Positions 1 to 64,000 of a DNA stretch of 64,000 bases are shown in pieces; position 1 is the stretch's first letter; every line of letters begins with the position of its first letter. This DNA comes from Spinellus fusiger (lineage: Eukaryota > Mucoromycota > Mucoromycetes > Mucorales > Phycomycetaceae): NCBI GenBank assembly GCA_025094145.1, contig JALLLS010000004.1, positions 124,001 through 188,000 on the forward strand, given 5' to 3'. A program made the translations under genes and the position numbers. The notes under the pieces are model-generated. The model did no database searches and was not told where the DNA came from. It worked only from the letters and a program-made list of their open reading frames with translations.

Positions 1-1091
1 CTCAGAGACTGTGGCCGAAAGGGAGGGCATGGCCACATCATGGTGTTGATAGATAGGCCAGAAATGGGGTCTTATGTACTTCTTCACTACCTGGAAAGTA
101 GTCTGTAGGCGATTTATTGTCGATGAGAATTGATCTGTAATAATATCAGCAATGTTCTCCACCAATTGATGTGTTTCATTTGCTGCTGTTCCAATATAAT
201 CTGTTGAGAATATCTTGTAGGCATTTATATCTCGCTCAATAGAGTTCACAATCTCCTTTACACGATCTTTTCCTAGTTGTGTCTTTGATTCAATGCGAGA
301 ACCAATATCCTTATACCATTCCGGATCACCCAACTGTGTGATGTCTGAAGATACAATGGTCTCTTTAATGTGATCAACAATCTCAATCACTTGGTCCTCT
401 GTCATCTCCTTGCGCTCAATTAGACGATCGGCAATCTTCCGAAGCCATTTATGAAGAGAGGCCGATGCATGTGTGAAGTCGGTGGGATACTTGCCAGTAA
501 GGCGTTGCTCCCATGTCTGTGCATTAAATGAAAAGTTGACATCATTAACAAACTTCTTCCATTGTGCTTCTGTCACAAGGTTTTTCTTGATGACAGTGGC
601 TCTTGCTTTATCAAGATGTTCTTTGATACGATCGGCGGACAGTTCACCCTTAAGTTCTAGTCGATGGAGGATATGTTGTACGGTCTTTAGAATAGCTTCT
701 ACATTGGTTTTTGTAATGCCAGTGTCTTTTTCCAATTGAATCTTTAAATTGGAAAGGGTATTTTCTACCCTCTCACCAAAATACTGTGCACTTGCTGTTA
801 CAGCGTCAGTGTAGTCCTTTACAATGCCAGAGAAGGTGATCTCGTCAGAGCGTGGATCATAGAGAATATTGTATTTATCCAGATAGGATTTTAGTTTATG
901 TTTTGTCCAATGACTCAAGTCTGAGGGTTCAACTATAACACAATATAGAAAGAAAGAACTGAGATGAGTCACTTGCTATCTGTTTTATTTTTTATATTTT
1001 CTGACTTACCTTTTGCATGCACTGTTGTTGAAATGAAAAGACAAAACGCACACGTTAGAATAAAGAATAGGGATGTTTTCTGAGGAATCAT
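1..1091 (-). CDS. Ish1/Msc1-like protein with signal peptide (partial, 3' end outside window)
   Basis: Two exons are visible: 1010-1091 (ATG at 1091) and 932 to the left edge, separated by a GT-AG intron (933-1009). The first 26 residues form a clear signal peptide: a hydrophobic run followed by an ST-TVHA site near the exon junction. The mature part begins with a short helical motif, SDLSHWTKHKLKSYLDKYNI, of the type found in Ish1/Msc1 stress-response and nuclear-envelope proteins (a Trp followed by a helix and a loop, repeated along the chain). A second copy-like segment, SASLHKWLRKIADRLIE, lies further on, and the rest is charged helix. The frame stays open to the edge of the window. The family call rests on motif shape only. 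The signal peptide and the splice site are seen directly. It could instead be an unrelated helical secretory protein. Confidence 0.55.
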
Positions 1092-1695
1092 TTTGTAGAG
1101 TGTGTTTGTTTTAACAAAGAACAAACATATATAATACTTTCTTTGAGGCTTCTTTTAAGCTACTGGGAATGATGGAATGAAGTCAGAATGATGTATGAAT
1201 TTCTCTGGAGTTTTAAATTGATTCACAAGGCTCTGTATGATAGAATGAATTGTCTTTTTATGCAGACAGATAAGAAATGGGGTTTTTTAGTCTTACAATT
1301 GATACATTCAGTTTAATAATGACAATAGTGATGAAGATAAATAACTGGTAGGGTTAATTGGGGATAGTACAAATGGATTGGGGTTGTAAGCAGATGAGGA
1401 TAGAAGAGCGTGGTAGGGATCCATAGTATTCATAATAAATAACTAAATAAATAACTAAATAAATAAATAAATAAATAAATAGCCTTGTAATAGAGCTCAT
1501 TTGTATTTACTCATCTAATGTCTATCCATCATTCTACTGATACTCTTCACTCTTCACTACCTATATCGGAGTGTTAATAAGAGTCAACTCAAGAGTAGAT
1601 CTTGGGACTTTTCCATGATTCACGGGCTTCACATCCACTTGTATGGCTGACATTGAATTCCTGTTCTTACTATCGACCCTTCTTCGTTGGCTCTA
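1092..1695. promoter_or_regulatory. Divergent intergenic region, Ish1-like / MAT2B
   Basis: About 600 bp between two divergently transcribed genes. It contains an AAAT/AACT-type simple repeat at about 1433-1481. No coding frame of note was found, and no specific regulatory site could be assigned. Confidence 0.4.
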
Positions 1696-3224
1696 ATGAA
1701 AGTTATCGTTACAGGAGCTTCTGGTTTATTAGGCAGATCCGTCTACCGTCAGCTTAAACAGGCCAATATCCAAGGCAAGTTAGTCTAAGCGTATAGAGTG
1801 TCTACTCCTCATGCACAAACTAACGCGTCTTTTTCTTTTCTTCTTTTCTTCTTTTCTTCTTTTCTTCTGTTTTGACTGTAGTGGTTGGTACTGCATTGAC
1901 TCGTGCGGGTGATGGACTTGTGAAGGTATTGACTTATACTATAAGTGTGTGTTGAATTTATCTTTTGTAAAAATGTAGCTTGACTTGACCAATAAAGAAG
2001 AACTCGAGTCTTTTGTAGCAGAGCATAAGCCTCAGGGTAATATACTATAGCACGAGAAAAAGAAACAGGTGCCCCTACTAACTGTTAAGAACAGCCATTG
2101 TTCACTGTGCTGCTGAACGTCGTCCTGATGTTGCAGAGAATGACAAGCAAGGAACTCGTGAGGTAGGTGATGGGTTCTTCTCTCTTCTCTTTTGCTATGT
2201 ACTTATGCTGCTGCTTTCTAGCTCAATGTAGCTGTACCAAAGCATCTAGGGGCTATTTCCAATGCTAATGGACTTGTGCTGATCTACATGAGCACAGACT
2301 ATGTATTTGACGGTTCTTCACCTCCTTATCAAGTGACAGACACACCCAACCCACTGAACTTTTACGGAGAAACCAAATGGGATGGAGAAAAGGCAGTACA
2401 AGAAGCCTATTCCCAAGCCATTGTTCTACGTGTTCCTATTTTGTAAGGACTCGCTATGCTTATAGATTGTAAATGTATTGACTCATGCTTGGTGATAGGT
2501 ATGGTGAGACAGAATACAATGGTGAATCTGCTGTCAATGTCTTGATAGATGCTATTCAGGTATGATACTACAAATACACTCGGACAGCAGACATCTTATG
2601 GGCACCTACCTATAAGAAAACTAGCAAAGTTGTGGAAATGGACAATGTCTGTAATCGCTACCCAACCCATGGTAAGTAGCCTACATCCCAACATCATAAG
2701 CATAATCCAATACTTATTGAGAATATAGTCCAAGATGTGGCTCGTGTGATTAAAGACTTGCTTGGTAAGAAAAACAGATACTCATTACAGACGGGTAGAA
2801 ATTCATCTTCTTTCCTTAGTCAAGCGCATAGACAGCAATGAGGACATTAGTGGCATCTTCCATTTTAGTAGCCAACATGTCATGACAAAATACACAATGT
2901 GTGGTAAATACCCATAGACTATAGACTACAGTACTGTAAGTAGAAATGTATTCACTGTCTTGTTTAGAAATATTAAGCGCTCTGCTCAATACACCCATGG
3001 ACCACTGTCAGCCACAAAACAGTATCCCTGCTTCTGCTGCAGGTAATTCTCTTATTTACCTCCTTACAGCTATAAAAGAAGAAGCAAACTCATTTCTCTA
3101 TGATTTATTGATAGTGTCAAGACCCAAAGATGCACATTTGTCGAATGCACGCCTTGAATCTATTGGCATTGATACTAGCTATGTTCAATTTGCTGAATGG
3201 TGGAAATCCTATCTTTCTCAGTAA
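1696..3224 (+). CDS. MAT2B: Methionine adenosyltransferase regulatory subunit beta-like (dTDP-4-dehydrorhamnose reductase fold)
   Basis: About ten small exons read as one extended-SDR protein. Exon 1 (1696-1774) has the N-terminal nucleotide-binding motif VIVTGASGLLGRSVY. Later exons give VHCAAERRPDVAEND, STDYVFDGSSPPY and YGETKWDGEKAV (catalytic Tyr-x-x-x-Lys), then LRVPILYGE. The last exon ends RPKDAHLSNARLESIGI, which is typical of MAT2B. The stop is at 3222-3224. In animals this family binds and regulates S-adenosylmethionine synthetase using NADP(H). A bacterial-type rhamnose-synthesis role is less likely, given the RPKDAHL ending. Intron 1 (1775-1881) must use a GC donor (CAAG|GCAAGT) to keep the frame, since a GT donor three bases further gives a wrong phase. 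Other introns are 50-100 nt with GT-AG borders. The next gene starts about 240 bp downstream on the same strand. Confidence 0.85.
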
Positions 3225-3464
3225 AGAACACTTTCTCTCTGTATTTATGTCTATGGCTATAACTATAACTACAGCTATATCTATTTCATTGTACTGGACT
3301 ACTATATATATATTCTTCTATTTCAATGGCTCTCTTTCTGGGGATGAGGTGACCATGAACCAGTGCTGATAAGTCTCTTTGAAGGCCTCTATTTAAGGGC
3401 ATCAAAGTGCTTCGTTAAAGGACAAGTATTTATAACTCCGATTCCTTTTCCTTGCCATAGCCCA

Positions 3465-6004
3465 ATGTCAGCATTGCTTCATCATGATAAACAACCTCTA
3501 TTGCCATGCAATGGGGAAGAACAGTCTTCCAGCACAAGCACAAGGTTATCCTTGACAATAAATATGAGTGAAGACGAAAACTATGAAAACAAACCCAATG
3601 ATGTTAAGCGTAGGCAAAACATCATCATAAACCACTCATAGGGGATTGTGCGATAGATCTAACGCCATTTCAGTTAGCAGAGCGTGGACTACTGTCTGAT
3701 CTTCAGTCTAGAATAAAGGAGAATCAGGCAGTAGTGAATGAATTGAGTAGTGATGGCTATACACCTCTTCATTATGCTGCTTCTAATAACCACGAGTCAT
3801 GCGTCCAGTATCTTCTACAACAGGGTGCTGCTGTCAACACGGTCTGTGGTAGTCTGAAGGCTACACCACTGCACTGGGCATCAAGGTAAAAGATGAAGAA
3901 GCTAAAAGGTTATTGCTTATACTTGTTATCGGTGTATACTCTAGGGCTGGCTGTCTACCGACTGCGCACTTGCTGGTACAATCAGGCGCAGATCTATTGC
4001 TAGTAGATGTCAATGGGTCTACCGCATTACATTTAGCAGTACAATCTTCTCAGCCAATGCTTGTCTTGTATTTCCTAGCATTAAGTACGATAGAAGTAGA
4101 TGCCACGGACTGTCTTGGGCATTACACAGCTCTTATGTGGGCAGCTCATCAGGGCAATCCACTCATCACCACTCTACTTTTGAAGTTTGGTGCAAGTGTT
4201 CATCGACAAGATCAACGCAAGACCACGCCTTTGCATTGGGCAGTAATAAAGGGAAACAAGGCTTGTATTCGTCATTTACTCGAGTACGGCTCAGATCCGT
4301 GTGTGAGAGATCGTGCAGGCAAATCTGCACTTGATATTGTCCACGAGAAAAGATTAGGGCGTGTATGGGAAGAAGCACTGCTAGAAGCCAGTAAATCAGG
4401 GTCTTTAGATAAGGCACAGGCACTTCATCCTAATGTAGAGAGTAAAAAGGGGATTTCAAAGGTAAGTTAGGCGTGGCTCTTTGTAAAGACATCCTCCCTC
4501 CACCCAACTACCAGCATAAGCATAAACATAAGCCTATTTCTCTTTCTTTTTTCCTTCTCTCTCTCTCTTAGGAGTTCTCCAACAGGGCTATTTATGCATT
4601 GCCTTTTGGTGTATTGCCTGCTGTATTGAAAACACTGTCCATGGCTCCATGGTATATTGGTCTACCTCTTGCTTTTATTGAATTAGCCACAATGCACCTG
4701 ATTGTCACATCACTACTGCTGCGTGTTCCTGGACCGGATGCACTGCTAAGAACACCTTATGTGTCGAGTGTATTCCAAGCATCTGCGTGGTGGGTCCTGC
4801 TGACATGGGCAGGGTGTGTTGTTGTTGGTAGGACATCCATTTACAAGGATCATTTCTCAATCTATTTTCCTATTTCTATCCTATATCCATCAGCTATGCC
4901 TCATAGATACATTATCCATGCCCTTTTCTTGATGACATTTTCTGTTGCTATGGGATGTTTTTATCGAGCAGCAATGATGAACCCGGGAATACTCCATCGC
5001 CAGCTATCCATTGAGAGTCTATGCGATAGTATTGTGGGTTTAGTGGAGAACAATGCACTGGATGCTCGTCATTTCTGCACTACTTGTATGGTAAGCTGTC
5101 TTTAAGGAAGAAACCAATGTCATACTATGGATCTAGATCAAGAAGCCTCTTAGATCAAAGCACTGCAAGATATGCAATCGTTGTATTGCACGGTTTGATC
5201 AGTAGGTGATAGTAATGAAAAGGCGATAGAGTAACATGAATATCTAGCCATTGTCCATGGATCTTCAATTGCGTTGGAGTGAGAAATCATCGTGTGTTCA
5301 TTGTATTTGTAGCAAGCATAGTCATTTGTATAGCTTCTTTTGTCACTCTGGCGGCTGAATGTAAGCAATGGATGTGTAGTTGTGTAGTCATTTAACTCGT
5401 CCTTTCTTATTCCATAGACATCATAGAGAATGCACCTATTCTACCTCATGTCTCTCCTGAAGAGATGAAGTGTTTTGTAGGCCCCACGCTCTGTAGTTAT
5501 TTTGCATACGATACATGGACACTAGTGCTTTCTATGTGGGCTACTTTTCATCTCTGCTGGTGTACTTGTTTATTAATGATTCAATTGTATCAGATTTCTA
5601 CTGCTGTCACTACTAATGAAAGTATCAATATGAGTCGCTACGGATACTTGAACAAGGCACGCCGTCCACTCCCCGCTATGCGTTCTCAGCCACCACAAAC
5701 AACTCCTCCTCCTTCCAATACAACGGGTGTTTCTGTGGCAACAAGCACTGCCCCTAGTGAGAGGAGTGCTCTCCTTTGCTTACCCTTGTTTTCAGGCACA
5801 CACACGCACCCCAGAAAAGCACAGCGAGCAATGATGCGACAAGGCAATGCATTTGATCATGGCTGTCGTACAAATTGCATGGACTTTTGGTCGAATGAAG
5901 ATGCTACTCACTGGTACCATGCCTATGACATGGATCAGCTCAGTGGCCGCTATTCATCTTCTCTCCACTACACACCCGTTTCCCGCCAATCCATAGAGCT
6001 TTAA
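3465..6004 (+). CDS. AKR1: Ankyrin-repeat DHHC palmitoyltransferase (Akr1 type)
   Basis: The N-terminal half is a run of ankyrin repeats (GYTPLHYAASNNHESCVQYL, ATPLHWASR, GSTALHLAVQ, YTALMWAAHQGN, TTPLHWAVIKGN). Several membrane segments follow (about 4600-4960). The cysteine-rich domain is split by introns: HFCTTCM, then KPLRSKHCKICNRCIARFD, then HHCPWIFNCVGVRNHRVF. The catalytic DHHC tetrad spans an exon junction at about 5199/5247. After it come two more membrane helices and a TTxE-like motif (VTTNES). This order (ankyrins, membrane segments, DHHC, membrane segments) is that of Akr1/ZDHHC17, which S-acylate cytosolic proteins at Golgi and endosomal membranes. The start at 3465 is a choice. 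It needs a very short intron (3610-3641, 32 nt) to join the Asp-rich leader to DLTPFQLAERGLL, so the 5' end is the weakest part. The stop is at 6002-6004, overlapping a 10-bp tandem repeat. Confidence 0.87.
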
Positions 6005-6040
6005 TTGTGTCTAATTGTGTCTAATTGTGTCTAATTGTAT
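6002..6040 (+). repeat. 10-bp tandem repeat at the stop codon of the DHHC gene
   Basis: About four copies of TAATTGTGTC begin inside the stop codon and run into the 3' UTR. Confidence 0.8.
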
Positions 6041-6811
6041 AGATTATATACCCTCTTATCATTCTCCCCTACTTTTTCTGTTTTTATATACACATATTTC
6101 TACACACACACACACACACACACATACACACACACTTTTTTTTATATACACGTGCATACTTTATTAATTACTGCAGGAGAGTTAAGCAGGAGATAGTAAA
6201 TGTGTGTCTGTGTGAGCATTTCCTATGAGTCACAGATCTGCCATCACCTGGAATTCAAACAGTGCTTACTCATCTTCTAGAACGAATTTTTTCTTTCTTT
6301 CTTTAAAGATAAAGAGATGGTGTGACTCTTGTGTTTGCACTTCTTCTAGACCGATCAGTGTGTACGACAGCGACAGTGTCCTGAGCCAACAGATAAAGAC
6401 AAAGAAAGAAAGAGAAAGCTTCCCCCCATCCCAGTTGGTTAGTTATTTATCCGTTCAAAATGTATCTCTACATCTCATAGGGTCAATGCCAGTTTCTATG
6501 ATTGAGAATAGAAAAGACTTGGTCATTTACTTTAGAAGAACTTACAATGATGACTCTATAGATTAAAACCTTGATTAATGTCAATACTAAGGACAAATAC
6601 ACTCTTTGCATACTAGTACTTTTTATTTATATATCTATCTGTTTATTTATTTTCTGGAAAAAGAAAAAAAAAACTGTACATTGATTAAAAGCAAAATAAA
6701 ACTAAAAAGGCACAAAAGATAGACTTACTTTTTGATCTCCGCTAGATATAAAGTCATAGTAACAAGTTGAAAACAACTCATCTTTTGTTGCTTTGACTTT
6801 TACCTGGAAAT
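6005..6811. other. Intergenic region with CA repeat
   Basis: About 800 bp between two genes on the same strand. It holds a CA microsatellite (about 6102-6134), A/T-rich tracts and no convincing coding frame. A stretch at 6225-6566 is open but has no recognisable protein character. Confidence 0.5.
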
Positions 6812-7767
6812 ATGTCTGCTATTATTGGAAGAACCAGAGCTATGGTGGAAAGATACATGGGGAAATTGGATCCTTCCCATGATATTCTTCATGTGGACAG
6901 AGTAACAAGACTGGGTAAGACGGTGGGGGGGGGTATTTCTAGGCAGCTTATGATGTATGAGGCTGATCTTTATTATTATTATTATTATTATTATTTGTAT
7001 TTGTATTTGATATAGCCATGCATTTGGCCAAATCCTGTGTGGATCAGGGCCACAGTGTCAATATGGAATTGGTGGAGCTTGCTGCTCTTTGTCATGATGT
7101 GGGAGATCGTAAATACTACGAAGGAACAGAGACAGGGGGTGAATTGATCTACACCTTCTTAACAAAAGAAGGATATGAGCCTACAATGGCTTCCTCAGTA
7201 TCACGCATTGTCGACAATATCGGATTCCGTAAAGAATTGGGCTGGGATGATGCCAAGGATGATATTGAAGAAGTCAAATGGCGTAACAAGTGTGTTGAGC
7301 TTCATATGTAAGTCTTCAACAGAGCTTATTATGTTTGTTGACATGTGTCTGTTCAGTGTACAGGATGCAGATAAGCTAGATGCCATTGGTGCTTTTGGTA
7401 ATTTACCACAAAATGAGAAGTCTATGCTAACAAATGCTCTAGGTGTATTGCGCTGTGCTGCTTTTAGTGGAGCCAAGAATAATACTCTCTACAGAGCTGA
7501 TGAAGATCCATTAGAGAACATGACAAAGGATCAATATGAGCTCCAAACAAAGAAGAAAAGTGGAACGGCTATTAATCATTTCCATGGTAAGGATGATAAC
7601 ACAGGGGACACTTGGTGAAATGATCTAATACTGTGAATGCAGAGAAACTGTTTAGACTCAAAACAATGATGAGAACTGAAAAGGGTAAAATAATGGCAGA
7701 AGAAAGGGATCGTTTTATGAGAGTATTTGTTCAACAAGTAGAAGATGAATATAATCTGTTAAAGTAA
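6812..7767 (+). CDS. HD-domain metal-dependent phosphohydrolase
   Basis: Four exons (6812-6914, 7016-7307, 7357-7586, 7643-7767) give an exact 249-residue frame. The HD-domain ligands are all visible: DPSHDILHVDRV (H of the first HD-type motif), ELAALCHDVGDRKYYEG (the HD pair) and VQDADKLDAIGAFG (the distal Asp). This is the small stand-alone HD hydrolase family found in bacteria (YedJ/YpgQ-like) and fungi, which hydrolyse phosphate esters or nucleotides using divalent metals. The natural substrate is not known from sequence. Intron 1 contains a run of ATT triplets (about 6970-7000). All introns are GT-AG and 50-100 nt. The start ATG is the first in frame, shortly after an intergenic region with no other open frame. 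Confidence 0.87.
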
Positions 7768-8055
7768 AAAAAGAAAAAGAAAAAAGAAAGTAATATAATA
7801 TAACATAATACCATACTATATTATACTATAACAAAAGGTATATTAGTATGTCTATCTATTCCACTTTATGCTCTATTCTACCTATTCTAAGGTTGTTTTC
7901 TGTTTTGTTTTGTTCTTTTATGCATAGCAGCCACCTATGTAGGTATGAATGTATATTTTGGTGCATGTGTGTGCATGTGTGTGTGTGTGTGTGTGTGTAG
8001 AAATATGAGTGCATACAAATGTATACATCTGGGAAGCCGTCAGTGTATAAAATGA
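7768..8055. other. Convergent 3' region with TG repeat
   Basis: Space between two converging genes. It carries a TG microsatellite at about 7967-8000 and A-rich sequence just after the HD-protein stop codon. Confidence 0.5.
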
Positions 8056-9520
8056 CTATTCACTGAGTGACATTCTACTAAGACCTCCACTCGCATCTTG
8101 TAAATTAAAAGAACCTGTAGCCAAAGGAGCCAATTTGTGCTGAGCCCTTGCTGCTGCATTTCCTCCACTGGAAGTCGGACTTGAGCCATAATGTGCAAAC
8201 AGTGCAGGAGGACTAGAAATACCTGTAAGCACAGGCGAGGGAGACACTGAAATCGAGGGAGACACAGCTCTTCTTTTCATACTGCTTCCAGGAGACTCAT
8301 ACAGACGGTCTTCAGAGGCTAACCAGTACGAATGATAAACATACCCATTGCCTTGCATTAACTTACCTTTTCGCTTGATACTTCGGAATGTCTGTTGAAT
8401 AGGAGAAGGAAGATTCTCAAACTGAAAATGCTAGATACTATTATTCGCCATACCTACGAACAGAGATAACTTACTGTCATCTCTACTTCTGGGTTAAGTT
8501 TTGAGCATTGGTATGGAGTCATCACTGGAGAGGCGTCACTGTCCCGTACACGCACCCAAGAAGCAGGCGGAAGAGGAGGCTAGAAGAGTCAGCGACTACT
8601 ACTTTTCATCACATCTACCTACATATTCAATAGTATTGGGCTGGTCTATAGGCTGCTTGTCATGCGTGTGTTTTATATCTCTCAACTCTTTCATATGGTA
8701 GGCTGTTTCTTGCTCACGTCGCATCTCCAGATCACTCAAATGTGTTTCTTCCTAATGCATGGCGTTTTAATTGCATATAAGATTGCAACCTTACCTCAGC
8801 CTGGTTCAACACTCTTGCCAGTGCCTTGGATCTAGGCTAATTCATCAGCACTTATTGATGTCTTTTTTTCTCTCTTACCAACAGTGAACTACGACGGTGC
8901 ACGCTTCTCTTTTCAGGATCACGGCGCAGAGGAGACATGTAGGGTGGTGAGCTAGTTGAAGTAGACACAGACACAGAAGTAGACACAGACGCAGGAGTAG
9001 ACACAGACGCAGGAGTGCTTGTTCCTGGTGGTGTAAAGACTCTGCCACTTGTTCTTGCTCTTGAGTGGGTATGAATCAGTGGCTCAGGAATAAGTGTGGA
9101 GGTTCTGTTAGCACTGCCTTGACTCGACTCACTCAGAGACGTCTCCATCATAGGGTCCTCTAGGCTTGCATTACGTATAGCGTCATACTCGCTACTGTTC
9201 AACCATACAATACTCTGTTCGGACACAGACCTTCCTAGTAGTGGTCTACGTGTCGCTAGTTCTGTGGCAGAGGCAAGAAAAGAGTAGTTGCCTTGGCGTA
9301 CACCCATACTAGGAGAAGGCCGATGGAGGGAAAACGAAGAAGTGGACCTTGCATCATCAGAGTCAACACTCATCTTGTAGGAAGAAGGGGAGGCTGTCAA
9401 AGAAGCAGAAGAAGACCGACGACGGCCGCTGTTTTCTTTTTCGTTCTCCAAGTCTGACATGCGGCTTAAGTGATCGTCAGAGTCAGAGTCGTTGGTGTGT
9501 GCATAGTGTCTGTGTGCCAT
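8056..9520 (-). CDS. Ser/Thr/Pro-rich protein of unknown function
   Basis: The protein starts at 9520 (MAHRHYAHTNDSDSDDHL) and runs through a long low-complexity first exon rich in Ser, with short repeats TPASVSTPASVSTS. It continues through small exons that stay in frame when spliced: PRSKALARVLNQAE, then EETHLSDLEMRREQETAYHM (a charged helix, possibly coiled coil), then a Pro-rich stretch, DASPVMTPYQCSKLNPEVEM, FENLPSPIQQTFRSIKRK and a Ser-rich tail ending LSRMSLSE. No known domain could be recognised. The phase-compatible junctions and the well-formed acceptors make a real gene likely. The KRR and KRK clusters would fit a nuclear protein, but that is inference. Its start is only 78 bp from the start of the divergent LRR gene. 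Confidence 0.7.
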
Positions 9521-9598
9521 GTGGATTCCTAAAAGGGAGAAAATAGTCAGTTGCAGGAATACCTTTTCAACGGCCCTAAGCCACCTTTACTGTTCTTT
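9521..9598. promoter_or_regulatory. Short bidirectional promoter gap
   Basis: Only 78 bp separate the two divergent start codons (9520 minus, 9599 plus), so both genes must share promoter DNA or have very short leaders. Confidence 0.4.
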
Positions 9599-10462
9599 AT
9601 GAGTGTGCATTGTGTTGAAAAGACAGTGACACTATGGCACTTACAAGGCTGCATGGTGACATTTTACAATGAAGAATACGAAACACCGAACAGCAAGCCC
9701 AAACGCACACCTACCACCACACAGACACTCACAACGCATGGAGTGCTGAGTCATAAGCACATTGCACGCTTGGTAAGGTAGAATGCACAAACAAGCACTG
9801 ATAAGTTTAGACCATTGCTAGTCCTGCGATGCCTTATCTTGTTCATCTCTCGTCACTCACTCTACAAATAACCTTCTAAGCGAATTGCCGAGTGCGCTGT
9901 GGCGTCTGATAGGCTTAACAGAACTTAATCTAGGAAAGAACGCTCTCCACACACTACCAGCAGACATTGTTTTACTAGAGAACCTTCAAGAGCTCTATGT
10001 TCATAACAACCAACTAAAGACAGTTCCTCCTCAGCTAGGGAGACTTGAACGCCTGCGCACGTTGGACCTGACTGGGAATCAGCTCCGTAGTGTTCCTGTG
10101 GAAGTCAAGCGACTGTCACTGGAGAGGTGTTGGGTCGATAATAACCCTTTGAACAGGTGCCACTTTCCCATGAGCCATTACCACTCAAGTCTATCTGTGC
10201 ACAATTGGCAGGCACTCTAGTGCTTGAGACGCATAAGGCGTATTTGCCTTCTTCTCTTTTAAAGCAAGTCACACCCACATTGTTCTCTATGCACTGCTCC
10301 ATGTGTCATCAGGTACTATTCCATCAGGGACTGCGGGTGGTGAGCTATGAAGTCCTCAAGGGGAAGCCTGTGCCTCTGCTCTATACCCTCTGCAGTCCGT
10401 CCTGTCGTCAACAAGCAGTCCCCTTGCAGGACAGTCCTATGAATTCATCCTCTAGTATTTAA
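9599..10462 (+). CDS. Leucine-rich repeat protein with C-terminal Cys motif
   Basis: Exon 1 (ATG at 9599) encodes a basic, Thr-rich leader. After a GT-AG intron come at least four LRR units with canonical spacing: LIGLTELNLGKNALHTLPAD, LENLQELYVHNNQLKTVPPQ, LERLRTLDLTGNQLRSVPVE and LERCWVDNNPL. The C-terminal part, in a different frame, reads PLPLKSICAQLAGTL and ends in a cysteine cluster, CSMCHQVLF ... LCSPSC, similar to the Cys-rich tails of some fungal LRR proteins. The change of frame at about 10098-10190 must be an intron, but no junction keeps both the last LRR and the tail, so the local model is open. The reading may also hide a sequence error. Function is unknown; LRRs act as protein-binding scaffolds. 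Confidence 0.72.
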
Positions 10463-10606
10463 GTAGAGCGGGGATTCATGACGTATGTAATAGAAGCAAG
10501 AAAGAAACAAACAAAAAATAACAACTTGATTCTATCTTTCTCTCTCTTTCATACATATTCTTTCTTTCTTTCTTTTTTTCTTTTTTTTACTTCCTTGTTA
10601 AAGTAC

Positions 10607-13600
10607 ATGCTTTATCACCAGTACCGTGCGTCTGGAGAGCTTCCTACAGATAAGCATTGGCCAGAAGTGGTTCCTATGAATGCCAATCGAGAAGCACTGC
10701 CTGTGAGTTACCTGATGAGTTACCTAATAAGTGGCAGGATGTTGATTAAGCATAGTCCATGCAGCATATTAGTCAGGATGACCCAGCTGCTTTTGCTTAT
10801 TTTCAGAATGAGCTAATGACACACCTTAACACGCCATGGCAACACTCTATGGATCAACGAGTTATGTATCCTTCTATTATGGTTCCACCACAGTCACCTA
10901 CTTTGGCTAGTTACTATTTTGAAGGGTCATCTTCGTGGGTTAGTCAGTACTATGATCCAAAACGACGTCTTGTGGCTAGTCCCCACCCTGAGTTCCATAA
11001 GCCAATAGTACAGAGGCCTATGGAAACCTACTCAAGACTAGCAGTAAGACAAGCACAAGGCCAGGGTCAGACACAGGTCCTCGGTCAAGACCAAGGCCAA
11101 GCACTGGGACAAGCACAGGTACTGAACCAGGTACAGGTATTGAACCAGGTACAGGTGTTAGGACAGGCTCAGGCTCAAGCACAGGTTCAGGCTCAAGTAC
11201 AGGCTCAAGTACAGGCACAGGCTCAGGCTCAATTGCAAGCTCAGTTGCAGGCACAGGCTCAAGCTCAGGCACGAGCTCAGTTACAAGCTCAGTTGCAGGC
11301 ACAATTACAGGCACAAGCTCAAGCTCAAGCTCAAGTGCAGGCTCAAGTGCAAGTACATGCACAGCAACATGCACAGCAACATGCACAGCAACATGCACAT
11401 GCACATGCACATGCACATCAACAACAACAGCAGCAGCAGCAAGTGCAATTGAGTAGACGCAACACACAAACAAACCAAACGATACCCTTACCCTTACCTT
11501 TTACAATGATCAATTCAACAACTGGATCTCATCAAAACGGAGCACAAGCTTACCCCTCAGAGATAACTGAAGAATGGCGTGAAAATATGCTACAATACTG
11601 CCACACCCTTTATAATAGCTCACCACAAGACCCTTCGCTTCTAACATTACTTCATACGTTGCACCAGGCCTATCCTACACATCTACCAACACTGTTACTA
11701 CTAGCATGCATGTATTATACATTCAAAGACTACCATTCTTCTCTCCGCTACAACCATCTCATCCTCAAGTACGATGCCAACTATGTCGAAGCCATGAGCA
11801 ATATTGGAACCACCCTGCGCAGCATGGGACGTACAAGTGATGCTGAGCGATGGTGGTATCAGGCTGTCAAACTAAGACCAGCGTACTGGGATGCAGTAGA
11901 AAACTTAGTCGGTGTCTTATGCTCTACTCTTCCTGCATTGGAAAACAAAGAGAAACCAGGCCCACGATACCAAGAAGCATTGGTCGTTTGTGACTTTGTT
12001 GAACACTACTTCTTCCCTACACCCACAGACATCCTACTTAAGCCACGTCATCTGCCTGTTCACCAAATACCACGCCTACAGAACTTATTCTATGCCAAAG
12101 GAAACCTAAAGTATGCACTGGGAGATGTCATAGGCGCCAGACGTGATTATGAAAAAGGACTAGAATTAGTATTTGGTATGAATCTGTTGGGACTAGCTAA
12201 TCATATTGCCATTGCCTGTGGATCAACCCAAGCCCTGGAAGCAAAGCGATATAACAAACTCCCCAACATCAATACTCTCCCTTTGATCTTATTACAACCT
12301 GACCAAGCAACCCGCATCTTTTCACTTGCTTTCGGTGCCAATGGATTACCAGAAATGGGAGGAGGACAAGATTCTTCTGTACATGCTCACCAAACAACAT
12401 CAACCCTCTTGCTGACACTGGCCAAGCTCTTTCAAGATATCATGAATCCTTCTTCACCTGCTCTGATGGCAGCAGCAGAAACACAGGCACCTACATTATC
12501 TCTTCTTCTTCCTCTCTACTACCTCAGTCTTGCTCTTCATCCCAGTCCCTCCACTGCTAATAACCTTGGCATTATCCTTAGCAATATTTCAGGAGTCCTT
12601 GTCACTCAGTCTGTTATGCTTTCAGGTGCACAGCCTATCACTGGCACGATGCTAGCCATGCAGTACTACATGTATGGTCTACAGCTGGATCCCCGCCATC
12701 CTCATCTCTATACCAACCTCGGCTCTCTTCTCAAAGACATGGGGCATCTGAATGAGGCTGTGTCCATGTATGAAAAGGCAGTGGAATACAATCCTCGATT
12801 TGATGTGGCGTTGGCTAATCTTGGTAATGCCATTAAAGACATGGGCCGTGTGCAAGACTCGGTACAGTGGTACAGACGTGCGGTAGAGGTCAACCCAAAC
12901 TTTGTTGATGCCATTTGTGGACTTGTAAACTCATTGGGAGGAGTGTGTGATTGGAGAGGAAGAGGAGGCGTTGGTAACGAAGCCACGGTTGATACATTCG
13001 GCAATTACTTTGCAAGCACGCACAACCCACAAGCAAGAACAGGCTGGATTGGGCGTGTTGTGGAGATTGTTGAGAAGCAGCTTGAAGAAGGAGCAGTGTG
13101 GGGCAAGGGCATTCTTAGACAACGAGGACTCAAGGGGAAAACAATTGGAGAAGAACTCACTGAATGTCTTTCTTCTACTCAGTCTTCTCTTAATGTCTGG
13201 GAAGCTCGACTACTGTTCTTTACCCAGTCTTCACAGAGCAAGAAGAATGAGGGAGGTTGGCTCATTAGGGTGATTGAGCGTACAATGCGTCGAATGCAAT
13301 ACCATTGGTACACTGATGTTTATGGCATGGTGCTCCAGACACAGACACCTGTGGGATCCATTACAGGTCCTTTCAGTGGTGTTCAAAAGTATACCCGACC
13401 ACGGATTCCTTCTTGTTTACAGGCACCTCCTGTGCCTACAGTACTGCCTTTTCATACATTTACCTACCCTCTCAGTGCACGCCAAGTACGGCTTATATCT
13501 CATAGAAATGCATTAAGAATATCTCATGGCGTACTGTCTTCTACATGGCTTCCTGATCATGTCTATCCACCTCCCCCACCTCCCTCACCACGACTCAAGA

Positions 13601-14949
13601 TTGGCTATGTCTCTTCTGACTTTAACAATCACCCCCTTGCCCACCTTATGCAGTCTGTATTTGGATTCCACAATACACTGCAGTACGAGATCATATGCTA
13701 TGCCACGACTCCCAGCGACAACTCACCCTACCGCCAGAAGATTGAGCAAGAATCAGAGCACTTTTTAAATGTATCTTCATGGTCCAACCAGCAGATTGTA
13801 GAGCGTATTGTAGCCGATGGTATCCATGTGCTTGTGAATCTGAATGGCTATACCAAAGGAGCACGCAATGAAATCTTTGCTGCTAGACCAAGTCCTGTCC
13901 AGTGTTCCTTCATGGGATTTGCTGGTACATTAGGAGGTGGTTGGTGTGATTGGATTATTGCTGATCCTATTGTATGTCCTCCTGAAATGGTAAGCTGTGA
14001 AGTATGGCGTTCACGTCCTATAGATCACAACAATGGCAATCTTGAGGGCGACATTGATCCTGAAGAAGACACGGAGGACTTTGTCTATACTGAAAAGTTC
14101 ATCTATATGCCTCACTCGTATTTTGTCAATGACCATAAACAAGGATTTCGTGAGCCAATCACTCATCCTACGTATGATGCATGGGCCCATGAGGAAGAAC
14201 AACGGTGGAGTATGCGGCGTCAAGTATTTCCCTCTTTACCTGATGATACTGTGATTTTTGCCAACTTTAACCAGTTGTATAAACTAGAGCCGTCAACCTT
14301 TCATCTGTGGCTGCGTATCCTAAAACGTGTGCCGAATGCTGTTCTGTGGCTGTTGCGCTTTCCACCTGCAGGAGAACAACATCTGATACAATGGGCTACT
14401 GACTGGGCAGGGCTTCAGGTCGCACGTCGTGTCTTGTTTACTGATGTGGCCCCCAAGCACATCCACATTCACCGTGGACGTATAGCAGATATCTTTCTTG
14501 ACACGCCTGAATGCAATGCCCATACAACAGCAGCGGATATTCTATGGTCGGGTACACCTATCATTACGTTTCCCAAGCATGGGCATAAAATGTGTTCTCG
14601 TGTTGGAGCGAGCATTGCCATGGCCACTGGGTTTGGAGATGAAATGGTAGTGTCGAGTGAGGAGCAATATGAAGCCCGTGCGGTGACATTGGCACAAACC
14701 CTTACGTATACGTATACCTCAGTGCAAGGTGAAGTACAGCGACGTGGCCATGGACCATTAATGCAACTTCGGAAACGCCTGTTTGAGACCCGTGAAGAAA
14801 GTCGATTGTTTGATACGCAGAGATGGACTAGGAATCTCGAACAAGGCTACATGGAAGCATGGCGTCGGTGGATCACTGGCAAGGAGTTTGAAGATCTGAC
14901 CTGTATCCACTCTGGTTGTATTTGGGTAGTGGATCCTGACGATGCTTAA
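10607..14949 (+). CDS. OGT: O-GlcNAc transferase (TPR + GT41)
   Basis: Two exons (10607-10702, 10765-14949) join in phase 0 to give 1,426 residues. After a short leader comes a Q/A/H-rich tract (about residues 125-260), then TPR units between about residues 300 and 780, e.g. YVEAMSNIGTTLRSMGRTSD and HLYTNLGSLLKDMGHLNEAV. The catalytic half has GT41 hallmarks: IGYVSSDFNNHPLAHLMQSV, HVLVNLNGYTKGARNEIFA, FMGFAGTLGGGWCDWIIAD, FANFNQLYKLEPSTFHLW (holding the UDP-contacting Lys) and a C-terminal DTPECNAHTTAADILWSGTP. The enzyme moves GlcNAc from UDP-GlcNAc to Ser/Thr of cytosolic and nuclear proteins. The catalytic core is contiguous and undamaged. A second start at 10759 is possible, but the upstream exon has a good GTGAGT donor and keeps the frame. 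The length exceeds animal OGT mainly through the N-terminal tract and an insertion at about residues 1,110-1,160 that is rich in acidic residues. Confidence 0.95.
11046..11440 (+). repeat. Imperfect CAGGCTCAAG-type repeat coding for Gln-Ala tract
   Basis: About 400 bp of degenerate hexamer-like repeats inside OGT encode alternating Gln-Ala, then Gln-His, then poly-Gln. The antisense strand stays open over the same span only because the repeat lacks stop triplets in that frame. Confidence 0.85.
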
Positions 14950-15457
14950 GCTGCGTTTGTTGTTGAGTCACTGTTGTGTATGCCTGCCTGCCTGCCTGCC
15001 TGCCTGCCTGCCCTGCCTGCCCTGCCTACCCATAAGCAAGTCCTATCCGCCCATCTGTTGAATTATTCTTTATCTATCTATATTCCCCTTTATCTATATT
15101 TACACTTACTCATATACTCTCTCATACTCTCTCATACTCTCTCATACTCTCTCACATACTCTCTCTCTCATTCTTTTTCACACACTCTCTCATGCCTTTT
15201 CATTTCTTAGAGTAACAGTGCGTTTCTCCTATTTTATGTTTATATCTTTTTCTCTTTTTCTTTCTTTTTTTTCATTTTCTTTTTTTCATTCTCTTTCTCT
15301 CTCTTCTTTTTCCTTTTCTTTCTTTTGCTAGCAACGATAAGATCTTTGAACAAATGCAGGCCATCTTAAAAGCATAGACTTAGTCATTCTTACTTGTACA
15401 CACTTCTCACACGCATTCTTCATTCTCACTCTCTTCTTTTTCAACAGTTTAAAAAGG
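14950..15457. other. Convergent 3' region, CTGC and pyrimidine-rich repeats
   Basis: Between the OGT and GPI10 stop codons. It holds a CTGC tandem repeat (about 14981-15020), repeats of CTCTCATA (about 15110-15160) and long T/C tracts (15240-15330). No gene was seen. Confidence 0.6.
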
Positions 15458-17239
15458 TCAAGTTGTATTGTCCATCACTGGTTTTTTACACAGAATTACT
15501 ACATCGCCTTGTCGTCTCCAGTCATCATGAAAATGACTATTGAAGAAACGCGCGCATTCTGAATAGGGGAGGGCGCTTCCAATAGATTGGTAGAGCGTAT
15601 CAAACATCATCCAATGGGTGGGCCATTCCTCAAGGGTAGAAAGATAAGAGCCAGGATGCTTGTAGAATTCGTCTGCTTCATCCACATCCCCCACATTCAA
15701 AGGAGGTTCACACGTCAAAAAACGCAGAGAAGTACGAGGAGAGTGTACAACAGACTGGTGTGGGGTAGAGTGGCATGGCATCAAGATACCTACAGACAGT
15801 GGGTGTGGTTGAGTATGCGCTTCCTGTCGTATCCACAGCATAGCATCTACCACACCCCGTTGATGCCACTGAGTCAAATAGAATGCCATTGGGATTTGTG
15901 TAATGCACAGTCCCACCACTACTCTTCTTCGCCATGGATAAGGTAGGTGCTGTAGTCCAGCAGCAGCAAAGAGAAGGACAAGAGGAAAAATAGGAAACAG
16001 AAACCGGAATTCCTTATGAGACAGAAGACTGAATACAGCTACAATCCATACAATTAAGTAGCCCAGGGGTCTGATGCGGGGATGGAGAGATGCTTGAGTG
16101 TAGTAGCCCAACAGAGACAGAGGGAGAAATGTGGTAGCAATGGCAGGCAATCCCTGGGTCAAATACCAGTGCCATGGATGTACGCCATAGAACAGAGAGA
16201 TAGAAGCTAGTACATTGATACGGAAGAAGGCAAGGGGTGTGATGACAGGCTGTGAAAAGACAGCAAGCCAGGAGCCAGTGTAGATGCGAGTGTCTAGCAG
16301 TGTGTTGATGGCCACACAGAGGGATCTTGAGGGGAGGAGTGGGTTAGAAACACAAAGGTGTGGTGAGGCTTTACTTACACGACCACCATCGCATCTCTGG
16401 CAATGGTCCATCGATAGCTGCTTTGGTACAACAAATAAACACCAAGGAATAACCATACAAGAGCATTGGTGGGTCGAATCAAGCAAGCAAGAGAAGCCCA
16501 GCAGAGACCTTTGCGTAAAGAACCCTGAGATAGTGGAGAAGTATACGTCAAGGGCCAATAGTTGAGGGCAATCAGTGTCAGAGTAGCCTCAGTACAGTTA
16601 GAGAGTGTTCTTCCTGCCATAAACCCATTGTACCAAGAACATAGGGTGACAAATAGCTACAAGAATGAATATTGGTAGTTTCTTGTTTTCTTTTTTTTCT
16701 TTTTTCATAGCTTACTATCCATGGTGCTATGGTGGGTCCAAATAGACGTATAGCCAGTGTGTACAGATTATAGTCTGTTACTGCTGCCATGAGTCCTTGG
16801 AATAGCCTTGGAGCCACTACCTATGGATGCGGATGAGGATGCGGATGAGAACACATAGAGAGAGAGAGAGAGAGTGTGTGTGTGTGTGTGGATATATGCT
16901 GAGCACTACATTACCAAAGCCATTGTGTTATCCATAGACAACCACTGGAGCACTTTATAAACACCAGCAAATAGAAGAGGATGAATGTAACTGCGGATGT
17001 GCTCCTTCCACTCCCATGTTAAATAGCCATACGTAATATATCAAGTCAAGGATGTTTAGTCTTTTCCTTTCTTTTCATTGTATGCATAAAAAAGAAGAAA
17101 AAGGATATCCAAAGACCATACGGTGGGCCACTTCCTGTGCTTGCCAATACTCGTCTGGATTATCATACGTGCGTATCCAGTAGGCATTCAGTAGACGCAC
17201 CACTACTAAGGCACTCAACACCTTAAGCTGAGTGGACAT
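15458..17239 (-). CDS. GPI10: GPI mannosyltransferase 3 (PIG-B/Gpi10, GT22)
   Basis: The start at 17239 opens MSTQLKVLSALVVVRLLNAY, then the GT22 hallmark NPDEYWQAQEVAHRMVF. Exon 2 gives YGYLTWEWKEHIRSYIHPLL. Later exons give FQGLMAAVTDYNLY, RTLSNCTEATLTLIALNYWP, IRPTNALVWLFLG, GVHPWHWYLTQGLPA and LLSHKEFRFLFPIFPL, which is the second GT22 motif. The tail ends near a conserved HFHDDWRRQGDVVIL. Multiple hydrophobic helices fit an ER membrane enzyme that adds the third mannose of the GPI anchor from dolichol-phosphate-mannose. Intron 1 (17033-17108) is a U12-type AT-AC intron and is required for VFG-YGYL continuity. The gene is head to head with the pinin gene, with 80 bp between start codons. 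Confidence 0.93.
17033..17108 (-). other. U12-type (minor spliceosome) AT-AC intron in GPI10
   Basis: Read on the minus strand, the intron starts ATATCCTTTTTC, matching the U12 5' splice site consensus, and ends ATATATTAC. A branch site TCCTTGAC lies with its adenosine 13 nt before the 3' end. Joining GTCTTTGG to GTATGGC restores the frame and the conserved VFGYGYLTWEW. No GT-AG or GC-AG alternative in this interval gives this protein. Confidence 0.9.
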
Positions 17240-17319
17240 GGCGAAAGAGAAGCGTCACATGTGACGACTAAGGAAAAGTTCAAATTTCCATTCCTCTCTT
17301 TCTTATTCCTTTGATCGCC
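17240..17319. promoter_or_regulatory. Bidirectional promoter with 14-bp palindrome
   Basis: The 80 bp between GPI10 and the pinin gene contain a perfect 14-bp palindrome CGTCACATGTGACG at 17253-17266. It combines a CATGTG E-box core with TGACG half-sites on both sides. A shared regulator is possible, but that is inference. Confidence 0.5.
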
Positions 17320-18095
17320 ATGGTCAAATCGAGTATTGTCGTGCCACCACAGGCCACTGGGGTTGTGTCTCGTAAAAGACTACAGGAGACGTCTCCTGTG
17401 GCAGAAGAGGTAAGAGAAAGTAAGCAGACACCGCTAACTGTCCTAGCCCAAACGACCACGTCTTCAGTTGAATGCAGACGGAAAACAACGTCATCAGCGT
17501 TTATTTGGCGTTCTTCTCGGTACACTCAACAAATTCAAAGATGAAAGCGAACATAAAAGCGAGGCTGTAAGCGAAGGCGTGTGTTGAGTAAGAGACTGAC
17601 GTGTGTAGGAGATAAAACGACAGGCCATTGAAAGCAAGCTGCAGGAAAAGCTGGCTAATGAGAAGAAAGAGTTGAACCAAGAAATCCAAGCAGAAAGAGA
17701 GCACAAATTACAAGCGATAGAGGCACGCAAGCGACAATCACAACGCACTTTAGAAGACAAGAGGGTGCGTGTGTTATAGAAGACTGTGTCCTCATCTATA
17801 CTCATCTGCCTGTCTATAGGAAGCTGCTGCATTAAAACAGAAAGAACTCCAGGCGCGCTTCTTGATGACATCAACAGAACCTCGCCTCTGCTATCAACCC
17901 TCTACCCTCACATCTACTCAACGGGAACAAACGGACCAACAATTGGAAGCAGTAAAAGAAGCACAGAAAGAGTATGAAGCACGTCAAGAGAAACGTCAAC
18001 AGGCCGAAGAAGAGGATAGTGCCCTTCAAACCCCCCCTGAAACATCTCATAGTCCTGTAGAAAGTGAATCCAGCCATACTATGAAGAGTACTTAG
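17320..18095 (+). CDS. Pinin/SDK/MemA-domain protein
   Basis: Exon 1 (17320-17409) is a short leader. Exon 2 must begin at 17468 (acceptor TTCAG) and gives GKQRHQRLFGVLLGTLNKFK, the signature of the pinin domain (basic patch, FG-LLGTL-KF). The next exons are a highly charged helix, QAIESKLQEKLANEKKELNQ and onwards, containing EARKRQSQRTLEDKREAAAL, as in pinin, and the tail is acidic and Ser/Pro-rich. The stop is at 18093-18095. Pinin is a nuclear protein of the exon-junction/spliceosome periphery, and fungal homologues are short like this one (roughly 200 residues). Four exons, with all introns of GT-AG type. The family is clear from the signature. The role in splicing is inferred from the family. 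Confidence 0.82.
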
Positions 18096-18198
18096 TGTTA
18101 TTAACTCTATAGTTGCATATACATATTCTTAATACTACTGTTACTAAAAACAAAATCGAAAAGAAGAGGCAGAGTCAGTAGTGGATCAAATGTGGATC

Positions 18199-20766
18199 TT
18201 AAATCAGCTCATGCCAGAGCTTTGTATAGTGTAGGCCATGATGATCTGTAAGGGCACAGCATACCACTTCCACAAAGGAGTGTTGGAGAAGAGACGGCAA
18301 AAAGGGACTCTTGCATGTCTTTTGTATAAATAGCAATCCTCTGACAGTATCAGCCAACACTGAATGAATTACAGTCAGATCCATAAGATGGGTTAAGATG
18401 AGATGCTGTGTTCTTGCACATGTAGCTTGGTTTATCAGTTTAAGCACCATATGAGATCCAAGCTTATGAGTGCACAGGGTGGGGAGATGAGGGACAAGCA
18501 CAGACGCCATAACATGAAGATGGTCTTTCATTTGATTCGACTCTAGAAGCCAAGTGAAAAGAATAGCTCCATTGGCATGCATGGCCAGAACAGGAAGATG
18601 GTAGAGAAGAGAGCTGGCTACTATTTGCTGCTAGGAATAAAAGAACTGAGGAAGAGCTACACACTACACTACCTGTTGCTGTCTTGTCACTAGAGGGCTC
18701 TCGAGTATCCTGCGTACAGCTCTTGCTCCAAATCTTCCTTGTGCAATCAGAAGCATATGACATGCTAATGCATGAAATAAAAAGGGTGTATGTTCTGGTC
18801 CTAGACTCAGACAGCACTGGATGGCATAGTTACCCAATGGATCCAACATAAGAGAAGGAGTATAGGGTTGCAAAGAACGGCACAGCAATTGGATCTTATT
18901 CTCTTGGGTGAGTTCTCTGGTGCAGCAAAAGATACTTACATGAGGAGAGGAGGTTGTCTTTTCAATAATCTTCTGAGCAGCCCATGTCCCGTTCTTATGA
19001 ACACTCCAGGAAGCCAGATGAGGGCCCAGTCGTTCCAGGATACTTGTTCTGATCTGTTCACTGCATTTCTTAAAGAGATGTTGGACTATTGTATTGCCAA
19101 TGTAGTCTATGGACCTGGGTGTTGAGTGTATTCTCCTTACTATAGGCACTACCTACCACTGCATAGTTCTACAATGTCCTCAATACACTGACAAGCAATG
19201 GCATCTGCTGCTGCCTCTGACACATCTTCAGCGAGTTTTCTTTTCATTTCTCTTAGTTTACTACGCTCCTGCTTTAAGAGAGTGTTACGTTTTGGCACAG
19301 GTGGAATAGATGTGTTGCAGGTCGCTGCCTGTGTGATATCTCCCACACGATTAAACCCAAGGTCGTGATGTGGAAATACCTTTTATCACTGTCAATGCAT
19401 CCTCCACACCACACTCTTCCAGTATTCCCTGTAAGCCCTGTAAGCCCTGTAATTCCTGTAGCAAGGACTGCCCATGATCAGCAACACGTTGTGGGGTATT
19501 TGATTTCTTCTCTGTGGCTCTTTCTGAACTCTGTGAAGACATGCGGAGAGTGGGTGTCTTGGCAAATCCAATCCGAGTCCCTTTGAGGAGGGTGGATCTA
19601 CTGCTTCTTGTCATGGCTTGTTTAGCAGCAACTGCACTTTCTGTTTGTTTGAAATTGATAAAGGCACAGTTCTTAAGGGATAGAATGCGCACAGACTCAA
19701 TAGAACCGTAGGCATAAAATAGCTGTTCTAGGGAAAACACAGTGATATGACTAGACACATTGCCTATCCCTAGAGTAAAGAGAAAGAAAAAAAGAAAGAA
19801 AGAAGGGGGTGGATGGACAGAAAGTGAGTCCTTCTGAAACTATCCCATCCATCTACATAGTGATAGCACCTACACAATGAACGTGTGGGCTGTGGTGACG
19901 ATGTATCGGGCCATGTCTCTACTGTTTCTTGACTCTGGCCTTTACGCATGCCTATCCATGAGGTTTCTTTAGCATGTAGGGCATTCTCTCTAAGAAAGAA
20001 GTGGGGACAGGGACACTTTTGTTTAGGAAGAACATGTATGGTTTTGATAGAACCCTCAGCAGACCACTTCCTGTGGATGCTATCTGCTGCAAGAGAAGCA
20101 TCTCGGGTGTTGACCCACACAGCCCATGGAGGAGAGAACATAGGTAATGTTGACTGCATATCTTACAGTTATTCTTAATAGGGATCCTAACCCTAGTCTA
20201 CTTGCCTTATCTTGTTCTGCTGTAGGTGGAAAGAGAGAGGCTCTTTGCGGTGGGACTGAGGACTGAAGCATGCCTGTACTTGCTGCCCTTTGGTGGTGTG
20301 AGGGAATCTCGGGGGCATCTCTACAGAGAGTCTTTCTATAAATGATCTCCTTGGCTTGGTCCATTGAGGTACTAGAGTACGACCGATGTCGATAGTCCAA
20401 CCCACGTTGACGGTGGATGCTGGGTCCGTGGGCTTCCTCCAAGCCAAGAGAGCGTAGAATGCATTGGGTAAAGGGCTCTCTCTCTGTAGACTGTGGATGG
20501 TGGCGTCTTTCTTCACTAAAAGACCACATCTGTCCAGGCGTAACAGGGTCCATTAGGGTAGGCAGGTGGAGAGAACCAGAACAATAATGCCCTCTTGATG
20601 ACTCATTTACTTTGATGGACATAGTATCTGTGTGTGTGGGGTGTGGTAGAGACGTGTAGGTGGTAGAATAGACACTGCAGTTGCTTTTGCTCTTCTCGAA
20701 CGAGTCTATGTTCACCTGCCTAGGGAGTCCAGAGCTCAAACAAGAATGAATAGAGCCCTTGTCCAT
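18199..20766 (-). CDS. RRM + Pumilio-repeat RNA-binding protein (Jsn1/Puf1-Puf2 type)
   Basis: The N-terminal exon from 20766 is Ser/His-rich and disordered. Exon 2 (from about 20153) holds a degenerate RRM, MFSPPWAVWVNTRDASLAAD. A canonical RRM follows once an intron is removed at about 19870: RSLWIGNVSSHITVFSLEQL, then YGSIESVRILSLKNCAFINF (RNP1-like). The C-terminal half has Pumilio-type repeats, e.g. NTIVQHLFKKCSEQIRTSIL, HKNGTWAAQKIIE, DPLGNYAIQCCLSLG, RFGARAVRRILESP and HKLGSHMVLKLIN. This order, RRM before PUF, is that of Jsn1/Puf1 and Puf2, which bind 3' UTRs of selected mRNAs. The donor at 20205 is either GC (AAG|GCAAGT) or a weaker GT four bases on; both keep the frame. Convergent with the pinin gene (about 100 bp). 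Confidence 0.82.
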
Positions 20767-20923
20767 ACTGTATCAGTGGCGTATACACTAAAGATGAAAC
20801 AAACAAGCCAACAAAACAGGGGCAGAAACAATACATTTTTATTATTATTATTATCACTAATAATCTCCTTTTATTCTAATGGGTGGATTTCACTGTCTTT
20901 TTTTTTATTTTTATTTTTTTTGC

Positions 20924-22144
20924 TTATACATAGCTATAAACACCACGTCCACTCTTTTTGCCCATCCAACCAGCATCCACATACTTCTGCAATAAGACAG
21001 CAGGACGGTATTTGGAGTCTCCTGTGTTCTCATGCAACACCTTCATAATAGCCAGACAGGTGTCCAAACCAATAAAGTCTGCCAAGGTAAGGGGGCCCAT
21101 GGGCATGTTGGTACCCAACTTCATAGTAATATCAATGTCTTCTGCACTGGCATACTCACACTCGAGCAACATCAGGGCTTCATTGATGTAAGGCATAAGA
21201 AGACGGTTGGCTACAAATCCAGGAATATCCTTGACTACAGTGCATGTCTTTCCCATCTGAGTAGCCAGCTGGCGTGTTGTCTCTACTACTTCTGCATGGG
21301 TGGCCAGACCTGGGATGATTTCCACAAGCTTCATTACAGGCACTGGATTCATAAAGTGCATGCCAATGACCTTGATATGACTTTGTGAGAAAGGCGCGAG
21401 TAAAAAAGAAAAAAGAAGAAAAGAAAGGCCCTTACTTGTTCTGCACGCTTGGTAGCAGCAGCAATCTTGGTAATACTAATACTGCTAGTATTGGTAGCAA
21501 GAATAGCTTCTGGTTTGCATAGACTGTCCAATGAACGGAAGATGCTTGTTTTTATCTTTAGGTTCTCAGAAGCAGCTTCAATTAAGAAGTCTACGTTGGA
21601 GAGACCAGAAAGTTGGTCAGTGGTGGAGAAGCGTGCACGTGTCTGTTGTGCGTGTTCAGCTGTGATTTTGTTCTTGGTGACATCCTTGGCCAGCAACTTA
21701 TCTAGTGACCATATCCCATGCGTAAACCAGCACAGCAACACAGCAACACACCAGCACAGCAACAAAAGAGGGAGACGACTCAGTAACACACTATGGACCA
21801 TAAGACACAACAACGTTACCAATGAATTGGAGGCCTTTCTCTGTTTGTGCTCGGTTGACATCCATCAATACCACAGGCAACTGGGTGATATTGGCAGTGA
21901 CATAGGCAATGCCAAGTCCCATTTGACCAGAGCCAATAATCCCCACACTTTTGATAGGGTGTGCCTGAACTTGTAAGCAGGAGAATAGTAAATATAATAA
22001 AACCTACAGTGGATACACTTGTCAAAGAGCGACGTGACTAGAAAGAACAGTAAGTAAAGCAGAAACTGCATTCTCAACATGATGATAAAGAGTATCCCTC
22101 ACAAGAAGAGCACTAGGCTTGAGAGCACAACGAGCAGCAAACAT
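20924..22144 (-). CDS. HADH: Mitochondrial 3-hydroxyacyl-CoA dehydrogenase
   Basis: The ATG at 22144 starts MFAARCALKPSALLVRDTLY, followed after splicing by SRRSLTSVST, a typical mitochondrial presequence (Arg/Ser-rich, no acids in the first part). Then comes the Rossmann motif SVGIIGSGQMGLGIAYVTA. Middle exons give VDFLIEAASENLKIKTSIF and ILATNTSSISITKIA. The last exon has the family signature GMHFMNPVPVMKLVEIIPG, then DIPGFVANRLLMPYINEAL and ends GWMGKKSGRGVYSYV. It oxidises 3-hydroxyacyl-CoA with NAD+ in beta-oxidation; a 3-hydroxybutyryl-CoA dehydrogenase role is equally compatible. At least five exons. One intron (about 21400) contains a long A/G-rich tract. Its start lies about 1 kb from the 3' end of CCH1. 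Confidence 0.9.
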
Positions 22145-23137
22145 GATGAAGAATAGATGTAATATAAGATATATAAAAAGAGAAAAGAAAAAAGAAAAAA
22201 GAAAAAAGAAAAAGAAAATAATAAAATAATAAAATAATAAAATAATAAATAATAAAATAGATCCACACTGGCTTGAACCAACAGCTCAATCAGCAGAAAG
22301 AAAAGACTAAATCATGTGACTATAAGACAGTGACCCGTACTAAGAATCCACTGTCGATTTTCATTTCTCTTTGGAATGGCAGGGAAGTAATAGCAAGCTA
22401 CTCTTCCCTTAAGCAAAAATTGTGGTCTCGAGACACCCCTAGAGGCGTTCGCAGCAAAGCCAACCATCGCTGTGCAATGACAGTCGGCCCCGCTGTGCAT
22501 CCAGTCTTAATGATCACCAGATGCACGACCCAGGTAAGTATGAGTTGTTCAGGATGCAATTTGGGCCTGTATTTATACCTTTTGAAAAGATATTCCCTCC
22601 GATCAAAAGACACTAAAGACAGTCACTTTGAGTTTGAATATAGAGTTTGATCATGAGGTCTCCATAGAAAAGACAAAAGGTGTCACTCTTTAGCAGTCGT
22701 TTTCAAGGAGAGTCACGGTGGGACAGAAGGAGTGGGAAGGAGAGGCTCCCAGTCCAAAAGATACGATCCACTGTTATCAGATCACTATAGAGAAAATAGG
22801 AGTTCCATGACATAACTGAGAATATGTCTCTCACAAAGAGATGGCTTGTACATGGCAAAAAGATACTCTTATGTTCTTATGAAAGGAACATATAAAAGAT
22901 ATAAAAGTGTATATTTTATCATCATAACTTAATAAATGCAAACTATTTCTTATTATTATTATATTTTATTATAATACTAGTGAATAACTTAGTTTTTTTT
23001 AATAGATACAAGGCTATTGAAGCAGGGACAACCATGAGAATATGAGTAGAAATAATAATAGTAAATAATAGTAAACATAATGAGAATGAAAATAAGAAGA
23101 ATGAAAATACAATAGACAAGAGATGCTGATAGCCACT
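22145..23137. other. Intergenic region between HADH and CCH1
   Basis: About 1 kb. An A-rich/AATAA simple repeat occupies 22185-22262. A 378-bp open stretch at 22273-22650 has no recognisable protein features and is probably not coding. The remainder is AT-rich. Confidence 0.5.
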
Positions 23138-26100
23138 CTAACTTGTACTGAGATTGGCCTCTTCTTCCTCTTCCAATAAACCTATTAGTCTTTTGTTAAT
23201 GACCTTATAGCAACAGGAATAGTAATCACACTAGTACACATCAAATTGACTTACCAGACCAGGTGTTGTTGTGCAAATTATCCATCAGACGATTGGCTAG
23301 TTCTTCTGACATGGAGAGATGACTGTCCATCATTAACCAACTGTGGCGAGCATATGGACTGAGGCCTGCTGAGCCTGGTGAGTGAGAGAAGAAATTAAGT
23401 GAACCAGATCCAAAAAAGGGACTCTCGTCCTCATCAGGATTGGGAGAAGGGAGTCCACTCATTGTGTTGGGAGAGTGAGGACCACCAAAGGGTGTTCCAT
23501 GCTGTGTATCAAGAGAGAAATTGGACAAAGGAGACACTGCTACGGGTGTCTGTGGTGTGGAATCTGAAAAGGCTACATTCTCCACAATGATCCTAGGCAC
23601 TAATAATGCTATGTATAAGTAACCCATAGCCACCCTAACAACAACACTCGTCCCTTGTTTGTTGATTCTCTTACCTGGGGAATGGCGCTGCTTTTCTACT
23701 GCCTTGGTTGGACTGGAACCACCAAGACGAAGACTGGCCATGCTTGTATCTAGGTAAAGATTAGGACTGGCCACGCCAAGCTTCTTAATCTCATCCTCAT
23801 TGTGCTTTTGCCATAATTGATGAAGATAACGCTTTCTCTGGATCAGAGTCAAGAACACTCCACAGGCTTTTTCAACAGCATAACTTCTTTCCAATCTCTC
23901 CAATTTCTCAAGACGAGCAATCAATGGCTCCACCCTAATCAATACACAAAAGTAAGTGTCTGTTGCCTATGTGAGGTGTCTTACGCCAAGGACTCCTCGA
24001 TATTGATGAATCGATAAGTGATGATAATAAGCACATCAGCAAAAGAAATGCCCTTGATTGTTTCTGCCTCTACAATCTCCTAGAATACATAGAAAAGAGA
24101 CCTATTAGTATCCAACTGACAAACCCATTCGATGCTTTCTCAACTCACTCTATAGAGAAGGTTGTACTGTTTGCGTCTCTTTTGGAGTTCTGTCATGTCT
24201 ATTTTGGAGAGACAGTTGTTGACTTGCTGGATGTTGTAGCTGCAGAACATTGGAGCCTGAGCATAATAACTGCCTGGTCGAACAGATTTTTCATCAAGCC
24301 TCTCATCTGCCACCTCCTGGGTATAATTCTCTGTGCCCACTTTACTGAGCTTGATAATATTCTTGATGCTGTAGGTATCATCGTAAATACCCAATTGAAA
24401 CTGATCACGAATATGCTGTAAATACAAAATATAATAATATATATATATATATATATATATAAATAAGTATTCAGAGGCATACATTGGACTTACATGAAGT
24501 AGCTTGGTAACATCTTTCTTTTGAATGTACCCCGTACCAGAAGGATCAATGTCAGCCCAAGCATGCCTGAATCTATACATGTTAGACTACTGCAAACCAA
24601 TACAACGGACTTACTTTCGAAGGTCATTCTTTGTTAACCCAGTGAATCTAGACTGTCTTTCATAGGTATGCTCAAAATTACTGATAATCACCTAGTTCAT
24701 TCCATGTGAGCACAACCATTCTAGAAAGAACAAAGACTGCACTTACTGCTGTAAACAAGTTCATAAAGATATGAGTACAGACAATGTAAAAGAAATTGAA
24801 CAAGAAGAGGCTCCAGCTTGGATATCCACAGTCTGTCTCGAGATAGCTATCCGAGGCTACACAGTTGGGTGCAGTGACTACATAATCCATCATAACATAG
24901 TTCTAATAGATGAGAATCCGTAGAATAAGGATCAACCTACCCATCCTTCTCCTGTTGTCATGCGTACTAGTAAAAGTAGTGCATTGCCATAGGTGCGGAA
25001 GTTGGCAATTTCATCACTGTTGGGACCATAGCGTGTCAAGCCAAACAGCTCCATGAACAGCATAGCAAACAGACACATCACAATAAGAAACACGGCAGAG
25101 ACATGAATAATACTAGGCATTGAATGGCTAGAAAGAGGATGAGTCAATGGGATTGCATACACAAAAGCAGAAATGAAAAAATAAAAAAATAAAAAAAAAT
25201 GAAATGAAACTTACGCTACAGTATGGTATATCTTTTGGAGTACATCGATGCTCTCTCCTAATCGAAAAGCAGCAAACACTAGAAAGTAACGCTCTACACG
25301 CAATGTCCATAACTAGAGAGAAAGAAAGAAAAAGAAATGAGTCCAATGCAAACACTACCAAGTAAGCCTTACATCTGGAATAGCAAATCGCATGGATAGT
25401 AGGAAAACAGCACCAAAAGCAATAAATCCATCGTACCAGTTCCATTTACTAGCAATCCACTAGGGAAAATTAAATAGCAGTCAGTACCAATGAGCGTATT
25501 CTCTTCTTGTAGGCTTACTTTTTTATATCCCATCCCAAGGAACTTGATAAACACCTCAAGGGCATAGATGATAATACATGCCATGTAAGCGTATTCTATA
25601 GAAACAGAAAAAGAAATCAGAAAGTTGCTTATCAAAGTAACTTGCCTTGTAGTTGTTCAAGCCAGTAAGGTTCGTTCTTATATTCAGTACACACCACCAC
25701 TATATTAGAAAGAAGAAAGAGGCCATGTTAACATTTTTAAAATAAGAAAGAGGCCAAGCTATATCCGTCTGTCCCCTCTCACTTACAAATATTAACAATC
25801 ACAATATACATAGTAATCTGATTGAAAATACCACGCTTATTGGCTACTAGATCATAACACCAACCACGAATGATGGAGTCAGGTCGGTAGGCTTTAATGG
25901 CAGGCTTAACTTCAGCCATTTGGCGTCTCAAGTCAAGGTACTGTCTTTGTTTGAGAGTGAAGGTTGTAATTCCCGACCGTTGCTTGAACTTTTCAATAAT
26001 GACCTAGAGAAATGCTTTGCTAAACACTTTGCTAAATACGAGTGAACCACTTACACCCACAAACAGCTGAACTACACCATGAGATATAATCATAAAACTA

Positions 26101-29100
26101 AGGTAGAAGATGGAGTGATAGATCAAAGGCGAATCCCAGCTGAATTGAGGTTGTTGGTTGAGTTCAGTAGGTGTACTCATAGCACTAAACATAGAATCCA
26201 CCTTAATAAAAATATAAATAGAATAAAAATAAAAGTATGAGTCAATGTTGTATCCATACTCTTCTGTCTGTTTTCAATTTACCCATCCTTCAGTAGAAGT
26301 CAATCCAAGCAAATGATTAAATGCATCCAGAAAAGTGTCAAAAGAATAGGCATTGGCATTTGGATTCTGCCAAACACGAGGAATCAATATATTCCGCTCT
26401 ATGTTCTCTTGATCACTAATGTTGTTGGAAAACTCGCCTATGCAGCCTGCTTGGTCCTGGGAAGCGCTGTCATTGCATAGCCAAAACTTGCCTCCAAAGA
26501 TATTCACACCATAGACAGAGTAAGGCACCAAGACAATAAATGTAAGCATAAGGGCATCCAACATCAATGGAAAGGCATGGAACAGATCGATAAAGATATC
26601 ACGGACGCCCTTGAAGTAGCGCACTACACGAAGAACACGGAGGCTGCGTAAAGTATTAAGAACACGAGGACAATAGGCAGGTCCAAGGCAAACAACAATA
26701 GCATTAAAGATCACAACACAAAAGTCAAGAGTATTCCATGAACTGCGGAGGTAAGAGCGTTGTGGTAGAATGAGTCCATCCGCAATGATACGAATGATGA
26801 TCTCAATGACAAAAATAGCACTGAGTATATAGTCAAGAATACTGTAGACATACTGAACGATAGAGTTCTCGCGTGCAACACGGGTAGAAGGTTCATCAAG
26901 AATGACAAGGAGAATACTCAAAACAACACAGGCCATAATAAACCAATTGAATGCATTCTTTCTTTCTCTATTTCCATCGACGTTGTTTCCTGCGAGTCTC
27001 TTACAGAAGTATCTGACCTTGCTGTGGTTGGAGAATAGAAGAAGTGCCTTTGTTTGAGGAAGTCGACTTTGTTGTTCACTACGATTCTCCTCAGCTACAA
27101 TAAGTTCATAATCGTCTATAGCATCATCAGCTAGTTCATAATCGTCTATAGCATCATCAGCTGTTGTATCAGCAAAGGCTGTGTTTGTGTAGACATGTCT
27201 ATTTATTGTAAGTACTGGCTAATATGCTCGTAGACACATTACCTGTGATCGACCTTCTTTCTTGATCGGCCTTCTTTCTTGGATAGTTTCTGTACTTCGG
27301 GTGTTCCTGTACTTTCACAGTAGATCGAAGGAACCTCTGTATCCTTGAGGAGTTCTGTCAATGATGATCTTGATAGGGGTGCAGTAAGACTAGCAGGTAA
27401 CTTTGATACTTGGACACTTCTCTTGTCGCTCTTATCGTAGATTGAACTAAATAATCTAAATAATAATAATAATATATATATATACATACACATATACATA
27501 TACATCACACATGGATTAAGAAGAGATACTTATAGAGTCTTTCGGACTCACTTGTTCAGTATAGCTTCTGACTTGTCAACATCTTTATCTCTGTGTCTCC
27601 TAATAAACCGCTTGATTTGATACTGTCTTATGTGTTCTTCTTCCAATTCAAAGTTCTCCAAAATGACAGCAATGTAAAGACCACCAAGAATATCTAAGGC
27701 AAAGTTAGCATGTCAGTAGTAGTGATGGTGGGTGGAATAGATGCTAGAACGACATACATCTTGCAAATACAAAATAGACACATGTTATGGTACCAACATA
27801 CACAGAGCCCAGTCCTGGTTGACTCTCCATAGCATTGTACAAGAGTGCCTAATCAATAGAGAAAGAAGTCAATGGCATGCACATTGCTATCTCTTTTATA
27901 TAGAGAATAGATATACGTGTACACTTACTGTCCAACTCTCACTTGTATAAATCTATGGAAACAAACACAACAAAAATAAATAACATTGTATATGTCTTAT
28001 CTATCATTACCATGATAAGAGTAATAAAACTCTGAAAAAAGGTATCAAATCTAAGGGCTGTGTCATTGGGTCCGATCACACTTCCAAAGTCACCACCTGC
28101 CATTTGCATAAAGATAGGACAGCACAGTGCAGTGGACATGACCAAGAAGAGAACGACATTGATAATACTTTCTCCACTTCCTAGTGCAGCATACTAACCA
28201 AAAAAAAACACACACACACACAATAACAGAAGAATAAACAAGGCTGCCATGTACACTTTATACTTGCAATGATTCTGCGAACACGAGGAAAGCAAATCAA
28301 CAGACGGTACAGCCTGAAGACTTGGAAAATAGTCAAGTATTTGTAAATATCCAAGTTCTGAATCATAGGAAGTTGTATGACACAAGTACTAATCACCAAC
28401 AGCAGATCCACTTGGTTTCTGCCTAAGGACCAAAACTGTATCCAATTGGGTGCACCGACAATACGAAGAATAATCTCAATGACAAAAATAAATGTAAATG
28501 CTGTCTCTGCATTGTCTATAGTAGTAATCATTGCAATGATAATAAACATGATTATTATTTTTATAAAACAAATATATATATATATATATAAATATAAATA
28601 TAAAAGAACCCTACTATGGTACATGACTATACAACTGTACAGTCTAAAAAGATTCCCCCCTCTTTTCTTCTTATATATATATATGTTTATATGTTTATAT
28701 AAATAAATAAATAAACACTTACCAATCATTTCTAGCATATCATCACTGGAATAAAAGGAACGCATACACATAAAGACAAGATTAAGACATACAAGAAGAC
28801 CACCAAAATAGAAGAATCCAGCACTCTTCACCATATCTGTCACTGTATGTTTTAGCCATAACCGAGTCACTCCAAGACCCGCCTCGTTGTAAGGATCTCC
28901 GTACATCCAGGCAATATCGTCCTGAGTGACATTCTCTGAAGTGTTAGCGACCCGGAGAAGAGGGTACTTTTTTTTCTTTCCCTTGAACCCATTTGCTGCA
29001 TGGCTGGCTCTTGTGTGCATAAAAGAAGAAGCCACCACAGCTAATGACTTGTCAGTCTTTCTTTCTCTCTCATTTTTTTTTCTTTTCTCTCTCTCTTTGT

Positions 29101-31614
29101 ATAGATAGATAGATAGATAGATGTAGATGTGTAGGGAGAGAGAAAGGGAGAAATATAATAGAATCTCTAGGCTTACCAAAGAGAAGGAAAGTAATCAGGA
29201 AACTCATAATGTAAACCCCCAGACAGTAGTAGATAGCCACCGAGTTTGACTCGCTGTCTTGATTTTGGTACATGGTAGGCGTCCATCCTTCGAGTGTTTG
29301 AAATGTAAATGTGTTAAAGAACGCAGAAAAGATATTATCGTAATTGACAAACCCATCAAAGGGGTTGTTGGGTGGATCTTCAATGCACATCTGTCCAGTA
29401 GCACACAAATAGCCTTGACGACCAGGATACCCATAGTCGTCCTGTACCTTGTTGTAAGGACCAACAACAGATGTGCCGTTGTAGAACCCTGAACAGTAAA
29501 GAGGCGGGACAACAATGGTAGCTGTCGTAATGTCAATTGGGGTTAGTTGGATCAAGGATTGACCTGTCAACCTACGTTCCCCTGTTTCCTCTAAAGCATA
29601 GCAGCGCCTGGAGAACGCCCCCTGGAAAGAGATCAATCCAATCAAGGACCACAGCAGAAGGAAGAAGAAGAAAAATCCCAACACTACCAACAAAAGACTC
29701 AAACTCTCTTCAAGGGATTCCATGATCATCTTTGTCAGGTAAGTGACTCTATTTTAGATCAACAGACTTACTGCAGTGCCAGAGAACAGATAGAGAAGTC
29801 TTAGGGGACGAGAGGCGCCCAGTGTCTTGAAGATTGTCATGGTGCGGTATCCATTGAGCATCAGCCCGAGATCTATCCAGTAGCACAGAATGGAGATAAG
29901 ATCAAGGACATTTCCAAAGCAATTGAGATAAGCCTTGTGCCGATGCTTCTGTTTCATTTTTGACTTGTGCTGTCCCTCTGGCATATGAGAGTTCTTTTCT
30001 TTTAATGTAGGAGAGGAGGAGGAGGAGTCCAATAAGGCAGAAGGATGGACAGAGGCATCAGCAGAAATGGCATTGGGGGGAGAGACAGGACACCACGGAG
30101 ACAGAGAGCGTAATGAATTTTTGAATGAGGCAATTCCCTTCAATACATGACTTGATTCCCGGTGAGGACAGATCCACAGTCCATAAGCAATGATTTTGAA
30201 CATGGCCTCCACACTAAAAATACACGCTTAGTTTTCATTTTCTTCATTTCCATTCATCTTCTGTAGATGGCCACAATCCACTGTCCAACAACAACAACAA
30301 AAGAGAAAGAGAAAGAGAAAAATGAAATGAAATGAAATGAAATGGCCTATCCCGATGGCCCATCCTAATGGCCCCGTCCCTTCTAACTTGCCTGTAGATG
30401 GCCTGAATTAAAAGAATAGGATAGTGGCTCCATTGATTTCCAAATATTGATTTGTCTTCGTTCTCTTTAATGGGGATCGACGCCAATAGAAACCAGTGGA
30501 GGAGAAGAAGGAGAAGCATAATGACTTCTATATGCCTTTTACCGGAGTTAGAATACACGTGGACAAAGCTCAACATTTACCTTGATCGTACCACTTTCCA
30601 TAGTCTCCTTCGAATGGGATGGGTCGGTGAAAACAAATAGAGAGAATAGCCCTGGAGGGTGTGTTCTACCCAGTCATGTGGCACTGTGGGTAGAGAAGGG
30701 TTGGCTGTGGGGTGGATGCCATCCCGCTGAGGAGTGGCATAGTGTGTGGGGTGAGATGGCGGTGTGTCTGCTTCTGGTGCCCGGGTATGGATGACTCTGG
30801 CAGCTGCTTTGTAGACATAATCAATGGTGTAATTCACCAGGCCGTGTCTTTTGCGACTGGGGAAATGGGTGTAGTAATAGAGAGGAGGAGGAGGAGGGGC
30901 GGAGGGAGATGCCTTGGTGTGTCGATAGGCGTGAGTGTCGGTGTTCACCATTTTAGTGGAGGCATTTTCACTCTGGGAAGTGAAGGAGGAAGTGGCAGAT
31001 AGTTTGCGATCTTTGAATGAAGTGTCAAGGCTATCATTCAATGCTCCTGTAGGTGTTCTCCAGTGGTAATAAGGGGAATCGCCCGCTTTGGGTGAAGAAG
31101 GTTGGCTTCTATACCAGGGCCTTTCATCGTCACTGAATCCTGCTCGGGTAGACCCACGGCGGGAATAAAAGTCTGTGCTACTCAGAGGCAGGTTGTCTTG
31201 TGGGGTGGCAATACCAAGGCCTGCAGTGACACGCTCATCGACAGCATATCTACGCTGTGTGGATTTGGCATGAAGAAGAGTATCTATTTTGTTCTTTCTG
31301 TTGAGGGTTTCTCTTGTGAGGGGCAATGGTGTAGAGACATGAGGCGTAGAAACATGAGGCGTAGAAACATGAGGCGTAGAGAGTGGCTGTACGGGTTCAA
31401 TGAGGTCCTCTGTTTGAGAAGTGGTGAGGGTGATCTGAGGAACATTGAAGAGAGAATCTCTGGGGGATGGCTCATGAGAGGTATCAGCAGACATTGTTTG
31501 ATATTCTTCAAGGGCTCTCCCAGAATCAAGCATGGCGAAAGAGAACAATTCACTCAAGGCTTCTTTATGAACGTTTTGGAAATAGGCATTGGCTTCTTTT
31601 AGCCAATGAATCAT
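23138..31614 (-). CDS. CCH1: Voltage-gated calcium channel alpha subunit (Cch1)
   Basis: An 8.5-kb gene with more than twenty exons. The disordered N-terminus (from 31614) contains STPHV repeats and ends QGYSLYLFSPTHPIRR. Four six-helix domains follow, with P-loops QTLEGWT (I, about 29290), YTSESWT (II, about 27940), TSTEGWV (III, about 26290) and TTGEGWV (IV, about 24950), so all four filter positions are Glu. Voltage sensors are visible: LNTLRSLRVLRVVRYFKGVR (III) and LWTLRVERYFLVFAAFRLGE (IV). After domain IV is an EF-hand-like segment, IDPSGTGYIQKKDVTKLLH, then a helical tail. The last exon, ending NLSTS, stops at 23138. Cch1 works with Mid1 in plasma-membrane Ca2+ influx. Three introns need GC donors (at 30391, 28267, 25645). 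The segment ADDAIDDYEL before domain III is duplicated in tandem. Exact borders of some exons are not resolved. Confidence 0.93.
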
Positions 31615-31818
31615 GGCTATTTATTCATAGTGGCGTACAAATCACAGTCACTTGAGCAACCTCAAAGGAAAATAGGCAAATTATCCTCTTGGGGCTATGT
31701 TGCCATGAAAACGCTATATTCCTTTTATGAAGTGTCTTTGGCCGCCTTTTTAAATTTCAGTCTTACTTTAGCAGGACTTATTTCATAAGGCCTAAATAAA
31801 TGTACACAAAAAGAACAG

Positions 31819-34800
31819 TCAATGCAAGCCCATTACTTTTCTTAGTCTGGCAGTTTCTGGGCTGAATAAACTTGTTCTGTAAATTGCCATTGAGTCTTGT
31901 CTGTAGTGGATGGAGCCATCTTCACCGTGGGATGTGTTGGAGAAGAGTGAACTAGTGTCATTAATAAAGGAATCCTCGAAACTCTGTTCTTCTTCTAAAT
32001 GCTCTTCTTCTTCACCATCGTCCGTATCAAACTCATCATCACTTCTCTGTGCTTCTACATCTAAGAAAGGGTTGCCATAGTCCATTCGCCTATGTCTCTT
32101 GTGCTGACGGCCAGATGGCTTTGGTTGCACAGGAGTGAGATCCGTGGCACGTCTTAATCTCTTCAATCGCACAGGCAGAGGGGATGGCTGAGATGATAAT
32201 TCATTTTCAAAGCCCATGGATGTCTCTCTTTGCATAGATTCCAGGAGATAGGGATGGCCAGCATTGGCTCCTTTGAATGGCATCATTGTACGTGGTCTGA
32301 TGTGAAGTTCAAGGGACGCCTCTTCTGATTCAATACTTGCATGGGTTTCGAATCCATCAAATGATTCCAGTGGCTCCTGCAATTCCAGTGATGCGTCAAG
32401 AACCACCATCTGCTGCCTGGCCTTGGCTGAGAAGAAGTGTCCAGAAGCCGTGGTCTCCGTTGATTTATTAAGAGTTTCCTCTTTTCCTTCCACGGAAAGG
32501 ATGTCCGACATAAAGCTTGTGTCCCATGGCAGTGTGTCTATACCCAAGACACGTTCTTTTTTCTTCTCAAGTTGCACTGATGTTGGGTTATCAGTGGAAT
32601 GATTCGGTGCGACATTATCTCTGTTATTGAATGGTTTGCACTTGGCGTCGTAAAACAAAGAGGGCTGGACAGGGAATGTAGGGAACGCAGGGATTTTAGG
32701 ACTTTTAGGACTTTTAGGACTTTTAGGGTCCTCATGAGGTGCTACAAGGTCAGTACCAATATTAGACCTCTCGTCAGTCTCGTCGTGCAGTGTCTGAGAG
32801 TGCATTTCAGAGGAAGGTAGCAGGGGAGAATCCAAAAATCGACCCATTTGGCTGCCATCGAGGCTAATGTCAATACTCATGTCAGGACTACCATGGATCT
32901 GTTGGTCGGTAGGTGCATTCAAGGGCAGGGCAGGGATCATAGCAAGAGGTTTGTCTGGATTCACAGTGAGTTGGTGTTCAGAAAGCCCATCGAGATACTT
33001 GTCAATGCTCATGTCAGGGTATGTGTCAATGCTCATGTCAAGACACCCATCTCTACGGATAGATCCCACCTTGGGAGACGTCTTGTCTTGTGAGAGAAGT
33101 ACCGGGTCTGTAGTATACACTGTAGTCTCTTCTGTAGTATACCTTGTGATTGCCTCTTCGTATCTTTTTTGTCGTTTCTTCATTATTGGCTTGGCAGCTT
33201 CACTAAATACAGGAGACTGTAGATTCCAATGAAATGTAGAACATGTAGCTAAACTCTCCACTTTATTCAGTGAGGCAGAAGGTGGTGGGAAGGGTGGTAG
33301 AATGTCATTAAAGTATAGATCTTGGACTATAGAATGTGTTTGTGTTTGTGTTTGTGGTGGTAGTGGTGTAGATATGATTTCAGGACTGTCAGGTAGTATA
33401 GGCTCATAATCCAAAGAACTGTCATCAGGAATCATCATGAGAGGAGGGTCATCTTCCTTACTAGTGAAAGGAGGATAGTCTTCTTGTTGTGGACTATAAG
33501 GCATCTCTTTGCCTTTGCCTTTACCAGTGTAGTTCTCATCAGTCTCATTAATAACATCATTGCATAGGGGTGGGTTCCTCATATAGGGTTGATAAGAACC
33601 CTCCCAATCATTCTCTACTTCTTCATCGGAGTCATTCAGAATACCCCTTGTGATGAGAGGAATCATGTCTATGAACGGATCTACTTCTTGTTTCTTTGGA
33701 GTGTACTTTTGTTTTTTATAAGCACTAGGCTGTGGAATAGAAAGTACAGAGATCTCTTTTTTCTTGCTTGAACTGCCTGGCAACTTGATCTTTGATGTAG
33801 CTAGAGTAGGTTTGGGCATAAAGGTCAATGGGTTGGGTAATGATTCTCCTGGATGAAGAATACGATACTCCATTGTCTTTATCAATTGAGTAAAGTGTAA
33901 TGTTCGAGTAGAATGTCCAATGTGTCGATAAGGCCCCAGACATGCATTGGAAGGAAGATATCTTGTTAATCTAGAAGAAATAGGCTTGGTAGGCCAGTAT
34001 CTTTCTCTGACATCTTCTATTGTTTTTAACTCTCTTCCAAATTGACTGAATCTCTGTAAAAATAGCTGCAATGTGTCTTCTTTGAGAGCACCATCTGCCT
34101 GAACAGGATATGTCTTTTTATCGTGGGCTCTTTGTTGTTTTTCTGTGAGTGCTGGTTTTGCATATTTTCCAATGACAAGTATCTGCTTGGAACACACAGG
34201 ATGATAGTTTCTAGGCAAAACAGAAGGACTATGTTTGAAATATTCTAAACTATTTCTCTGTGTAATGGCTTTTTGAACACGACTATAGGCTTCCTTTGCT
34301 GAATTGTATTTTTTTTCTTCTTGATCTGTCATAAGAAGAACACATCGGCCTTGGCGTCGACGCCCTGTTCGGCCCATACGTTGGAGCTTCGGAAAGTGTT
34401 TAGATGTCTCTTTTCTTTCTTTCACAAACACACACTTGCCTTATCACTTACCATTCGAATAGGAGAACTTTGTGAGTCGTAGCAGATGATTAAGTCCACC
34501 TCTCCAATGTCCAGCCCTTCTTCTCCGATAGAAGTAGCCACAATAACATTTACTTGACCACTTTGGAATTTAGAAATTACCTTGAAGAACACTAGATCAA
34601 CCTTTTGATTATAGGGGATTGCTTACTTCCTGTTGTTCTTTCTGGTTCAATCCCTTTGTGCCACTTTTACCATTGGCCTGACCTACAAAAGACATACACC
34701 TTACGAGGGGAGTATGCTGTGAGAGAACCTTGATGATCTCATCTACTGAGCTACGGTAAGAAGAGAAGACAATGATTTTTGTCTGTCGGTCATCCATGCC

Positions 34801-36695
34801 ACTCTCATCTGCATCACTAAAATGCTGTAGCACTGTATGCACAAGACTGTCTAGCTTCGGATGGCCTACGAACCCTGGCTGAAGATAGTTCAGTCTCAAT
34901 CCGTCCAAGAGTCTCTTCAGCTGTAGATCACTGAGCAGTTTCATCTTTTCTCTTGACAGGTGCTTTCCTGAGTCCAGCACCTGCTGCATATCTGCCAATG
35001 TCTGGTCAATACTGCTCAAAAAGGGACCCACACCATGTTGACATAGCATTTCAAAAGCACGACTTAGACTCTCTGCAATGACAAAATCCACTTGCACCAT
35101 GCCTCTGACAGCAGGGGGTAAGTTTTTTGCTCGTGCATTGAATTGTTGACGAGACATAAGAAGCTGATAAGGTGTATTTCTTTCTACAGTGTCCTCCTGG
35201 ATGCCCTGATGCTTCTTGAGGCGCTTCAATACAGGTGTGAAAACAGAATCTCTGAATGTCTTTGCTGCTTGAGGCACTACTCCTGTAGCCCCTGCACCGT
35301 AGTCTAGTTTAACCACAATAGTATGTATGTTTTTTCCATGAGAATAGTCTCGAATGTCTGTAGAATCTTCTGTTCTAATCTCAATGTGCGCTATACGAAG
35401 GTTATCCAGGACTACTTGTACATTGGCAATGGTAGTGCCTGGTGTGGCTGTCAAAGCTAGCACACGAAAGTGTTCATGAGTATCTACTATAAGTTTGATG
35501 ACCTGTGTGTAAGCATATTGGCCAGTTGCTTTATGGGCCTCATCTACTACAACACACACAATTTGGTCTGCAGGACATGTACGCGATTGAATGTCATTTT
35601 GTAATAGTTGTGGAGTGACAAAGAAGACTCTTTTATTCCTCCATAATAGCTTGCGTTTTCCCGGGGGGGTGCTACTGCCTGTCATGTCCACTGTGTCTTC
35701 TTGTGACATACCACACACCTTGAAACATGCTTCAATCTGTTGAGCCACTAGGGGTCTTGTGGGGGCCATAAATATAATCTTGGAGGAGGGGAACCAGCGG
35801 TAATAATTTAACATTACAACGGCAGCAATGAATGTTTTTCCAAGACCTGTGGGCAGTGCCACCAGTGTATTTGTGAACAGTGCCTTTTTTACAATATAAT
35901 ATTGGTAGGAGCGTAGGGAGTAGTTGATGGGATAGACCCATGTAGGTAAGGTAGTAGGGTCAAATGGGTGATAACAGGGCGTATCTGCTGCTGGTGGTGG
36001 TGGTGGGACAGGATCTTCTTCTAAATGGGCCACAGGTCCAAATACAGCCGATAGATGTGGTGTGGTTAGTATTCGAGAGGAAGATGGTTTTGATGGAGGG
36101 ATTCTAGAGGGTGTGGTTGTTATAAAAGAAGTGATTCTAGAAGTATTGGTTGTTATGGAGGGTGTAGTTGCCATAGAAGGCGTGATATCCTCTTTCTCCC
36201 TGGTCATTCTATAAGCAACACTATCATAGCACTGGAATATACACTATTCACCCACCTCATGGACTGTTCTACTTGTTCTTCCATTTCAGCTAGTGCTTCA
36301 AAATCAATATCGTCCATTGTACCAAACTCATCGTCAGTCCATGTCTCATGTAGTGTCTCCTGTAGCAGTGCGAGTGGTGGTGGTGGTGGTGGTTGAGGTA
36401 TGACCGCAGCTACTGTGTTTGTTATGTTTGTTGCTGTTGTTGTTGTTGTTGCTGTTGTTGCTGTATTTGCTGCATTTGCTCTATTTTCTGTGTCTATTAT
36501 ATTTGTTGTGTTTACTGTGTCCATAGCGGCTAGCAACTCTGGTGTTAAGTCAAAAATATCATATTCATCACTAGAACTTGATATCTTTTGTTGTTCAAAG
36601 ACAGGTTCAGCAACAGTTGCATCTGCTTCTGCCTTGTCTAGTGCTGCGAAAAAGTCATCTGTAAAATCATTATCATCACTACCAAAGTCAGACAT
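31819..36695 (-). CDS. MPH1: FANCM/Mph1-family DNA helicase
   Basis: Four exons (36695-36256, 36208-34627, 34580-34452, 34386-31819) add to exactly 1,573 codons including stop. An acidic N-terminal region ([20 protein letters not shown]) precedes the SF2 helicase core: [20 protein letters not shown] (Q motif), [13 protein letters not shown] (Walker A), [26 protein letters not shown] (DEAH), [11 protein letters not shown], then [31 protein letters not shown] and [12 protein letters not shown] (motif VI, joined across an exon junction). The DEAH with KATG and the long helical insert before the second helicase lobe mark the Mph1/FANCM branch. It remodels D-loops and replication forks in the nucleus. 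The C-terminal 700 residues are low-complexity and acidic, with a 9-bp repeat giving SPKSPKSPK at about 32697-32727. The start is 200 bp upstream of a possible alternative, and 790 bp from HRD1, divergent. Confidence 0.93.
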
Positions 36696-37484
36696 GAGGT
36701 GTAGTGTGAGATAAATGAAAAGAAAAAGGACTTGTCAAAATAAGCAATTCTTTTTATTCTTTTTTGTCAGTTTCCTTTTATGGTAGTCAGTATCCTTGGC
36801 TAAGTAGGCCCTTTTTTTTAAACCTATTGACATATCATGTGACTCATCGAAGAAGAGAAGAAAGAGTCTTTTGCTAGTGTATCTATCCCATACAGTTCAT
36901 ATGAGATCTATTCCATTGTTACAACACATGAAGAAGAGAATAGGATTAGAATAGACAGTCACAACAAGAGAATACACCCATCATGAGAATTGAAGAAGAA
37001 GTACTGTGACAATAGTAAGAATAGCTACAAGTTGCTTATTAGGAGGAATGATAAGAGAGTGTGTATGTTTTGCTTCTACTTTTATCGCAGTCACTGTTGT
37101 TTTTTGTTGTTGTTTTTTCATTGGCATTTACAAAGCCTTCCTTTTCTCTTTTCTCTTTATAGAAAGATGAAATAAAAGACAGAATAGCTCAAGGCACAGG
37201 GGATTTCCATAAAATGTCACAAACAATGCAAGTGGTATTTTCTATGGCCGATACGGTGTAAATAGCCATGGCTAAATGCACTCCCTACTGACGAATGAAA
37301 GCTGTCATCGTGTGTTAAGCTTAGTCTGCCCACGTGAGCCCACTGTTCAAAGCACAGGCAGTCTCTTTTCGCTCCCTTTTGCTATCTCTTGTTCTTCCTA
37401 CCAAGTATATAAAAAAGAGAAGAATACACTCAGTTGCTTCTTTTGGTGCTTTTGTTTTGACTGTTGCACTCACTGAAGCCTAAC
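36696..37484. promoter_or_regulatory. Divergent MPH1/HRD1 intergenic region
   Basis: About 790 bp. It contains a TGACTCA (AP-1/Gcn4-like) site at 36840-36846 and a CACGTG at 37331-37336, about 150 bp before the HRD1 start. The ACGTG core is compatible with bZIP/Hac1-type binding. No genes seen. Confidence 0.4.
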
Positions 37485-39801
37485 ATGAGACTCGCTGTCT
37501 ATGGTGGTGTGTCCATTTCACTCGCGATGGGCGTTGTTCTGTCTGCACTGTACCAAAACTCAAACTTCTATGCAGCATGTGTCTGTCTCTCAAAGTCAAG
37601 CTCGAGTATTATGGTGAGCTACGCACGTCAGCACACTATTGATGAGTCGATAGATTCTCCTTAATGTAGGGCTGCTTTTCTCTATCTTTATGGGAAAGAC
37701 ACTGCAGTCTATCTTCTTTGGACAGCTTCGGGCTATTGAAGTAGAGGTAAACCCTTCTCTGTCTGTTTTTCTGTCCTTCTGTTGGAAATGCATCTGTCGT
37801 ACTTATGCACATTATTCTTTATGCATAACAGCACTTGTATGAGCGTTCATGGTATGCCATAACAGAGACCTGTCTTGCCATGACAATATTTAGGGAGGAA
37901 TTCAACCTACAGTTTGTCTTGGTCTTTACTACACTTCTGTTCTTAAAGATATTCCATTGGCTATGTCAGGATAGAATCGAGTTTGTAGGTGTGTAGGACA
38001 CGATGTAGCTACTTACATTTAGATGGAGCAATCCCCCTCTCATAGAGTCACCTTTCATGTGCGTATTGTCAGTCTTATGTCCCTTTTGCTCTTGATTGAT
38101 GTCGCATTGGCTCTACATGCTATCAATGGGACCATCACCAAAGGCCCCAACATGATGATCATGTTTGGATTTGAGGTAACAAAATGTCTGATAATATCAT
38201 CATTCATCTCTGTATATATTTCTATATTCCTCCATGCACCAGTACACTATCTTAATATGCATCATGATGTCTATTATTGGTAAATATGTATTGAATATAA
38301 TTGATATGCGTTCAGAAGAGCCATGGGAGGGCAAGTCCATATTTGTCTTTTATTTAGACCTCATCACAGGTACTATGTACGAAATACCATTTAGCAAATT
38401 ATTCATATTCTGGTAGACTTCTTTAAGCTGGTGACCTACATTGTGTTCTTTGTGTTTCTATGCTTCTATTACCAACTCCCATTGCACATCATCCGTGATG
38501 TCTATGTTACCTTTCGATCTTTTGTTCAAAAGTGTCGTGATCTCTACCGGTATCGCCGTGCAACACGTAACATGGACGAGCTTTATCCCGATGCCAGTGC
38601 AGATGATTTGTCACGTACCAGCGATAGTACATGTATTATCTGCAGAGAGGAAATGCATGCAGTAGTAGTGCCAGAAGGTGGTAATAGAGAAGAACCTAGA
38701 GACACCCATCGAAATACAGACCAACCTAAGAAACTACCCTGCGGCCATATCTTTCACTTTTACTGTCTGAGAAGTTGGTTAGAAAGACAGCAAAGTTGTC
38801 CTACATGGTGAGTTGAGTTGTTTTCGTTAGTTTACTTATGCTATAATAATAGTCGTCGGTCTGTTCTTTCTGAGAGTAAGTGGTTTTATTGAAAGAGAGG
38901 GGTTGTTAGGGTGTGGCTGATCTTTGTTCTAGCAACTCAGGCACAGGCACAGGCACAGCCTCAAGCACAAGCACAAGCACAGGCACAGCCTCAAGCACAA
39001 GCACAAGCACAGCCTCAAGCACAAGCAGTTGAGCCAGAACAGGCACAACAGCAACAGCAGCAGCAACAGCAACCAATGCCAAACCAAATGCCAAACCAAA
39101 TGCCAGTACCTACACTCACACCAAATTTCACACAGGCACCACCACCAGACCATGCTTATGCACAGGAACAACCTTCTGCATGGGGAGGAATAAACTCAAG
39201 TTATTCTTCTTTTCATTCGCAAAACAACAGCCTTCCACAGTCATTGCACGAGTCCTCCTATCCTCCTCAATACAGCCAACCGAATGGATCCTATGGTAGG
39301 GCACCCTTGTCAACTCACTTTTCCACTGCACCTACCATTCTATCCGATATTCCTGGGCTCATTCCACTCATCCCAATGACACAAGAGAATTCCAACCCTC
39401 TATTTGGCGCAACACATCAAGGCACAGCACAGATGGATTACCAACATATATCAGATGAGGACTTGCTGACACTGTCGGAAACAACAAGAGAGAGTATGAT
39501 GCAAAGACTGGTATTGCTAGAACGTACACAATCTCAGATATTCCATAGCATGCAAATCCTTGCACAGGCCTTGAGTGTTATTCCAACCACTGGTCTTCCT
39601 CAATGGAATGACGGGAATAAGACAGAAACATCGACAAGCCAGACGTACTCAACTCAATCCACCTCTTCTTTGGGAGAGACAACAGTAAAGACAGTGGCCG
39701 ATCCACACGTGGAAAGTGTGAATGAAAGCTTGTTAGACACCTCATCTTCAAGTAAACAAAAGGGGAAAATGATAGATAATAGTACGCCATTGAATGAATA
39801 A
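37485..39801 (+). CDS. HRD1: ER E3 ubiquitin ligase Hrd1
   Basis: The ATG at 37485 is followed by multiple hydrophobic helices (MRLAVYGGVSISLAMGVVLS; MGKTLQSIFFGQLRAIEVEH; YAITETCLAMTIFREEFNLQ; SLMSLLLLIDVALALHAING). The RING finger reads CIICREEM, then KLPCGHIFHFYCLRSWLERQ, SCPTC. The last Cys and the following RRSVLSE come from a 23-nt microexon at 38853-38875, flanked by TAATAG and GTAAGT. The C-terminal region has QA and QAQAQPQAQ repeats, poly-Gln and then a conserved-looking helix, RESMMQRLVLLERTQSQIFH. Hrd1 retrotranslocates and ubiquitinates misfolded ER proteins (ERAD). The QA tract resembles that of OGT in composition. The exon between about 38390 and 38415 is less certain. The stop is at 39799-39801. 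Confidence 0.92.
38853..38875 (+). other. 23-nt coding microexon of HRD1
   Basis: Codes for the last residues of the RING finger (C-RRSVLSE). Upstream intron 38814-38852 and downstream intron 38876-38932 both have usable GT and AG borders, and only its inclusion restores the Cys of CPTC and the frame of the Q-rich tail. Confidence 0.75.
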
Positions 39802-39967
39802 GAACAATAGCTCGATATGGGGTAAGGACTAGCTTGGGTTAAGAATAGGTAATGAGCCTTGTACACTACCTTCTATCAATGAGAAGTATTTGAAATACAA
39901 AGATCTCTATAATTTATAAAGATTCATATCTCTATACACGGTCCAACATTGAGGCTTGGGACGTCTT

Positions 39968-39999
<32 letters not shown>

Positions 40000-42238
40000 G
40001 TATCAGAGTCTAGATGACCAACCATAGATGTGTTGGTGTCTATCTAACCAATATATTCTATATGGACTTTGATAGTTTAAATGAACAGTAGTGTATTCCT
40101 TTGATTGACTAGTGGTTTTCTCTTCTATTTTTTACCTTTATTTTTATTGAGAAACAGTACCTCTTTTTGTACTGCATGATAGAATTAACGTGTAACAAGG
40201 ACAGTAGACTATAGCCCTTTATCTCCTCTATTTTGTAGACAAATGAAGAAAGAAAACCTCTTTCTTTTTATTGTTTTCGATTCAATATTAGTACTGACTC
40301 TGTCGTTCCCTAATTTGAACAGAATAGTTCTAAGCCTGGAGGTATGTGCACAGAGTGGAATAGCTAGTGGTTCTTGGTTTGGATGTGAAGCCCATGTAGA
40401 TCAAAGAAGATAGAAAGATAATGTTTATTCATTGAATTCACTTGATTATTTATACTGAATTATACAGTGTACAACTGCACATACATGTCTTGGCTTAACA
40501 TGTTCACTGTGAAGAGAACATAAAAACAAGACACTATATTGCATTAGCATTTATCTTATTAATTATATTATATTATCTATGTGTATCCACAAGGGATAAT
40601 GTGTGTTCCAAAAAGGGAAGATATGTGCAGCCAATAGTATTACTTTATTTGATAGCTACAATCTGTAGCACAGACTAACTCAATTTGTTAGTGAAGTTAA
40701 ATTTGATAAAGTAAGCACGCCATCTTTATAACTCAAAGATCGCATGTTCAATACCAAGGTGATGTTATTAAGCTGGAAATAAAGTGATGACAAAGTCAAC
40801 CGAAAATCGACGAAAGATAGGGACATCGAGAATTGACACATGTCGAGACTGGTATGTCTGAATTTACAGCTTAATTTGCATATACTTTTGATGTCTATGT
40901 ATATGCACTGTAAAAATATGATATTGTTTTGACATTTTGACACTACCATTAAAGTGTTTACTAGTCAATATTTATTAGGTGTTGTTTAGGAACACAGTGT
41001 AAATGCATAAATAGAAGCTTAATGTTTTACTATAGCATTTTTATAGACTAAAAACACCTTTATGAATATCATACAAGAGTATTGCAACATCAAAAAAACA
41101 AAAAAAACAATGTACACCAGCCATTTATATGACTGTACAAACCCATACATTTCTTCACACAAGATAGGCGTGTGTACTTTCCTATTTCTTCTTCTGTTGA
41201 TGTCACGTAATAGTGTCTGCAATTGTATAAGGTACTCAATGACTTTTGATCATCTCATAATCTATAGCTTGAGAGAATAAGTAGATTGAATACAACAGAT
41301 GCATTTATTTGGTGGTAAATCCATATATCCTACAAGACCAATCACTCGACTTATCTATTATTGATTCAAGATTAGAGCAAGAACTGAGGATTCTAAACAG
41401 TAGCTGGTACTCTTTAGCTTTTTATTTTATTTTTGCTATCTATCTTTGAATATAAAATGAGTACTATGTTTACTTCATCTAGTCAACATCACATCAATGT
41501 GTGTCCAAGGCAATCTGTATCTTGGACAATAAAGAAGTAGGTAATGCCAATACAGGCGTCTTTGAGGTATATACATCCAATCTCTTTAAATAGAACTCTG
41601 ACTTACCGTCATAACTGAGTGTATTATTTTTACCAATGTCTCTCTATTGCCGATTCTTATTCCTATCTATGAATGGATCCAATTGGGATGGTATTCATAG
41701 TGTCTATAGACTAGTTTCTAATGCCAAGCCAATGGATCTATCTCTTACTACACTGCTATTTTATTTTTACTAGTTATATTTGAAATACTGTTTATTTTCT
41801 CTCCTTTACTATACTACAGATCGAATGTACTGTTTGTATGAATTAAGGGAGAGCCATTCTTACTGTTCGAATCGATACTACGGAGGATTCAATTCCGAAA
41901 GCAGTGCTTATTCTTTTCTCTTTTCTCTTATATTACTTATTACTGGTTATTACTTACTACTTATTATTCACTGGTTATTACCTACTACTTATTATTCACT
42001 AGTTATTACCTACTACTTATTATTCACTGGTTATTACTTACTACTTATTATTCACTGGTTATTACTTACTACTTATTATTCACTGGTTATGGCTTATATC
42101 ATTGATAGAAGATTGACTTTTATTTTTCCTTCTATGCCCTTTCTTGATTTGGCACCGCACGTGTAACAGATTCGCATTCAAAAAGATCTTTGCTGCTGCT
42201 TATTTATCGTCATTCCTACACTTCTTTATCCATTGGCC
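39802..42238. other. Long intergenic region before the APSES gene
   Basis: About 2.4 kb without convincing genes. It contains a GT microsatellite (39971-39999) and the 28-bp minisatellite listed separately. Short open frames such as 41780-42166 are built from the repeat. A CACGTG lies at about 42158, 80 bp before the APSES start. Confidence 0.5.
41943..42090 (+). repeat. 28-bp minisatellite, five copies
   Basis: Five contiguous 28-bp units (41943, 41971, 41999, 42027, 42055) of form CTGGTTATTACYTACTACTT plus ATTATTCA, with only C/T and G/A differences, then a partial copy. It sits about 150 bp upstream of the APSES start codon. Confidence 0.9.
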
Positions 42239-44438
42239 ATGTCTACCAGTAGAATATACTCTGCTGTTTACTCTGGTGTGCCAGTGTTTGAGATGGTAGT
42301 CCAGGGTGTTGCCGTCATGCGCCGAAGAGCCGATTCCTACATGAATGCCACCCAGATTCTTAAAGTAGCAGGCATTGAAAAAGGCAAACGTACAAAGATC
42401 CTTGAGCGAGAGGTTCTCTCAGGTGAACATGAGAAAGTACAAGGAGGCTATGGCAAATACCAGGGCACTTGGTAAAGTATCCCCCTTTGAGTGAGACAAG
42501 TGGCTCATGACAACAGGATTCCTTATATCAAGGGAAAACAAATAGCAGAAAGATACGGTGTCCTGCCACTGTTAGCACCCATGTTTGACTTTGACGCCTC
42601 TATTCTCAATGTGGACAATGAAGAAGAGCATCTCCCCACCAAAGAACAGGCAATAGCTCTTGCACGAAAGAAAGCCTACATGGAGGCTCGGTCATCCACC
42701 AACACCACACCTTCTCAAGCCACTAGCAGCCCACCCAAAAGATCCTCTGCGTCTTACCGTTCTTCTACGCTTGCTTCCCGCCACGCCCACTCTCTTCTCC
42801 ACAAGTCAGGGACTTCAGCGCCCCAGGAGAATTCTCGCGAATACAAGAGAGCCAGACTCACTTCACCCACACCTACTGCTGACATAACTTCTCTGGAGGA
42901 TGAGTCTGCCAGTGATCGCCACCGTCGTATTCTTATGGCTATTTTCCTCTCAGACAACCCCAACCCAATTCCAGAACTATTGAGCGATACAAACGATACT
43001 GCCAACTTCAATATTGACCTTGTCATTGATGATCAAGGACACACAGCACTGCACTGGGCAGCCGCACTGGCACGTATCAACACAGTGGAATTGCTAGTGA
43101 AAAAAGATGCCGATGTTAGCTACCAGAATTATGCAGGAGAAACACCATTGATGCGTGCTGTAATGGTGACCAATAGCTACGACAATGATTCCTTCCCGTT
43201 GATTCTTTCTATATTAAAGAAGTCCGTCAAAAGGGTCGATCAAAAGGGCCGCACTGTTCTTCACCATGCAACACTCACAGCAGGTGCCCATGCAAGAATG
43301 AATGCTGCCTTGTGCTATATACACCACCTTCTCTCTTCACTTGAAGATGACGCAGCCATTCGCACATTAATAGACACGCAGGACTCAATGGGAGATACTG
43401 CTCTCACTATTGCTGCCAGATTGGAGTGTTCTGAGATTGTTGATATGTTAATAAGAGCAGGTGCCAACAGTAAATACGAAAATAAGATTGGACTTGGCAT
43501 AGAAGACTACCAGGCCACAGAAGAGCCTACCACAGAGGAGCCTACCACAGTAGAGCCCACCCACCACAAATCCCACAAGTCAGTGATTCCTACTTCTCTT
43601 TATGCCAAGCGCTCTTATGGCCCCAGTCAGAGAGGACGTGAGATTGTTTCGAGTAAGAATACTAGAAAAAAGAATACTAATCATTGCAAGAGAGATTCCC
43701 TACTGATACGATGGAATAGCTGTTCAAAGAATCGTGGATGCTCTGGATGAAGAGTACAGTGGCCAATTAACAGAGAGAGACCAGGAGCTCCAACAAGCAC
43801 AAAGTGAGCTTGATAAAGTCAACCAGTTACTGGAAGCTACTCGGAAGGTGTTGGAGGAGCAACAAACACAATCACAACAACTGTCAGAAACACACCAAAA
43901 GATCCATGATCTTAAACAGGCCCTTCAAACCGGATGGTCTAGTCTGGAGACTGTTTTACAGCACAAAGAGAATCTACAGTACCCAGAAGCCATTGATTCT
44001 TTTGATGAAAAGGAGGCCATTGATGCGCTGTTTGATGTGCCCGCTACAGAGACAAGGGATCATAAACAGCTGCAACGGGAGATCCATGCACTGAAAGCCA
44101 GAACAGACGCCTATAAGCAAAACAACAAGGACATAGAAGCAACTCTTCATACACTAAAAACACAGGCCAATGACAAAGAAATGCACTGTAAACGGCTGAT
44201 TGCTGCTTGTTGCAATCTTCCTATTGATAAAATTGATGAACTCGTAAAGCCGCTCACTTTGGCCATTGAAAGTGATCCACCAGACCTGGATCTTGCTCGA
44301 GTCATTGGGTTTATGGAGAAGATTAAGCGTCAAGGTGCTTTTCCAGACTATGCTTCTAACTTGGCAGCAGGCTCGAATTCTGCTGCTTATACAGAGACTC
44401 ATAATTCCAACCCTAGGCAGAAGACTGTCGATGTGTAG
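42239..44438 (+). CDS. APSES/KilA-N cell-cycle transcription factor with ankyrin repeats (MBF/SBF DNA-binding subunit)
   Basis: Three exons (42239-42471, 42517-43652, 43720-44438) add to exactly 696 codons. The N-terminus is the APSES domain: [68 protein letters not shown] and, across the intron, [20 protein letters not shown] disordered middle follows, then ankyrin repeats ([51 protein letters not shown]), then a long coiled coil near the C-terminus ([20 protein letters not shown]). This is the layout of Swi4/Mbp1/Res1/Res2, which bind MCB/SCB elements and drive G1/S transcription. Which paralogue it is cannot be told from sequence alone. The intron after GTW is required to reach the canonical GTWIP motif. 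Confidence 0.93.
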
Positions 44439-44980
44439 TGGATGCCAGTTAGATCATTCAACGTATGCTATAGCTTTTTATTAGGTTAATGATGCTATGG
44501 TTTATTATTATTATTATTATTAAGATAAGGGTGTTCTTGGTTATTCCTTTTCTTTGAATATGTATATAATCTCTATAGGCTATGAACCATGTCAATAAAT
44601 CATTCTGCTTGACTAGAGTGTTTGCATAGCCAAAGACACTGTGATGCCAGAAGAAAAGGAAGGATGGACATGTCAGTAGTATAGACAGACAAATAGACCT
44701 TCTTCAAAGCAGCAATGAATCCGTTGTTTGTTCATTATTGTTTGTTTTCTTTTTATTGTTCGTTTGCTGTTTGCTATGTGTGGACAACCAACACCATCTA
44801 TTTCTCTTCTCTTCTTCTTAGCTTGACATGGTTCAGCATAGAGATGTGGACTCTTCACCTGTCAATCCACTCTTTCTTATTGCTTATCATCTAACTCTCT
44901 TTTCTTTTTCATAATATCACTCAGTCCTGGTCTTCTCTTTATTATATCTATATACATACACACATCTTTCTATTTTCTCA
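44439..44980. other. Convergent 3' region
   Basis: About 540 bp between two converging genes. An ATT repeat lies at 44502-44522; otherwise AT-rich, with no gene seen. Confidence 0.5.
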
Positions 44981-46609
44981 TCATTCCTCACACAGATGCA
45001 ATAACAAGTTCTGAACATGCTCAAGACTCTCCTGTTCCTGCTGGTGGTGCTGTTTTTGGTCACTCGTATTTGTACGCTTATAAGTCACTCGTACATTGAT
45101 AGGGTTTTCAGGGACATAGCGTGGTCGATGAGAAGAAGTCTCAGACATCATCTTCTTGTCTATCTTTTCCTGTTCTGTTCCAAATTCAGACTGCATGAGT
45201 AGAGCCAGTTCCTTCTCCATCTGTTCTTTATAGGGTAATGGTGGAGGAGAGCCCTTCTGTGATGTAGTCTCTGGCGTATCCTCTACTGCAGTTGTAAGGA
45301 TGTCGCTAGAGGAGAGGGAAGGCACGTCATAGTAATTGTCCTCTTCGTCCTGTTCATCATCTGAGAATTCAAAGTGGCGCTGGCTAGGATGTTCTGTATC
45401 AGTTGCAGTTCCACTGGCACCCTTGAGTCGTGATACAAGATTCATTTTACGCTTTTTAGCTGTAGACAAGTGAGATCCAAGACCAGCTGGACCACTTGTA
45501 GTATAGGCAGTAGGGTTGTTCTTAGTATGTTGGTGAAGTAGTTGTTGGGGTAGTTGTTGGGGTAGTTGGTGAGGTAGTTGATGAGATAGTTGTTGTTGTT
45601 GTGGGTGGTGGTGGTGGTGGTAGGAGGGTGGTGGTGTTGGTGGTGGTGGTGTTGGTGACTGCAACTGTGGCTGTTGTAATTGTAGATAGTGTACCTGCTG
45701 TACCTGCTGTACCTGCTGTACTTGTTGGTACTGATACTGTTGTTGGTACAACGGTTGCTGCTGTTGGTACTGATACGGTTGCTGGTACTGATACGGTTGC
45801 TGGTACAGTGACTGTTGCGACTGCTGTGATTGTAATTGGTAGTGGAGGATAGAAGCACCAAAAACACCACTCATACCATTCATTCCATTTGCACCAATAG
45901 CATTCATAGTACCACTCACACCACTCATACCAGTGGATCTGAGACTGTTATAGGACGGCACACGGAAGAAATGATTGGGTGTTTGTACACCAGAAGAAGG
46001 AGAAGAAGCAGGGGACGAGGTTGATGAAGAAGAAGAAGAAGCATCGCGTGTTGATACTGTAGAAGCGTGTGTCTTTTGTAATGGCGGTGTCTTTTGTGTT
46101 GCTGTCACTGCCTCTGGTTTGTTAGTACTGATGTTGAAGGAGTGGAGATACTTTTTTATAGGTTTGGCCTTGACTTTCTTTGTTTTTGTGATCTTCTTTT
46201 TCAAATCTAGATGCACTGGTTCTTCTGGTGTCCATGAGCGCACATTAGCTACCATAAGAGCCACTTCAAGAGTGTCATCATCATCAGGAAAATCAAAGAC
46301 ATCTAACTTTTCAGAGAAGCTGTTGACCAGTATCTCCTGTTCAGAGGGTGTTCTTTCCAATGAATGATCTATTATCACTGCTGCTACTGCTGCTGCTGCT
46401 GCTGGTGGTGGTGCTTGTGCTGTTAGGGACGCAAAAGGCTTTACTTGCAGACCCATACACAGACTGAGGGCATGTTCAGCAAAAACATCTTCTTGTATCT
46501 TATCACCACCACTGTCAGAATCATCATCAAGAGTAAATAGGCCAGTGGGGCGTGATTTACGCTTATAAGTGAAAGCAGGCTTCTTGTGCAATCCAAAGTG
46601 CGCAAACAT
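44981..46609 (-). CDS. Q-rich disordered protein of unknown function
   Basis: A single uninterrupted frame of 542 residues from the ATG at 46609. The N-terminus, FGLHKKPAFTYKRKSRPTG, then acidic and Ala-rich segments, KLDVFDFPDDDDTLEVALMV, then a basic KKKITKTKKVKAKPIKKY, a poly-Ser stretch, and a long tract of Gln/Tyr repeats (QPYQYQQ and QVQQVQQV), Pro and His runs. The C-terminus reads EMPINVRVTYKRT-like sequence (VRVTYKRTN) with repeats of the TYKR motif. No enzyme domain was recognised. The basic patches suggest nuclear location. A resemblance of TYKRKSR to N-terminal motifs of some cohesin-regulator proteins is too short to use. The lack of introns is unusual beside the intron-rich neighbours. 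Confidence 0.65.
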   Translation of the reverse strand: MFAHFGLHKKPAFTYKRKSRPTGLFTLDDDSDSGGDKIQEDVFAEHALSLCMGLQVKPFASLTAQAPPPAAAAAVAAVIIDHSLERTPSEQEILVNSFSEKLDVFDFPDDDDTLEVALMVANVRSWTPEEPVHLDLKKKITKTKKVKAKPIKKYLHSFNISTNKPEAVTATQKTPPLQKTHASTVSTRDASSSSSSTSSPASSPSSGVQTPNHFFRVPSYNSLRSTGMSGVSGTMNAIGANGMNGMSGVFGASILHYQLQSQQSQQSLYQQPYQYQQPYQYQQQQPLYQQQYQYQQVQQVQQVQQVHYLQLQQPQLQSPTPPPPTPPPSYHHHHHPQQQQLSHQLPHQLPQQLPQQLLHQHTKNNPTAYTTSGPAGLGSHLSTAKKRKMNLVSRLKGASGTATDTEHPSQRHFEFSDDEQDEEDNYYDVPSLSSSDILTTAVEDTPETTSQKGSPPPLPYKEQMEKELALLMQSEFGTEQEKIDKKMMSETSSHRPRYVPENPINVRVTYKRTNTSDQKQHHQQEQESLEHVQNLLLHLCEE

Positions 46610-47272
46610 AAGCCGCGTTCCTACAACAACAAACTCAGTGAAAATATCGAAACACGCTCGCGGAACTGTTTATTTTCCAAAGGAGCGTGTCTTCACGTGC
46701 AAAGTCACGTGTTTAGACATGCTTTTGTAGGCATCCTAGGGTTTGTTTTGTGGATGATATGCCTATAGACCCTACAGTGTGGAGAAAGTGGATTATTGGG
46801 AGAATGTCATTTGTGACGTGTTTATAGGGCATTCTTGGACTTGACATTTCACAGTTGTATTTTGTACTTATTATAGGCAATAGTAAAATACTCTTCCTAT
46901 TGTTGAAAAACATGATTTTAAATACTCCCATAGAAGCACTTTCTGTGCTTCTTTTATTTCTCATTAGTCACCTACGATAGTTCTTCTTTTTAAGATTACT
47001 TTCTGCTGTAAAAGGGGCTTCTTTTGTGTAATCTGTCATGCAACCAATACCCAACCCTAATGTGCTACGTCATTAAAAAAGGTGACATCAAATAATTTAG
47101 GCGGTCCTCTACAAACCGTAAATAACGGATTCCAAACAAAAGACCCGATTTTACCTGTCCTTGCCATTCTCAGGCCAACCGTTGCAGAAGAGAAAACAGT
47201 CTCAACCGCTGCTGTCTTTTTTCGTCCATCTACGACCCAAACTCCCTACTCTTTTTGTTCTCCATTAAAATA
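46610..47272. promoter_or_regulatory. Divergent promoter with twin CACGTG motifs
   Basis: About 660 bp between the Q-rich gene and NDUFV1. Two CACGTG E-boxes at 46694-46699 and 46706-46711, start to start 12 bp, lie 85-100 bp upstream of the Q-rich gene. Nothing coding was recognised. Confidence 0.45.
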
Positions 47273-49019
47273 ATGTTGAGATCACTTATTACAAAGAGAG
47301 GTAAAAAAAGAAAAGGGAGTTCTTGTCTTATAACACATGCTTATGTGTGTGTGTGTGTGTGTGTGCTTCAGCTGTAGGCTCTCTTCATCGTCAACTCCGT
47401 ACATCTACTGTAGCCAATGGAGCTAACTGCGCTCGTACGTTTGCTACAACGCCCGACCCCAACGCCAACCCTATCACTGGAAAGACAACCTATGGTGGTT
47501 TGTCAGACGAAGACCGTATTTTTACCAACTTGTACTTGCGCCATGATTTCCGCCTTCAGGGGGCACTGAAGCGTGGTGACTGGTACAAAACCAAGGAGAT
47601 GGTACTGAAAGGCCACGACTGGATTATCAATGAAATGAAAGCATCTGGCTTGCGTGGTCGTGGTGGTGCTGGTTTCCCTACTGGACTCAAATGGAGTTTC
47701 ATGAACAAGCCTGCCGATGGACGGTAGGTAGCAAACAGTTAGACAGACAGGTTGTATTGATATCTCTTCTAGTCCTCGGTATCTGGTGATCAATGCAGAT
47801 GAGGGTGAACCTGGTACTTGCAAAGATCGTGAAATTCTCCGTGGTGATCCTCATAAACTGATTGAAGGCTGTTTGTTGGCTGGTTCTGCTATGAAGGCCA
47901 ATGCTGGTAAGGCTGCAGTCAATGCATTCATTAGAGTGGTGTATTGACTCTTCTTAGCCTACATTTACATTCGTGGTGAGTTTTACCAAGAGGCCTCTCA
48001 CTTGCAAGAAGCTATCAATGAAGCCTATGCTGCTGGATTGATCGGAAAGAACGCATGTGGCACTGGCTACGATTTTGATGTCTTTATCCACCGTGGTGCT
48101 GGTGCCTATATTTGTGGTGAAGAGACCAGTCTGATCGAGTCTATTGAGGGCAAGCAGGGCAAGCCTAGACTGAAGCCCCCATTCCCCGCTGATGTTGGTT
48201 TGTTTGGTTGCCCTACCACTGTTACCAATGTAGAGACAGTGGCTGTGGCCCCTACCATTCTCCGTCGTGGTGGTGATTGGTTTGCTGGTTTTGGTCGTCC
48301 TCGTAACAGTGGCACTAAGCTATTCTGTATCTCTGGCCACGTCAACAATCCTTGCACAGTAGAAGAAGAGATGTCAATCCCTTTGAGAGAGTTGATTGAT
48401 AAGCACTGTGGTGGTATTCGTGGTGGCTGGGATAATTTGTTGGGCATTATTCCTGGTGGTTGTTCTGTACCCGTAATTCCTAAAGATATCTGTGAAGATG
48501 TTTTGTAAGTGCATTGAACTGATCCTAGACTTGGCAGTGGCTAGGGCGACAGAAGGATTGACTGACTGACTGAGGGTGGGTGGGGAGATAGAATGGACTT
48601 TGATGCTTTGCGTGATGTGAACTCTGGCCTTGGCACTGCTGGTAAGACATGCACACTTAAAAGGCATGTACTTATTTTCTTTAGCTGTCATTGTGATGGA
48701 CAAATCCACCGATATTGTGAGAGCTATTTCTCGCTTCTCTAAATTCTACCGCCACGAGTCTTGTGGTCAGTGCACTCCTTGCAGAGAAGGCACCAAATGG
48801 TTGGAGACTATGATGGACCGTTTTGAAGTGGGCAGAGGACACGCTGAAGAAATTGATCACATTTGGGAACTTACCAAGCAGATTGAAGGCCACACCATTT
48901 GTGCTCTTGGTGATGCTGCAGCATGGCCTGTACAGGGACTTATTCGCCACTTTAGACCTGAACTCGAGTCACGCATGGCCAATTTCCAAAAGTCTCTTTC
49001 CAGTAGTACCACTAATTAA
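47273..49019 (+). CDS. NDUFV1: NADH dehydrogenase (complex I) flavoprotein 1, 51-kDa subunit
   Basis: Exon 1 (47273-47300) and exon 2 (from 47372) give a mitochondrial presequence: [20 protein letters not shown]. Then [20 protein letters not shown], and the FMN-binding [18 protein letters not shown]. The following exons carry [18 protein letters not shown], the NADH-binding [18 protein letters not shown] and [20 protein letters not shown], then the 4Fe-4S motif [13 protein letters not shown] (three Cys) with a fourth Cys in [11 protein letters not shown]. The stop is at 49017-49019. The subunit transfers electrons from NADH via FMN to the N3 cluster in the matrix arm of complex I. All key residues are intact. 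Intron 1 contains a TG repeat next to the acceptor. Confidence 0.96.
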
Positions 49020-49483
49020 CATTTTGAGCTCGTTTAATAGATACTACCCTTTTTTAAAAGAATAAGAAAAGATTGTTATTTGTGTTGATTTACTACTATA
49101 AGAGGAAGAAGGGGTGTTTATGTATCAGTGAAGATCCTTTAGGGTGTTAATGATAGTACAGTTCAAGTATTTTTATTTTTTGGGTGTAATTTGCTATTCG
49201 TGTATTGGGCATATTAGCCACCCTATGAGAGTTTTTGAAGAAAAAAAGGGATATACATAGAAACACTCTAAATACGAAAGTGAAAAATAATAATGAAAAA
49301 TGAATGAGAAACAGGACAGAGAAATACAAAACCTCAAATGAGGCAAAATGAGTGAAAGAGTGGAAATGACAGTAAATGATAATTATGAATAGACATCCAA
49401 AAGGCCATAAAGTCAGCAAGGAAACCAAGACACCAAAAAGATAACTGTCATCCTATGGCGATTCGAAATCCAACGAGGGATAA
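49020..49483. other. 3' region of NDUFV1
   Basis: About 460 bp of AT-rich sequence with no gene; it leads into the mobile-element-derived region. Confidence 0.5.
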
Positions 49484-50104
49484 CTAGAGCAACTCGGACA
49501 ATCCTGAGGACACAAATACAGCAACTACACTAGCAGCTTCTGGCTTTGCTAAACGGGTTAAGAATGGGTGGTAGAGGAGAGATCGGAAGAGGTGAGGATA
49601 CAGCGTCTGTTGCTGAAGGAGTCTTTGCACTCTATGGTGGCGTTGGCGTTCCCGCTCAACACACCCATCAGCAGCCTCAATGAGCAAGCTACTAGCTGAT
49701 GGATCTACCTTAAAGTCTCGAGTAGACGTGGCTCGATCAATGGCTTGCAGCAGTATTAACAAACTGGGCCAAAGATCTCGCCATTTAACAAAAGAGTTAA
49801 CCGTACGTGGCAGAAGATTTAGACAATAGTCAATTAGATGAAAGTCTTGTGGTGATGCAGGAACTAAGAAGAACAAGAACGTAAAGCGTTCATGATCAAC
49901 GAATGTGCAAGTGAGAAAGTGGTCCCGATTGGCAGATAGGTGACTACATTGGCAAAGAACTGAAGGTGTTAATGGTAACCAAGCAATCCTCCATTTTAAT
50001 AGACGATATCTATCTTTGCACGTGCACATTATTAGAAGAATTGTATCCCAAAAAGGTCTACATAGTCCATGGGCTACTGTCACCAGCGAATTATTGCCAT
50101 GCAC
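49484..50104 (-). pseudogene. C-terminal fragment of a retroelement reverse-transcriptase protein
   Basis: An isolated 206-residue frame on the minus strand. It has the pattern seen downstream of the RT domain in non-LTR retroelement proteins of Mucoromycota: LLKWRIAWLPLTPSVLCQC followed by SHLSANRDHFLTC (a Cys/His set), then DYCLNLLPRTVNSFVKWRDL with WPSLLILLQAID. No RT catalytic motif was seen on the 5' side (50105 upward), which is decayed. The call is based on remembered family pattern only. It could instead be an orphan gene fragment. Confidence 0.5.
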
Positions 50105-53100
50105 GTTAATGATAGTACATTACCTGCGGTACCAAATTGCACAAAGCAAGATACATGCTCCGGATTGTGGGATACTAGTACGGACCATATGAGTATTCTA
50201 TATCCTCTTTAATTTTATAAATCCGAATTAGACGCATATCAATTTGTGTCAATTATTTAAAGAAGGTTATTTATTTAACGACTTGTGAAAAAATTGATGA
50301 GATATTCTATAGGACTTTTAATTGTATTTTGAACAATACATAAAGCAAAAAGTGTAGTTGATAATAATATAACCTTTTCTCTCAGAGCCTTCTTGTATCT
50401 AAATAATAGCTAATTATATATATTATTTGATATATTTCTGCAATATCATGAGAAATAAATATTGTATCAGCACACAAAAACCGCCCTATTTATTGGTGGA
50501 TTCTATATGTCTTGGTAACATACCCCTTTTTTCTTCCAAAGCCAATAGCTACGTTTATTCTTAGTATTCTTTTACTAATTCAACATTATATTATACATTA
50601 AAGTACCATTAGCCAAGTAACACTTTCATTCTTATAGTCGTGTATAAAAAGACCTGATCTTTATAAGAGTGTAATTTTCTTTTGGTAAATTATAGTTGGG
50701 TAGATGAGCTGATAATCCTTATGCTTATTACTTAATTGTACAAAATGACTTGTGATCCTAATTGTGAGTTCTTCAATGTGTGTGTGTGTTTTTTTTTTGA
50801 AGAAAAACCATTGACCCTGTATTCATGTAGAATAGTGCTGCATATGTTTTCATCAATATCAATTATTTTCTTAGGAGTTTCACAAATGTATTTAGTGTTC
50901 AGCTTCTGTTTCCTAAAGATCATTCAAATATTTTGTTGGTTAGTGCTCAACATAACAATAGTCCCTGTCTGGCTAAGACCTTTGACATTATACTCGTGCA
51001 AATTCTTACTGTACATGTTTTCATTGTCATTTTTCCCCTTTGCTGAGAGTTTTGATGGTATTTCAAGCACTATTCATATGTTCAATGGCATCAAGTTATT
51101 CAGTAGATTTAATGGACATTAATTAATAATAGTGAAGAGAATAAGCAGAAAAAATAGAGTTGATAAATTGACACCTTAAATTCTGATGACACCCAAGTAA
51201 CATGAATGCTGTCAATAATTCTGTATTTTAAATAGATGAGCTCAGTGAGCAGATATAAAAACTTCGAGTTTTATGACAGTCTTTTAAACATTTACACATC
51301 TTCTACTCTTTGTTACTTTCTACTCAGGAATAAAGTTGTATGGGCATATCTTTCATGCTATCACTACCCCTTAGTGTCACCTACCATTTTAGTGTCCTCT
51401 GAGTCTGTATAGTGGGTTGTTTTAAATGCATTTTTAAGCAGATAATTCTACGACATAAGCGTTAAAATAGGTGTCGGTTTCTAGAGTTAGAAAATAGAAA
51501 TGGGAGACCTTTTAGAGTCAAGAAAGAATAAAGCTGAAGATAGTTTGATATCTACTAAATTCTCAAACCTATATTGGCCTTTCAACATGGATTCTCTTAC
51601 TTGTATGTGACTATAACTCCATGAACGCTTTAGACAGAGACTTTGGACTTTTTTTTTAAAATAAATAAATAGATAAAGAAGGTAGCATTATATAGTTGTA
51701 TAATCACTAATTTTCTTGGAATATTATCTCAATCCACCACAATGAAGGCCTACAGATTCTCCCCTGTTACTGTACAAAGGCTCCCTACCATAAGTACCCT
51801 TTTTCATTCGACTCTGAATGATTTTCGATAGGATTGAGATCCCAGTTATAAGAAGCTCAAGAAAAAAATGTCTTCACATTGGAATCATATTTCCATTGTC
51901 TTGATTCTATGAATTCGAGGACCATTCATAAATATATTCTTATCTATTCTATCAAATATGTGGATTAAAATACCCTCTTTTTGAAGACATTAGCTAACCT
52001 TAGGGTTCAAAGAAAAAGAGCTAATCTAGGGACACTGTAGTGTCACCAAGGCCTTGTTGTAATGTACGGCATCAACACTCTACTTTATAAAGTACATGCA
52101 CACAATCCCCTTCTCATTGAATCTGCTCTATATTATGACTACACCATCCTCATACCTTTTATATCCCATACTATGCTTTGAGTAAATAATTTCTTTGAGT
52201 TTTTTTTAACATCTTTTTTGTGGTTTGTTGCTTCTGAGGAGTACAGACTTTTACTTTTCTCGGTTGAATTTAGATGCCTACAGTGGAAGAAATCATATTT
52301 AGCATACAAGCAATATCAGCATTGGACCTTCTGTTCATGGTGTACTCTCACACATCAATTGTACGTGTATTGCCAATAGTATCTTTTGTTTTGTTTTATG
52401 AAAGAAGTTTTCGATTAGGCATTGATGTTGATAAAAGTAAATAATATTATCAAAGAGTTAGAATGAGAATCAATAACAACTATCTATGTACATTTCTTAG
52501 CGATAGAAAAACAGTTGTAATATGAGATAGTGCATTTTTTCTTCCATATTTCTGCTGTACAATTAAATAAAATGGCAATAAAAATAATGTCAATAGTTCT
52601 ACCTACTATATTATACACACAGTTTATAATTTATAATTGAAAATATTGAATAGGATAGCCTACATACAGTCAATATATGTTTAATAAAGGTGAAGATGCC
52701 TGTAAAAGGTCTCACTAATGTGTTTCTGTGGTCCATAGAATGCATAATTATATGTTATGGAAAAACTAGACTAGTATATACATTAACGTTGTTCTATACA
52801 TCACTGGGTACTTTAGATTCAGAAATATGTCGCCACAAAAAAACTGGTCCGGCATGGCGATATTTTGCCTTCAAAATTAGCACAAAGAGTGCCCTTGATT
52901 TAGTTCTTTATTTCAGGTAGACTACTTTTTTATATGTATTAATAGCCTTATTACCACCCCCAAGTTTCATAACTTCTTCTAGGCAAATTAACACTTTAAC
53001 CCACCCTGGCATCTATGAGTAATGGTGCCAGGGATCTCATTTCTCTGTATCCTGACTAGTGTCAGAATCTCAATTACCACCCCTTCTATAATTTTCATCA

Positions 53101-53738
53101 CTTTCAATATACCAAGACGTGATAGAGACAATGTCTGCTGATCTATTCACCTTCAGAAGAGGAGAGGGTAAACTTCCTTAGGTGTCAACATAAACGATAC
53201 CCTCCATGTCCTCTGGATCTATAGTATAGTTATAAGGATGGTCCAGGTTAATATACTCAATGAATGTACTATAGTTTTTTTTCTCATAAGATGTCTACCC
53301 AACACGTTCAATGATCTACATGAGCTCTACATATATTCGATCAACATCCATAAACTCTGCTTCTATTGAGGCCATCCACAAGTGTAGGACAGTGAAAATA
53401 ATAGAAGAGAGTGGGTGTAGTCTTAATGAAAGATTTGCCCTTCAAAAGCCTTGATATAAACTCAATCAAAAACCCTTAAGACATATTGGACCATAGTATT
53501 CAAAAGAGGGTTGCTGATCAAAGCGCTCTTAGGGATTTAGAGGCTACCCTATTGCTTGAATGACAAAAATGGCCATAAAGAATATCAATAGGCAAAGGAT
53601 AACAGTAGAAATTACTAATAGTTTTTGCCTAATAAAGCTGTATCTATTATTCTGTTGATCTGATCTATTTTCTATATACGTTTGAAATATTTAATATACG
53701 TTTTATATGTCTTTATAACAAACAAGTAGAACAGTATA
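50105..53738. other. Gene desert of decayed AT-rich DNA
   Basis: About 3.6 kb with no gene I can support. Short frames at 50736-51122 and 52690-52920 lack recognisable features. The composition is distinctly AT-rich beside the flanking genes and suits old mobile DNA. Confidence 0.6.
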
Positions 53739-55031
53739 CAGTCACACAAAATTAGAAAGTATACGATTTTCATTTTTTGAAATCCTGAAAAAAAAACATG
53801 CTTTACGGATATAAATGTTACGACCTCAAAACACATACTAATGACTTCAAATTCAATAAAAAGTTAGTTTAACCTATTGTCTATAGTAATATATATATAA
53901 AGGTTTTTATTTAATATTTTTGGGCCGCCTTTGGCATCAATAACTGCCTAGCAGCGATCCTTCATTGAGCCAACTAAACGTTCGGCAAGATCGATGTGGA
54001 TATTTCTCCAAGCTTCTTCGAAAGCTGTCTTGAGCTCACTAATTTTATTAACACCGACTCTCTTGTCATTGATAAGCTTATCAAGACAGCTCCAGAGATG
54101 TTCAATGGGGTTGAGATCAGGACTTTGGGCAGGCTATTAATCAAAGCGCCTGATTGCATGTGTGTTTTTCCACCATGTTGTATAGCCACCTGTATGGAAT
54201 CTAGCCCTATCTTCTTGGAATATGAAGTCCTTATCCTCCTTCTCATTCAATTCAATGAACCATGGCAGAAATTTTCCTGCCAAAATGTTGACATATACGT
54301 CCTGATTTATACTACTATCAATAAAGACCAAAGGCCCAAATCCACCCGCCCAGAAACAGCTCCAGATCATTATGCTGCCTTTCCCCCATTTGGTTGTAGG
54401 TATGATATGAGTAGCCTTATACCTCTCTCCTATCTTTCGAATCACTCTGGTTCCTCCCTGGTAACCCTTTACTTCAAACCGCGACTCATCAGACCATACG
54501 ACGCGTCTCCAGTCCTCAGAAGTCCAATTGACCCGTTCCTTCACCCAAAGAAGTAGGAACCAAACCCAATCTGATGTATATATCTGATGAATGTTGCTCT
54601 CCAGATGATTATCTCATAAGCTTTAAATTCAAAATTTATGAAGTTATAGGAGGCAAATGGGTTGCCTCTTAGAATGGCCTCAGGTCGTCTGAGATCTCTC
54701 TCGTTAAGTTTTTTTGGTGCACCAGAACTAGTATTTGGTAGAGATGTACCAGTAGTCATGATTCTACTAATGATCTTTTGGACAGTGGACTTGCTAATGC
54801 CAACGACCTTTGAAATGCTACCCATGGAGTATTTTTATTTTTTTAAGCCAGTAAACACCCCAGTACTCTCTTTCTTCAAGCTTATGATAAACTATTGAGT
54901 TTATAGTTGAAGATTCTGTGTTTGACATTTGAGATTGCTTAATGAAATGTGATTCTGTGGTAAAAAAAAAAGAAGAATCATGTTTAAAAATTTATAAATT
55001 AGGTCGTATACTTTCTAATTTTGCGTGACTG
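53739..55031 (-). mobile_element. Tc1/mariner element A (inactive)
   Basis: 1,293 bp flanked by 28-bp terminal inverted repeats (53739-53766 and 55004-55031) that differ at one position; both start CAGTCAC. A TA lies next to the left end (53737-53738). The right flank is TT, so the target duplication seems mutated. It encodes a broken minus-strand transposase. Confidence 0.92.
53948..54825 (-). pseudogene. Tc1/mariner transposase, frameshifted
   Basis: The N-terminal helix-turn-helix part reads MGSISKVVGISKSTVQKIIS and APKKLNERDLRRPEAILRGN. The catalytic part begins VNWTSEDWRRVVWSDESRFE (first Asp), then GKGSIMIWSCFWAGGFGPLV, DFIFQEDRARFHTG (second Asp) and SPDLNPIEHLWSCLDKLIND (third acidic position), ending LVGSMKDRC. 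There is a shift or deletion between the HTH part and the catalytic part at about 54544, and a double stop just before PAQSPDLNP, so it is not functional. Confidence 0.9.
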
Positions 55032-56441
55032 TTTAGTGTTTAATCTACAGACTAAAAGTATTAAGTATTTTTTTTTAAAAAAAAAAAAAAAACACTGGAT
55101 TATTTAACGCATAGGGTGACTAAAATTCCCAATGTGTGAATAGCAACTAAATACCCAAAATAAAATAAAAATGCTTTGAACTGTATTGTTTAACAATTTG
55201 ATATAGAAGGTAGCATTTCGATATTTGAATACATTTATACAACCGAAGAGTGTAGTTTGTTTATTATATCTCCTCTTATATAATTTAAGTATAGAATCAC
55301 TGAAGATTAACTATCTCCGTTCTCTATCTCTGCAATTTTGTAACTTTACATGGGTCTATTTGTTCTTTGCTGCTTCCTTATTACACACACAAGATTTTTT
55401 TGACCCCTAAGAGGTGATAAAAACTTTTCTTTAAGTGTGAGAAATATTTCATTTTATAGAACGTTGGTTAAAATCAAAGATCTATGGATTGTAATGTTGG
55501 GCAGTGGGGGTTCTTTAAGAGATACGTAGGGCCTTGAGGGGCTGGTTAGTGGCACAGTCTCTAAGCGGGAAGGAAAGAATTTGCTAATGTTCTTGTCGGT
55601 GCAAGAGTTATCTAAAACTGAGGAAATATAGACAGTTGCACAGGAGAAGTATGGTGGTGGAAAGCAAACAGACATTTGGCATGATAATGATACCAAGTAC
55701 GGCCACAGAAAGAAACCAATAAAGAGGAAAGAATCACAATGAGCAAAGAATTAAAAAAAAGAGAAGAACAAGAAACATCCAACTACCCAAGTCTTTTAAA
55801 GCCTATTCTGCTTGTTTATACTTCAAGAAGTGCTCAAATCAAATACTCTTTTTATTAAGTATATTGAAAACTACACTCTTTATACTAATATGTGGTTTTC
55901 TTATAATGATGTTGGTGTTTTCCTATTTGCTAATTATATACCACATCTTCAAGGAACATCCAAGCAGATGGAGAAGTCATACTTCCCTATCTCACAGAAT
56001 ATTCAATTTTTTGTTTCTTTCTGTAGAATACTTCACTATCAAATTGTGTTATCAATAGAATATATTACTTACGAATAAAAGTGTTTATTATAATACTATG
56101 GCTACTGCTAAAGTGTAAATCCTTCATAGCAATAGAATCTAAACCCTAAGATCATTATGATTTATCCTTGTGAGATAGATGGTCATGCTTAGAAGTATAC
56201 CTTAGACACCATTGACCTTGTAGAAGAAAAGAGTACCTAAGACTGACTTGAGAGTCTTCACTTGGCTAATAGCAATACAATGAGTGTCTTTTGGATTTCA
56301 ATGATATCAAGAATAGTCCTTGGTGGTGTCTATCAATTTCATTCTATTGTTTTTCTTTATCAATAATAGCACATTACCTTATTTATGCTCATCTCGACAA
56401 GTACTTAGGTGTCGGGTTGTATGTACAGTGTGGGATAGATA
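55032..56441. other. AT-rich spacer between transposon copies
   Basis: About 1.4 kb. Poly-A/T tracts (55069-55092) and short open frames without recognisable products; no gene supported. Confidence 0.55.
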
Positions 56442-57456
56442 CAGTCACACACAATTGAATTTAATACTTGCCTAAATTTTAATTAAAAAAAACTTTTTTT
56501 TTTGCATAAAACTCTTCTTCTTTCCAAATAGTGTTAAACCAACACAACATGTCAGATACATTTTCAGAAACAAACACTCGTGGAGAATAAGATAAAGAAA
56601 AAAAATAAAAAGCTATGGGGCATGTATTACCTGTTTAAGGCTGGATTAAAATTGACTATCATCGCAAACGTAGTTGAGATGAAAAAGCCCACAGCTCAAA
56701 ATAGTATCAGAAACATCAAAGAACGTGGGTCACCATTGCGTTTAAAGAGTCATGGAAAACCTAAGAAAGCCAGTGAGAGAGACCTCAGACACCTGGAAAA
56801 GGTCATTAGAGAGGACCCATTTGCCTCATATAATCAGCTGAAATTGGAGATGTTAAAGATTCAGGTTGATGTATATAGAAACACCATGATCAGTTACTGC
56901 AATCAGCTAGGGTTCGGATCTTTTTCTGTAGACCACAAACCAGCTTTAACTGTAAAACACAAAGAGAAACGGATTTGATGGGCAAGTAGGCTAGCTGTTA
57001 TACTAGGGCCTATGCCAGATGGTGAAAAGAGACGCATCAAATTAGGGGCTTTGAGCACTATTCGGCACAAATACTATACTTAAACCCAATTGAATACGTC
57101 TGGTGGGCCTTGGATAGATAAATTGAGTAAAGAAGCGTATCTATTATCAATATTGAAAGTTTGAAGGCTCTACTTGCAGAGGAGTGGGAGAGGGTTGGTG
57201 TTGAACTTGCATAATAATAAATTCAAAGCATGACAGATAGATGCCAGTCAGTCATTAATGCCAAAAGAGGCTATAAAAATATTTATTATATTATTATTAT
57301 TATATTTTCAATAATTAAAGATGTTTAGCCTTAGTATGCTTAAGTTTGAAGCCTCTATATCAAATTTAAAGTGTTTTTATTTTATGTTGAATATATCCTA
57401 AATATTTCGTCCTGAAATTTATTTTCAAAAGTATTAGATTCAATTGTGTATGACTG
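56442..57456 (+). mobile_element. Tc1/mariner element B (internally deleted)
   Basis: 1,015 bp with 28-bp terminal inverted repeats (56442-56469 and 57429-57456, two mismatches) and TA on both sides (56440-56441, 57457-57458), a perfect target-site duplication. The repeats are related to but distinct from those of element A. It carries a truncated transposase. Confidence 0.9.
56580..57213 (+). pseudogene. Truncated Tc1/mariner transposase
   Basis: The N-terminal HTH section is intact over 132 codons (KPTAQNSIRNIKERGSPLRL; KKASERDLRHLEKVIREDPF). Downstream only the end of the catalytic region is found (LNPIEYVWWALDR), with in-frame stops. The middle with the first two Asp residues is missing, which explains the short length of the element. 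Confidence 0.85.
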
Positions 57457-57955
57457 TATATCGATATATATTTATATAGAAATAGAGAAATATCAAAACA
57501 AATAATATTTCATCTATTATTCTGGTAATCTACAACACTGTAGCCTCTACTCATAGAATTCACAAGTCAAACAATTCAGACTCTTTTTTGAGGATAGTAA
57601 CTTCAATTAATAGACTGAGAAGGGAATGCCATCGAATACTAAGGGATGATGGTAGTTCGTAGTATTCGATGGCATACCTCTGAAACTAAATACTATTAGT
57701 AGAGGACTATATAGATAAATAAAAAAGACGTAGCAATACAAAATAATAAACATCAGAGGTTAACTACCTGCTAACTAACTGTATCTCTTTTGGACTAAAG
57801 AGCTATTGATGTACAAGACAACGTCAAGTCAATCATCACTTGTTAAAGTAGGCCAGATAGAGTTTGAAATATTTTATTTAGACATCGAAAAGGCCTTTTC
57901 AAACATATTAGCCGATCAGAGATATATTGTAATTCTATAATCCGTGTATTTCTTT
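57457..57955. other. Spacer between element B and MEF1
   Basis: About 500 bp, including the hairpin listed separately. No gene seen. Confidence 0.5.
57626..57675. repeat. Perfect 16-bp inverted repeat with 18-nt loop
   Basis: Left arm ATGCCATCGAATACTA (57626-57641), right arm its exact reverse complement (57660-57675). No T-run follows, and it is not inside a gene. Confidence 0.9.
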
Positions 57956-60300
57956 TTACATCTTAAGCGACTTTAGGCGTGCATGCTCCTGGATAAGCTG
58001 CTCCTGGACATTAGATTGGACAGCCTGGTGGTTTTTGTATTCCATGGAGAATTCACCCTTGCCCTGAGTAGCAGAGCGAAGTTCAGTAGAATAACCAAAC
58101 ATATCATTCAAAGGAACATAGGCTGTGACGTTGAAGTAGTCTTCCTGCACCTCAGTATCCACCACAGTACCCTTGCGTTTGTTCAAACCACCAATCACAG
58201 CGCCCTGGAATTCAGTAGGGGCAGTGATAGACACATTCATAATAGGTTCAAGAATAGTAGGTTTGGCCTTGGAGAAGGCTTCAATAAAGGCGTTCTTGGT
58301 GGCAATACGGAAAGCCAGTTCACTAGAATCCACAGCATGAGCAGCACCATCTTCAAGCACCATACGAAGACCATTCACGGGATGACCAATCAATGGACCT
58401 TTTTCAAGAGCATCCACAAAGCCCTTGTCACAGGCAGGAATGAAGTTGGTAGGAATGTTACCACCAATCACACGGTTCTCAAAGGCAACGTCTTTACCCG
58501 TCTCCTCATCCATGGTCATAGGCTCAAGCACACCCATGACACGAGCAAACTGACCAGCACCACCCGACTGTTTCTTGTGGGTGTAGTTGAATTTGGCAGG
58601 CTGAGTGATAGTTTCACGGAAGGCTACTTGGGGTTTTCCAGTCAAGCATTCGACATTGTATTCACGCTTCATACGCTCAACATAGATCTGAAGATGCAAT
58701 TCACCCATACCAGAGATAATTGTCTCTTTGCTTTCTTTATCGACATGAACACGGAAAGTAGGATCCTCCTTTTGGAATCTGTTCAATGCCTTTGAGAAGT
58801 TGGGGGTTTCTTTACCAGCAGGAGTAAGAGAGAGGGAGATGACAGGTTCAGGCACAAACATAGAAGAGAGAGAGTACTGGAGAGTGCCGTCTGTAAAAGT
58901 ATCACCACTGGCACAATCAACACCAAACATAGCACCAATTTCACCAGCACCGAGTTCATCTACATCCTCCATATCAGAAGCATGCATACGTACAAGACGA
59001 GGCACCTTGATCTTTTTTCCGGTCTTAATGTTGGTAATAAAGGAACCCTTTTTAAGAGCACCCTGGTAAATACGCATGTAAGTCAATTGTCCATAGCGGC
59101 CTTCTTCCAGTTTGAATGCCAAGCCAACAAATGGATTGCCAGAGTAGGGAGAGAGTTCAACGGGTTTTTCATTATCAGCAACATCAAGGGCTGTGTTGGT
59201 GACTTGGGTTGGATCAGGCAGGTAGGAGATAATGGCATCCAACAATGGCTGGACAGCAGTGTTCTTGAAAGCAGAGCCCATCAATACAGGAGTGAACTTG
59301 AGGTCAATGGTAGCAGTACGGATGGCACCAATAAACTGTTGTGTAGTAGGAATTTCCTCATTCAAGTAAATATCAGCAATGGTATCATCCACATTTGCCA
59401 ATTGTTCAATCAATTCGTGTCGTTTCTCAGTAGCCAACTCCATAAGATCCTCGGGGATTTCCCTGGATACCAGAGTTTCGCCATTCTCTCCTTCATTGTA
59501 CAGGGCCTTCCATTGCACCAAATCCACCACACCACGGAACTGGTCCTCGGCACCGATGGGGACTTGAATAGCAGCAGCTGTCAATCTCAGTTTTTGTCGG
59601 ATTTGGTCAATGATACGGAAGGGATTAGCACCTGCTCTGTCCATTTTGTTAATAAAAGAGAGGCGAGGGACATTGTAACGACGCATCTGACGATCCACCG
59701 TGATAGTCTGGGATTGTACACCCGAGACAGAGCATAGAATTAGGCAGGCACCATCCAACACACGCAGGGCACGCTCCACTTCAATTGTGAAATCAACGTG
59801 GCCTGGTGTATCAATAATGTTGATGTTGTGTTCACCCCAGCTAGCATAAGTAGCAGCCGACTGGATTGTAATTCCCTTTTCTCTTTCCAATTCCATAGAG
59901 TCCATTTTAGCACCTACACCATCACGGCCACGAACATCGTGGATTTCCTTGATACGTCCGGTGTAGAACAAGATACGTTCTGTGCAGGTAGTTTTTCCCG
60001 AGTCAATGTGAGCAGAGATACCGATATTACGCAGCTTGTTAAGGCGTTTCTATAAAAGAGAAAGAGAAGAATGAGTGACTGCAGTTTGCAAGGACGGCTG
60101 CATAGGGTCTTATTTACCTTGTCTTCGATATCTGCCGGCTTTTCTGTGGAGGTGGTTTGGAAGCGGCGGAAGATGGACATGGGAGCAGAGCATGTTTGAG
60201 GTGTTGTTAGTGGAAGAACAACACTGGCTGCGTTTCTTAGGGCAGCAATAGACTGTGCCCTTCCCGGTAGCCCTCCAAAGAGGGTTTGCACAAAAGACAT
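57956..60300 (-). CDS. MEF1: Mitochondrial translation elongation factor G1
   Basis: Two exons (60300-60118 and 60049-57956), 758 residues. The presequence is Arg/Ser-rich: [20 protein letters not shown]. The GTPase core is clear: G1 [20 protein letters not shown], switch [18 protein letters not shown]3 [20 protein letters not shown] and G4 [14 protein letters not shown]. Domains II-V follow, e.g. [20 protein letters not shown] and [20 protein letters not shown]. It drives translocation of mitochondrial ribosomes. Identity with EF-G1 rather than EF-G2 is supported by the conventional presence of all G motifs and by length. The frame is continuous and no defects are seen. It is divergent from RPS25. 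Long antisense open frames over this gene are codon shadows. Confidence 0.97.
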
Positions 60301-60473
60301 GGCACACACAACCCAAGGCAAGTTCAAGGTGAGTTCAGGGCAAGGGGGAAAAAAATTTCTAGCCCCCGTGGCGGTGAGTGACTGCTGGGGATCTTTCCAA
60401 ATATGGATGATAAAGTGGATGGGTGAGTTATGCTCTGTTACTGCTGCCCTTTATAATAATAATAGTTATCACC

Positions 60474-60506
<33 letters not shown>

Positions 60507-60853
60507 CACTACACTTCGCTATTCCACAATGGAGAATTCTAATTATATCACCGAGTCTGCTACTTCTTTATATTCTAAATAGCACAAGACAATGACTAGC
60601 CCTACTAGGAAACATTCCTCACAGTGTAAAAAAAAAGAGAAACACTCTAGTAGAGAGCAATAGACTGTTGTTCTAGCCTCTCTTCATCCCACTACAGAAG
60701 CGTCTCACACACACTCTCTCTCACTGCCACTTACCAATGTCCGGTCCGCAGATCAATACGTGACGTCCACCGGACAAGACTCCGAAGTGAGCAGGGCTGC
60801 TTTTGAATAGGCTTCACCGGCGGCTGTGTGTTTCGCTCTCTCTCTAAATCATC
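60301..60853. promoter_or_regulatory. Divergent MEF1/RPS25 intergenic region
   Basis: About 550 bp. It holds an ATT repeat (60473-60505) and, near RPS25, a TGACGT core (CRE-like) at about 60761-60766. Pyrimidine-rich sequence (60703-60723 and 60832-60845) resembles the leader of ribosomal protein genes. Confidence 0.45.
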
Positions 60854-61419
60854 ATGGTTAGTAGACTGCATGCTCAGGGAAGAGGATGCGTAGTCCGACT
60901 GTAAAGACATACAACGGATGGATCTCCTGCAAGATAGATGTAGTTGGAAGACTGCACTAACAGAAGAAGACTACACATCCATAATGTCGCATGACATCCT
61001 CTTCCTTGGCCATCCATCCACTTGATCGCTGACACTCTCATTGTTACTGCAATGAACTTCTCTAGGCTAAGAAGGAAGTTGCTGCCAAGCCCACCTCCTC
61101 TTCTGGAGGTAAGAAGGCCAAGAAGAAGTGGTCTGCCAAGAAGGTCAAGGACAAAGCCAACAACTTGGTCGTCCTCGATAAGCCCACCTACGAGCGTCTC
61201 TTCAAGGAAGTGCCTACCTACAAGTTCATCTCCCAGTCTGTGTTGGTGGACCGTCTTCGTTTGAACGGCTCCCTTGCTCGTGTTGCTATCCGTGAATTGG
61301 AATCTCAGGGTCTTATCAAGCCCTTGTCTCGCCACCACGCCCAGGTGATCTACACTCGTGCCACTGGTGATGAGAAGGCTGCTCCTGTTGAGGAGAAGGT
61401 TGAATCTGACGAAGAGTAA
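60854..61419 (+). CDS. RPS25: 40S ribosomal protein S25
   Basis: The initiator ATG (60854-60856) stands alone as the first coding exon and is followed at once by a GTTAGT donor. A 209-nt intron ends CTTCTCTAG at 61065, and exon 2 (61066-61419) gives [20 protein letters not shown], then [20 protein letters not shown] and [20 protein letters not shown], with the typical C-terminal [14 protein letters not shown]. 118 residues, the normal size for eS25. It is a component of the 40S head near the E site. Codon use is strongly biased to C-ending codons, as for a highly expressed gene. The start is supported because no other ATG in frame precedes the Ala-Lys-Lys sequence within exon 2. Confidence 0.95.
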
Positions 61420-61484
61420 ATCTCTTTGCTCTCCTTGTTCTCAAACACAAATAAAAAGAATCTCTTGATGATGTCTATTCTTGT

Positions 61485-62072
61485 CTATGTTATAGTCTCT
61501 CTAGTGTGTAGAAAGGGGCCATTCTTCCCTCCACTCTTTGATACAACATGGATGTCTTGGATGACCATGGCCTTGGAAGATGCCTTGCACATGTCAAACA
61601 CTGTCAGCAAGGCCACACTCACAGCACTCAATGCCTCCATCTCCACACCTGTCTTGCCTGTTGTTTGAACCACCGCCTCACACTCCACACTACTTCTTGC
61701 TTCATCCATGGACAGTGTGACATCAATGCAGGTGAGGAGAAGAGGGTGGCAAAGAGGAATCCACTGGCTTGTCTGTTTGGCGGCCTGGATGCCAGCAATC
61801 TGTGCCACCACCAGGACACTCCCCTTGAGTGTGTGGGTGGTGTTGTTCTTTAAGAGATCAAAGGTGACGGGAGGGAGAAGAATGCGGCCTGCTGCTTTGG
61901 CTTCTCTTTTCGTGTCGCTCTTGTCAGCCACAGATACCATGCGGGCTTCTCCTGTGGTGGAGTCTGTATGGGTTAGGCGGGGAAGGGTGCTATAGTGCCG
62001 GGCTGTGGTGGTGGTGGTGGCTATAGAGAAAAGACCGGCCATAGGAAAAGAGAATCTCTCTATGTGTGCCAT
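61485..62072 (-). CDS. MOCS1B: Cyclic pyranopterin monophosphate synthase (MoaC/MOCS1B)
   Basis: An intronless frame of 195 residues. The leader, MAHIERFSFPMAGLFSIATT, then ARHYSTLPRL, looks mitochondrial. The body has all MoaC signatures: ARMVSVADKSDTKREAKAAG, QIAGIQAAKQTSQWIPLCHP (His of the PLCHPL motif), GKTGVEMEALSAVSVALLTV with FDMCKA, and IQDIHVVSKSGGKNGPF. MoaC converts 3',8-cyclo-7,8-dihydro-GTP to cPMP. It lies 104 bp downstream of the MoaA-type gene on the same strand. The stop is 65 bp from the RPS25 stop, convergent. Confidence 0.93.
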   Translation of the reverse strand: MAHIERFSFPMAGLFSIATTTTTARHYSTLPRLTHTDSTTGEARMVSVADKSDTKREAKAAGRILLPPVTFDLLKNNTTHTLKGSVLVVAQIAGIQAAKQTSQWIPLCHPLLLTCIDVTLSMDEARSSVECEAVVQTTGKTGVEMEALSAVSVALLTVFDMCKASSKAMVIQDIHVVSKSGGKNGPFLHTRETIT

Positions 62073-62176
62073 TGGATAAAGATGTGTGTATTGAAGAGAA
62101 AGAAAACGAAAACGAAAAAAAGAAAAAGAAAAAACAGCTCATCCATACACACAAGAAGAGAGAAGGAAGGACTGCC

Positions 62177-63676
62177 TTAGCCACCAATCAAGATCATAGG
62201 CCTGTTCTTCTGCTTGGCTAGCTCAAACATACCTGCATGCTGCTTCTTCTTCTTCTTTACAGCGGCACCAATGACATGAAGGAGATCTTGTTCAGACTTG
62301 CCTTGTCTTAACAAATCACGCAAAGAGACTTCTGCATTACCAAAGAGACACACTTTGATGGAGCCATCGGTAGTGATGCGCAGTCTATTGCAAGTACCAC
62401 AGAAATGGTCTGTCATGGAAGTAATAAATCCAATGCTGCCTTTATGACCTGGGACTTGGTAGGCCTAAGGAAATGTCCCTTCTTCAATACAAAAAAAAGA
62501 AAAAGAAAATAAAGAAAATAAAAGAAAATAGAGAAAGGACCTTCTTATGCTTACCTTTGTTGTATCGTTCTCATCATCGGTCTGTTTGATGAGATGGCCA
62601 TAAGAAGACTCAATGGTCTGTAGGAGTTCTTTGTAAGGAACAAGCTTCTTCTGACTCCATGAGTTGCCTGTGCATACGACATTAGATGCATCCTCCTCGA
62701 TTCACCCACCATCAAATGGCATGTATTCAATAAAGCGTACAACGACAGGATGCTCTTTTGTATATTCAACAAAGCGCAGGATCTGATCTTCATTCACACC
62801 ACGCATGACGACAGTATTCACCTTGACACGGGGCAGGTGGATGGAGAGGGCTTCGTCAATAGCACCAAGAACTCTGTCCAATCCTGGTTCCATCAACACA
62901 ACTCTCTTCTGACCTCCATTGCGTGTACTCACCTTGTCGACGTGTCATGATATTAAACATAAAGGGATCCATGGTGTCCAGACTAACATTCAATGTGTCC
63001 AGACCTGCCTCCATAAGGGCAGGAAGGAGTCGCTTTACAGCAATGCCATTGGTTGTCATCCCAATACTCTTCAGTCCATGCTGCTTCCATTGTCCCAGTC
63101 CCCTAACAATCTCAAGAAGATCAGGCCGCATGGTGGGCTCTCCTCCTGTCAGACGTATCTTGGTGGTGCCTTGACGAACAAACAGACCAGCAAGGTGCAG
63201 GATTTCTTCAGTTGTGAGGAGCTGGGATTTTGGCGTGAGAGGGACACCTTCAGCAGGCATACAGTACGTGCCTATAAACAGTGCCTATGCGTTAGACACA
63301 GTAGTAACAGGAGCAGGCGAGGTGTGTTTGGAGGCGTGAACTTGCATCGTAAATTACACTTTTCAGTGAGTGAAATACGCAGGTAGTTATGGTGACGGCC
63401 AAAGGTGTCTCTGAGAGTGTCAGGAACAGTGCCTGAGTCTGCTGTTGCTATGGATCGAGACGGTCTTTGTGCCTGTGTTTCTTCTTTTTTTTAGCCTTGT
63501 TCTTTAGCAAGGGGAGTGGACTTGCCTGTGCTGAGAGTGACTTGAGATACCACTGAACCTATAAGAGTAGTGAGTTTTTCTCTCTGTTCTTTTCCATGTG
63601 TATTATCTACTCCTTGGGATCCATTTACCCTAAAGGGCGTTGTTCTTAGTGTCTTGCTGTGAAATGAGAGCAGCAT
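62177..63676 (-). CDS. MOCS1A: GTP 3',8-cyclase (MoaA/MOCS1A), radical SAM
   Basis: The model starts at 63676 ([16 protein letters not shown], presequence-like) and joins [11 protein letters not shown] and [16 protein letters not shown] to the conserved [20 protein letters not shown]. The radical-SAM CxxxCxxC (CNLRCTYC) is completed across an intron (63272-63345) with a GC donor. Next come [64 protein letters not shown] and [13 protein letters not shown] across another intron. The C-terminal cluster is [20 protein letters not shown], and the protein ends with the Gly-Gly (ILIGG) that is essential in MOCS1A. Two 4Fe-4S clusters catalyse the first step of molybdenum cofactor synthesis from GTP in mitochondria. 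A second GC donor at 63525 is needed for the leader. The first exon is the least certain. Confidence 0.92.
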
Positions 63677-64000
63677 AGCAACCACCAGGTAAAGAAAGAA
63701 ACAGAAACAGGAACAGAAACAGAAACAAAAAAGAAGGCAGGACAAAGAAATCATGTCCCACACCAGCAAGATCTGTTGTGTGATTGGAGTTGAAACGGAG
63801 GCCTAAAGAAGGGAAAGAAGGGGTGTACAGACCCATCCACGGGATTTGATGAAACTTGACTTTTTTATTTTTTATTCAATTCCTAGTTATTTTCCCTCTA
63901 TGAACAAGTACAATAAGAAATACAGCTATGGATACCTATAGGCGAGTGAATGAGTGCTATTGTTTTTATTAGCTATTTGGATTGAATTGAATTGAATTGA
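63677..64000. promoter_or_regulatory. Upstream region of MOCS1A, window end
   Basis: Contains an A/G-rich hexamer repeat (63700-63735) and, at the very end, an AATTG repeat (63979-64000). No gene was recognised. Confidence 0.4.

Follow-up and report, generated by a model that had tools for sequence, protein, structure and literature searches.

The GPI10 (PIG-B) gene of Spinellus fusiger (Mucorales, Phycomycetaceae) contains a U12-type AT-AC intron that is almost certainly removed by a minor spliceosome retained in this fungus. The gene lies on the minus strand of the 64,000-nucleotide stretch of DNA analysed (hereafter the window), which is part of contig C132. Exon 1 (17109..17239), with its ATG at 17239, is followed by the AT-AC intron (intron 1, 17033..17108; 76 nt, phase 2) and by exon 2 (16915..17032), which starts GTATGG (YGYLTWEW). 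The remaining introns are all GT-AG: intron 2 (16821..16914, 94 nt), intron 3 (16657..16715, 59 nt) and intron 4 (16326..16378, 53 nt), separating exon 3 (16716..16820), exon 4 (16379..16656) and exon 5 (15458..16325), the last of which reaches the stop codon. Removal of the AT-AC intron and the three GT-AG introns gives a protein of 499 residues, all of them (499/499) identical to the GPI mannosyltransferase 3 deposited for S. fusiger (P0001), which was found by protein search. Judging by this identity, the AT-AC intron is already present in the deposited model, although this is not proof of splicing. The spliced protein matches the Pfam family PF03901 (Glyco_transf_22) at 1.4e-97, which agrees with the GT22 membership proposed in the original prediction, and its nearest named relatives are annotated as GPI mannosyltransferase 3 (611 relatives, P0001 being the best); a comparison by sequence with solved structures rendered no match. 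Elsewhere in the window, inspection by eye revealed an open frame of 1397 aa on the plus strand (10756-14949) resembling an O-GlcNAc transferase, with TPR repeats, a catalytic part and, close to its start, an extended Q/A-rich region.

Intron 1 is of the U12 type by every sequence feature examined. The full U12 signature that had been proposed for the minus strand was read directly from the letters, with the same coordinates and the same branch position. The 5′ splice site ATATCCTTT (17100..17108) matches the U12 donor RTATCCTT, the branch site TCCTTGAC (17045..17052) follows the U12 branch motif TCCTTRAC and places the branch adenosine at 17046, 13 nt before the intron end, and the 3′ splice site is the AC at 17033..17034. 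The order on the minus strand is ...GTCTTTGG, then the intron ATATCCTTTTTC...AAACATCCTTGACTTGATATATTAC, then GTATGGCTATTTAACATGGGAGTGG; with a longer stretch of its 3′-end included, the intron reads ATATCCTTTTTC...CATCCTTGACTTGATATATTAC (17108..17033). Its excision produces the phase-2 junction VFG/YGYLTWEW, as had been anticipated, while without it the reading frame meets a stop. When every possible intron 30 nt or longer in the junction region was enumerated, five registers restored MVFGYGYLTWEW, their ends being AT-AC, TA-CG, AT-GT, TC-TA and CC-AT. AT-AC is the only recognised pair of ends among these five, and none of them is GT-AG.

The assembly (38.08 Mb) was then searched for components of the minor spliceosome, with 14 genomes serving as controls. 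Matches were obtained for U11 (C150:156325-156479; 71.8 bits, Rfam cut-off 39) and U6atac (C5:29916-30048; 66.2 bits, cut-off 33). A U12 candidate (C187:2225-2417, minus strand) scored 44.8 bits (E 2.1e-6), which is under the Rfam cut-off of 53, and its alignment covers the whole model and keeps the branch-binding stretch intact. None of the 14 control genomes matched any of these three models. In the alignments, U11 starts AAAAAGGGC, U6atac contains GAAAGGAGAGAA and U12 contains GAGUAAGGAUAA. The U4atac model found no match in the genome, nor in any control genome, and a pattern built from the Spinellus U6atac, whose stretches AAGGACGG and UUUGGCA are those a U4atac partner would pair with, matched nowhere in the genome either. 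Among the proteins specific to the U11/U12 particle, the C-terminal RRM of U11/U12-65K (RNPC3/RBM40) was found at C187:369969-370277 on the minus strand (43% identity, 4.6e-23), the same search giving five weaker RRM matches elsewhere in the genome (2.3e-8 to 6.4e-4). The solved chains nearest this candidate are those of RBM40 (4.4e-22 and 5.1e-22), followed by FLJ11016 (1.3e-15) and RBM41 (2.4e-14), and an RRM-like stretch can be recognised by eye upstream of the C-terminal RRM, within the same locus. Genome searches for PDCD7 (U11-59K; PF16021), the U11-48K zinc finger (PF05253) and CCDC84/CENATAC (PF14968) yielded no match; among the controls, a single archaeon matched the U11-48K model, and none matched the other two. 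All of these negatives are weak, since no control genome matched for U4atac, PDCD7 or CCDC84 and the exon-by-exon search is insensitive. The retained machinery that the original prediction had deduced from the intron is thus borne out as regards U11, U6atac, 65K and, with a score below the cut-off, U12; U4atac was not found, and of the four specific proteins sought only 65K was recovered.

The pairing scheme of the minor snRNAs with the donor and branch sites is general knowledge, and the Spinellus sequences fit it. The UCCUUU of the donor is complementary to AAAGGA in U6atac and, with one wobble, to AAAGGG in U11, and the branch UCCUUGAC is complementary to GUAAGGA in U12 around one bulged purine. 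U11 and subsequently U6atac would therefore be expected to pair with the donor ATATCCTTT, and U12 GUAAGGA would pair with TCCTTGAC, bulging the branch adenosine; splicing would then join GG to GTATGG, keeping the phase-2 frame VFG/YGYLTWEW. The three snRNAs are presumably expressed.

An alternative is decay or alteration of the minor machinery in the Spinellus lineage, for instance through loss or strong change of U4atac, with the intron spliced out inefficiently or in some other way. The fact that U4atac escaped both the Rfam model and the pattern derived from U6atac would suit this idea, as would the divergence of U12, whose score is under the cut-off; in addition, U4atac likewise went undetected in a Lichtheimia genome paper (PMC4133162). 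However, U11 and U6atac score far above their cut-offs and the introns retain full motifs, the same paper gives one U4atac copy in the other basal fungi (PMC4133162), and a U4atac model that matches none of the control genomes has not demonstrated its sensitivity. We consider decay improbable, and removal of the intron by a retained minor spliceosome by far the better account.

Introns of the same kind were sought throughout the genome, as the original prediction had recommended. The strict pattern RTATCCTTN{25,55}TCCTTRACN{8,16}AC matched 11 times, and its backward control not once. Inspection by eye showed eight of these matches to be introns; the other three (L006, L007 and L012, on contigs C110, C117 and C152) were rejected as introns, being the same stretch of RPL12 coding sequence, and its presence at three loci suggests that there are probably three RPL12 genes. 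The looser pattern RTATCCTTTN{25,55}CCTTRAC matched 23 times (backward control, 0), and ten of these matches are introns that join a recognisable gene (L017, L018, L020, L026, L028, L030-L033 and L036). Nine introns were thus accepted besides that of GPI10, and the resulting ten, which represent a lower bound, comprise nine AT-AC introns (GPI10 included) and one GT-AG intron. Pfam matches extend across the junction for the AT-AC introns of a DNA-PKcs-like gene (1.9e-15), URB1 (Npa1, 8.1e-17), VPS11 (2.4e-15) and CLP1 (5.4e-29), and also for that of a TRAPPC11-like gene (Foie-gras_1, 2.1e-4), where the 21.6 bits obtained are just below the cut-off of 23.3. In the AT-AC intron of an inositol polyphosphate kinase gene (Pfam, 1.1e-18) the match starts just past the junction; here the frame is kept by an AC two bases upstream of the one in the pattern (L013/L033), and the intron is 78 nt long. 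The AT-AC introns of kinesin-5 and TBC1D20 were recognised by eye, neither having a Pfam match of its own above the cut-off, and so was the GT-AG intron, which lies in a PPP6R-like gene (L028), a fragment without a Pfam match. Because of this last example, the notion that the minor introns of Spinellus are exclusively AT-AC was dropped. A pattern ending in AG gave two matches, each overlapping an AT-AC intron already counted. The branch adenosine lies 9-16 nt from the intron end in nine of the ten accepted introns, and 25 nt from it in the CLP1 intron (L036, C183:131209 onward).

Several matches were not accepted. The joined frames were unrecognisable for one possible GT-AG intron (L034) and two possible AT-AC introns (L027 and L039), and L019, L021, L035 and L037 were also left out of the ten. 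Five others (L022-L025 and L038) belong to a dispersed repeat found on contigs C115 and C192, the aligned copies of which are 87-92% alike over 1.2-2 kb; this repeat contains a ATATCCTTT...CCTTGAC pair, whether accidental or inherited. L029 resembles the repeat but failed to align with it, and was not accepted. By eye, a Tc1/mariner-like frame adjoins the repeat in L023; a Tc1/mariner transposase-like fragment was also seen in the window itself (54137-54613, minus strand).

A second alternative is that the major (U2) spliceosome removes the GPI10 intron despite its AT-AC ends. Major spliceosomes are able to remove some AT-AC introns, the other three introns of GPI10 are GT-AG, and a U1 snRNA gene lies inside the window (22381-22541, minus strand; 99.8 bits, cut-off 69.5), where it is the sole Rfam match above the gathering threshold. 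Nevertheless, the donor ATATCCTTT and the branch site are both full U12 motifs, they are common to nine other introns, and the genome harbours minor snRNAs with fitting pairing stretches, which makes this explanation very unlikely. As to the motifs arising by chance, the donor RTATCCTTT, allowing up to one mismatch, occurs 48 times in the window (37.5 expected), a count attained by 4 of 100 shuffles; being this close to chance, the donor motif by itself was dropped as evidence for a U12 intron. The window contains a single instance of donor, branch and AC end in combination, and likewise one of the looser combination of donor and branch; across 150 first-order Markov windows the two patterns turned up 0 times and once, respectively. 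The idea that there is no intron at all, only a chance match or an assembly error, can draw on the near-chance frequency of the donor but is hardly credible, given that the frame encounters a stop if the intron is left in but yields the family motif once it is removed, that none of the 150 Markov windows contains the full pattern, and that the spliced reading agrees residue for residue with the deposited protein.

To place the GPI10 intron among related genes, 296 distinct PIG-B relatives were collected from three protein searches (120 listed in each, of 611, 393 and 1095, respectively) and sorted by sequence patterns. The junction was read through in 249, a result that is neutral as to whether an intron lies there; 17 lacked the N-terminus, and 30 were disrupted after DEYWQ. 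Among these 30 are two false C-terminal matches (P0024 and P0118) as well as a few variants of the ordinary sort. Among the 296 listed, the junction reads Y-G, as in GPI10, in 225, and Y-P in 11. The Y-P models comprise five from fungi (P0028, P0035, P0037, P0063 and P0084) and six from vertebrates (P0138, P0170, P0178, P0180, P0182 and P0188). The fungi are Umbelopsis nana, U. vinacea, Rhizophagus irregularis, R. clarus and the chytrid Phlyctochytrium arcticum; the vertebrates are Rattus norvegicus, Sparus aurata, Anas platyrhynchos, Hydrobates tethys, Upupa epops and Pyxicephalus adspersus. In all 11 the Y-P is preceded by F-[G/K]. In phase 2, an exon ending in GG or AA followed by RTATCC translates as exactly G-Y-P or K-Y-P, so these models look as though they run into the donor of an intron. 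For R. irregularis, P0035 reads VFGYPKLFYLVYCFGYLTWEW while a second model, P0058, reads VFGYGYLTWEW at the same place. In Fennellomyces, P0019 contains WFLDILFF, as TGGTTTTTGGATATCCTTTTTT reads in the shifted frame, suggesting that the first base of the intron is an A. The P. blakesleeanus model P0005 is without the YGYLTWEW stretch, and other disrupted models, such as those of Gekko (P0099), a bat (P0145) and a sturgeon (P0195), show no Y-P. Ordinary phase-2 donors such as GTAAGT and GTGAGT produce stop codons, which biases the kind of read-through that is visible, and in any given species the Y-P may derive from a major-type donor reading GTATCC.

The simplest reading, we infer, would be a single U12-type intron position common to chytrids, Mucoromycota, Glomeromycota and vertebrates. 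The position of GPI10 intron 1 is probably old, since the PIG-B models of six vertebrates and of five fungi besides Spinellus show F-[G/K]-Y-P at this junction. As far as these protein models can tell, the PIG-B position appears to bear a U12-type donor in chytrids, Glomeromycota, Umbelopsidales, Mucorales and vertebrates, and, being apparently so widespread, it could mark the retention or loss of minor introns. A U12-type intron here would also account for several public GPI10/PIGB models erring exactly at this point. Spinellus itself can now be counted among the fungi that have minor splicing, the present results providing ten U12-type introns in recognisable genes as well as candidate genes for one specific protein and three of the four minor snRNAs. 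The excess of AT-AC introns (nine of ten) is possibly unusual, but it calls for an unbiased count because the strict pattern and its narrow length range may favour AT-AC. We offer only tentatively, and regard as somewhat doubtful, the proposal that the Spinellus minor spliceosome is almost confined to AT-AC introns (nine versus one GT-AG, the two kinds being about equal in Phycomyces), the GPI10 intron, at a position common to chytrids, Glomeromycota and vertebrates, being one of the few ancient ones to have survived. Less likely still is its bolder form, in which the machine relies on a U4atac too altered for the models to recognise.

The GPI10 intron is new, but its kind is already known in related Mucorales. 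The literature searches gave nothing linking PIGB with minor introns, the minor spliceosome or U12 intron retention (databases and supplements, which may list PIGB, being outside their scope), and in a looser search PIGB was unmentioned among the matches listed; the papers naming Spinellus fusiger dealt, by their titles, with other subjects. The original view that minor introns are absent from most fungi agrees with what is reported for Ascomycota and Basidiomycota. It does not extend to early-diverging fungi, minor introns being published for Rhizopus, Phycomyces, Rhizophagus and Basidiobolus (PMC2846911 and PMC10639083). A minor machinery was to be expected in Spinellus, which belongs with Phycomyces to the Phycomycetaceae. 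In the cited part of PMC10639083, Rhizophagus irregularis has 205 minor introns and Basidiobolus meristosporus 249, far more than the ten of Spinellus, which are a lower bound; like them, Spinellus is an early-diverging fungus with minor introns. All four minor snRNAs are given there for Rhizophagus, whereas U4atac was not found in Spinellus. For Lichtheimia, minor snRNAs are reported in PMC4133162, U4atac not among them and U12 being unusual. The two Rhizophagus GPI10 models, P0035 and P0058, differ as if the same intron had been read through in one of them. The same source puts AT-AC introns at about 26% of human minor introns and at 196 of 253 (77%) in Blastocystis, whose minor introns, like the ten accepted in Spinellus, are mostly AT-AC; unlike Spinellus, Blastocystis is a stramenopile, and its minor introns have a mean length of just under 42 bp and are 49% phase 0 (PMC10639083). 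The closest counterparts are found in the family of Spinellus, with Phycomyces, and in the order Mucorales, with Rhizopus. Table 2 of PMC2846911, which is based on ESTs, lists 8-9 AT-AC and 8-12 GT-AG minor introns for Phycomyces blakesleeanus, and 1 AT-AC and 2-3 GT-AG for Rhizopus oryzae. Phycomyces thus has both kinds by ESTs, in contrast to the nine AT-AC and one GT-AG found in Spinellus by strict pattern; what Spinellus has in common with Phycomyces and Rhizopus, as these are described in the cited part of that paper, is AT-AC introns with U12 donor and branch motifs, together with minor snRNAs (PMC2846911).
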